From a virus: 31,870 bases of DNA. Shown piece after piece: positions 1 to 31,870 of this stretch. The notes beneath the pieces were generated by a model. It was given only the letters and a program-made list of their open reading frames with translations, was not told the DNA's origin and did no database searches. A program made the translations under genes and the position numbers. Positions within the stretch are counted from its first letter, which is position 1, and every line of letters begins with the position of its first letter. The stretch spans positions 1 to 31,870 of the IMG/VR virus record IMGVR_UViG_3300037341_000020; one strand, 5' to 3'.

Positions 1-420
1 TTTCGTGTTTGGCTTGCGTTCAAAGCGGAGCAAGTGTTTAAACCATTCGCAGCCGGGGCAGAACTTTCCCTCAATCTCGTTAAAATAAAACTCGTTTAGC
101 AGCTCGTGGTCCGTGACTTGCCTACCAATCTTTGCGAGATTACGGCGACGCTCTTCTTTATGCTTGCGTTTACAAGCCAAGCATTCGTCCCGTCTCTCAG
201 GTAGCACAGGCGTATTGCAATAAGGCGCGGAACACGTTTTAAGCCTCCAGGCCGTCAGGTTTAGAACTTCTTGTTTCTTTGCTTGGTCCCGCCTCGATAA
301 TTCACAGTCCGGGGTTTCAATCAATTGGGCCAAGGCTTGCGGGTCAGTAAAGCCCTTTTCTTGGCACTCTTCGCAATAGTCTTGGTCGGTGTCGTCTCCG
401 CAGGTTCGGCAAACTTTCAT
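1..420 (-). CDS. Cys-rich zinc-finger-like protein, C-terminus cut by window edge
   Basis: The reading frame is open from the ATG at 420 to the left edge, giving 140 codons with no stop. The N-terminus has CRTC and CEEC pairs (CxxC-x10-CxxC), the middle has CSAPYC and CLAC, and the visible end has CPGC followed by EWFKHLLRF. These paired cysteines look like two or three small zinc ribbons, with a basic linker KRKHKEERRR between. The start overlaps the stop of the upstream gene by ATGA, so the two are translationally coupled. Its segment IGRQVTDHELLNEF resembles FGIEATDRDIQNLI in that neighbour, which suggests related proteins. Zinc binding is inferred; I cannot assign a function. Confidence 0.75.
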   Translation of the reverse strand, partial: MKVCRTCGDDTDQDYCEECQEKGFTDPQALAQLIETPDCELSRRDQAKKQEVLNLTAWRLKTCSAPYCNTPVLPERRDECLACKRKHKEERRRNLAKIGRQVTDHELLNEFYFNEIEGKFCPGCEWFKHLLRFERKPNTK

Positions 421-644
421 TGTTTAATAGCTCCGTTGTTGATCAAGTTTTGAATATCGCGGTCCGTGGCTTCGATGCCGAACTTTTTCCTGTTTCTCTT
501 TTTCTCGGTTCGCTTACGACGTGACTCGGCGTCCTTTTTGCTCTTGCATTTTGAGCAATAGCTATGGCACCTGTCGATAGTGTTTTTGTTGTAGGGAAAC
601 TCGGACTCGGATTTAAGCTCCTTACAATTAGTACATTCCTTCAT
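417..644 (-). CDS. small zinc-ribbon-like basic protein (75 aa)
   Basis: The protein begins MKECTNCKELKSESEF and carries a CTNC...CSKC pair followed by a very basic stretch (KSKKDAESRRKRTEKKRNRKK). This Cys layout, with an acidic/aromatic loop and a second CxxC, is common in small phage proteins and at the N-termini of phage HNH nucleases, but no HNH residues are present here. The ATG at 644 was chosen because AAGGAGAGG lies just upstream. An in-frame ATG at 698 would lie upstream of the likely promoter. It overlaps the next gene by ATGA. A nucleic-acid-binding role is inference only. Confidence 0.7.
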   Translation of the reverse strand: MKECTNCKELKSESEFPYNKNTIDRCHSYCSKCKSKKDAESRRKRTEKKRNRKKFGIEATDRDIQNLINNGAIKQ

Positions 645-675
645 GTTCCTCTCCTTGGTTGCGTGAAGGATAACT

Positions 676-684
676 ATTATATCA
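676..684 (-). promoter_or_regulatory. extended -10 promoter for the two Cys-rich genes
   Basis: On the minus strand the sequence reads TGA-TATAAT, a perfect extended -10 box, about 32-40 bp upstream of the ATG at 644. No good -35 is seen at 17 bp, but an extended -10 can work without one. Transcription would start near 669, downstream of the ATG at 698, which supports the shorter start for the first gene. Confidence 0.55.
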
Positions 685-699
685 GACGCCCGGATCACG

Positions 700-958
700 G
701 ATAAGTTCCACGAAGCAAAGGGCCTATATAATTCCCACTTTAAGGCAGAGGATTCAAATTTCTTCCTATCCTACAGGTACACAGGTAACGAAAAGAGGAT
801 TTTTGCATAAAATCAATTAGTTACGACGTTACTTATGCGTTACTTTCAGGGGTGCAAAGTAGGTTACAGGGTACACTGTCGGATAGACGGCTAGTTTCAC
901 GCGGAAATAGAAAAGTCAAGAGGGGGTAAGGGGTATTTCCCCCGTGCGCGTAGGCCGA
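700..958. other. non-coding interval with GTAAC/GTTAC repeat cluster
   Basis: I see no credible gene in this interval. The pentamer GTAAC or its complement GTTAC occurs at 785, 820, 828, 839 and 863. A G-run/C-run hairpin follows: GGGGGTAAGGGG (922-933) facing CCCCC (939-943). The same combination, GTAAC repeats then GGGGTAAG..CCCC then a GC-rich tract, recurs at 11.73-11.87 kb. The two regions may therefore be related regulatory, replication or packaging sites. Confidence 0.45.
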
Positions 959-987
959 GAAAAAGCCCCACCAGGGCGGCGGGGCTT
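959..987 (-). terminator. intrinsic terminator after the 998-1258 gene
   Basis: On the minus strand AAGCCCC (987-981) pairs with GGGGCTT (969-963) across an 11-nt loop, and a run of five T follows. It lies 10 bp beyond the stop codon at 998 and would end transcripts coming from the right. Confidence 0.75.
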
Positions 988-997
988 GGAGGGTGCT

Positions 998-1258
998 TTA
1001 TTGATTATAGCCGCAAACCTCATCGACCATCTCTTGAACGTGCGGACAGTCAGCAGGCTCTTTTGCTTCACACTCGCGGAAGGACTGCCAGACTTGTAGG
1101 CGAGGCTCCACGTCGAACGGAAATTTTTCCTGCCATTGATTGTTTTGTTTGCAGCCTTCGCAGGGCCCGCCATCAGCGTCCGCGTCTTCCCATATTTGAT
1201 CCAGCCAATCCGTTAGACTTTTCAGCGCCAATTTTGCCTCCTGTGCGTTTTCAAACAC
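998..1258 (-). CDS. small acidic Cys-containing protein, start uncertain
   Basis: This acidic protein of up to 86 aa contains CEGC, then a CPH and a late CGYNQ, a possible zinc site, and is rich in Trp/Asp/Glu. The outermost start is GTG at 1258, where GGGGG is only 2 nt away. A TTG at 1231 is preceded by AGGAGG at 5-nt spacing and may be the true start, giving 77 aa beginning at LALKSLTDW. A terminator follows directly. I do not recognise the family. Confidence 0.6.
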   Translation of the reverse strand: MFENAQEAKLALKSLTDWLDQIWEDADADGGPCEGCKQNNQWQEKFPFDVEPRLQVWQSFRECEAKEPADCPHVQEMVDEVCGYNQ

Positions 1259-1268
1259 TTCCCCCTGT

Positions 1269-1304
1269 GGGGTAGCATAGGGTAAGGTCCAATCGTTTAA
1301 TGTG
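1269..1304 (-). promoter_or_regulatory. 36-bp element shared with 6524-6559
   Basis: On the minus strand this reads CACATTAAACGATTGG, 12 bp, then GCTACCCC. The same two blocks with the same 12-bp spacing occur at 6524-6559, also just upstream of a minus-strand gene. Such conservation between two otherwise unlike gene starts suggests a promoter/operator. Confidence 0.5.
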
Positions 1305-1321
1305 AAGCGATTTTGATGGCC

Positions 1322-1609
1322 TCACAGGCTAATGAGAAACCAAATAAGGCCCATGATCGCCGCCCCTGCTGCTAGGCCGAGCGGGAGAAAGTTACGAACT
1401 GCTTTGTTGAAGCCCTCTTCAAACCCTGACTTTCTTGCTTCTTCCTTTACTATGCTGAGATCCTTGCGGCGTTCATGAAAGCCATTTTCCCATCCTTTAA
1501 TATATCCTTCTTCCCACCCTTCAATACAACCTTTTTTAAACCCTGCCTTATAAGCCCTGTTTTCTTTACGCGCCTTAATAATCTTAAGGTCTTGGTTGTT
1601 TAGTTCCAT
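1322..1609 (-). CDS. GxxxG-repeat protein with C-terminal membrane anchor (95 aa)
   Basis: Residues 22-47 carry a regular Gly every four residues (GFKKGCIEGWEEGYIKGWENG), resembling the deca-GX3 repeats of Yae1-like proteins. A charged linker follows, and residues 74-95 form one hydrophobic helix (FLPLGLAAGAAIMGLIWFL). It therefore looks like a tail-anchored membrane protein with most of the chain in the cytoplasm. GGGAGG lies 7 nt before the ATG at 1609. The upstream gene stops 3 nt before it. Function is unknown. Confidence 0.7.
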   Translation of the reverse strand: MELNNQDLKIIKARKENRAYKAGFKKGCIEGWEEGYIKGWENGFHERRKDLSIVKEEARKSGFEEGFNKAVRNFLPLGLAAGAAIMGLIWFLISL

Positions 1610-1612
1610 CTC

Positions 1613-1783
1613 TTAGCCTCCCAGAATTTCATCCGCCACTTGCTTGGGCGGCTTGCGGTCGTATTGCTTGCAGATATACCCATCAAACGTTTTTAGGATG
1701 TCGCTCGCCTGCTGAAAGTCAAAACCCGCCGCCAGTAGGTGACGGGTGACTTTTTCGAAATAGACGCGTTGTTCGGTGCTCAT
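1613..1783 (-). CDS. hypothetical protein (56 aa)
   Basis: The 56-aa frame begins MSTEQRVYFEKVTRHLL and ends KPPKQVADEILGG. It starts in a TGATG overlap with the gene on its right and stops 3 nt before the ATG at 1609, its last codons holding that gene's ribosome site. This tight packing on both sides is the main evidence for coding. It looks helical, with one Cys and no recognisable family. Confidence 0.65.
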   Translation of the reverse strand: MSTEQRVYFEKVTRHLLAAGFDFQQASDILKTFDGYICKQYDRKPPKQVADEILGG

Positions 1784-1992
1784 CACCAAATACCTTTCTT
1801 CTCCAGGAAACCGGGCTCTTCGGAATCAATATAGGAGGTTCCGAAAACTGCTTTCCAAAGCAGTTCGCGATCTCTTCCGATTGTTTCCTCGATTGCGAAA
1901 GATTGTTTTTTCTCGGCGTCTTCCTTGGTTTTATAGGGACCGGATAGAACTGCTTTAGCTCCGTCGTCTCTTTTTACTGTTATGTAGTACAA
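1783..1992 (-). CDS. hypothetical protein (about 69 aa), TTG start
   Basis: The protein reads YYITVKRDDGAKAVLSGPYKT near its start and ends LEKKGIW. There is no ATG. GGGGAG is placed 7 nt before a TTG at 1992, while another in-frame TTG at 1998 is too close to it. The frame overlaps the end of the upstream gene by 13 bp and shares TGATG with the next gene. The beta-beta-helix pattern suggests a small phage accessory protein of unknown role. Confidence 0.6.
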   Translation of the reverse strand: MYYITVKRDDGAKAVLSGPYKTKEDAEKKQSFAIEETIGRDRELLWKAVFGTSYIDSEEPGFLEKKGIW

Positions 1993-2183
1993 AACCAAAT
2001 CTCCCCGCGCTCAACCATGTTTATCATTGCACTGCGTTTAATGCTGATGGTTTCGCCATTCTCCTTTTCTACGATATAATGGTGCGTGCTCCGAAGTTTT
2101 TTACTTCCGTGGATAAGAGCGCCATTTAGGTCTTCGGTGAACGGGTCGGTGCTTTGAATTTTCCATCCTGCGTAGATTCGCAT
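1980..2183 (-). CDS. hypothetical protein (67 aa)
   Basis: The sequence MRIYAGWKIQSTDPFTEDL with Lys/Arg-rich later segments suggests a small soluble beta-rich protein. AGAAAGG sits 7 nt before the ATG. It overlaps the next gene and follows the Ala-rich gene by 39 bp. I do not recognise the family. Confidence 0.6.
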   Translation of the reverse strand: MRIYAGWKIQSTDPFTEDLNGALIHGSKKLRSTHHYIVEKENGETISIKRSAMINMVERGEIWFCTT

Positions 2184-2222
2184 CCTTCTGCCTTTCTCGT
2201 TTGCGTTGATGATAGGTTCACC

Positions 2223-2822
2223 TTAAACCAGCGTTTGCTCCGTGTCAAGCCCCACCAATTCGAGGAACTTGCGTCGCTGTGCGTCCTCGGCGTCGTCTGC
2301 GGCTTTGGCGGCGAGGTTTGCTGCATCGGCAGCGGTCCTGGCGTCGTCTGCGGCTGCCCAGGCGTCGGTCTCGGTGGCCCGGGTGGTGGTGGCGGCGGAG
2401 GCCAAGGCGGTCTCGGCGGCCCAGGCGGCGGTCCTGGCGTCGTCTGCGGCTGCCCAGGCGGCTGCCCAGGCGGCGGAGGAGGCATCCCGGGCGGCGGCAG
2501 CGACGTCGGCCATCTCCTCCTCTTCCGCTTCGCCGTCGAGATAGCGCCGCACAGTGTCGAGGACGTCAGTCGATCGCTGGTCGGGCATCAGGGGGCGTAC
2601 CTGTTCGGCGCACCACAGCGCGAACTCGCGCCATATATCAGCGTGCTGGGGCTCGGCCCGGCAGCACCACAGCGCGTCGTCCAGCCCGTTGCTATGGACG
2701 ATAGTCGCAAAAGGCAACGGCTCGTCATCGGCTTCTGTTTTGCCGAGGTAGTTGAGCAGGTCGCGCCAGCCATCCTCGCACGGGCCGTGCGAGCGGATGC
2801 GGTTAAGGGTTGTGGTTAGCAT
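2223..2822 (-). CDS. Ala/Trp-repeat phage protein (199 aa)
   Basis: Residues 1-95 form a conserved-looking globular domain (RIRSHGPCEDGW near the start, then DALWCCRAEPQHADIWREF). After an acidic linker, residues 103-185 are low-complexity AAWAAADDARTAA repeats predicted to form a long helix. N-terminal domains of this kind joined to Ala/Trp repeats occur in many phages and prophages with unknown function. GGAGG is 8 nt before the ATG, inside the end of the frame to its right. The repeat DNA holds a 33-bp exact duplication. Long open frames in other registers here come from GC-rich repeat bias. Confidence 0.8.
   Translation of the reverse strand: MLTTTLNRIRSHGPCEDGWRDLLNYLGKTEADDEPLPFATIVHSNGLDDALWCCRAEPQHADIWREFALWCAEQVRPLMPDQRSTDVLDTVRRYLDGEAEEEEMADVAAAARDASSAAWAAAWAAADDARTAAWAAETALASAATTTRATETDAWAAADDARTAADAANLAAKAADDAEDAQRRKFLELVGLDTEQTLV
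2332..2460. repeat. 33-bp exact direct repeat inside the Ala-rich gene
   Basis: The same 33 bases occur at 2332-2364 and 2428-2460, offset by 96 bp (32 codons), so the frame is kept. The unit encodes the helix AWAAADDARTA. Unequal exchange between copies would change the helix length in whole turns. Confidence 0.9.
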
Positions 2823-2825
2823 GAG

Positions 2826-2949
2826 TCAGTCCTCCGGCATCCGGTAGAAGCCCACGAAATCGCTGGAGTTGCCATTCAGTTCGACTAGCGGGCCGTCGTC
2901 GGGTTTGAAGATGAAACAGTCGCCAGGACCGCTCGCCCTGGGTTTCCAT
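2826..2949 (-). pseudogene. small gene apparently broken by a 1-base frame error
   Basis: An ATG at 2949 with AGGAG 7 nt upstream opens a frame that stops after 22 codons. The other frame continues with a protein-like segment (GDCFIFKPDDGPLVEL, then NGNSSDFVGFYRMPED) to a stop 3 nt before the Ala-rich gene. That frame has no start codon of its own. The length from ATG to stop is one base more than a multiple of three. Either a base was gained in about the first 25 nt, or the gene is decaying, or the assembly has an error. Confidence 0.45.
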
Positions 2950-2984
2950 TGCCTTCTCCTGTTTTGGGTTGATCGTTAGGTCCT

Positions 2985-3013
2985 ACCCTACGCGGCTCCA
3001 TCGGGGCTGTCAA
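2985..3013 (-). promoter_or_regulatory. promoter TTGACA-N17-TAGGGT
   Basis: TTGACA (3013-3008), a 17-bp spacer and TAGGGT (2990-2985) lie upstream of the broken small gene and the Ala-rich gene. The -35 lies in the end of the coding region to the right. It is followed by GACCTAACGATCAAC, also found after the 3389-3417 promoter. Confidence 0.55.
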
Positions 3014-3143
3014 TAAGTTTTTCCCAGTCAACCCTACTGATCCATCGGCCCCAGTAATAGTGCGCCTTGCAGGCGTTGCAGAACCAGTGTTCGACGGGGT
3101 AAAATTGTTTGACTCGTCGGCTTCCGCAGATACCGCACACCAT
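2988..3143 (-). CDS. zinc-ribbon-like protein (51 aa)
   Basis: The protein starts MVCGICGSRRVKQFYP and has a second pair FCNAC, giving CxxC-x15-CxxC, a typical treble-clef or ribbon spacing. An aromatic/basic tail (HYYWGRWISR) follows. The ATG at 3143 is preceded by GGAGG at 5 nt. An in-frame ATG at 3170 would lie in the terminator stem upstream. It could bind nucleic acid or act as an adaptor, but no family is recognised. Confidence 0.7.
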   Translation of the reverse strand: MVCGICGSRRVKQFYPVEHWFCNACKAHYYWGRWISRVDWEKLIDSPDGAA

Positions 3144-3161
3144 GGCAACCTCCAAAGAGAA

Positions 3162-3177
3162 GGGGCCCAAAGGCCCC
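3162..3177 (-). terminator. intrinsic terminator between 3184-3348 and 2988-3143
   Basis: On the minus strand GGGGCC pairs with GGCCCC over a 4-nt loop and is followed by TTCTCTTT, six bases after the stop of the DUF1391-like gene. It is a moderate terminator and may attenuate rather than fully stop transcription. Confidence 0.55.
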
Positions 3178-3183
3178 GGTTGG

Positions 3184-3348
3184 TTACTTGATTTGGCCCC
3201 GCTTGGCGAGCCAGTTATATGCGCCCTTGTAGCTTTTGAAGGTTTTAGAGGCCGAAAAGGTCAAGGCAGTGAAGGTGCCGTCGTTGTTTTTGTAAATCCC
3301 GGTGGCGATGCTTTCGTTGTTGCCGAGGGAGAGAACTCGTTCTTGCAT
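3184..3348 (-). CDS. DUF1391-like phage protein (54 aa)
   Basis: The core SLGNNESIATGIYKNNDGTF, followed by SASKTFKSYKGAYNWL, matches from memory the DUF1391 family (YdfA/YdaF-type proteins of E. coli Qin and Rac prophages). That family has the same LGNNES..YG...NQDGTFTAMT..SKTF pattern and a length near 50 aa. Its function is unknown. The start at 3348 follows AAAGGGCGCAGCC, a leader almost identical to that of the next gene to the right. It has its own promoter and terminator, so it is a single-gene unit. Confidence 0.75.
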   Translation of the reverse strand: MQERVLSLGNNESIATGIYKNNDGTFTALTFSASKTFKSYKGAYNWLAKRGQIK

Positions 3349-3388
3349 GGCTGCGCCCTTTCTGGTGTTGCGTTGATCGTTAGGTCTC

Positions 3389-3417
3389 ATCCTCGCATGG
3401 TTGGGCGAGGGTGTCAA
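3389..3417 (-). promoter_or_regulatory. promoter TTGACA-N17-GAGGAT
   Basis: TTGACA (3417-3412), 17 bp and GAGGAT (3394-3389) lie 41 bp upstream of the DUF1391-like gene. It belongs to the minus-strand promoter set with consensus -35, fixed spacer and G-initial -10. Confidence 0.6.
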
Positions 3418-3420
3418 GGC

Positions 3421-3771
3421 TTAAATGTCGAGGCCATCTGGGTTGTAGCATCCGCAGTGTGGGCAGGTATCAATAAACCCGTTTTCCCAGAGGTCTTCCG
3501 TAAGGTCCACGTAGCAGCAAGGACAGGTCGCTTGCTCAGCTTGAAAGCATTGCCCCGTGCCAGGGCGGAACATAATATCCACAATTCCGTATTGATTAGC
3601 TCGGTAACCCATAACGTGCAATTCATCCACCGCGCCATCGTCGCAAAGGTTCCGGGCTTGTGCGATGTCGTCTGCATGGTCGGGATAGCCACGCACGTTG
3701 CGAACGTGAGTCCATCCACCCTCATTACCAATACGCAAGAAAACTTCTTCTTTGGTGCCAGTCTCGAACAT
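3421..3771 (-). CDS. hypothetical protein with two C-terminal Cys pairs (116 aa)
   Basis: Residues 1-80 look like a small alpha/beta domain (MFETGTKEEVFLRIGNEGGW near the start). The C-terminal 30 residues have CPCC and CPHCGC, a probable zinc ribbon. The ATG at 3771 follows AAAGGGCGCAAGA, the same leader type as the DUF1391-like gene. Its own promoter lies 43-71 bp upstream. I do not recognise the family. Confidence 0.7.
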   Translation of the reverse strand: MFETGTKEEVFLRIGNEGGWTHVRNVRGYPDHADDIAQARNLCDDGAVDELHVMGYRANQYGIVDIMFRPGTGQCFQAEQATCPCCYVDLTEDLWENGFIDTCPHCGCYNPDGLDI

Positions 3772-3813
3772 TCTTGCGCCCTTTCTTGTTGGCGTTGCCG
3801 TCATTACGAGTTC

Positions 3814-3842
3814 ATCATCTCATGCCTGGATAGGCCCGTCAA
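3814..3842 (-). promoter_or_regulatory. promoter TTGACG-N17-GATGAT with TG extension
   Basis: TTGACG (3842-3837) and GATGAT (3819-3814) are 17 bp apart, with TGA immediately before the -10. It matches the 7286-7314 promoter almost exactly (ATGAGATGATG in both). Confidence 0.65.
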
Positions 3843-3935
3843 CCCTTTGTGTTAATCTATCGGAAAATCCTTGGCGTTGCGCGTATCGCGCCGCCTGGAA
3901 TTTTGTGTGTGGTCTGTGTGTCATACTGGGTAGCT

Positions 3936-3988
3936 TGTGGAAAAGTTGTGGAAAAGTTGTGGAAAAGTTGTGGATAACCTGTGGAAAA
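3936..3988 (+). repeat. five DnaA-box-like 9-mers at exact 11-bp period
   Basis: TGTGGAAAA occurs at 3936, 3947, 3958 and 3980, and TGTGGATAA at 3969. The last is a perfect match to the consensus DnaA box TTATCCACA read on the other strand; the others differ by one base. All five are spaced exactly 11 bp, one helical turn, so bound proteins would line up on one face. The array precedes the small terminase gene and overlaps its promoter. It could be a replication origin, a DnaA-responsive operator, or a small-terminase binding site. Confidence 0.75.
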
Positions 3989-3996
3989 CTTACTAT
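3968..3996 (+). promoter_or_regulatory. promoter TTGTGG-N17-TACTAT for the small terminase island
   Basis: TTGTGG (3968-3973) and TACTAT (3991-3996) are 17 bp apart, with AGGAG and the ATG at 4010 following. The -35 is part of the fourth repeat box and the fifth lies in the spacer, so a protein bound to the array would control this promoter. Confidence 0.55.
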
Positions 3997-4009
3997 AGGA
4001 GCCGCGTAA

Positions 4010-4405
4010 ATGGCTGAAGTTGAAGGCACTTTTATAGACAAGAATGGTTGCGAACGCGACAGCAACGGGAGACTAGTCGCAGGAAGTAAGACGCCAAACC
4101 CATCAGGGCGCCCAAAGGGCATTGGCTACGTCCGTGAAATCGCGCAAAATTACACGGAAGACGCGATCCGTGAGCTGTACTCCATTATGACGACATCCGA
4201 AAAGGACAGGGACCGTTTGGAGGCGGCCAAATACCTGTTAGATAGAGGCTGGGGCAAGCCGTCCACGAGCGTCGAAGTCCAGCACGAAAACGGCGATTCG
4301 CAAACTAAGATGATCGAGCTGTCAAAACTCTCAAAAGACCAGCTAGAGCAGTTGGAGGACATGATCGACATTGCCAAGGAAAGCCAGGGCGAGGGCGACG
4401 AATGA
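4010..4405 (+). CDS. terS: probable terminase small subunit / DUF5681-like (131 aa)
   Basis: The motif KTPNPSGRPKGIGYVREIAQ, then a helical region with LEAAKYLLDRGWGKP, is the NPxGRPKG plus HTH pattern seen in phage small terminases and DUF5681 proteins. The C-terminus is a charged helix (LSKLSKDQLEQLEDMIDIA), as expected for oligomer contact. A small terminase binds the packaging site and recruits the large subunit. AGGAG lies 9 nt before the ATG. It is unusual that it lies about 7.7 kb from the large terminase with an opposite-strand block between. DUF5681 proteins are not all terminases, so the role is likely but unproven. Confidence 0.7.
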   Translation: MAEVEGTFIDKNGCERDSNGRLVAGSKTPNPSGRPKGIGYVREIAQNYTEDAIRELYSIMTTSEKDRDRLEAAKYLLDRGWGKPSTSVEVQHENGDSQTKMIELSKLSKDQLEQLEDMIDIAKESQGEGDE

Positions 4406-4599
4406 TCCCTATGATCTACTTCACGGACCTCGAATGCGATGCCAACCAAGATCCGGTTATTGTGGACGAAACTGACCGACCCATCAACCAGTCCCCGACG
4501 CAAATATGCCCTTGCCTAGTGCTCGAATGGCTAGGCAGGGGCGTGGTGGTCCGTCATCGGTGGTTTGGGTGGTGCTACTTGTCGGAGGACTTTAATTGA
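4402..4599 (+). CDS. hypothetical protein (65 aa)
   Basis: The ATG overlaps the stop of the small terminase gene by ATGA, so the two should be co-translated. The protein (MIPMIYFTDLECDANQDPVI, ending GWCYLSEDFN) has several Cys and Trp residues and no recognised family. A strong inverted repeat (4509-4519 with 4531-4540, one bulged T) lies inside the gene. Its 3' end overlaps the convergent gene by 25 bp. Confidence 0.6.
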   Translation: MIPMIYFTDLECDANQDPVIVDETDRPINQSPTQICPCLVLEWLGRGVVVRHRWFGWCYLSEDFN

Positions 4600-4763
4600 A
4601 GACGCCGGTACTCTGCTAAGATAGGCTTTAGGTTGCCGATTGAGCACCCTTGATTCGGGAAGTCAAAATCCCCATCGTTTGGCGCGTCTTTGAGCCTTTC
4701 GGCAACATCGTTTAGTCCAACAAGCTCTACTAAATTCTTTAGTGCTTTTTCTGTTTCATTCAT
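4575..4763 (-). CDS. hypothetical protein (62 aa)
   Basis: The frame begins MNETEKALKNLVELVGLNDV, an amphipathic helical start, and includes a DAPNDGDFDFPNQGC middle. AGGGGAAAAGG lies just before the ATG. It converges with the terminase island and overlaps its last gene by 25 bp at the 3' end, with no clear terminator between. No family is recognised. Confidence 0.6.
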   Translation of the reverse strand: MNETEKALKNLVELVGLNDVAERLKDAPNDGDFDFPNQGCSIGNLKPILAEYRRLQLKSSDK

Positions 4764-4786
4764 CCTTTTCCCCTGTGCTTGGTTGC

Positions 4787-5026
4787 TTAATCTGAATCGT
4801 GGTCCGCGTCTCGTACTGGTTCATCCCGGAGGAACCTATTCCTTTGGTCATACAAACCAAACCAGTGCAACACCTTTTCAAGCTCCTTAATCCGTTGATC
4901 CTTGGCGGCAATCTCGCGGTCTGCCTCTCTACCGATATTACCAAAATCATCCCAAGCTGGTTCCGGTAAATCCATTGACGCCGCTTCCTGCTTTAGAGCC
5001 TTTTCATACTTTCCGTGATAGTTCAT
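4787..5026 (-). CDS. coiled-coil protein, paralogue 1 of 3 (79 aa)
   Basis: The protein begins MNYHGKYEKALKQEA and contains ADREIAAKDQRIKELEKVL, a heptad-rich helix almost identical to ADREIADKDQRIKELEQAL in the gene to its right. The N-terminal MNY/MSY start and C-terminal charged tail also match the paralogues at 5052-5357 and 5688-6065. AGAGG is 9 nt before the ATG. The family is not known to me; the shared helix suggests oligomer formation. Confidence 0.65.
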   Translation of the reverse strand: MNYHGKYEKALKQEAASMDLPEPAWDDFGNIGREADREIAAKDQRIKELEKVLHWFGLYDQRNRFLRDEPVRDADHDSD

Positions 5027-5051
5027 TCTCTACTACCTCTCGCTAGTTGTA

Positions 5052-5357
5052 TTAACCGCGACCTACAAGCAGCTTTTTAGCAGTCTCAATCGCGTTTTTG
5101 TGCTGTTCTTCGATGCCCTTTAGTAATCCTTTCGCGGGTGGCTCCGCAGGCGCAACACTAAGCAGGTCTTGTAAAGCTTGCTCAAGCTCCTTAATCCGTT
5201 GATCCTTGTCGGCAATCTCACGGTCCGCGTCATTTGCGATTTCCGCCGCAGCTAATTTTCCGTCATCATATGCTATTTGGAAAGCGGCTGCCGGAACGCT
5301 TTCGCGTATCCCGGCGTCAGGGATACGCATAGTTTTGATCTTTCGTTCGTAGCTCAT
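5052..5357 (-). CDS. coiled-coil protein, paralogue 2 of 3 (101 aa)
   Basis: It starts MSYERKIKTMRIPDAG, like MSYESRIQTIQPTKPD of the third copy, and then carries the heptad segment ADREIADKDQRIKELEQALQ. A Pro/Ala linker and a second helix (GIEEQHKNAIETAKKLL) finish it. GGGAGAGG lies 6 nt before the ATG, inside the end of the tiny gene upstream. Function is unknown. Confidence 0.7.
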   Translation of the reverse strand: MSYERKIKTMRIPDAGIRESVPAAAFQIAYDDGKLAAAEIANDADREIADKDQRIKELEQALQDLLSVAPAEPPAKGLLKGIEEQHKNAIETAKKLLVGRG

Positions 5358-5360
5358 TCT

Positions 5361-5441
5361 CTACCTCTCCCAAGTCTCGATAATGATACAAACTCCGAGC
5401 CACGCGGCCCATGCTAGTAGTATCCACTGGCCGATGTCCAT
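5361..5441 (-). CDS. 26-aa single-span membrane peptide
   Basis: The peptide begins MDIGQWILLAWAAWLGV and ends CIIIETWER, a single membrane helix with a charged C-terminus. Its ATG is 2 nt after the stop of the upstream gene and its stop is 3 nt before the next ATG, with that gene's ribosome site in its own tail. This exact packing supports a real gene. The role is unknown. Confidence 0.6.
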   Translation of the reverse strand: MDIGQWILLAWAAWLGVCIIIETWER

Positions 5442-5443
5442 AG

Positions 5444-5617
5444 TCAAGTATCCTTGAGCGTTAGCGTGGCTTCCTTGTACTCAAGGCGATTCCATTCATC
5501 GTCGGTCAGTTCAATGAATGCAAGATTTGCTAGGCACTCGTTCTTGTTTGTTCCAGTGGCGTTTTCGATCATCCGCCCCTCGACCATAGGCACCATTACG
5601 TTCTTGCTATCTTCCAT
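5444..5617 (-). CDS. hypothetical protein (57 aa)
   Basis: The ATG at 5617 (MEDSKNVMVPMVEGR) follows AAGGGGCGCGAAGG, of the same leader type as the genes at 3348 and 3771. The frame extends upstream through 5' sequence that overlaps the next gene, which argues against a longer product. It ends in LEYKEATLTLKDT and looks like a beta-rich small protein of unknown family. Confidence 0.6.
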   Translation of the reverse strand: MEDSKNVMVPMVEGRMIENATGTNKNECLANLAFIELTDDEWNRLEYKEATLTLKDT

Positions 5618-5687
5618 CCTTCGCGCCCCTTGAGTTGTTCGGCCATTGAAGCGGGAACCCGGCAGCGGATTCCATGGAACCACGCTA

Positions 5688-6065
5688 TCATGGTTCGCGA
5701 TCCGTTGGCTTATTGAAGTAGACACCGGCCAAGGCTTGGCGGGCGAACGATCCGCCATCCCATACGCTGCACCTGCGTTGGGGATCATAATCTTTGGCGT
5801 AGTAATTTAGCGCCGCCTCAAGCTCCGCTATCCGTTGTTCGTGTTCCGTGCACAATTCATAAAGCTCGGCGACGCGACCAGCCAGTCTTATATTAGTCTC
5901 GTCTTTCTCGGCTAGTTCGCGGTCTTTACGCTCTATCTCTAGGTCAGCATTCACTCCCTCTTCTCGCGCGGCTTTTTGTTTGCCATCACTGAAACCGTGG
6001 TAATAGTCTTTGCTCATGTCAGGCTTAGTGGGTTGTATCGTTTGAATGCGGCTTTCGTAACTCAT
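5688..6065 (-). CDS. coiled-coil protein, paralogue 3 of 3 (125 aa)
   Basis: It begins MSYESRIQTIQPTKPD, then carries NADLEIERKDRELAEKDE and EQRIAELEAALNYYA. These match the helix of the two shorter copies with an insert. The C-terminal part (YDPQRRCSVWDGGSFARQAL) is unique to it. GAGGG is about 10 nt before the ATG, just past the pentapeptide gene's stop. A short inverted repeat (GAACCA/TGGTTC, 5677-5696) spans the stop. Confidence 0.7.
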   Translation of the reverse strand: MSYESRIQTIQPTKPDMSKDYYHGFSDGKQKAAREEGVNADLEIERKDRELAEKDETNIRLAGRVAELYELCTEHEQRIAELEAALNYYAKDYDPQRRCSVWDGGSFARQALAGVYFNKPTDREP

Positions 6066-6070
6066 TTTAA

Positions 6071-6475
6071 TTAACCCTCTTTGATCGTCGCCATTTGCGC
6101 GTCACACGCGGCCAGCAGCCATTCCCGGTTAGCTCGCCAAAAGTCCAGCGCGTGCCTTGGGTCCATCTGATGGATCGTGTCATCATTGAAAGATCGCCAG
6201 TCCTCTACCTTATGCCGTTCGCAACCAATCCGCATGTAGCCGCTTTGGATATAAACCAGCCACGGCCCGACTTGCACTTGTAGGGGCGCGTCGTTGGCCC
6301 GTTGCAAGTCGGCCCCGTGCAGGCTGGCCCAGCGCAAGTCGGCCCAGCGCAAATCGGCCCAGCGCAGGGTAGCCCCCTGCAAATCAACCCCGCGCAGGTC
6401 GGCCCTTGCTCCTCCTTCTCCCCGCAGCCATTTTCCGTGCTCTTCAACAATACTATTCAGCTTTTCTTGATCCAT
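6071..6475 (-). CDS. pentapeptide-repeat protein (134 aa)
   Basis: Residues 24-60 are eight or so A(D/T)LxG/W pentads (ADLRG, ATLRW, ADLRW, ADLQR), which fold as a right-handed quadrilateral beta-helix. The lead EKLNSIVEEHGKWLRGEGG is usual for phage proteins of this class. The C-terminal 60 residues are a separate small domain (YMRIGCERHKVEDWRSFNDD, then FWRANREWLLAA). AGGAG is 8 nt before the ATG. The pentads are encoded by near-identical 15-bp units around 6320-6380. The cellular target is unknown; some relatives bind gyrase, but nothing here shows that. Confidence 0.85.
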   Translation of the reverse strand: MDQEKLNSIVEEHGKWLRGEGGARADLRGVDLQGATLRWADLRWADLRWASLHGADLQRANDAPLQVQVGPWLVYIQSGYMRIGCERHKVEDWRSFNDDTIHQMDPRHALDFWRANREWLLAACDAQMATIKEG

Positions 6476-6523
6476 TCTCTAAACTCCTGTGCGCTCTGTG
6501 ATCGATTCAGGCTCTCCGCCTAT

Positions 6524-6559
6524 GGGGTAGCCCACCTAGAACCCCAATCGTTTACTGTG
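6524..6559 (-). promoter_or_regulatory. 36-bp element shared with 1269-1304
   Basis: CACAGTAAACGATTGG, 12 bp and GCTACCCC on the minus strand lie 49-84 bp upstream of the pentapeptide gene. Fifteen of 16 bases of the first block and all 8 of the second match the copy at 1269-1304, with the same gap. It probably marks a shared promoter or regulator site. Confidence 0.55.
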
Positions 6560-6746
6560 CGGAATCCTCGCGGCTCTCACGAACACAGTCAGGGGATACT
6601 TCGGCCAGCTTGAGCCCGTCTGCGGTTCGCTCTACGTTGTAACGGTAATCGCGATCCGTGGCCGCTACCTTGTTGATGATGCGCCAGCCGGTGTGCCATT
6701 CGTTTTCGTTGGTCTGGCTATCGTGAATTAGTAGATCGATGTTCAT
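6552..6746 (-). CDS. hypothetical protein (64 aa)
   Basis: The sequence MNIDLLIHDSQTNENEWHTG, then WRIINKVAATDRDYRYNVER, looks like a small beta-rich domain. GGAGA lies 7 nt before the ATG. A terminator precedes it, but no classical promoter is obvious between, so it may rely on read-through. The function is unknown. Confidence 0.6.
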   Translation of the reverse strand: MNIDLLIHDSQTNENEWHTGWRIINKVAATDRDYRYNVERTADGLKLAEVSPDCVRESREDSAQ

Positions 6747-6766
6747 CGCTCATTCTCCGCTTTCTG

Positions 6767-6788
6767 AAAGGCCCGCGAATCGCGGGCC
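6767..6788 (-). terminator. GC-rich hairpin terminator after 6799-6993
   Basis: GGCCCGCG (6770-6777) and CGCGGGCC (6781-6788) form a perfect 8-bp stem with a 3-nt loop. On the minus strand it is followed by TTT, 11 bases after the stop of the gene at 6799. The T-run is short, so termination may be partial. Confidence 0.65.
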
Positions 6789-6798
6789 GTGAACCGTG

Positions 6799-6993
6799 TT
6801 AGATAAAGTCTAAGTCGCCCGTATGATGCGCGGCCAGCGCATGGCTAACCGCGATCCGCCATTCCTCATCCGTCAGGTTCCATTGGAACTGGTCTAGCGA
6901 GTCGGGTCCAGTTTGGAGTGCATGGGCCAGTTCCTCGGGAGTGTTGTCCTCGTAGCAGGCGCGAGCAAAACGAGCAGTGTTTTCGTTCATCAT
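6799..6993 (-). CDS. hypothetical acidic protein (64 aa)
   Basis: The protein (MMNENTARFARACYEDNTPE, then LTDEEWRIAVSHALAAHHTG) is helical and acidic. AAAGG precedes tandem ATG codons. It forms a single-gene unit with a promoter at 7028-7056 and a terminator at 6767-6788. No family is recognised. Confidence 0.65.
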   Translation of the reverse strand: MMNENTARFARACYEDNTPEELAHALQTGPDSLDQFQWNLTDEEWRIAVSHALAAHHTGDLDFI

Positions 6994-7027
6994 TCTAGCC
7001 TTTCTGTGCTGCGGTTAGTGTAGGTCT

Positions 7028-7056
7028 AGCGTCTCATGGATCGCGGGCCGTGTCAA
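7028..7056 (-). promoter_or_regulatory. promoter TTGACA-N17-GACGCT
   Basis: TTGACA (7056-7051) and GACGCT (7033-7028) are 17 bp apart, with ATGA before the -10, upstream of the 64-aa gene. The -35 overlaps the stop end of the gene to the right. Confidence 0.5.
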
Positions 7057-7253
7057 GCGCGCTTATTTAGGGTACGCCGGGCACGGCCGCCAGAATCAAT
7101 AATGTAGTGAAAACCGTGATCCCTGTCAGCAATGGTAGTGTTTGGGTGCCCATCAGCCGCGATTCGCAGGGCATCATCGAAGGTTTCGGCGGTGGCCAAC
7201 TGAGTTTTCAGTTGGTCTAAGCTGGCCGCGTAAACTGCGTAGCGCATGGTCAT
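7053..7253 (-). CDS. hypothetical protein (66 aa)
   Basis: The protein begins MTMRYAVYAASLDQLKTQL and ends DSGGRARRTLNKRA. AAAGGG lies about 7 nt before the ATG at 7253. Two promoters of the shared set (7286-7314 and 7444-7472) point into it. It looks alpha/beta with a basic tail; no family is recognised. Confidence 0.65.
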   Translation of the reverse strand: MTMRYAVYAASLDQLKTQLATAETFDDALRIAADGHPNTTIADRDHGFHYIIDSGGRARRTLNKRA

Positions 7254-7285
7254 CGTTCTACCCTTTCTCGTTTAGCGTTAAGCCC

Positions 7286-7314
7286 ATCATCTCATCCGGC
7301 CTGCGGGGTGTCAA
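7286..7314 (-). promoter_or_regulatory. promoter TTGACA-N17-GATGAT with TG extension
   Basis: TTGACA (7314-7309), 17 bp, GATGAT (7291-7286), with TGA directly before the -10. It lies 33 bp upstream of the 66-aa gene. Confidence 0.65.
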
Positions 7315-7443
7315 TCCCTGATCGTCGATCCCTAACCTGGCCCGTGGCCCACGGCCAGGGAAGCCGGGTAGGGTGGGTCAGCCCTTTGGTGCCAGTATCG
7401 CGGCCCGCGCTCGGATGGCTGGCGTCCCGGTGACGATGGGTTC

Positions 7444-7472
7444 AGTATCTCAAGGCCAAGGGCAGGCGTCAA
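7444..7472 (-). promoter_or_regulatory. promoter TTGACG-N17-GATACT with TG extension
   Basis: TTGACG (7472-7467), 17 bp, GATACT (7449-7444), again preceded by TGA. It would drive a long leader toward the 66-aa gene. Confidence 0.5.
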
Positions 7473-7590
7473 GGGGTTGAGCAAACTTTTTTCACGGTCC
7501 ACGGGCCAGAGAGGAGCGGGCGCGCGTGTGCGGGTAGCATAGCCGGGGCCGTGTGTCAAGGGATGCAAGTTGCGTTCCAGATTGTCCGAA

Positions 7591-7602
7591 GTGAGTACTC
7601 AC
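7591..7602. promoter_or_regulatory. 12-bp perfect palindrome GTGAGTACTCAC
   Basis: A perfect palindrome in a non-coding interval, 13 bp past the stop of the 20-aa frame, is a plausible binding site for a dimeric repressor. No second copy was noticed in the window. Confidence 0.4.
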
Positions 7603-7614
7603 CCCCGCCGTTCG

Positions 7615-7677
7615 TCAGCCCCAATACATCACAGCAATGGATTTACCGGGAAGGTTAGTAGTCACTAACCTATCCAT
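7615..7677 (-). CDS. possible 20-aa peptide gene
   Basis: AGGAGA is ideally placed before an ATG opening MDRLVTTNLPGKSIAVMYWG and a stop. The DNA also contains an inverted repeat (AGGTTAGT 7652-7659, ACTAACCT 7664-7671). The start codon region could thus be hidden in a hairpin, or the repeat may be an operator. Whether the peptide matters or this is a regulatory leader is open. Confidence 0.35.
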   Translation of the reverse strand: MDRLVTTNLPGKSIAVMYWG

Positions 7678-7756
7678 TACTTTTCTCCTATGCAAAATCT
7701 GCAAAAGACCGGGGGCCCGTTTTTCAAAGCCGTAAAATTGTGAAAAGATTTTCACC

Positions 7757-7963
7757 TCAACACCCTTCTCCAGGCTCACTTTCGCTTTCCTGCTCCTTCA
7801 TGATCACATCGACAACCGCGTTCCGCAGCACAAACTCCGCGTCCCATTTATCCTTAGCAACAAACTCTTTAACATCGCCCATACCAGTATAGGCACCCTC
7901 TTCGACGACAATGAGATACCCATTCTCGACCCTCGATACGCTGACCACAAAGTCGTTATTCAT
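7757..7963 (-). CDS. hypothetical protein (68 aa)
   Basis: It begins MNNDFVVSVSRVENGYLIVV, a beta-hairpin-like start, and ends in the acidic EQESESEPGEGC. The ATG overlaps the stop of the 32-aa membrane peptide by ATGA. GAGGG lies 9-10 nt upstream. No family is recognised. Confidence 0.65.
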   Translation of the reverse strand: MNNDFVVSVSRVENGYLIVVEEGAYTGMGDVKEFVAKDKWDAEFVLRNAVVDVIMKEQESESEPGEGC

Positions 7964-8058
7964 TCGTGCTTACCCTCGATAAACTTACCAAGATTCCAGG
8001 CTGCTCCAGCACAACCCACGACAACAATAACCGCCCAAGCCAAAACAGGATATGGCAT
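7960..8058 (-). CDS. 32-aa single-span membrane peptide
   Basis: The peptide starts MPYPVLAWAVIVVVGCAGAA and ends WNLGKFIEGKHE, a membrane helix near the N-terminus and a short charged tail. Its ATG lies 1 nt after the upstream stop and its TGA overlaps the next ATG. It has a GAGGATA site about 10 nt upstream. The role is unknown. Confidence 0.6.
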   Translation of the reverse strand: MPYPVLAWAVIVVVGCAGAAWNLGKFIEGKHE

Positions 8059-8059
8059 A

Positions 8060-8233
8060 TTAGAGTATATCCTCTGGGCCAACAATCATATCATATATGC
8101 GCTGAATCGTGTTAAGCGTTGCCTGATCCGGCACAGAAGTAACCCCGTTTTCGACGAACGCACGAATGTCCTCATACACGCCCGCCAAATCCCAAGCCAA
8201 TCTCCGCCGATCTTCCTCCGATAAGTCATTCAT
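8060..8233 (-). CDS. hypothetical protein (57 aa)
   Basis: The sequence MNDLSEEDRRRLAWDLAGVY, then TLNTIQRIYDMIVGPEDIL, looks like a compact helical protein. GGGAGA is 7 nt before the ATG at 8233. It stops 1 nt before the next gene, in line with translational coupling. No family is recognised. Confidence 0.65.
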   Translation of the reverse strand: MNDLSEEDRRRLAWDLAGVYEDIRAFVENGVTSVPDQATLNTIQRIYDMIVGPEDIL

Positions 8234-8246
8234 TATCATTCTCCCG

Positions 8247-8486
8247 CTACAAACTCTTTAAAAGTGTAAACACACCGGTTTCTCCAGCAATTGACTCATA
8301 GGCTTGTATCGGTCCCCATGTAGGCCAATCATCACTGTCTGCCATTAAATGCTCATCAACATGAACAAACGACACTTTTGGGTACTCACTCATCCTTTGA
8401 CTTTCTGGAATAAAAGCATAAAAACCAGAAATTGAGGGCTTGTCCTCAGTCCAGTCTAGATTATTTAGTGCTTCTAGTTCCATCAT
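8247..8486 (-). CDS. hypothetical protein (79 aa)
   Basis: The ATG pair at 8486 follows AAAAAGGAGAAGC. A further ATG at 8504 has no site and was not chosen. The protein contains SISGFYAFIPESQR and DSDDWPTWGPIQAY, typical of small acidic phage proteins. Its function is unknown. Confidence 0.65.
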   Translation of the reverse strand: MMELEALNNLDWTEDKPSISGFYAFIPESQRMSEYPKVSFVHVDEHLMADSDDWPTWGPIQAYESIAGETGVFTLLKSL

Positions 8487-8505
8487 GCTTCTCCTTTTTG
8501 TCATA

Positions 8506-8577
8506 TCATAGCATCACAACCACCGTCAGCCCACAAAACACACCCAAAACAACCGTGTTAAGCAGTTTTTGTTTCAT
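8506..8577 (-). CDS. 23-aa membrane peptide
   Basis: The peptide starts MKQKLLNTVVLGVFCGL and ends TVVVML, two Lys followed by one hydrophobic span. The ATG overlaps the upstream stop by ATGA, and GGAG is 5 nt before it. It is very short, so evidence rests on this placement. Confidence 0.5.
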   Translation of the reverse strand: MKQKLLNTVVLGVFCGLTVVVML

Positions 8578-8741
8578 CCTAGCTCCATCTCACCATCATA
8601 GTGCCCATGATCATACCCCTCCTGCCACGCATCGTCAACCTTCTTCTCCGCTAACTCCGCCAAGATCCGCAGTTCGTCGTCCGGCGCTCGCAGCTTTGCT
8701 TCTTTGATCATCTCATCGAATGTCAGGTTTTCGAAAGTCAT
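8574..8741 (-). CDS. hypothetical protein (55 aa)
   Basis: It begins MTFENLTFDEMIKEAKLRAP, a helical acidic stretch, and ends AWQEGYDHGHYDGEMELG. AGGAGAA is 7 nt before the ATG. Its stop overlaps the 23-aa peptide's start. No family is recognised. Confidence 0.65.
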   Translation of the reverse strand: MTFENLTFDEMIKEAKLRAPDDELRILAELAEKKVDDAWQEGYDHGHYDGEMELG

Positions 8742-8758
8742 CACACTTCTCCTGTCTC

Positions 8759-9013
8759 CTAATGAATCCGCCCATCAGTCGTTTCGACGGGCCGTGAACT
8801 AGTATTGAACCGCTCGGAAAGCATGTCGTCAAGCACGAAGTGTAGGAAATCATCTTCAGCTTTGGCAAGCATCATTCCCTGAGCAATCCACGCAACTTCC
8901 AACACGTCACCCACATGCTCATCATCCACGTCATTGAGCATGTTGTCAACCATATCGAACTCGCCACCCATCAAGGCCATTGCTAGGGTTATAACGAAAT
9001 CAGATGAGACCAA
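8759..9013 (-). CDS. hypothetical acidic protein (84 aa), TTG start
   Basis: The frame is open further right, but the best site is AAGGAG 6 nt before a TTG at 9013, which overlaps the end of the methyltransferase gene by 14 bp. Residues include FDMVDNMLNDVDDEHVGDVL and WIAQGMMLAKAEDDF, strongly acidic and helical. An ATG at about 8980 is an alternative. The function is unknown; being coupled to the methyltransferase hints at a shared use. Confidence 0.55.
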   Translation of the reverse strand: MVSSDFVITLAMALMGGEFDMVDNMLNDVDDEHVGDVLEVAWIAQGMMLAKAEDDFLHFVLDDMLSERFNTSSRPVETTDGRIH

Positions 9014-9479
9014 GAAAAGCTCCTTCAATAGAACTATCTCTGAGACGCTCCGCGTCATACTTACTGTAAGCGACAAGAACTGAAGGGGCTCCTGCTGAAT
9101 GTTTTGCTTCTTCCCCTTTGCAGGTATAAAAATTAAGCCTGCCCTTCAAAAACAAAACTCCGTAGGCAGTTCCCCATACTGTCTCAAAAAACCATTTTGT
9201 CTCAGTTCTAGCAAATATAAGGGCAGTTCCGTTTTTATGCCTTTTCATTAAGCGCAACCACTTAACGGCTTCTTTGTTGTAAGGCGGGTTAAGCCACACC
9301 CGGCCCTCCCAAGGAGACAAAAGACCATTATCATTAATGGTGTAATGCTTCCTAGCTGTGTCCCAAGGTCTTTGTAATGGAGCACACGGGTCTAGATCAA
9401 AAGGACCAAGTTCATTTACAATCCAAGGTGGCGTTAACCACACATCCGTCTGCATTCTTTGGCTTTCATGTAAGTTCAT
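9000..9479 (-). CDS. dam: Dam-family DNA N6-adenine methyltransferase (159 aa)
   Basis: The sequence has TDVWLTPPWIVNELGPFDLD (residues 11-30), then GRVWLNPPYNKEAVKW with the catalytic NPPY (the DPPY-type motif IV), then ALIFARTETKWFFETVW. This order is that of the phage Dam family (DNA_methylase Dam, Pfam PF05869), which methylates adenine N6 using S-adenosylmethionine; many act on GATC. The length fits. GGGAAAGA lies just before the ATG at 9479, which overlaps the gene to the right by 14 bp. It may protect phage DNA from host restriction. The exact target site cannot be read from the sequence. Confidence 0.85.
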   Translation of the reverse strand: MNLHESQRMQTDVWLTPPWIVNELGPFDLDPCAPLQRPWDTARKHYTINDNGLLSPWEGRVWLNPPYNKEAVKWLRLMKRHKNGTALIFARTETKWFFETVWGTAYGVLFLKGRLNFYTCKGEEAKHSAGAPSVLVAYSKYDAERLRDSSIEGAFLGLI

Positions 9480-9636
9480 TCTCTTTCCCTGGCTTATTTG
9501 GACACCCAAAGTCACGAGCCTCGGTCACTGGCTTCCACTGACCACACCAGCCACAATAGTTCATGTGCCAAGTGCTTGTCAAGGCTCGATACTCACCATA
9601 CCTGTTACCGCAGTCCGCGCAGATCCAGTCATTCAT
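9466..9636 (-). CDS. zinc-ribbon-like protein (56 aa)
   Basis: It begins MNDWICADCGNRYGEYRAL and has a second pair YCGWCGQW, giving CxxC-x20-CxxC, a small zinc ribbon. It overlaps the gene upstream by 8 bp (ATGAATGA) and the methyltransferase by 14 bp. Its function is unknown; nucleic-acid contact is possible. Confidence 0.65.
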   Translation of the reverse strand: MNDWICADCGNRYGEYRALTSTWHMNYCGWCGQWKPVTEARDFGCPNKPGKENELT

Positions 9637-9814
9637 TGATCCATCCCACAACCATGTCAAACAGCTTCTCGTCCTGGGTTAGCTGCTTCTTGATATGCCG
9701 GAACCGAAAGTCGCGATAAGCGTCGCTAGGCTCGGTGCCAGCCCTCGCACGCTCAACGGTCTTTTCAAGCTGCTCAAGCTGGTCTTCGGTCAAGTCTTCC
9801 AGGTTGATGTTCAT
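9629..9814 (-). CDS. hypothetical helical protein (61 aa)
   Basis: The protein MNINLEDLTEDQLEQLEKTV, then RFRHIKKQLTQDEKLFDMVV, is amphipathic and helical. AAAGGAGA is about 7 nt before the ATG. It follows the KilA-N gene by 15 bp and overlaps the zinc-ribbon gene. No family is recognised. Confidence 0.65.
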   Translation of the reverse strand: MNINLEDLTEDQLEQLEKTVERARAGTEPSDAYRDFRFRHIKKQLTQDEKLFDMVVGWINE

Positions 9815-9829
9815 TGGTCTTCTCCTTTA

Positions 9830-10615
9830 TTACTGGTCACTTACGATGTCGTCACCTATTGCAAACGATTCAACCTGTCGCTTCGCGGCCTTACCTGCCT
9901 TGTTAGCGACTTGGCTGCACTGCTCATCCCCCTTCAACCCGTTCTCCTGGATCGAGAACGCAGCAAGCTCTTCCGCGATCAACGTTTTGGTCAGCTCCTC
10001 TCGCGTCATGTGGTCTCGCGTAGCAGGGTACGTCATTTTACCGCTCTCGGTCGGCAGACCGCGTTCTTCCCGGAGTTGCTTGTTGTTCTTGCCAAGGGCA
10101 CCTTGGTAAAGCATATTAGTAGCCATGCCGAATCCACGGCGGCTCACGTCATGGGCAGCAAGAACGTCGGTGAAGTAAGCGCGGTACAGCTTTCCGCGAA
10201 TACGGCTCGTGTCCCATTCGGGATCACGGTCCTGGTTTTGCATGTAGTTGTCAAGAGTCTCTTCTGCGACAGACGGGTCGCCAGCCTTGGCTCGCAGGAA
10301 AAGGTCATTGACTTCCTCGTGCAGCTCCGGGGACAGCCACTTCGCGTAGGCTAGGGCGATCTGCGCTGTTGCATAGGTGCCGCCCTTTCGACCGCGCTTC
10401 TTCTCCAAAACACCTTCAATTTCAGTGCTTTGTAAATCCCACACATCTGTGGTTTTTCCGATGTGCGCTATAAACGTTCGCGCCTCGTCCAACCTCAGCC
10501 AATGGTACGGACTATCTTGCTTTGCTTCTCCACTGGCCTTCCAAATGTCGGTCAGGCTAATCAGCCCTTCCTCGTTCTGCTTAATCTGAGTGTTACGAAT
10601 CGTAACGCTATTCAT
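9830..10615 (-). CDS. KilA-N domain protein (261 aa)
   Basis: Residues 15-110 fit the KilA-N DNA-binding domain: ISLTDIWKASGEAKQDSPYH, then GRKGGTYATAQIALAYAKWL and SPELHEEVNDLFL. The second half (RIRGKLYRAYFTDVLAAHDV, then GFGMATNMLYQGALGKNN) is a separate helical domain found behind KilA-N in other phage proteins. KilA-N proteins bind DNA and often act as phage regulators or antirepressor-type factors. GGAGG is 6 nt before the ATG, which overlaps the upstream gene by 8 bp. Which genes it controls is not visible. Confidence 0.8.
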   Translation of the reverse strand: MNSVTIRNTQIKQNEEGLISLTDIWKASGEAKQDSPYHWLRLDEARTFIAHIGKTTDVWDLQSTEIEGVLEKKRGRKGGTYATAQIALAYAKWLSPELHEEVNDLFLRAKAGDPSVAEETLDNYMQNQDRDPEWDTSRIRGKLYRAYFTDVLAAHDVSRRGFGMATNMLYQGALGKNNKQLREERGLPTESGKMTYPATRDHMTREELTKTLIAEELAAFSIQENGLKGDEQCSQVANKAGKAAKRQVESFAIGDDIVSDQ

Positions 10616-11174
10616 TCTCTACCTCCAACGTTGCTTGTTCCGTGTACCATTCGTTGTGAATGTGATGCTGCTTATTTGCCTCTTGGATTCTACGCTCGGT
10701 TCTGTACCCGTCAACCGCGATCCGCATACCAATTAACGACAACTGCGAACTGTTGCCCGTCTGCAACTGAGCCAACCTTCGCTCTGGATTAGTGGAGATA
10801 CCTAACTTGATGTTGCCGGTCCCCTCTTCACGGATCGCGTAAACGTAAAGCGTTTCGTTCCTTTCCTCATAGACCTCCTTAACTTCATCGGGGACTTCGA
10901 ATTTGTCCATCGCATGAATAAAGCCATGCAATTCTTGAATCTTATCTGCTACTTCATCATAAAAAGCACGGCCAGTCAACCATTCAATATACGCGACTGC
11001 CCCGGCTTTTTCAATAAGGGTTCCACCATTGCGTCCCCTTAGTGTGTAACTTTTAAACTTCTGATTCTTTTCATACCTCAAAAATTCAGAGGGCTTTTTA
11101 CTGTTGTCCCCATCCAAAGCCTTCCAAATCTCAGTACTGTTCACCCATTCATCGGTTAAATCAGGCAGTTGCAT
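10608..11174 (-). CDS. KilA-N-like / T5orf172 (GIY-YIG-like) fusion (188 aa)
   Basis: Residues 1-95 resemble KilA-N (EWVNSTEIWKALDGDNSKKP, then GGTLIEKAGAVAYIEWL and FYDEVADKI). Residues 105-180 fit the T5orf172/MUG113 fold of the GIY-YIG superfamily: LYVYAIREEGTGNIKLGIS, NPERRLAQLQTGN, a Glu near RTERRIQEANKQH and NEWY. Such domains occur in phage anti-repressor-like and nuclease-like proteins; catalysis is not proven. GGAGG lies 5 nt before the ATG at 11174, directly after a strongly structured leader. It is the first gene of a two-KilA-N operon. Confidence 0.75.
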   Translation of the reverse strand: MQLPDLTDEWVNSTEIWKALDGDNSKKPSEFLRYEKNQKFKSYTLRGRNGGTLIEKAGAVAYIEWLTGRAFYDEVADKIQELHGFIHAMDKFEVPDEVKEVYEERNETLYVYAIREEGTGNIKLGISTNPERRLAQLQTGNSSQLSLIGMRIAVDGYRTERRIQEANKQHHIHNEWYTEQATLEVENE

Positions 11175-11186
11175 AGTGCCTCCAAA

Positions 11187-11321
11187 CAGAAAAAGCGGTA
11201 TGACCACTCATGCAAGGTGACAGTAGGCCGGGGAAGTAGCCTCTTGCACAAATGGTCATACCGCTTGTTCCTTCCCCGTTGAGTTCAATTCGGGCGAGGC
11301 TGTCACCCCTCGCTATCAACT
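11187..11321 (-). ncRNA. candidate structured leader RNA with two pseudoknots
   Basis: Predicted start is near 11321. Reading the minus strand: P1 GCGAGG/CCTCGC (11313-11308 with 11299-11294) with loop GGTGACAG; CGGGGAAG (11278-11271); a 14-bp perfect stem P2 (11266-11253 with 11206-11193); P3 (11248-11243 with 11216-11211); P4 AGGC/GCCT with CTTCCCCG in its loop (11236-11229); and CTGTCACC (11223-11216). The P1 loop is complementary to CTGTCACC and CGGGGAAG to the P4 loop, so two pseudoknots are possible. P2 is followed by five T and then the ribosome site of the KilA-N/T5orf172 gene. This fits an attenuator, riboswitch-like leader or free small RNA. Confidence 0.55.
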
Positions 11322-11327
11322 AAGACT

Positions 11328-11357
11328 ACTATAACACACGTCGGTTCAGCGCCACAA
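11328..11357 (-). promoter_or_regulatory. promoter TTGTGG-N18-TATAGT for the structured leader
   Basis: TTGTGG (11357-11352) and TATAGT (11333-11328) are 18 bp apart (17 if TTATAG is used). Transcription would begin near 11321, exactly at the 5' edge of the folded leader. Confidence 0.6.
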
Positions 11358-11379
11358 GGCTTTAGCAAGATGCTCCCAC

Positions 11380-11454
11380 TCACGCACGTCCTAGCGCAGC
11401 TTCTACGTCCCGTAGGATAGTTGTTTTGGTGGCCGTTGTCAAGTCATTGCTCAT
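11380..11454 (-). CDS. possible 24-aa peptide gene
   Basis: An ATG overlapping the end of the 53-aa gene opens MSNDLTTATKTTILRDVEAA plus LGRA and then stops. AGAGG touches the ATG directly, which is poor spacing. A TTGACA-N17-TATCCT promoter lies within it, so the frame may be accidental. Confidence 0.3.
   Translation of the reverse strand: MSNDLTTATKTTILRDVEAALGRA
11414..11442 (-). promoter_or_regulatory. promoter TTGACA-N17-TATCCT
   Basis: TTGACA (11442-11437), 17 bp, TATCCT (11419-11414). It lies just after the 53-aa gene and would transcribe through the leader into the KilA-N genes, giving a second upstream start. Confidence 0.5.
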
Positions 11455-11605
11455 CCTCTAGGTCATTAAGCAGCCCGTCAGCAATATCAAAAAGGCTATC
11501 GGGCAACTGGTCGTAATCAATATAGTCCAGAAGGCCTTTGATCGTCAATAGGGCTACTTGGTAGCGGATCTTGGTTCCAATCAGTTTCTCCACCGTGCTA
11601 TCCAT
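11444..11605 (-). CDS. hypothetical helical protein (53 aa)
   Basis: It starts MDSTVEKLIGTKIRYQVALL and ends DIADGLLNDLEDEQ. AAGGAG is 7 nt before the ATG at 11605. It is the first gene transcribed leftward from the switch region. The acidic, helical small protein could be a regulator, but no HTH is evident. Confidence 0.65.
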   Translation of the reverse strand: MDSTVEKLIGTKIRYQVALLTIKGLLDYIDYDQLPDSLFDIADGLLNDLEDEQ

Positions 11606-11635
11606 CTTTGGGCTCCTTGCAATGATTTGGAGGTC

Positions 11636-11662
11636 ATCTTACCACACCAAGCAGCCCGTCAA
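11636..11662 (-). promoter_or_regulatory. promoter TTGACG-N15-TAAGAT
   Basis: TTGACG (11662-11657) and TAAGAT (11641-11636) lie 31 bp upstream of the 53-aa gene. The 15-bp spacer is short, so activity may be weak or need an activator. Confidence 0.4.
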
Positions 11663-11733
11663 GCCAACGCGCGCATGGGGAGCAATAACAATGGGTTAAG
11701 GCCAAAGCCAGCTCCGCGCGAAACGACAGAACC

Positions 11734-11816
11734 GTAACCTGTAACCCAGGTAGTAACTTGCAAGGGAACGTATTTCTTCATTGTTTTCATGCGTGTAACC
11801 CTGTGTATGCTGTAAC
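11734..11816. repeat. GTAAC repeat cluster in the switch region
   Basis: GTAAC occurs in one orientation at 11734, 11741, 11753, 11795 and 11812. Two copies extend to GTAACTTGCA or GTAACTTTGCA. The cluster at 785-867 has the same pentamer five times, four in the complementary sense. They may be sites for a phage initiator, regulator or packaging protein. Confidence 0.5.
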
Positions 11817-11843
11817 TTTGCATTTGCCGGGGTAAGAGCTTTG

Positions 11844-11869
11844 CCCCTCGCGCACGCGCGCGCGAGGGG
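11844..11869. other. 10-bp perfect GC hairpin
   Basis: CCCCTCGCGC (11844-11853) and GCGCGAGGGG (11860-11869) pair with a 6-nt loop. No T-run follows on either strand. The upstream GGGGTAAGAGC..TTTGCCCC can form a competing hairpin. It lies 16 bp before the late promoter's -35 and may be an operator, cos-type site or transcription insulator. Confidence 0.5.
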
Positions 11870-11885
11870 TGTCAATCCGCGCTGC

Positions 11886-11913
11886 TTGAACTCATGTGGT
11901 AGTGTGGTAGACT
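11886..11913 (+). promoter_or_regulatory. late promoter TTGAAC-N16-TAGACT
   Basis: TTGAAC (11886-11891) and TAGACT (11908-11913) are 16 bp apart, with a start near 11920. It is the only good rightward promoter before the large terminase and likely drives the late operon. Confidence 0.6.
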
Positions 11914-11989
11914 AAGACGTGGAGCCTATGGATGGCTTTTGATACACGCCGGGTGCCTCTGACGCAAGCACACTTCTCGGCGTCTTTTC

Positions 11990-12031
11990 GCCCCGGTCAG
12001 GGATGGGAAGGCCCGTCCGCCGGGGCTTTTT
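11990..12031 (+). terminator. intrinsic terminator in the late leader
   Basis: GCCCCGG (11990-11996) pairs with CCGGGGC (12020-12026) over a 23-nt loop that can itself fold, followed by TTTTT. It lies about 70 bp into the predicted late transcript and before the terminase start. The arrangement resembles the pR'-tR' layout of lambdoid phages, in which an antiterminator is needed for late expression. Confidence 0.65.
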
Positions 12032-12066
12032 GTGAACTATTGCAGGCGTGTGTTATCATATGCGAT

Positions 12067-13545
12067 ATGAGTGAAGACCTCAAGCACATACTCGCCAACA
12101 TCTCGCACGAAGACATCGTTCGCGAGAAATGTGAGCGGTCATTCCATGAATTTGTTAAACACGCCTTCGGGGTTCTCGAACCCGGCGTGACTATGGATGA
12201 CAACTGGCACATCCAGGCAATCTGTGAGCACCTTGAGGCCGTGAACCGAGGTGAGGTGCAACGACTGCTAATTAACGTGCCACCGCGAACCATGAAGTCC
12301 CTATTGGTCAACGTGATGTGGCCGGTGTGGTCGTGGATTCATCGACCGCACCTCAAGGTCATTTCTATCTCATACAGTCACGAGTTGTCCGTGGGCCTGT
12401 CGGTGAATGCTCGCCAACTTGTTAAGTCTGACTGGTTCACGCGCTTGTGGCCGCACGTTAAGCTGAATGAAGACCAGGACGCGAAGCATTTCTTCGCGAC
12501 CACGCAAGGTGGTTTTCGTTACTGCACATCGACTCGCGGCACCCTGACCGGCAAGGGGGCGGACCTGCTGATCGTGGACGACCCCCATGACCCTAGTGGT
12601 GCGGAATCGGATCTTGAACGGCAACGTGCTATAAGGTGGTGGCGGGAGACGGCGAGTACGCGCCTTAACGACTTTCGCACGGGTGCGATTGTCAACGTGC
12701 AACAGCGCCTTCATGCCGAAGACTTGGCGGGCCACATGCTGGAAAGTGGTAACTATGACCACTTGAACTTGCCGATGCGGTTCGAGGAAGATAGGAAGGC
12801 GAAAACAAGCATTGGTTGGGAAGACCCGCGAACCGAGGAAGGTGAACTTCTCTGGCCGGAGCGTTTTACGGAAAGCGTTGTTGACGAACTAGAAAACTCG
12901 ATGGGTGGCTACGCCTTCGCCGGACAGATGCAGCAACGGCCCGTGCCTCGTGAAGGCGGGCTTTTCAAGACGGAATCTCTGCGCTACTTAGACTACCTTC
13001 CCGCTGATCCGATTGCCATTGTTCGTGCCTACGATAAGGCAGGAACCGAGGGTGGTGGCAAGCGAACCGCAGGCGTCAAGATGGCAGTTCTTCCAAAAAA
13101 CAATCTTGGCATCCGTTATGTTATTATGGATGTTGTCAAGGGCCAGTATTCCATTGCTCAACGGGAACAAATCATCAAAGAAACGGCCATAAATGATGGG
13201 CACGATGTAAAAATCTACATTGAGCAGGAGCCGGGTTCGGCTGGCAAGGAGTCTGCACTTAACACCGTAGCGAACCTTGAGGGCTTTTCCGTGCATCGTG
13301 ATCGTCCCTCCGGTGAAAAGACCGTGCGGGCCGAGCCTCTGGCAACGCAGATCGAGATTGGTGCCGTCGCGGTTCTTAATCGCCCTTGGGTGGACGCGTT
13401 TGTTGATGAGTTGTCCACGTTCCCGAATGGCAAATACTTGGACCAGTGCGACGCTGCCGCATTGGCATTCAATAAACTTTCTCGCGAAGCCATGTTCCAA
13501 GAAAAAGATGAGCCAATTCAACCGGCAATTCAAGTGGTTAAGTAA
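12067..13545 (+). CDS. terL: terminase large subunit (492 aa)
   Basis: The ATPase half has the Walker A motif INVPPRTMKS near residue 77, Walker B LLIVDDPHDP and a QQRLHAEDLAGHML coupling segment. The nuclease half has an AYDKAGTEGG acidic site, YIEQEPGSAGKE and DQCDAAALAF, all expected for large terminases. It cuts and pumps DNA into the prohead through the portal. The start at 12067 (MSEDLKHILANISHED) was chosen because the frame upstream crosses the leader terminator, though no strong ribosome site is seen there. A longer start at 11932 has GGAG. It shares TAATG with the portal gene. Confidence 0.9.
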   Translation: MSEDLKHILANISHEDIVREKCERSFHEFVKHAFGVLEPGVTMDDNWHIQAICEHLEAVNRGEVQRLLINVPPRTMKSLLVNVMWPVWSWIHRPHLKVISISYSHELSVGLSVNARQLVKSDWFTRLWPHVKLNEDQDAKHFFATTQGGFRYCTSTRGTLTGKGADLLIVDDPHDPSGAESDLERQRAIRWWRETASTRLNDFRTGAIVNVQQRLHAEDLAGHMLESGNYDHLNLPMRFEEDRKAKTSIGWEDPRTEEGELLWPERFTESVVDELENSMGGYAFAGQMQQRPVPREGGLFKTESLRYLDYLPADPIAIVRAYDKAGTEGGGKRTAGVKMAVLPKNNLGIRYVIMDVVKGQYSIAQREQIIKETAINDGHDVKIYIEQEPGSAGKESALNTVANLEGFSVHRDRPSGEKTVRAEPLATQIEIGAVAVLNRPWVDAFVDELSTFPNGKYLDQCDAAALAFNKLSREAMFQEKDEPIQPAIQVVK

Positions 13546-14858
13546 TGGCGGAATTTGAAGAGATTGGTGTTAGTGGGATCAATCTATACTCTGGCCGATC
13601 CTATGATGAGTACCTTCCCGAGTTGCGCGGGGAACGGGGTCTGCGGACGCTTCGGGCTATGCGCGATAATGATCCGATCTCGGGGGCGATGCTTACCGCT
13701 GTTGAGAATCTGATCCGCGCTGCGACGTTCTCTGTTCTTCCCGCTGATTCGAGTGAGGACGCCAAGGAGGCAGCAGCGTTTGTGGATGATGTTTTCGAGA
13801 GCATGTCGGACGGCTATACATGGGATGATATTCTATCCGAGGCATCCAGTCAGTTTACGTACGGATGGTGCGACCATGAGGTGATTTACAAGCGCCGTGA
13901 TGATGGGCGTATTGGGTTGGCACGTCTTGGCATTCGTGTCCAAGAAACCATTGACAAGTATGAATTAGATAGTAACAACATCATCCAAGGCATTTGGCAG
14001 CAGCCCAATGAGGGTGGCTATTACTTCATTCCAATTTCCAAAGCGATTCATTGGCAAACGACTAATTCAAGGGGCAATCCTTACGGGCGTTCGCTGCTTC
14101 GTAATTCGTATCGGTCGTACTACTACAAACAAGAGATTGAAGAAATCGAGGCGATTGCAGCCAGTCGAGAATTAAATGGCCTCCCCGTCATTAAAGTGCC
14201 GAATGCTCTGCTTACTGAGGCTGCTAACGGTGATAGTTCAGCCCAGCAAACCCTTGAAGAATATCGTAAAATTGCCCGTGACTTGAGATTTAACAGTCAG
14301 GCGGGCGTGATTTTGCCGTCCGATCCTTTTCAGAACACTTCGGACGCTAACCTACAGTACAGCAACAACCTCAAGGTTGACTTGCAGTTGCTCAGTGCTT
14401 CGGGCACTCGCAACATTGATACGTCTTCCGTTATTAAACGGTACGCGAGCGATCAGGCGCGATCCATTCTCGCTGACTGGTTGCTGCTTGGATCGGACAG
14501 CCGGGGCAGCTATGCGCTGTCGGAGTCCAAGAGCGATGCGTTCACGCAGTCGATCAAGGCGCACTCCAACCGGATTGCCGATACTCTGAACAAGCAACTT
14601 ATTCCGAAACTGTGGGCGATCAACGGCTTTGATGCCTCGGTCATGCCCAAGATTGTGGTCAGCGAGATTGCCCCAATGAATTTGGATACGCTCGCGAATT
14701 ATGTTAAATCCGTCGCGGGTGCGGGCATCATGTTCGGTGATGAGGAAGAGCAGGAGTGGTTGAAATCGCAGGCCGGTATTCCGACCAGCGATGAAGGCAT
14801 GGCACCGGAAATCTCGGACCAGAATGACGAAGGCGTTGAGGAACCCGGTGCCGGTTAA
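13545..14858 (+). CDS. portal protein, DUF935-like (437 aa)
   Basis: It begins MAEFEEIGVSGINLYSG and has the portal signatures NDPISGAMLTAVENLI, FTYGWCDHEVIYKRR, HWQTTNSRGNPYGRSLLRN and, near the end, SDAFTQSIKAHSNRIADTLN. The order resembles Mu gp29/DUF935-type portals, which form the dodecameric DNA channel. It directly follows terL with a 1-bp overlap, and the acidic C-terminus overlaps the next gene by 11 bp. Position and motifs agree. Confidence 0.85.
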   Translation: MAEFEEIGVSGINLYSGRSYDEYLPELRGERGLRTLRAMRDNDPISGAMLTAVENLIRAATFSVLPADSSEDAKEAAAFVDDVFESMSDGYTWDDILSEASSQFTYGWCDHEVIYKRRDDGRIGLARLGIRVQETIDKYELDSNNIIQGIWQQPNEGGYYFIPISKAIHWQTTNSRGNPYGRSLLRNSYRSYYYKQEIEEIEAIAASRELNGLPVIKVPNALLTEAANGDSSAQQTLEEYRKIARDLRFNSQAGVILPSDPFQNTSDANLQYSNNLKVDLQLLSASGTRNIDTSSVIKRYASDQARSILADWLLLGSDSRGSYALSESKSDAFTQSIKAHSNRIADTLNKQLIPKLWAINGFDASVMPKIVVSEIAPMNLDTLANYVKSVAGAGIMFGDEEEQEWLKSQAGIPTSDEGMAPEISDQNDEGVEEPGAG

Positions 14859-15810
14859 TTCGCCTGTTCGCTTCGTTAAGCAAAACCCCCACCCCACGGA
14901 CTACAGTAAGTCCTTGGACCAAAAGGCCGCGTCTCTTGAGCCGCGCTTCCGGCGTGCATTCTTTGAGGCGCTGGACAAGGTAAGGCAATCCATTGATGAG
15001 CAAGAACTGCAAGACGCGCTTGATCGTGGACCGCAGGTTGCGATTCGTTATTTGGAAAATAAAGTCTCTGACGAGCAATTTCGTGGCTTTGCAGAGACGT
15101 TTGCAGCATCTAGCGCGGTGGGCGCAGCCGCTTTCCTGGCATTTTTAGGCATCGACGCCGATCCGGCGGACATGGACGCGATGACGCGCCAGCAATACGT
15201 TTCAAGGATCGTTTCACAGATTCGAGCCAATACGCTCGAAGGTGCCCGGCAATCGCTGCTTCGCGAGGATGCCACGGCTGAACGACTCGTTTCAAAAATT
15301 GGTCTAACACCGAGTCAAGAGCAGGCTGTGGAAAACTATCGTAGGATGCTCGAAGATGGTGATCGAGACGCTTTCCGCCGCGATTTGCGTGACCGCCGCT
15401 TTGACGCTTCTGTCCGGCGAGCCGTAGAAGGTGATACGTTGCCGCAGGACAAGATCGACCGCATGGTTGAACGCTATCGAGAGCGGTACAAAAAGCATCG
15501 TGCTCAAACGATTGCTCGCACTGAGAGCATCCGTGCGGTTCATGCGGGTCAACAGCGACAGTTGGAAGACTTGATTCAACGCGCCGAACTTGATTCTCGT
15601 GAACTTCGCCTGTACTGGCGACACCAAAACGACAGTCGTGTGCGAGACAGTCACTTGGCAATTCCGCGCCAGAACCCCGAGGGTGTGGTTCCGGGCCAGC
15701 CCTTTCAAAGCCCGGAAGGCCCAATCCGCTACCCAGGAGATCCATTGACGCCACCGAGCAATCATATTAACTGCCGCTGCGTGATTATTCCGAGGCTGAC
15801 TAATGCCTAG
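14848..15810 (+). CDS. head morphogenesis protein, SPP1 gp7 / Mu F-like (320 aa)
   Basis: The C-terminal 100 residues fit the Phage_Mu_F domain: ARTESIRAVHAGQQRQLEDL, then WRHQNDSRVRDSHLAIPRQN and YPGDPLTPPSNHINCRCVII, whose Asp/His and Cys-x-Cys features are typical. The N-terminal part is long helices. These minor head proteins bind the portal and may travel with the DNA. GAGG is 6 nt before a GTG at 14848. ATG codons at 14791 and 14824 lie within the portal gene and lack sites. It overlaps the next gene by 8 bp. Confidence 0.8.
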   Translation: MPVNSPVRFVKQNPHPTDYSKSLDQKAASLEPRFRRAFFEALDKVRQSIDEQELQDALDRGPQVAIRYLENKVSDEQFRGFAETFAASSAVGAAAFLAFLGIDADPADMDAMTRQQYVSRIVSQIRANTLEGARQSLLREDATAERLVSKIGLTPSQEQAVENYRRMLEDGDRDAFRRDLRDRRFDASVRRAVEGDTLPQDKIDRMVERYRERYKKHRAQTIARTESIRAVHAGQQRQLEDLIQRAELDSRELRLYWRHQNDSRVRDSHLAIPRQNPEGVVPGQPFQSPEGPIRYPGDPLTPPSNHINCRCVIIPRLTNA

Positions 15811-17062
15811 CCCAAAGCGCCATGACGGATGGACCGAGCGGCTTTGGGGGCTGATTGATAGCGTGCGGGACAAGAAGCGCGGCTCGTTGCTCACGACGAA
15901 CTCTAATGAGTCCTTGTTTGGTGAGAGCTTGGTTGCGGCGCGGACGCCGATCATTGAGCTGAACTCGTCTTATGGGCTGTCCCGCCTTCGAGATGCTGTG
16001 ACCGAGACAGGAAGTGGTACGGTCTCGGACACTGCGTCCACGCAAACGGGTGAGTTTCTTCTGAGCAGTGGCACGACGACAGGCTCTCGGGCTCGGCTAG
16101 AGAGCGCCGAGATTGGTCGCTACATCCCTGGCTACAGCGCGGAACTCGGTGTCGGTATTCGTTTTGAAGCCCTGCCGGAAGGCGACCAAGAGATTCGGTG
16201 GGGCGGCGAAGGTTCTGATGGTCAGAATGGTTACTACTTTGGTTACGACAGTGGTGGCGTGTTCGTTGCCCGTTGTCGAGATGGAACAGTCCTGAGCAAG
16301 ACGTATCAGCAGGACTGGAACATCGACAAACTCGACGGTACGGGCAGGTCTGGTCATTCGTTGGATTTGACCAGAGGCTATATCTATCAGGTTGATTTTT
16401 CGTGGTACGGTTATGGGGCTGTTCGTTTCGGCGTGCTTATCACGCTCAACGGGCGTCAAAGTTTCGTTGTCTGCCACATTATGCAGGACTTTGATTCGGG
16501 CACGTCGGTTGTGTCCCCGAACCTTCGTGTCTGTATCAATGTGGATAACAACACCACGGCTACGGACACGCAAGTCTATGTTGGCGGTCGCCAGTATTCG
16601 ATTGTCGGGAACTACATACCGAAGTATCGGTTCACGGCGGATTTTCGAGGTGACACCAACACCAGTACGACGGTCGTTCCGTTGGTCAGTTTCCGTCGCA
16701 AGACCGGGTTTGGTGACCGTTCAATCAAGCTCGAAGGCTACGATACGTTAGTGGCTAGCGAGCCCGTTTATTTGGAAATTCGCCTAAATGGGGCACTCAC
16801 GGATGAGGTGTGGGAAACACCAACAGACTATAGCGCGGATGAGACGGCGCTAGAGGCTGATACGTCGGCAACAGCGATTACGGGTGGCGATGTTGTATGG
16901 GGTCAGTTAGCCGCTGCCGGTCAGAACAAGAACAGCGCTCAACTGGCAGCGGCACAGGTTGATTTTGACATTCCGAACGGTGATATCGTGACGCTTTGTG
17001 CGCGAACCGTGACTGGAACGGGCTCAATCATTTCCGCTCTTCGTATGCGCGAAGAGTGGTAA
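15803..17062 (+). CDS. beta-rich virion-associated protein (419 aa)
   Basis: The segment NIDKLDGTGRSGHSLDLTRG, followed by YIYQVDFSWYGYGAVRFGVL, matches a domain I recall from structural proteins of T4-like cyanophages and other phages, where the role is poorly known. Residues 50-130 and 230-340 are beta-rich with Gly/Thr turns. Its place between the Mu F-like protein and the protease, with an 8-bp overlap to the former, suggests a head or neck component. Decoration or fibre-like function is inference. Confidence 0.6.
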   Translation: MPSPKRHDGWTERLWGLIDSVRDKKRGSLLTTNSNESLFGESLVAARTPIIELNSSYGLSRLRDAVTETGSGTVSDTASTQTGEFLLSSGTTTGSRARLESAEIGRYIPGYSAELGVGIRFEALPEGDQEIRWGGEGSDGQNGYYFGYDSGGVFVARCRDGTVLSKTYQQDWNIDKLDGTGRSGHSLDLTRGYIYQVDFSWYGYGAVRFGVLITLNGRQSFVVCHIMQDFDSGTSVVSPNLRVCINVDNNTTATDTQVYVGGRQYSIVGNYIPKYRFTADFRGDTNTSTTVVPLVSFRRKTGFGDRSIKLEGYDTLVASEPVYLEIRLNGALTDEVWETPTDYSADETALEADTSATAITGGDVVWGQLAAAGQNKNSAQLAAAQVDFDIPNGDIVTLCARTVTGTGSIISALRMREEW

Positions 17063-17088
17063 GGAACCAAAACCTTGATTTATAGTCA

Positions 17089-17097
17089 TGGTATAAT
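17089..17097 (+). promoter_or_regulatory. extended -10 promoter before the protease gene
   Basis: TGG-TATAAT is a perfect extended -10 in the 55-bp gap after the virion protein. It has no good -35. It could boost protease, scaffold and capsid expression. Confidence 0.55.
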
Positions 17098-17117
17098 GAT
17101 TCTCATGGAGTTTACTA

Positions 17118-18230
17118 ATGCCCTATAGCAGCAACGAAGAACTCCCTTCCAGTGTAAAGGATGCCATTTCCTCCGAGGAAGGTCAATCCCTTTTTCGTGA
17201 GGTTGTGAACGAGCGCCTTGACGAGGGCAAGTCGAAGGAAGTTGCCTTTGCGTCGGCATGGTCTGCTTTGAAAAACGCAGGGTATGAAAAGCAGGACGGC
17301 GAGTGGGTCAAGAAGGCCGAGTATGATGGCAAAGATGTTGAACTGGATAAGCCTTTTCGGCTCCCTGAAGGATCAAGCAAAAAGTTTGGTGTCTATGTCA
17401 AGGATGGCGACAAGGTGAAGAAAGTTACCTTTGGATCGCCGGACATGGAAATCAAGCGTGACGATGACGAGGCTCGTGAGAACTTCCGTGCTCGTCATAA
17501 TTGTTCGGAGCAAACCGATAAAACCTCTGCTGCTTACTGGAGTTGCAAGATGTGGCAGAAGGGCACCTCCGTTAGTGACGTGCTGGATAAGCGGCAAGTG
17601 GATGACGACGTATTCACCACGGAAGATGAGGCTTGTACTCGAAGCCACGATTTAGGCTTCGGTGGCGAGATTCATACTTATGATACGGCGGAAGGCCAGA
17701 AGGTCTATATGCCGGGGCCCTCGCATGAGGAATACATGGGCGAAGAAGAAACCATCGGTGAAAAAGAAACGGATGAAGGCCGAATCGCCTCTGCTGTCCG
17801 CGCAATCATGGAAGTCGTTATGGGCAAGCGAGACGAGGAAGCCGATTACTCGGCATCGGCAGATATTGCCAAGGTCAATGACGAGAAGCGCCTTGTGTCG
17901 GGTTGGGCTTCCGTGATTGAAGAAAACGGCGAGCCCGTCGTTGATTTGCAAGGCGATGTCATCTCGGAAGAGGAAATGGAAAAGGCTGCTCATAAGTTTG
18001 TTTCGGATTATCGAGCCTCCAAAGCGATGCACAAAGGAGACTCAATTGGGCAAGTTGTTGATTCTATTGCCTTGACTCGGGAACAACAGAACGCTCTTGG
18101 TGTCGATTTAGGTAAGGTGGGTTGGTACATCACTGTTAAAGTTGATGACGACGAGGCTTGGAAAAAAGTTAAGTCCGGCGAATTTACGGGATTCTCCATT
18201 GGCGGAAAAGCAAAGCGAAACAAGGTATAA
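17118..18230 (+). CDS. ChaB / XkdF-type prohead protease, N-terminal part (370 aa)
   Basis: Residues 1-60 are ChaB-like (MPYSSNEELPSSVKDAI, then KEVAFASAWSALKNAGYEKQ). Residues 85-150 form a phage module (KKFGVYVKDGDKVKKVTFGS, NFRARHNCSEQ, YWSCKMW). Residues 255-370 fit XkdF (VSGWASVIEENGEPVVDLQG, then GWYITVKVDDDEAWKKVKSG and FTGFSIGGKAKR), a PBSX-type prohead protease-like domain. The frame then stops. The expected continuation LSDMQVEEISLVDKP is in the +1 frame just downstream, so the protein is either truncated, shifted or mis-sequenced. GGAG is 7 nt before the ATG. Confidence 0.75.
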   Translation: MPYSSNEELPSSVKDAISSEEGQSLFREVVNERLDEGKSKEVAFASAWSALKNAGYEKQDGEWVKKAEYDGKDVELDKPFRLPEGSSKKFGVYVKDGDKVKKVTFGSPDMEIKRDDDEARENFRARHNCSEQTDKTSAAYWSCKMWQKGTSVSDVLDKRQVDDDVFTTEDEACTRSHDLGFGGEIHTYDTAEGQKVYMPGPSHEEYMGEEETIGEKETDEGRIASAVRAIMEVVMGKRDEEADYSASADIAKVNDEKRLVSGWASVIEENGEPVVDLQGDVISEEEMEKAAHKFVSDYRASKAMHKGDSIGQVVDSIALTREQQNALGVDLGKVGWYITVKVDDDEAWKKVKSGEFTGFSIGGKAKRNKV

Positions 18231-18240
18231 ACTTTCGGAT

Positions 18241-19194
18241 ATGCAGGTTGAGGAAATCAGCCTCGTAGACAAGCCTGCCTCGCCGGAAGCCAAGACGACC
18301 TTTTGGAAGCGTGATTTCTCCGCTGAACAGCGTGAGGATCTTGCTGAGGAGGGTAAGGCACTACCAGACGGCAGCTACCCTATTGTTACTGTTGACGATC
18401 TGCGAAACGCCATTCAGGCGTTTGGACGGGCCGACAACAAGTCTGAGGTTGCAGACCACATCGCTCGGCGGGCCCGAGCGTTGGATGCAGAGGACGAGCT
18501 TCCCGAAAATGGGAAACTTGCTGAAATGATCGGGAAATCCACCAACGAGGAGATGAGCATGGAACCCGAGGAACTGGAAAAGCGACTTGAGTCGCTGGAA
18601 GCTGTAGCCAAAGCCGGGCCCGCCGAGGCGCGGTACATGGCTGAAAAGGACCTTGATCTTGATGCCAAGGTCGAGTTCATGGGTAAGTCCGACGAGGATC
18701 GTATGGCCGTTCTCAAGTCCGAGGGCTATGTGGATCAGGAAGATGTTGAAAAATCTGATCTGCCCGAGGATGTGAAAAAGCGCTTCGAGGATCTGGAGAA
18801 GCGTGCCGAGGAGGCCGAAAAGATTGCCAAAGCCGAGCGTGAGGCTCGTGAGTTTGACAATCTGAAGAAGCGGGCTGAGTCGGATTATCCGCATCTGCCG
18901 AAGGACGCCGAAACCAAGGCCAAGGTGCTCAAGGCGATTGAAAGCGCCGATGAGGACGTTGCCAAGGCGGCCAAGGAAATCCTTGACGGGGCCAACGAGG
19001 TTTATGGCTCGGTGTACAAGGAGCGCGGCGTTACCGGCGGCGATGAAGAGGGCTCTGCCCTGGATAAGCTGAATAAGAAGGCGAGCGAGTATGCCAGCGA
19101 GCATAACGTGGACTTCGCCAAGGCTTATGCTCAGGTCATTCAGACGCCCGAGGGTGAGGAGCTTTACACCAAGTCTCTTGAGGAGGCGCACTAA
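18241..19194 (+). CDS. protease C-terminal part, DUF6582-like segment and scaffold (about 317 aa)
   Basis: The first residues MQVEEISLVDKPASPEA are the usual end of an XkdF-type protease, and they are in the +1 frame relative to it. A DUF6582-like stretch follows (EEGKALPDGSYPIVTVDDL, then GRADNKSEVADHIARRARAL). The remaining 210 residues are a charged coiled coil expected of a capsid scaffold. The ATG at 18241 has no good ribosome site (AAGG is 13 nt away). The open frame itself begins further left, inside the protease gene. Confidence 0.65.
   Translation: MQVEEISLVDKPASPEAKTTFWKRDFSAEQREDLAEEGKALPDGSYPIVTVDDLRNAIQAFGRADNKSEVADHIARRARALDAEDELPENGKLAEMIGKSTNEEMSMEPEELEKRLESLEAVAKAGPAEARYMAEKDLDLDAKVEFMGKSDEDRMAVLKSEGYVDQEDVEKSDLPEDVKKRFEDLEKRAEEAEKIAKAEREAREFDNLKKRAESDYPHLPKDAETKAKVLKAIESADEDVAKAAKEILDGANEVYGSVYKERGVTGGDEEGSALDKLNKKASEYASEHNVDFAKAYAQVIQTPEGEELYTKSLEEAH
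18559..19194 (+). CDS. nested in-frame start for capsid scaffold (about 211 aa)
   Basis: GAGGAG lies exactly 6 nt before an ATG at 18559 opening MEPEELEKRLESLEAVAKAG. The product would be a Lys/Glu-rich helix with KRFEDLEKRAEEAEKIAKAE, as in phage scaffolds, ending at the decoration gene (TAATG overlap). An overlapping scaffold made from an internal start of the protease gene is known from lambda C/Nu3. It is inferred here from the ribosome site and position. Confidence 0.5.
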   Translation: MEPEELEKRLESLEAVAKAGPAEARYMAEKDLDLDAKVEFMGKSDEDRMAVLKSEGYVDQEDVEKSDLPEDVKKRFEDLEKRAEEAEKIAKAEREAREFDNLKKRAESDYPHLPKDAETKAKVLKAIESADEDVAKAAKEILDGANEVYGSVYKERGVTGGDEEGSALDKLNKKASEYASEHNVDFAKAYAQVIQTPEGEELYTKSLEEAH

Positions 19195-19553
19195 TGGCTT
19201 TTAAGGAAAATCAGAGTTGCATCTCCCTTGAGGCGTCCGGCGACCTGTCCAGCAATCAGTTCTACTTTGTTGACGTGGATACCAGCGGTCAGGCTGCCGT
19301 TGCTGGCGACGGTGCGGACGCTGTAGGGGTTCTGCAAAACGACCCGGATACGCAGGGGCACGCTGCCACTGTGGCTATTGAGGGTGTCAGCCGTGTTTCT
19401 TGTGGCGGTTCCGTTACTGCGGGTGATGACATTTCCAGCGACACCAACGGCCAGGGCGTGACTTCCGCTTCTGGTGACGTGGTGCTCGGCAAGGCGCTGG
19501 AAGATGCCAGCGGCGCGGATTCGGTCATCGCTGTCCTGCTGCGGGCCAATTAA
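19194..19553 (+). CDS. capsid decoration protein, DUF2190-like (119 aa)
   Basis: The sequence MAFKENQSCISLEASGDL, then NQFYFVDVDTSGQAAVAGDG and AVGVLQNDPDTQGHAATVAI, is the short beta-rich pattern of DUF2190-like proteins placed next to major capsid genes. It should stabilise the shell. It overlaps the scaffold stop by TAATG and precedes the capsid gene by 14 bp. Confidence 0.7.
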   Translation: MAFKENQSCISLEASGDLSSNQFYFVDVDTSGQAAVAGDGADAVGVLQNDPDTQGHAATVAIEGVSRVSCGGSVTAGDDISSDTNGQGVTSASGDVVLGKALEDASGADSVIAVLLRAN

Positions 19554-19567
19554 AGGAGTTTTGACTA

Positions 19568-20566
19568 ATGCCTCTTCCTACTTCTAGTCAGGTTCATGTT
19601 AATCAGCCGCTTACGAACCTGAGTATCGCTTATCTTCAGGATGCTCAGAATTTCGTGGCGAATCGCGTGTTCCCGACCGTTCCCGTCGCCAAGCAGTCCG
19701 ACCGCTATTATACCTATGATCGCGGTGACTTCAACCGCGACGAGGCGGAAAAGCGTGCTCCGGGCACCGAGAGCGCCGGTAACGGCTTCAACCTGGATAA
19801 CACGCCGACTTACTTCTGTGATGTGTGGGCTTTCCACCGCGATCTGCCGGATCAGGTGGTCGCCAACTCGGATTCGGTGCTCATGCCTCAGCGTGAGGCT
19901 ACCGAGTATCTTATGCATAAGATGCTCATTCGTCAAGAGCGCGAGTTCGTTGGCACCTACATGACGGGTGGTGTGTGGTCCTACGATTACGACGGTGTGG
20001 CCTCCAGCCCCGGTGCTAACGAGGTGATTCAGTGGGACGACTACACCAACTCTGACCCGATTGGCGACGTGCAGGATGGTCGTCGTGCGGTCATGCTGGC
20101 TACCGGCTTTGTGCCGAACGTGCTGGTGCTGGGTCGTCCGGTGTACGATGCCCTGATTAACCATCCCGATATGATCGACCGCGTGAAGTATGGTCAGACT
20201 CCCGGCAGCCCCGCTCGGGTGAACCAGGACGCGCTGGCCGCTATTTTCGAGGTTGATCGTGTCCTCGTGATGGACGGTATTTACAATACCGCCGATCAGG
20301 GTCAGTCCGAGAGCAATAGCTTCATCGGCGGCAAAACCGCTCTGCTGGCTTACTCGGCTCCGAGCCCCGGCATTATGACTCCGAGCGCCGGTTACGTCTT
20401 CCGTTGGAACGGCTTCATGGGCGGTGCCGGTGGTGACATGGGCGTTGCCATGAAGACCTTCCGCATGGAGGAACTGGAGTCGGATCGTGTGGAAGCGCAG
20501 ATGAGCCTGGACATGAAGCTGGTGTCTGGCGACCTTGGCGCTTTCTGGGACTCTATCGTTTCCTAA
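19568..20566 (+). CDS. major capsid protein (332 aa)
   Basis: It begins MPLPTSSQVHVNQPLTNLSI and includes FVANRVFPTVPVAKQSDRYY, VWAFHRDLPDQVV, LVLGRPVYDALINHPDMIDR and MGVAMKTFRMEELESDRVE. These are features of HK97-fold capsid proteins of this size class, and it follows scaffold and decoration as expected. AAAGGAG is 9 nt before the ATG. Codon use appears more GC-ending and regular here than in the small early genes, as often seen for highly expressed capsids. Confidence 0.85.
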   Translation: MPLPTSSQVHVNQPLTNLSIAYLQDAQNFVANRVFPTVPVAKQSDRYYTYDRGDFNRDEAEKRAPGTESAGNGFNLDNTPTYFCDVWAFHRDLPDQVVANSDSVLMPQREATEYLMHKMLIRQEREFVGTYMTGGVWSYDYDGVASSPGANEVIQWDDYTNSDPIGDVQDGRRAVMLATGFVPNVLVLGRPVYDALINHPDMIDRVKYGQTPGSPARVNQDALAAIFEVDRVLVMDGIYNTADQGQSESNSFIGGKTALLAYSAPSPGIMTPSAGYVFRWNGFMGGAGGDMGVAMKTFRMEELESDRVEAQMSLDMKLVSGDLGAFWDSIVS

Positions 20567-20578
20567 TGGGAGGTAGCG

Positions 20579-20938
20579 ATGCCCCGCCGCGAGCCACAGC
20601 AGGAGTTTAACCCGAAGGCGGATTTCGTTGTCCGCAAGCCTTTCAAGGCTGGGGGACGACTCCTGCAACGCGGCGAACGCTTTAATCCGAATCGGGACGC
20701 GCTCTCGATGCGGCGCGTTCGCCAGTTGTTCGATTTGCGTTACATCGCGCAGTACGCGACTGAGGAGTCGCAGCCAAGCCCGAAGCCTGAGCCGGAGCCC
20801 GCCATTGAGCAAGAAGAACCTGAATCTAGTCTCGATGATCTGACCAAGGCGGAACTGGTTGAACGAGCCAAGGCTGAGGGTATTTCTTACGCGGCGCAGA
20901 AGAACAAGTCCGAGTTGGTTGAACTGCTCAGCCAATAG
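20579..20938 (+). CDS. small virion/neck protein with C-terminal HeH-like domain (119 aa)
   Basis: The N-terminal 60 residues hold KPFKAGGRLLQRGERFNP, then a Pro/Glu linker. The last 35 (LDDLTKAELVERAKAEGISY, then KNKSELVELL) resemble a HeH/SAP-like helix-extended loop-helix often found after phage capsid genes. GGGAGG is 6 nt before the ATG. It may bind DNA or the capsid; the role is unproven. Confidence 0.65.
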   Translation: MPRREPQQEFNPKADFVVRKPFKAGGRLLQRGERFNPNRDALSMRRVRQLFDLRYIAQYATEESQPSPKPEPEPAIEQEEPESSLDDLTKAELVERAKAEGISYAAQKNKSELVELLSQ

Positions 20939-20955
20939 GGCATTTCTTTGAACCG

Positions 20956-20964
20956 TGATATAAT
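20956..20964 (+). promoter_or_regulatory. extended -10 box just before a terminator
   Basis: TGA-TATAAT forms an extended -10 between capsid and connector genes. A terminator begins only 2 bp later, so a start here would make a short RNA unless read-through occurs. Confidence 0.4.
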
Positions 20965-20965
20965 G

Positions 20966-20999
20966 AAGGCCGCTCGGTATTCGAGTGGCCTTTCTTTTG
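20966..20999 (+). terminator. intrinsic terminator after the capsid gene group
   Basis: AAGGCCGCTCG (20966-20976) pairs with CGAGTGGCCTT (20982-20992), with one G-T pair and a 5-nt loop, followed by TCTTTTG. It would reduce transcription of connector, cassette and tail genes relative to the capsid. Confidence 0.7.
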
Positions 21000-21011
21000 T
21001 AGGTATGAAAA

Positions 21012-21458
21012 ATGGCATGGACTTATAGCGGAGATCCAGGCAGTTCTAACCGGGATGCTGTTCGCTTCCTGATTCAAGATACGGACACCAACGACCAACT
21101 GCTTCAGGATGCTGAAATTGACTGGCTGCTTTCGGAAACCTCAACAGTTTATGGCGCTGCTACGGAAGCGGCTAAGGCAATTGCGACGTATTTTGCTCGT
21201 TTGGCTGATACTGATATTGAATCAGTTAGTGTAAAATACAGTCAGAAGCATAAGCAGTACCTCAAGATTGCCAATCGCTTGCAGATCAAGGCGGATGCCA
21301 GTGGCAGCGGCATCGCCAAGCCAGATGTGAATGGCGTTTCTGTCAGTGAGATGGAATCGGTCTGGGAAGATGATGATCGTCCGAACGATCGTTTCTATCG
21401 TGGCCAGTTTGATAACCCGCCGAACTTCCACGGAGAGGATGATAGTGAGTGGCACTAA
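21012..21458 (+). CDS. head-tail connector / adaptor protein (148 aa)
   Basis: MAWTYSGDPGSSNRDAVRFL, then DTDTNDQLLQDAEIDWLLSE and AATEAAKAIATYFARLADTD, is the usual pattern of phage gp6-like connector proteins, which bind the portal after packaging. It lies just after the capsid group. The next gene begins 14 bp before its stop. Confidence 0.75.
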   Translation: MAWTYSGDPGSSNRDAVRFLIQDTDTNDQLLQDAEIDWLLSETSTVYGAATEAAKAIATYFARLADTDIESVSVKYSQKHKQYLKIANRLQIKADASGSGIAKPDVNGVSVSEMESVWEDDDRPNDRFYRGQFDNPPNFHGEDDSEWH

Positions 21459-22050
21459 GTGGGAGTGTGTCTACATCGTAGGTGGTGGCACATCTCTGCG
21501 CGGCTTTGACTTTGATCGCGTGCGGGACAAGGGCCTTTTGCTTGGTGTCAATGACGGTGCGTATTACGCCGATGCGCCAGTCCTGTTTTCCCTGGATGCC
21601 AGTTATGCGCGAAAGCGGTGGCACTACATCAAGTCTCACCCCGAACCATATTTGGCGCTCCCTGAAGCGCATGAGGCACGGCACTTTGAAGGTGCTGAGG
21701 GGGTCCAATTCTATGAGCGACGGCGTGGTGAAGGGCTGTCCGAGGATGGGCGGTATATCTTTGGCGTAAACAGCGGTTTCGGGGCCCTGAACCTTGCCTA
21801 TCATAAAGGAGCCAAGTTCATTGTGCTTCTTGGTTTTGACATGAAAACGGATGATAATGGCGATATTCACTTTCACCAGGGCTACCCTTGGGAGGCGGAC
21901 GCCAAGCGTACGGCTCGGTATTATGAGAAGTGGGCACGTCCTTTTGAAACAGTGGCCAAGCAACTAGATCGAGCAGGTGTTGAAGTGTGGAACGCGAGCC
22001 CGATTAGCCGGATCGAGGCATTTCCGAAGTGCCGATTGGAAGACCTATGA
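21445..22050 (+). CDS. DUF115-like / norphogenetic-type protein (about 201 aa), cassette gene 1
   Basis: The protein holds VYIVGGGTSLRGFDFDRVRD, LGVNDGAYYADAPVLFSLDA, FGVNSGFGALNLAYHKGAKF and IVLLGFDMKTDDNGDIHFHQ. This is the Rossmann-like layout of DUF115/6-hydroxymethylpterin-type proteins seen in phages, often beside sugar transfer genes. A GTG at 21445 is 6 nt after GAGAGG; an ATG at 21439 is nearer. It overlaps the connector gene by 14 bp. It may handle sugars or nucleotide-sugars, but the reaction is not known. Confidence 0.65.
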   Translation: MSGTKWECVYIVGGGTSLRGFDFDRVRDKGLLLGVNDGAYYADAPVLFSLDASYARKRWHYIKSHPEPYLALPEAHEARHFEGAEGVQFYERRRGEGLSEDGRYIFGVNSGFGALNLAYHKGAKFIVLLGFDMKTDDNGDIHFHQGYPWEADAKRTARYYEKWARPFETVAKQLDRAGVEVWNASPISRIEAFPKCRLEDL

Positions 22051-22652
22051 AACATATTAACGGTTGGTGGTGGCCTGACAACGACCAGAAAAGCCATCAG
22101 GCTCGTGTCGGTGAGATGCTGGAAGACCTGGAGCACACGCTGACATTTGTAGAGGACCATGGCATTTGCCTTCAGGCGGGTGGTGCGATTGGTATTTGGC
22201 CGCAGTTCTTGGCCGAGCGTTTTGACGACGTATACACGTTTGAACCTGACCCAGAGCAATTTGAGTGCTTGGAAGCGAACGTGACTGCTGAAAATGTGCA
22301 TAAATACAATGCCGCCGTGGGGGAGACGCCGGGCTCTGTCGGCACGGTGCATAACGAGGAGCGGTGTAACGCCAGCTACGTTGACGATCGAGGTGACCGT
22401 GTTTATCGAGTTCTTTTGGATAGTGTGTCGATCAAGGGCCGGATCAACTTTATGTGCCTCGATCTTGAGGGCTATGAACTTTTTGCATTACGTGGTGCTG
22501 AAGATATTCTGGCGCGAGACAAACCTGTTGTGCAGGTGGAGGACAAGCACGGAGACCGCTTCGGCATCGAAGAAGGTGATATTGATGCTTTCATGCAGTT
22601 CTTTGGCTATGAACGAATGAAAATTCATAAATTCGATAAGGTGTTTGTCTAA
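22047..22652 (+). CDS. FkbM-family methyltransferase (201 aa), cassette gene 2
   Basis: FVEDHGICLQAGGAIGIWPQ is a variant of the SAM-binding Gly loop, followed by VYTFEPDPEQFECLEANV and, later, FMCLDLEGYELFALRGAEDI, the FkbM pattern. FkbM enzymes methylate hydroxyls of sugars or small molecules with S-adenosylmethionine. The ATG overlaps the upstream stop by ATGA. The first Gly motif is weaker than usual (GGAIG). Confidence 0.75.
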   Translation: MKHINGWWWPDNDQKSHQARVGEMLEDLEHTLTFVEDHGICLQAGGAIGIWPQFLAERFDDVYTFEPDPEQFECLEANVTAENVHKYNAAVGETPGSVGTVHNEERCNASYVDDRGDRVYRVLLDSVSIKGRINFMCLDLEGYELFALRGAEDILARDKPVVQVEDKHGDRFGIEEGDIDAFMQFFGYERMKIHKFDKVFV

Positions 22653-23308
22653 TGGACCCGATTCTGGTTGCTGCGCCGCCGCGATGCGGCACGTCGATGA
22701 TTGCTGGCCTTCTTGTGCAACACGGTGTACAGGTTGGTTATCATAAAGGGCCACACAAGGATAATCCCAAGGGCGGTTTTGAAAACGAGCATATCAAGCG
22801 ATTCATTAAGGATGAATTAGCTAAAAACGGCTACGAACTCAACCCGATTCGGCACATTAATCAGAACGAGACGATCTATTGGTTTGAGGACAATCCGGTT
22901 TTCAAGGATGTTATTGAGCAGGCAATCAAAGACCCGGATAGTCCCTGGCTGTTCAAAGAGTTTCGTATCTTGATGACGTGGTTGCAGTGGCAGCGCCACT
23001 TTCCGAACGCTGTCTATGTTCTCAACCGGCGCAACCTTGATGACAACTTGAAGTCCATGCTTGTGCATCCGGCCATCAGTAAGCGCGGTCCATGGGGTGA
23101 TCTTCGTGATTGGATCAAATGGGCGCATAAGAGGCAGGAAGAAATCGCTGCCGAATGCCCGCATGTTTGGGTGGACGTAGACAAGATTTGGCAGGGTGAA
23201 ATGGACGAGGCACGGAAGGTTGTTGAAGGCTGCGGCATTCAGTTTGATGAGCAGGTTGCGAAGGACTGGATTGATCCGACCCTCTGGCACAATCGAGACG
23301 GCGCATGA
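22652..23308 (+). CDS. sulfotransferase-like P-loop protein (218 aa), cassette gene 3
   Basis: ILVAAPPRCGTSMIAGLLV is a 5'-phosphosulfate-binding P-loop, and AVYVLNRRNLDDNLKSML fits the 3'-phosphate site (R..DN..S) of PAPS-dependent sulfotransferases. Trp/Asp-rich segments follow (WVDVDKIWQGEMDEARKVV). It would move sulfate from PAPS to a sugar or protein. It shares TAATG with the methyltransferase gene and ATGA with the next gene. Confidence 0.75.
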   Translation: MDPILVAAPPRCGTSMIAGLLVQHGVQVGYHKGPHKDNPKGGFENEHIKRFIKDELAKNGYELNPIRHINQNETIYWFEDNPVFKDVIEQAIKDPDSPWLFKEFRILMTWLQWQRHFPNAVYVLNRRNLDDNLKSMLVHPAISKRGPWGDLRDWIKWAHKRQEEIAAECPHVWVDVDKIWQGEMDEARKVVEGCGIQFDEQVAKDWIDPTLWHNRDGA

Positions 23309-23991
23309 TTTCGTTTGTCTTTTTGTGGTTGCGTAAGAAGTCGTTTGAAGACCCTTATTACATCGACCATATCGTGTCGAGCATCGAGGAGCATACCACG
23401 CACGCGTGCGATTTCGTGTGCATTACCGATCAGGTAAGGTCGCCAACGGAATGGAACAACGGTGTTCGTGCATTCCCGCTCAGGAAGAAGTTCAGCAAGC
23501 ACCAACACTGCAAGCTGGAGGCGTTTCGCCCCGATCTGGAACTGTGTGAGCGAGCAGTGTTGACGGACCTGGATAACTTTGTCATTGACGATTTGGATGA
23601 ATTGCTGGCTTACGAGGGCACGTTCGGGGCCCGACGAACGTTTTTGCCGGAGAAACGCCCGCAGCCGCAACTTTCTTGGGCGCAGTTTCATACGCCGAGC
23701 TGCTACCCTATTTGGGAGCGAGCCAAGGACATGACGGACGAGCAGGTCAATGATTTTGCGCCAACGGGTCAAGGACGAGGTGATCAACTGTTTGTTTATA
23801 AAGTTCTAGGTGAGTATGACCGACTGGATGATCTGTATCCCGGTGCTTTGGAGTCTTGGAAATTCGGTTGGGATGATCGAGCCAAGGTGCTTTTTGCTCA
23901 TGGCAAACCAAAGCCTCATCAACTTGAGTGGACGCCTTGGTGGCCTTGGGAAAAACTCAGTGAAGACGTTAAGAGGAAGCGGACAAAATGA
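23305..23991 (+). CDS. GT-A-type glycosyltransferase-like protein (228 aa), cassette gene 4
   Basis: It begins MISFVFLWLRKKSFEDPYYI and contains ERAVLTDLDNFVIDDLDELL, where DLD is the DxD metal/nucleotide-sugar motif after a hydrophobic strand. GQGRGDQLFVYK and HGKPKPHQLEW fit the later acceptor/donor loops. It should add a sugar from a nucleotide-sugar donor. The exact donor is unknown. Start and stop overlap its neighbours by ATGA. Confidence 0.7.
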   Translation: MISFVFLWLRKKSFEDPYYIDHIVSSIEEHTTHACDFVCITDQVRSPTEWNNGVRAFPLRKKFSKHQHCKLEAFRPDLELCERAVLTDLDNFVIDDLDELLAYEGTFGARRTFLPEKRPQPQLSWAQFHTPSCYPIWERAKDMTDEQVNDFAPTGQGRGDQLFVYKVLGEYDRLDDLYPGALESWKFGWDDRAKVLFAHGKPKPHQLEWTPWWPWEKLSEDVKRKRTK

Positions 23992-24572
23992 TTATTGTAA
24001 CCGGAGCCGCACGCAGCGGCACGACGTTGACCACTTCGATTATCGAGGCTTGTGGCGGCGACATTGGCGACAAGTGTACGAATCTGAAAGAGCATATGGG
24101 CGTTAAGGAGATCATCAAGGACTCTTTGCGCTACAACGGCTGCGATCCGATGGGCCAGTATCCGTTGCCGGAAGGCCATATTCAGGTGGACAGTTTGCGC
24201 GAGCGCGCCCTGAAGGAATTGAATGGCGCGGATACAGTCAAAGATGCAAAGATTACTTTGATGTGGAAGGCATTTCACGAAGCCTTTCCCGAGGCCAAGT
24301 GGGTGATTGTGCGTCGCAATAAGGACAAGATTGTTGAGTCCTGCAAGCGCACTCGTTTTATGAAAAAGCACCCGAACTGGGAAGTGTGGGCCGAAGAGCA
24401 TGAGCGCCGATTCAAAGAAATGAAGCGCAAGGTGCAGTACATGGAAGTGTGGCCTGATGAGTTTGTACGGAAAGGCGACGCCTCGCAAATGGTGGATATG
24501 ATAGACTGGCTTGGTCTTGAATGGAACGGCGCTGCCGTCAAGCGGATCGTGGACCCTGAGCAATGGCACTAG
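23988..24572 (+). CDS. second sulfotransferase-like protein (194 aa), cassette gene 5
   Basis: IIVTGAARSGTTLTTSIIEA is a textbook PAPS-binding P-loop, and AKWVIVRRNKDKIVESCKRT fits the 3'-phosphate site. A MVDMIDWLGLEWNG segment lies near the end. It is similar to gene 3 in design but not close in sequence, so the two are not a recent duplicate. It ends inside the stopper gene by 10 bp, tying the cassette to virion genes. Confidence 0.75.
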   Translation: MIIVTGAARSGTTLTTSIIEACGGDIGDKCTNLKEHMGVKEIIKDSLRYNGCDPMGQYPLPEGHIQVDSLRERALKELNGADTVKDAKITLMWKAFHEAFPEAKWVIVRRNKDKIVESCKRTRFMKKHPNWEVWAEEHERRFKEMKRKVQYMEVWPDEFVRKGDASQMVDMIDWLGLEWNGAAVKRIVDPEQWH

Positions 24573-24931
24573 ATCGAGACATCTTCCGCCTGATTGATGA
24601 GTACGGTCAACAATTGACGCTTCGGCGGCAAACGCAGTCCTATGATCCGACGACGGGTGACACGACGACCACGACGAATGATTATGACATTCAGGGAAAA
24701 TTTTCTAACTATCGCGAAAACCTGATTGACGGGTCCACGGTCTTGGTCGGGGATAGGCAGTTGCATATTTCGCCCATTGATCCGGTGAGCCCGAACGGCA
24801 ACATCGCGGTGACCCCGAAGCAGGGTGACGAGATCATTGGCAGCCGAGACAAGGTTCAGATTGTGTCGGTGCAGTACATCGAACAAAGCGGCTCCCCCAT
24901 CGGTTACATTGCGCAGGTGAGAAGTGGCTAG
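24563..24931 (+). CDS. head closure / stopper protein (122 aa)
   Basis: LIDEYGQQLTLRRQTQSYDP, DYDIQGKFSNYRENLIDGST, and VGDRQLHISPIDPV, then VTPKQGDEIIGSRDKVQIVS, match the pattern of phage head-closure proteins, which sit under the connector. It overlaps cassette gene 5 by 10 bp and the next gene by 8 bp. Confidence 0.75.
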   Translation: MALDRDIFRLIDEYGQQLTLRRQTQSYDPTTGDTTTTTNDYDIQGKFSNYRENLIDGSTVLVGDRQLHISPIDPVSPNGNIAVTPKQGDEIIGSRDKVQIVSVQYIEQSGSPIGYIAQVRSG

Positions 24932-25331
24932 CGCGTTCGAGAAACAAATCAAGGCTTGGGCCGAAGATACACGGGTGGATTTGCGAAAAGGCGCACGACA
25001 GGCGACGTATGGCTTGTTTGAGGCATTGTCGGATAATACTCCGGTTCGGACTGGCTTTCTTCGTGGGTCGTGGCAGGTGAACTTGAATAATGCCACGCCC
25101 GAGGAAGGCGACTATGACCCGTCTGGTACAATGAGTAAAAGTGCGGCGCTGTCTAGTCTACAGCAGTATAGCCTTGGTGATACAATTTATATCATGAACA
25201 GCGCCCACTATGCGCGGTTTGTTGAATATGGTAGTGCTAAGTTCAATGTGCCATTCACAGGAAGGCTCTTTGCTACTACGGTTCTTCAGAATGCCCGCAG
25301 CATTGGTGAAGCAGCGATTCGAGGGCTTTGA
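24924..25331 (+). CDS. HK97 gp10-like neck/tail protein (135 aa)
   Basis: NTPVRTGFLRGSWQVNLNNA and IYIMNSAHYARFVEYGSAKF are the classic gp10-like motifs. It starts with GTG at 24924 after AGGTGAGAA and overlaps the stopper. These proteins join tail terminator and head-closure rings. Confidence 0.8.
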   Translation: MASAFEKQIKAWAEDTRVDLRKGARQATYGLFEALSDNTPVRTGFLRGSWQVNLNNATPEEGDYDPSGTMSKSAALSSLQQYSLGDTIYIMNSAHYARFVEYGSAKFNVPFTGRLFATTVLQNARSIGEAAIRGL

Positions 25332-25729
25332 TGTATAATGACATTCGCGTAGCACTTGAGAGTCACCTTTACTCGCTGACGGGTATCCCGGACGTGGACT
25401 GGGAAAATGTGGGCTTTGAGCCAACATCCACGGAAGAGTGGCTACAAGTCCGGCTTGCGCCTGCTCAAACGCGGCCCGCTGTGGCCGGGCCAAACCCGCA
25501 AGAAAGGTTCAGTGGCACGTTTCTTGTCAATGTCTTTTGGCCGAGTTACGACGGACCACAACAACCAGAGGCATTAGCAACTGATATCAAGGAACATTTT
25601 TCTCCTGGTACAGTCCTAACCCATAACAGCAAGCGGGTCCACATCTGGTACAGTGAGACACAACAGGCAATTCAAGACCCGCCTTATTATCAAATCCCGG
25701 TCATCATAAGCTGGTACGCGTACATTTAA
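25331..25729 (+). CDS. tail terminator, DUF4128-like (132 aa)
   Basis: IRVALESHLYSLTGIPDVDW, VGFEPTSTEEWLQVRLAPA and RFSGTFLVNVFWPSYDGPQQ are the DUF4128 layout, typical of tail-terminator proteins. The ATG at 25331 overlaps the preceding stop by TGATG. It caps the tail tube when assembly ends. Confidence 0.75.
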   Translation: MYNDIRVALESHLYSLTGIPDVDWENVGFEPTSTEEWLQVRLAPAQTRPAVAGPNPQERFSGTFLVNVFWPSYDGPQQPEALATDIKEHFSPGTVLTHNSKRVHIWYSETQQAIQDPPYYQIPVIISWYAYI

Positions 25730-25741
25730 GAGGTTAGTCAC

Positions 25742-26653
25742 ATGGCATTTGCGCAAGGATCGCGGTCTCGCTTAGCCTACATCGTAGAAAACACCTTCGG
25801 GGACACGCCCTCGAACCCAACGCTGATTGAGCTTCCCTACAATTCGCACTCGCTCAATCTTTCCAAGGAAGTTGTCGAATCGGATGAGATTCGTTCAGAT
25901 CGTCTGACTGCGGTTCAGCGTCATGGTCAGCGGCAGGTCGGCGGCGATATTTCCGTTGACTTTCGAGCTGATGATTTCGACGATCTCATCGAGAGCGCCA
26001 TGTTCTCGACTTTTGACACGTCGGGCCAAATTGATGTAGGCACGACGCCCAAGTATGTTAGTATTGAAGACGGGGCGCTGGACATCAGTCAGTACCGTGT
26101 TTTCACGGGCTGCGCGGTTGATTCTTGGTCCATGAGCGTTGCGCCGAACCAGATGGTACAGTCTACCTTTACTGTGGTCGGGAAGGACCAAGACCCGATT
26201 TCCGGTACTTCTCTGGCTGCTTCTCCGACTTCGGCGTCTTCAAATGCGCCATTTGACTCGTTCTCGGGCACTATTGATGAGGGCGGGAGCAGCATTGCCA
26301 TCGTGACTTCGATTGACTTTACGCTCAATAACTCGCTTGCTCCGACCTTTGTTATTGGTCAGCAGGATACGCCTCAGCTTGAGTACGGGCGTGGTGAAGT
26401 GACGGGTACGCTGGAGGTGTATTTTGAAAACGCGGATATTCTCAACAAGTTCTTGGATGAGACGGAGACTTCGCTTGAGTTTACGCTTGATGATGGTGTG
26501 AGCGGCAACCTTTACACCTTCACCATGCCTCGTGTTAAACTAAACAGTGGTTCGGTTCCGGTGGAGAATGAGCAGTCGCGCATGATTAGCATGGACTTTG
26601 TAGCCTTGCGTGATTCGTCCACGGGAACGAACCTCCGAGTTGCCAAGAGCTAA
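25742..26653 (+). CDS. major tail tube protein (303 aa)
   Basis: It begins MAFAQGSRSRLAYIVENTFG, the usual start of tube proteins of this class (Phage_tube_2-like), and has FRADDFDDLIESAM, VDSWSMSVAPNQMVQSTF, and VTGTLEVYFENADILNKFL. GAGG is 8 nt before the ATG. It polymerises into the tail tube. Confidence 0.8.
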   Translation: MAFAQGSRSRLAYIVENTFGDTPSNPTLIELPYNSHSLNLSKEVVESDEIRSDRLTAVQRHGQRQVGGDISVDFRADDFDDLIESAMFSTFDTSGQIDVGTTPKYVSIEDGALDISQYRVFTGCAVDSWSMSVAPNQMVQSTFTVVGKDQDPISGTSLAASPTSASSNAPFDSFSGTIDEGGSSIAIVTSIDFTLNNSLAPTFVIGQQDTPQLEYGRGEVTGTLEVYFENADILNKFLDETETSLEFTLDDGVSGNLYTFTMPRVKLNSGSVPVENEQSRMISMDFVALRDSSTGTNLRVAKS

Positions 26654-26676
26654 TACATAAATAACAAGGAGATGGT

Positions 26677-27084
26677 ATGAGCCTAGAGGAACTGTCGTTT
26701 TCCGATGTGTCGGGCGCAGTCATGGAGATTGAGCACCCGGCCACTGGTGAAGTTATCCGCGACACGGAGGGTAATCCTGCTTGGATTCGGCTTCTGTCCA
26801 CGGAGTCGGACAAGGGTGTTAAGATTAACAACAAGATTATGAACCAGAATCTTGAGTCGATGCAAAAGAAGAAGGGCCTGTCTGCTGAAAAGACGATTGA
26901 GCAGACTGCCGAGCTTCTTGCTGAACTCACTGAGGACTGGTATCTTGTTAGCCCCAAGTCTGGTGAGCCTATTGATGACGAGTGCAACAAGCAAAATGCT
27001 CGAAAGGCTTACCGTGATAACAAATGGCTCCGAGATCAGGCAGAGGATTTTGCTGCTGACTTGGGAAATTTTACCGAGGGTTAA
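26677..27084 (+). CDS. tail assembly chaperone, short form (135 aa)
   Basis: MSLEELSFSDVSGAVMEIEH, then ESMQKKKGLSAEKTIEQTAE and EQAEDFAADLGNFTEG-type ending, resembles lambda G-type chaperones placed between tube and tape-measure genes. AAGGAG is 5 nt before the ATG. A -1 slippery site lies close to its stop and would produce the longer fusion. Confidence 0.75.
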   Translation: MSLEELSFSDVSGAVMEIEHPATGEVIRDTEGNPAWIRLLSTESDKGVKINNKIMNQNLESMQKKKGLSAEKTIEQTAELLAELTEDWYLVSPKSGEPIDDECNKQNARKAYRDNKWLRDQAEDFAADLGNFTEG

Positions 27085-27446
27085 TCAGTCAACTCGAAGA
27101 ATATGCGTACCATGAGTTCTGGCTGAACCAGCCGGTATCCAAGAAAAACGACACGACAATTCGGGAAAGTTATGAGCAGGTCGCATCTCAAACCGGGGTG
27201 CGGCCTCCCGAATTGGACCCGCCCACTCTGCCCCAAGAAGCCCTGTTTCTTTGGGGCTTTTTCATTGAACTGCATAATACGCGAGGTGGCGGGATGGGAC
27301 CAGCGCCCATCACATTTAGTGAAATCGAAGCGTGGCAACGGTTGACGCGGCGACAACTGCCTGCGTGGCAGATTGAAGCCATTAAGCGAATGGATGCCGC
27401 TTTTTTGCGTGTTGAATCGGAGAGGCAAAAGCGGGACAAAGACTGA
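26677..27446 (+). CDS. tail assembly chaperone, -1 frameshift fusion (about 256 aa)
   Basis: The sequence GGGAAATTTT at 27063-27072 contains two canonical heptamers in the short-form frame, G-GGA-AAT and A-AAT-TTT. After a -1 slip the frame continues FYRGLISQLEEYAYHEFWLN without a stop, then PPELDPPTLPQEALFLWGFF and ITFSEIEAWQRLTRRQLPAW, to 27446. This is the C-terminal T-type domain. The frame has no start of its own close to this junction. The fusion would scaffold the tape measure at a small ratio to the short form, as in lambda gpG/gpGT. Confidence 0.8.
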
Positions 27447-27447
27447 T

Positions 27448-27472
27448 AAGCCCCGGAAACCGGGGCTTTTTT
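27448..27472 (+). terminator. strong intrinsic terminator before the tape-measure gene
   Basis: AAGCCCCGG (27448-27456) and CCGGGGCTT (27460-27468) pair over a 3-nt loop, followed by TTTT. It lies 2 bp after the fusion stop. The tape measure downstream must then depend on read-through or antitermination. Confidence 0.8.
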
Positions 27473-27517
27473 GCATTGTCTGATTCATTACACCCGCCGA
27501 ATTTTGAGGTTGCAACC

Positions 27518-30500
27518 TTGGCTACCTTGGCCGAACTGCAAATTAATGTTAATACAGATGCTCTGGATCGAGCCGACCGCAAAATGCGCCGGATGGCTCG
27601 TACGTCTAGTCGTGCGGCTAGTTCAACGAGCAATTTTGGTGCGGTGTCGACAAAGGTGTCTCGCGAGTCGGCTAAGTTGGCTGACGCACAGGCTAGTGTG
27701 TCTAAGGCTGCCAAGTCCACCGCAGCCAGCACTAATCAGGCGTCATCGGCGTTTGGCCGATTTAAACGATCCCTACCCATTCGCTTCATTACTTCCATTA
27801 CGGATGCCATGAAGAAGATGAGTATTCGTGCGCGTCTGCTTATTGGTTCAATTGGCGCGTTGATTGGCATTGTTGGTGCGTTGCGTCAAGAAATGGTGGC
27901 GTTGGCCGCTGTTGCAGGGTCAGTGCTTGTTGATGTTCAGCTTGAACCTGTGCAAAGGCGTTTACAGCAAATCACGGACAGCACCCAAGAATTTCGCAAG
28001 CAGATGGGTCTCCTACGTGATATTGCTAATGAAACAGGCGTACGACTGACCGCTATTGGACCAGCGGCGGCGGATATTACGACTGCCGTTCAGGCGGCAG
28101 GCGGCTCGATGGCCAAGGCGCGGGCTATTGCTGACGGGTTTACGCAGGGTCTTCGTAACCTTGGTCTCGGTACAGAAGATATTGTCGGCAAGTTGGAAGA
28201 GGTTGCCGAACTCGCCAAGCAAGACACAGTGACATTAGGTGACCTGCGTGGTCTTGTCGAGAATACGGTAAATCCGACACAGACGCTTGCTGATGCGTTG
28301 GGTATGACCAGTGAGAAGCTGCGTCGCATGGATGATAGCGCGGTTGCTACGGGTCAGGCGCTTGCGGCTGTTGGCCAGCAAATGCAAGAGCAGACGGAGT
28401 CCGCTGAACGGCTTTCGGGCGCTTTTGCGCGGTTCCTTAACACGTTGACCACGCAGCTTGAAGACGTGCTCAACAGGAACAATGTGGTCATTGATGCCAT
28501 TATCAGGCAGTTTAACAATCTGACGAACTATCTCGAAAGCCAGGAATTCGAGAATGTGCTTGGCAACCTTCAAAAGGGGCTTACACAGTTCATTAGCGTA
28601 ACGTTGCCTAACGCGATTCAGAGCATTAAAGCCCACTGGAACGAGATCGTTAAGACCGTGGAAGTCGCTGTGGGCATGATGGTCGGCTTCATGATTGGTG
28701 GCGGTCCTGGAGCCCTTGTTGGCGGCATGTTAGCGGCGGTTGATGCCATCGGCCCGATTGTCGATCAAATCGGCTCGTTGATGAAGGGCCTTATTCAAAA
28801 CTTTGAAGCCGTGGGGCGGACGCTCGAAGCAGTGGCCGGAATTCTTATCTCTGTGTTCGTGGGGCGTGGACTTAGCAGTATGCTCCCTGCCCTTGCTCGT
28901 GCGGGTGCTGCCACAGCCACTTTCGCTTCAACCGTTGGGCGAACGGGCGCGGCAATTACTGGCTTTACGGCGCTGTTTGGGCCTCTAACTGCTGCGACCC
29001 ATAGTTATGGCATTGCTGCCCAGCAGGCGGGTGTACGCCTCACCGGCTTTGGCGGCGCGGTTGGTCGCGCTCGTAAGGTAATTCAGCCTTTCATGAGAGC
29101 AATTGGCGGGGTGCCGGGCCTGATCATGTCCGCTGTTGGGGTTATTGGCTCGTTGGTTGTCGGTTTCGGTAATTATGAGTCCGCCGCAACGAGAGCACAA
29201 GATGCGACTCGCGACTTTGCAATGCGGATCGCGGACCTGAATGACACGATGCGTGAGACCACGCAAGCCGGGGCTCAAGCGGCTTTAATGAATCTGCGCC
29301 TTTCAATGCAAGAGACGCAGGACAAGATTCGCGGCACTAAAGAAGAGCTTCGCGACCTTATTAGCGAGCAACGAAGCCAAGAGCTAAGTAGTAATCCTTT
29401 CGAGGCACTGTCTGCCGGCATTGAAAATATTACTGGAGGCGGCGACATAGCCAAGATTGCTGAGCTTCGATCCGAGATTGAGCGACTGGAAGAAGCGCAA
29501 GAGGTATCCGGCAGCAAAGCAGCAGAACTTGAAAAGCTGCTTGTTCGCTTCGAAGAACAGGCTAAAAAGAGTGATGGAACGCTAGAGGAGTTCAATACTA
29601 ACCTCATTGAGCAGGGGCAAAATGTTACTAAGGTATGGGAAGGGGTTGAAAATCAGTTCCGTAAACTGAGCGAACAAAAGATCATTGATGTGAGCCAATT
29701 CGAGGATGCTAATAAACGCCTCGATGCGATCCTTGAAAACATGGCTCGAATTGATAAGATGCAGGAGAGAGGACTATTAACCTCCCGTGAAGCACGGCAA
29801 TTTCGCCAAAAGCAGTTAGGCCAAGCTCCAGACACAGGTGGTGACGACACTAGTAACGATAGTTCTAAACTAGGAAAGATCGCTAACGTTGCGGGCGCGG
29901 CAAGCCAAGAACTGGGGCAGCTTTTTCAGGTTATTAAAGGAATAGCTTCAGGGAACTGGGCTCAGGCTGTTGCAGCAGCTATTCAGGTAATGGCCGAAAG
30001 CAGTAAGGCATTCCGCAACGTCCTTGATACCCTGAACAAGTATGTTGGACGAATCATCAAGGTCTTTGGTGATTTGGTGGCGGATATATTGGGACCAACT
30101 CTCCGGGCGGTGGAACCACTTGTTGATGCGTTTGCAGAGCTTGGTCGAGTGCTTCGTCCATTTGCTCAACTAGTAGGTCAATTACTCGCGGGCTTCGGTC
30201 TTTTTCGAAAGGTATTTGAAGCTGTAGGGAAGGTCATTCAGTGGGTTGTTGACATCCTCGAAGGAATCCTATCTATTTTTGGGATGGACTTGTCTGATAG
30301 CAGCCAGAGGATGGCTGATACGGCGGAACGTCAAAAAGAGCTTGCTTCAGAGTGGAACAGTGTTCTTGACCAGAGTCAGGACTTGATTGATCGTTTGCGC
30401 TTTGGCACATCTTCTCCGGCTTCGGCTCGGGTTCGGGGGCAGAAAGTTCAAGCCGAGATTTCTCGTCAACGTCAAATCTTCGAATCTGCCAGCGGCGAGG

Positions 30501-31402
30501 AACGGGTCGCAGCCGCCGAACGTCTTAACGAACTTATCGGACGCCGCCTGGATATTGCCGAAAAAACGCAACAGCGGCCCGGAGGCCAATTCGCAGAAAC
30601 GCGAAACGATCTTCTTTCTTTACTGCAAGAGGTTCGCGGCGTTGCTCAGCCCCGTGCTCAAGAAACACCCGAAGGCGCACCCGGAGGCGCGGGCGGTATT
30701 TCAGGGCCAGATATTAGTGGTTTCCTAGGTAATGTTTGGGACGGCATCGTAGGCGCTGCCGAAAGTGCGTGGAATACTATTACTAGCGTTGCCAAAAGCG
30801 CGTGGAATACTATTACTAGTTTTGCTACTAGCGTGTGGGACGGCATCGTAGGCGCTGCCCAAAGCGCTTGGGATTCGATTAAAAATATGGCGATGGGGGT
30901 TTTTGATGGTCTGGCTAATGTCGTTAGTCAACTTGGCGGTGGTGCCGTTGACCTTGTTAAACAGGGAGGGGAGTGGCTTGTAAAGACAGGAGGTAAGGTA
31001 CTAGATGCAGCAGGAGATGCTGTTGATTCCGTCAAGGACACCGTTAGCGATATTGCTAGCTCTATTGGTGATGCTTTAGGTCTCGCTAAGGGAGGTGTAA
31101 TTAGCAACGGTATCGTTCAACAATATGCTGATGGTGGTCTTGTTAATCAGCCTACTGTGTTCCCGATGGCAAACGGTATGGGCCTCATGGGCGAAGCAGG
31201 GCCCGAAGCGATCATGCCACTAACCCGTACCAGCGGCGGTGATCTTGGTGTTAAGATGGAAGGCAGCGGTAGTACGATTAACGCGCCCATCGAAATCAAC
31301 ATCAATGGCGACGGCATGGACTCGGACCAGATAGCCGAGGAAGTTGATCGTCGCCTGCAAGAATCCATGTCGCAGATTGCTAAGGACTTGAAACTGGCAT
31401 GA
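27518..31402 (+). CDS. tail tape measure protein (about 1294 aa)
   Basis: It is a very long helical protein, with hydrophobic Gly-rich spans near residues 110-145 and 390-420 and long charged coiled coils. The C-terminus has YADGGLVNQPTVFPMANG, GLMGEAGPEAIMPLTR and a GDGMDSDQIAEEVDRRL tail, typical of tape measures. It sets tail length and is ejected with the DNA. GAGG is 8 nt before a TTG at 27518; an earlier TTG at 27476 lies right behind the terminator T-run and was not chosen. Eleven-residue Trp repeats lie near residue 1085. It overlaps the next gene by ATGA. Confidence 0.9.
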   Translation: MATLAELQINVNTDALDRADRKMRRMARTSSRAASSTSNFGAVSTKVSRESAKLADAQASVSKAAKSTAASTNQASSAFGRFKRSLPIRFITSITDAMKKMSIRARLLIGSIGALIGIVGALRQEMVALAAVAGSVLVDVQLEPVQRRLQQITDSTQEFRKQMGLLRDIANETGVRLTAIGPAAADITTAVQAAGGSMAKARAIADGFTQGLRNLGLGTEDIVGKLEEVAELAKQDTVTLGDLRGLVENTVNPTQTLADALGMTSEKLRRMDDSAVATGQALAAVGQQMQEQTESAERLSGAFARFLNTLTTQLEDVLNRNNVVIDAIIRQFNNLTNYLESQEFENVLGNLQKGLTQFISVTLPNAIQSIKAHWNEIVKTVEVAVGMMVGFMIGGGPGALVGGMLAAVDAIGPIVDQIGSLMKGLIQNFEAVGRTLEAVAGILISVFVGRGLSSMLPALARAGAATATFASTVGRTGAAITGFTALFGPLTAATHSYGIAAQQAGVRLTGFGGAVGRARKVIQPFMRAIGGVPGLIMSAVGVIGSLVVGFGNYESAATRAQDATRDFAMRIADLNDTMRETTQAGAQAALMNLRLSMQETQDKIRGTKEELRDLISEQRSQELSSNPFEALSAGIENITGGGDIAKIAELRSEIERLEEAQEVSGSKAAELEKLLVRFEEQAKKSDGTLEEFNTNLIEQGQNVTKVWEGVENQFRKLSEQKIIDVSQFEDANKRLDAILENMARIDKMQERGLLTSREARQFRQKQLGQAPDTGGDDTSNDSSKLGKIANVAGAASQELGQLFQVIKGIASGNWAQAVAAAIQVMAESSKAFRNVLDTLNKYVGRIIKVFGDLVADILGPTLRAVEPLVDAFAELGRVLRPFAQLVGQLLAGFGLFRKVFEAVGKVIQWVVDILEGILSIFGMDLSDSSQRMADTAERQKELASEWNSVLDQSQDLIDRLRFGTSSPASARVRGQKVQAEISRQRQIFESASGEERVAAAERLNELIGRRLDIAEKTQQRPGGQFAETRNDLLSLLQEVRGVAQPRAQETPEGAPGGAGGISGPDISGFLGNVWDGIVGAAESAWNTITSVAKSAWNTITSFATSVWDGIVGAAQSAWDSIKNMAMGVFDGLANVVSQLGGGAVDLVKQGGEWLVKTGGKVLDAAGDAVDSVKDTVSDIASSIGDALGLAKGGVISNGIVQQYADGGLVNQPTVFPMANGMGLMGEAGPEAIMPLTRTSGGDLGVKMEGSGSTINAPIEININGDGMDSDQIAEEVDRRLQESMSQIAKDLKLA
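30737..30859 (+). repeat. 11-codon repeats in the tape measure
   Basis: A 24-bp exact repeat occurs at 30737-30760 and 30836-30859 (99 bp apart), and a 20-bp repeat at 30767-30786 and 30800-30819 (33 bp apart). They encode units such as AWNTITSVAKS and VWDGIVGAAQS with a Trp at the same place. Offsets are multiples of 11 codons, so repeat-number change would alter the tail length by a fixed step. Confidence 0.85.
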
Positions 31403-31870
31403 GCGTAGTCATTGGTCGAACCTATAGATCCTTTTTTGAAACCACACTCGATGGCGAGTCGTTTTTCCTCGCCAGCGATGATACGCTGTATTCCAATACG
31501 TGGTATCGTGGAATTATTGAGCGATTTCCTACGCCTCGTGATGCGTTTTCAAGCGAGTTCGGCATCACGCGCACGGACAATGTATCTATTGACATTGCTC
31601 GGGACCAAAGGCTAGAGGAGCTAACTACCGAGTCCGGTGAGGTGCTTCTTACCGAGTCTGGTGACGAACTCTTGGCGGTCACCTTTGCTATTGACAGTCT
31701 TGCAACCCGAGACAATATCGGTAATACAGGCACCGTGCGTGTTGTGGCAGAGACCTCTTATTCGGACGGATCTACGTCCACGGACGAGTGGGCGCGGACC
31801 ATGACTGTGACGGGCTATAGTAAGGGCTCAAACACGATCACCATAAGTTTGGCGGATATTGAAGACGAGT
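31399..31870 (+). CDS. distal tail protein, C-terminus cut by window edge
   Basis: The ATG overlaps the tape measure stop by ATGA and the frame stays open to the edge (157 codons). It begins MSVVIGRTYRSFFETTLDGE and has a repeated TESGEVLLTESGDELLAV, then a beta-rich AETSYSDGSTSTDEW. The place after the tape measure is that of distal tail proteins. The family is not named with certainty. Confidence 0.7.
   Translation, partial: MSVVIGRTYRSFFETTLDGESFFLASDDTLYSNTWYRGIIERFPTPRDAFSSEFGITRTDNVSIDIARDQRLEELTTESGEVLLTESGDELLAVTFAIDSLATRDNIGNTGTVRVVAETSYSDGSTSTDEWARTMTVTGYSKGSNTITISLADIEDE

Follow-up and report, generated by a model that had tools for sequence, protein, structure and literature searches.

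A structured leader RNA with loop-loop complementarity ahead of a phage KilA-N/T5orf172 gene: a candidate attenuator whose plan recurs in unrelated phages

In the viral DNA considered here (IMG/VR record IMGVR_UViG_3300037341_000020; the window hereafter refers to the whole 31,870-nt stretch that was analysed), several complementary segments are crowded in front of a gene for a KilA-N/T5orf172 protein, and the question raised by this locus is whether they fold into a structured RNA at the start of a transcript and what such an RNA might do. Since that gene runs from 11174 to 10608 on the minus strand, the minus strand is the relevant one, where the element occupies 11325-11188, i.e., about 130 nt. 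The 188-aa product matches the Pfam families MUG113 (E 2e-8), T5orf172 (E 4e-8) and KilA-N (E 1.5e-4, below the KilA-N cut-off). As the next gene (9830-10615, minus strand) encodes a second KilA-N protein (Pfam E 1.5e-15), two KilA-N-type genes head the leftward cluster.

Read in the direction of transcription, the leader extends from about 11325 down to 11175 and is composed, from 5' to 3', of an extended -10 box, hairpin A, a spacer bearing arm C, the arms D and E, hairpin F, the arms B', E' and D', a UUU tract, GGAGG and ATG (Table 1). Together, D, a GU-rich join, E and F constitute one hairpin, with B' as its 3'-side bulge and C' lying within its apical loop. Each complementary arm pointed out by an earlier sequence-only reading was found in place when checked on the sequence, and so was the 14-bp stem it described as ending in TTTTT just before the ribosome site, the five U residues following the stem on the minus strand only. 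The promoter which that reading had set at the 5' edge holds only moderately, in that an extended -10 is present while the -35 is poor and a consensus scan remained silent. With a GC-containing hairpin and then a U-tract observed between promoter-like sequence and ribosome site, the locus has the shape of an attenuator leader, and because the terminator sits between promoter and ribosome site, regulated readthrough is implied; that the hairpin does terminate transcription is inferred.

Table 1. Features of the leader and its first gene, in window coordinates
Feature	Position	Strand	Basis or remark
Weak -35, TTGTGG, 18-nt spacer to -10	11357-11352	-	sequence
Likely -10 box TATAGT, extended TG-T-TATAGT	11328..11333	-	inferred from sequence; missed by consensus scan
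Helix A, 5' hairpin GCGAGG[GGTGACAG]CCTCGC, 6 bp, 8-nt loop	11294..11313	-	fold; stem covaries in other members
B arm GGTGACAG, loop of hairpin A	11307-11300	-	sequence
C arm CGGGGAAG, 5' half of second pseudoknot; overlaps Shine-Dalgarno-like GGAAGGA	11271..11278	-	counterpart CGGTAGG in L102
Helix D 5' arm AAGCGGTATGACCA, 14-bp terminator stem	11253..11266	-	sequence pairing
Helix E 5' arm TGCAAG	11243..11248	-	fold
Helix F, apical hairpin AGGC[TACTTCCCCG]GCCT	11225..11242	-	fold; 10-nt loop CACTTACCGA in L102
C' arm CTTCCCCG, inside helix F loop	11236-11229	-	pairs with C arm CGGGGAAG
B' arm CTGTCACC, 3' bulge between helices F and E	11216..11223	-	pairs with hairpin A loop
Helix E 3' arm CTTGCA	11211..11216	-	fold
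Helix D 3' arm TGGTCATACCGCTT	11193..11206	-	sequence pairing
U5 tract, end of intrinsic-terminator-like element	11190..11194	-	sequence; terminator scan
Shine-Dalgarno GGAGG of KilA-N/T5orf172 gene	11179..11183	-	sequence
Possible leader peptide ORF, 32 codons	11161..11259	-	ATG in helix D, Shine-Dalgarno in arm C, ends inside KilA-N start
KilA-N/T5orf172 (GIY-YIG-like) protein, 188 aa	10608..11174	-	first gene of leftward cluster

The minus strand folds with a z-score of -5.7, reached by none of 200 shuffles, and the plus strand less strongly (z -3.8); the long stem with its inner helices constitutes the longest inverted repeat within 120 nt across the 31.9-kb window (28-nt arms, 86%). When the stems were held fixed and the unpaired bases shuffled, comparison of the 5' part with the hairpin interior gave one exact 8-bp match in 2.8% of the trials and two disjoint ones in 0.02% (p about 2e-4), an observed excess that bears out the contention that so many exact matches are rare by chance. 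The B and C 8-mers are each unique to the element in the whole window, with one occurrence per strand. These figures weigh on the plainest account of the locus, namely an ordinary intrinsic terminator accompanied by an unrelated 5' hairpin, where the pairings would be by-products and the structure would insulate two divergent transcription units. While the terminator shape is clear and a divergent promoter region adjoins, two 8-bp pairings at this probability and the recurrence of the plan in unrelated phages (see below) tell against it, and an insulator would not stand between a promoter and the very gene driven by that promoter, so that we regard this account as unlikely.

The divergent region carries features of its own. 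A second, opposite-facing leader lies ahead of the terminase at 11890-12066 on the plus strand, with a promoter-like pair (TTGAAC-TAGACT), a 5' hairpin (GAGCC[TATGGAT]GGCTT) and two terminator-like hairpins (ACGCCG..CGGCGT TTTT and GCCCCGG..CCGGGGC TTTTT); its fold z-score is -2.3 and no loop complementarity was seen in it. The large terminase probably starts at 12067 rather than at 11932. A near-perfect 26-bp GC palindrome, CCCCTCGCGCACGCGCGCGCGAGGGG, is found at 11844-11869 in the noncoding divergent region.

Not all the pairings of the minus-strand leader can be held at once. The contact between the loop of hairpin A and B', with its 27-nt linker, is compatible with the whole hairpin. From A-form geometry, it is inferred that C-C' (CGGGGAAG/CTTCCCCG) cannot form alongside the hairpin at its full length of 24-28 bp, given that only 4 nt separate C from the hairpin base and C' lies at the tip; the proposal that both pseudoknots accompany the full stem is thus not supported. 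On the same geometric grounds, C-C' must represent an alternative state or need the upper helices open; E and F would have to be open for it to coexist with D. This suggests two states, A+B+C+D and A+D+E+F, the latter with or without B-B'. Nearest-neighbour energies, without pseudoknot terms, amount to -11.3 kcal/mol for A, -45.2 for ADEF, -14.0 for C alone and -24.3 for B+C, and since they are transcribed before D', C-C' and B-B' could form first. Arm C also enters into a reading by leader-peptide attenuation, in which translation of the 32-codon ORF would open the terminator and C-C' would hide the ribosome site of that ORF. The ORF (11259-11161) indeed has GGAAGGA 9 nt upstream and overlaps the KilA-N start, but an ORF this long is likely by chance and no corresponding leader ORF was seen in the other members of the plan, which leaves this reading with scarcely any credit.

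That the element matches no known RNA class, as had been claimed, stood up to a check against Rfam 15, where neither the window nor its relatives gave a match above the gathering score and permissive scans of both gave chance-level matches only. Pistol, twister and HDV-like ribozymes were rejected on helix order, together with the negative Rfam scan. Protein searches found no viral relatives of the KilA-N/T5orf172 gene or of the next KilA-N gene, no DNA similarity to the window was found in phages and plasmids, and the phage relatives in the collections are all distant (TerL at best about 47%, MCP 56-60%). In L064/L065, the nearest phages found with a readable upstream region (TerL 45%, MCP 56-60%), a comparable hairpin is absent and other genes stand there. 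A covariance model search from the single sequence returned only itself and partial matches, and a search with a 16-mer of hairpin A returned 7 stretches, about the chance expectation. At L003 4609-4640 (also in L008), an unrelated phage carries GGCGAGG[GGTGACAG]CCTCGCC, which matches hairpin A exactly over 21 nt and has no CTGTCACC nearby; chance or a loop motif in common are the only explanations we can offer.

The plan itself was retrieved by a pattern scan of IMG/VR in which GGTGACAG, CTGTCAC, the spacing and a T-run were fixed and the stems left free, yielding 52 stretches and 38 distinct matches. Besides the window, the full plan was observed in three lineages, i.e., L068/L072 (CGGG[GGTGACAG]CCCG ... 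terminator CCCGCCCC..GGGGCGGG TTTTTT), L074/L078/L099 (GCCG[GGTGACAG]CGGC ... ACCGTTGCAATTGG..CCAATTGCAACGGT TTTTTT) and L073 (GAACCT[GGTGACAG]GGGTTT ... ACCCCCGGAGAGAG..CTCTCTTCGGGGGT TTTGTTTT), in each of which a promoter is followed by a 5' hairpin, a terminator hairpin whose interior can pair with the loop of the first hairpin, a U-tract, a ribosome site and a gene. A joint criterion, namely a 5' stem of at least 4 bp and a terminator stem of at least 7 bp around the arms, was met by at least 3 of the 38 distinct matches (L068, L074, L078), where 0.018 were expected and 3000 shuffles gave at most 1; by its formal rule this represents two lineages, the T-runs of L073 and L072 being interrupted or earlier. 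In four other members, a -10-like box stands 8-19 nt before hairpin A (14 nt from the end of the -10 in the window) and the gene starts 9-27 nt after the beginning of the U-tract. The genes following the leader in L068/L072, L074/L078 and L073 are phage replication genes (initiator, DnaB-like helicase), the first gene of L074 having no PHROG match. The correspondence is not complete: a mid hairpin of the other members is missing from the window, the predicted minimum-energy 5' hairpin of L068 has a smaller loop, and the minimum-energy fold of L074 disrupts its 5' hairpin.

Among the remaining matches to GGTGACAG/CTGTCAC, those in L069, L070, L085, L101 and the L079 group were rejected as dyad repeat arrays and the others as resembling protein-coding sequence or chance. 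The inverted GTGACA/TGTCAC arrays lie at L069 2955-3055, L070 3051-3142, L085 near 3924-4012 and L079 near 4536 (with an identical group), and those of L069, L070, L085 and L079 are probably DNA operator or repeat arrays. The window might likewise be read as a DNA element, GGTGACAG and its inverted copy being operator half-sites for a DNA-looping repressor, perhaps the KilA-N protein, as the inverted copies are 76 bp apart and such repeat arrays exist in other phages (L069, L070, L085). Yet both copies fall in single-stranded parts of RNA hairpins with covarying stems, the spacing is variable, and the second copy of the plan in one phage, described hereafter, has an unrelated loop pair; little room is left for such an operator.

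That second copy was found with a sequence-blind descriptor in the phage of L078/L099, where the loop pair is ATACGAG/CTCGTAT and still complementary (L078b/L099b: ACTGCTGATG A[ATACGAG]A CATCAGCAGT, a middle hairpin, CGCCGCCATCGGTCAG[CTCGTAT]CTGATCGATGGCGGCG TTTTTT and a start codon). The two copies in L078 (same phage as L099), with different loop pairs, are located at 3181-3276 and 6397-6480 and precede a DNA helicase and a gene followed by DnaB. Further loop pairs are GTGAGACA/TGTCTCAC in L008, where the 5' stem is weaker, and GACTTTT/AAAAGTC in L024/L025/L029 (TerL relatives), which is of low complexity and less convincing. In its tight form (7 nt), the sequence-blind descriptor gave 12 matches, where control strings that were reversed, complemented or identical gave 1, 2 and 3; since several of the 12 had been preselected by GGTGACAG, little excess remains among the unselected ones. 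In its loose form (6 nt or a large interior) it did no better than controls. The descriptor gave no 7-nt match in phages with relatives of the L078 helicase (L138-L145), no such leader was seen by eye for initiator relatives of L072 (L124-L129), and 369 Bdellovibrionota genomes gave 2 background-level matches. At L133 1442-1526 (Stenotrophomonas phage SOVA965), a long stem ending in TTTTT lies upstream of the gene preceding a replication initiator, attenuator-like and without a clear 5' hairpin contact.

Paired changes, which had been put forward as a check, are indeed present in unrelated phages, affecting the 5' hairpin and the terminator stem as well as the loop-loop pairing. Across six lineages aligned over a gapless core, 97.4% of cells are paired and both sides change in 15 of 19 pairs, a result equalled in none of 500 shuffles. 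The letters of B-B' were fixed by the search in four GGTGACAG lineages, where this pairing is not independent evidence, and anything found with the descriptor, L099b included, had to contain every part to be retrieved; the unbiased evidence thus comes down to the A stem and the terminator stem in L068, L073 and L074. The plan, i.e., a 5' hairpin whose loop pairs with the terminator interior, with covarying stems, is met in the window, L068/L072, L073, L074/L078/L099, L078b/L099b, L102 and L008. Its recurrence with different letters in unrelated phages probably reflects a new RNA switch at the start of phage transcripts, as far as can be judged from sequence comparison.

For the second pseudoknot, support is much thinner. 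L102 represents the subtype of the window, with a long stem GTCGGTGTCTTTGTTCC/GGGACAAGGACACCGAC, an apical hairpin GGCG[CACTTACCGA]CGCC, B' as a 3' bulge, six U residues and a start codon, and its core aligns with the terminator core of the window (p 5e-4). Its spacer CGGTAGG is complementary to CTTACCG in the apical loop over 7 bp with one G-U (p 0.007, against 0.0025 for C-C' of the window in the same comparison). Because the A stem is only 3-4 bp and A and D may have a promoter between them, this support for C-C' remains suggestive only; pairing into the apical loop is seen in the window and L102 only, and the paired changes anticipated for it are thus weakly positive, in this one contig.

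Taken together, the structure is well supported, and the view that it is a new structured leader RNA, possibly an attenuator or a free RNA, gains support from the negative Rfam result and the paired changes, its function remaining inferred in the absence of any RNA data. Our preferred reading, to which we give a probability of roughly 0.6, is that the leftward transcript begins with an RNA attenuator, that loop-loop pairing tunes this attenuator, and that the RNA of about 130 nt it releases possibly acts in trans. Transcription would start about 7-10 nt before hairpin A, which would fold first, followed by the long terminator hairpin and U-tract directly before the first gene. B-B' would join the loop of hairpin A to the bulge inside the terminator hairpin and, in the member found in the window, C-C' would join the spacer arm to the terminator apical loop as well. 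During synthesis, B-B' and C-C' would compete with or reshape the upper terminator hairpin and so set readthrough into the operon, the terminated product being a compact RNA of about 130 nt. For the role of regulator, the most obvious candidate is the recurrent pairing of the first hairpin with the interior of the terminator. The direction in which B-B' and C-C' act is a matter of inference: sequence cannot distinguish whether B-B' delays the terminator, favouring readthrough, or holds it, and loop-loop pairing within a fully formed terminator need not alter termination.

Because the loops of the RNA are complementary to one another in pairs, the released RNA could act in trans like the P4 CI RNA, pairing with another leader during its synthesis and making termination there more likely, any such action being likewise inferred. 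Pressed further, this would make the terminated RNA of about 130 nt the functional product of an immunity or copy control, its loops pairing with another nascent leader so that the early operon is held off in a lysogen or limits its own expression, with specificity set by the loop sequence. Such a control would fit the mutually complementary loops within one transcript, the terminator ahead of early or replication genes and the fact that two copies within one phage differ in their loop pairs, and the P4 CI RNA does pair with two complementary sequences of the leader, seqA and seqC, and thereby ends transcription prematurely, so that the replication genes are not expressed (PMC4825925). There is, however, no evidence that the phage of the window is temperate, P4 has three boxes and the present leaders two, and sequence cannot separate pairing in cis from pairing in trans; we hold this control to be possible and rather improbable.

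Attenuation tuned within the leader itself, which we prefer, can be set against known systems. The put RNA of HK022 is structured, starts early phage transcripts and affects termination, doing so by modifying the polymerase and consisting of two simple stem-loops; to our knowledge, it has no terminator of its own and no loop complementarity. In the fluoride, ZTP and preQ1 riboswitches, a pseudoknot lies next to or within an intrinsic terminator, with a conserved aptamer sequence and metabolic genes, whereas the stems of the present plan share no sequence, its genes are replication or regulatory genes of phages, and Rfam is negative. The P_LE leader of P4 (seqA, seqB, seqC) and its CI RNA are alike in comprising an untranslated replication-operon leader, complementary boxes, premature termination and a small RNA (PMC4825925), and three of the present lineages (L068/L072, L073, L074) similarly have their leader before replication genes. 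P4 differs by its three boxes and processed CI RNA, where two hairpins, a terminator loop or bulge as partner and, in the window, a second pseudoknot are found here. As in P4, one leader transcript of the window holds complementary boxes (B-B' and C-C'). A middle box pairing with two others, as seqB does with seqA and seqC, is lacking in the window, where the transcript strand has GGTGACAG and its complement at a single place each, and the same holds for CGGGGAAG. In the Salmonella prophage Gifsy-1, IsrK is the leader RNA left when transcripts end at an intrinsic terminator; polymerase that reads through makes the mRNA instead, and the short form acts on this long one (PMC4825925). It differs in acting on orf45-anrP translation, no internal loop-loop plan is described in that source (PMC4825925), and no Rfam match was obtained here. 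The c4 antisense RNA of phages P1 and P7 is also a phage regulatory RNA with short complementary boxes (PMC12197685), being antisense on another transcript region and without a match here. The parallels with P4 CI RNA and IsrK are analogies of mode, not of membership.

Control of a phage leader terminator by RNA pairing is a known kind of regulation; the present plan and its members are absent from Rfam and were not described in the open papers searched, most subscription literature lying outside that search. As the plan can be found by structure search and not by sequence search, family libraries miss it. Phage immunity and lytic timing are nearly always credited to repressor proteins, RNA-only control being established in a few phages (P4, P1/P7). 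It remains speculative, and in our view doubtful, that a widespread undescribed class of phage RNA switches exists in which a loop-loop contact of the first hairpin of a transcript with the terminator downstream of it decides readthrough into the early operon and the released RNA serves as an immunity factor with a specificity of about 8 bases. An RNA plan that recurs in the leaders of unrelated phages, ahead of replication genes in three lineages, would provide a control element that is simple and can be programmed, together with an explanation, open to testing, of phages that lack an evident repressor.
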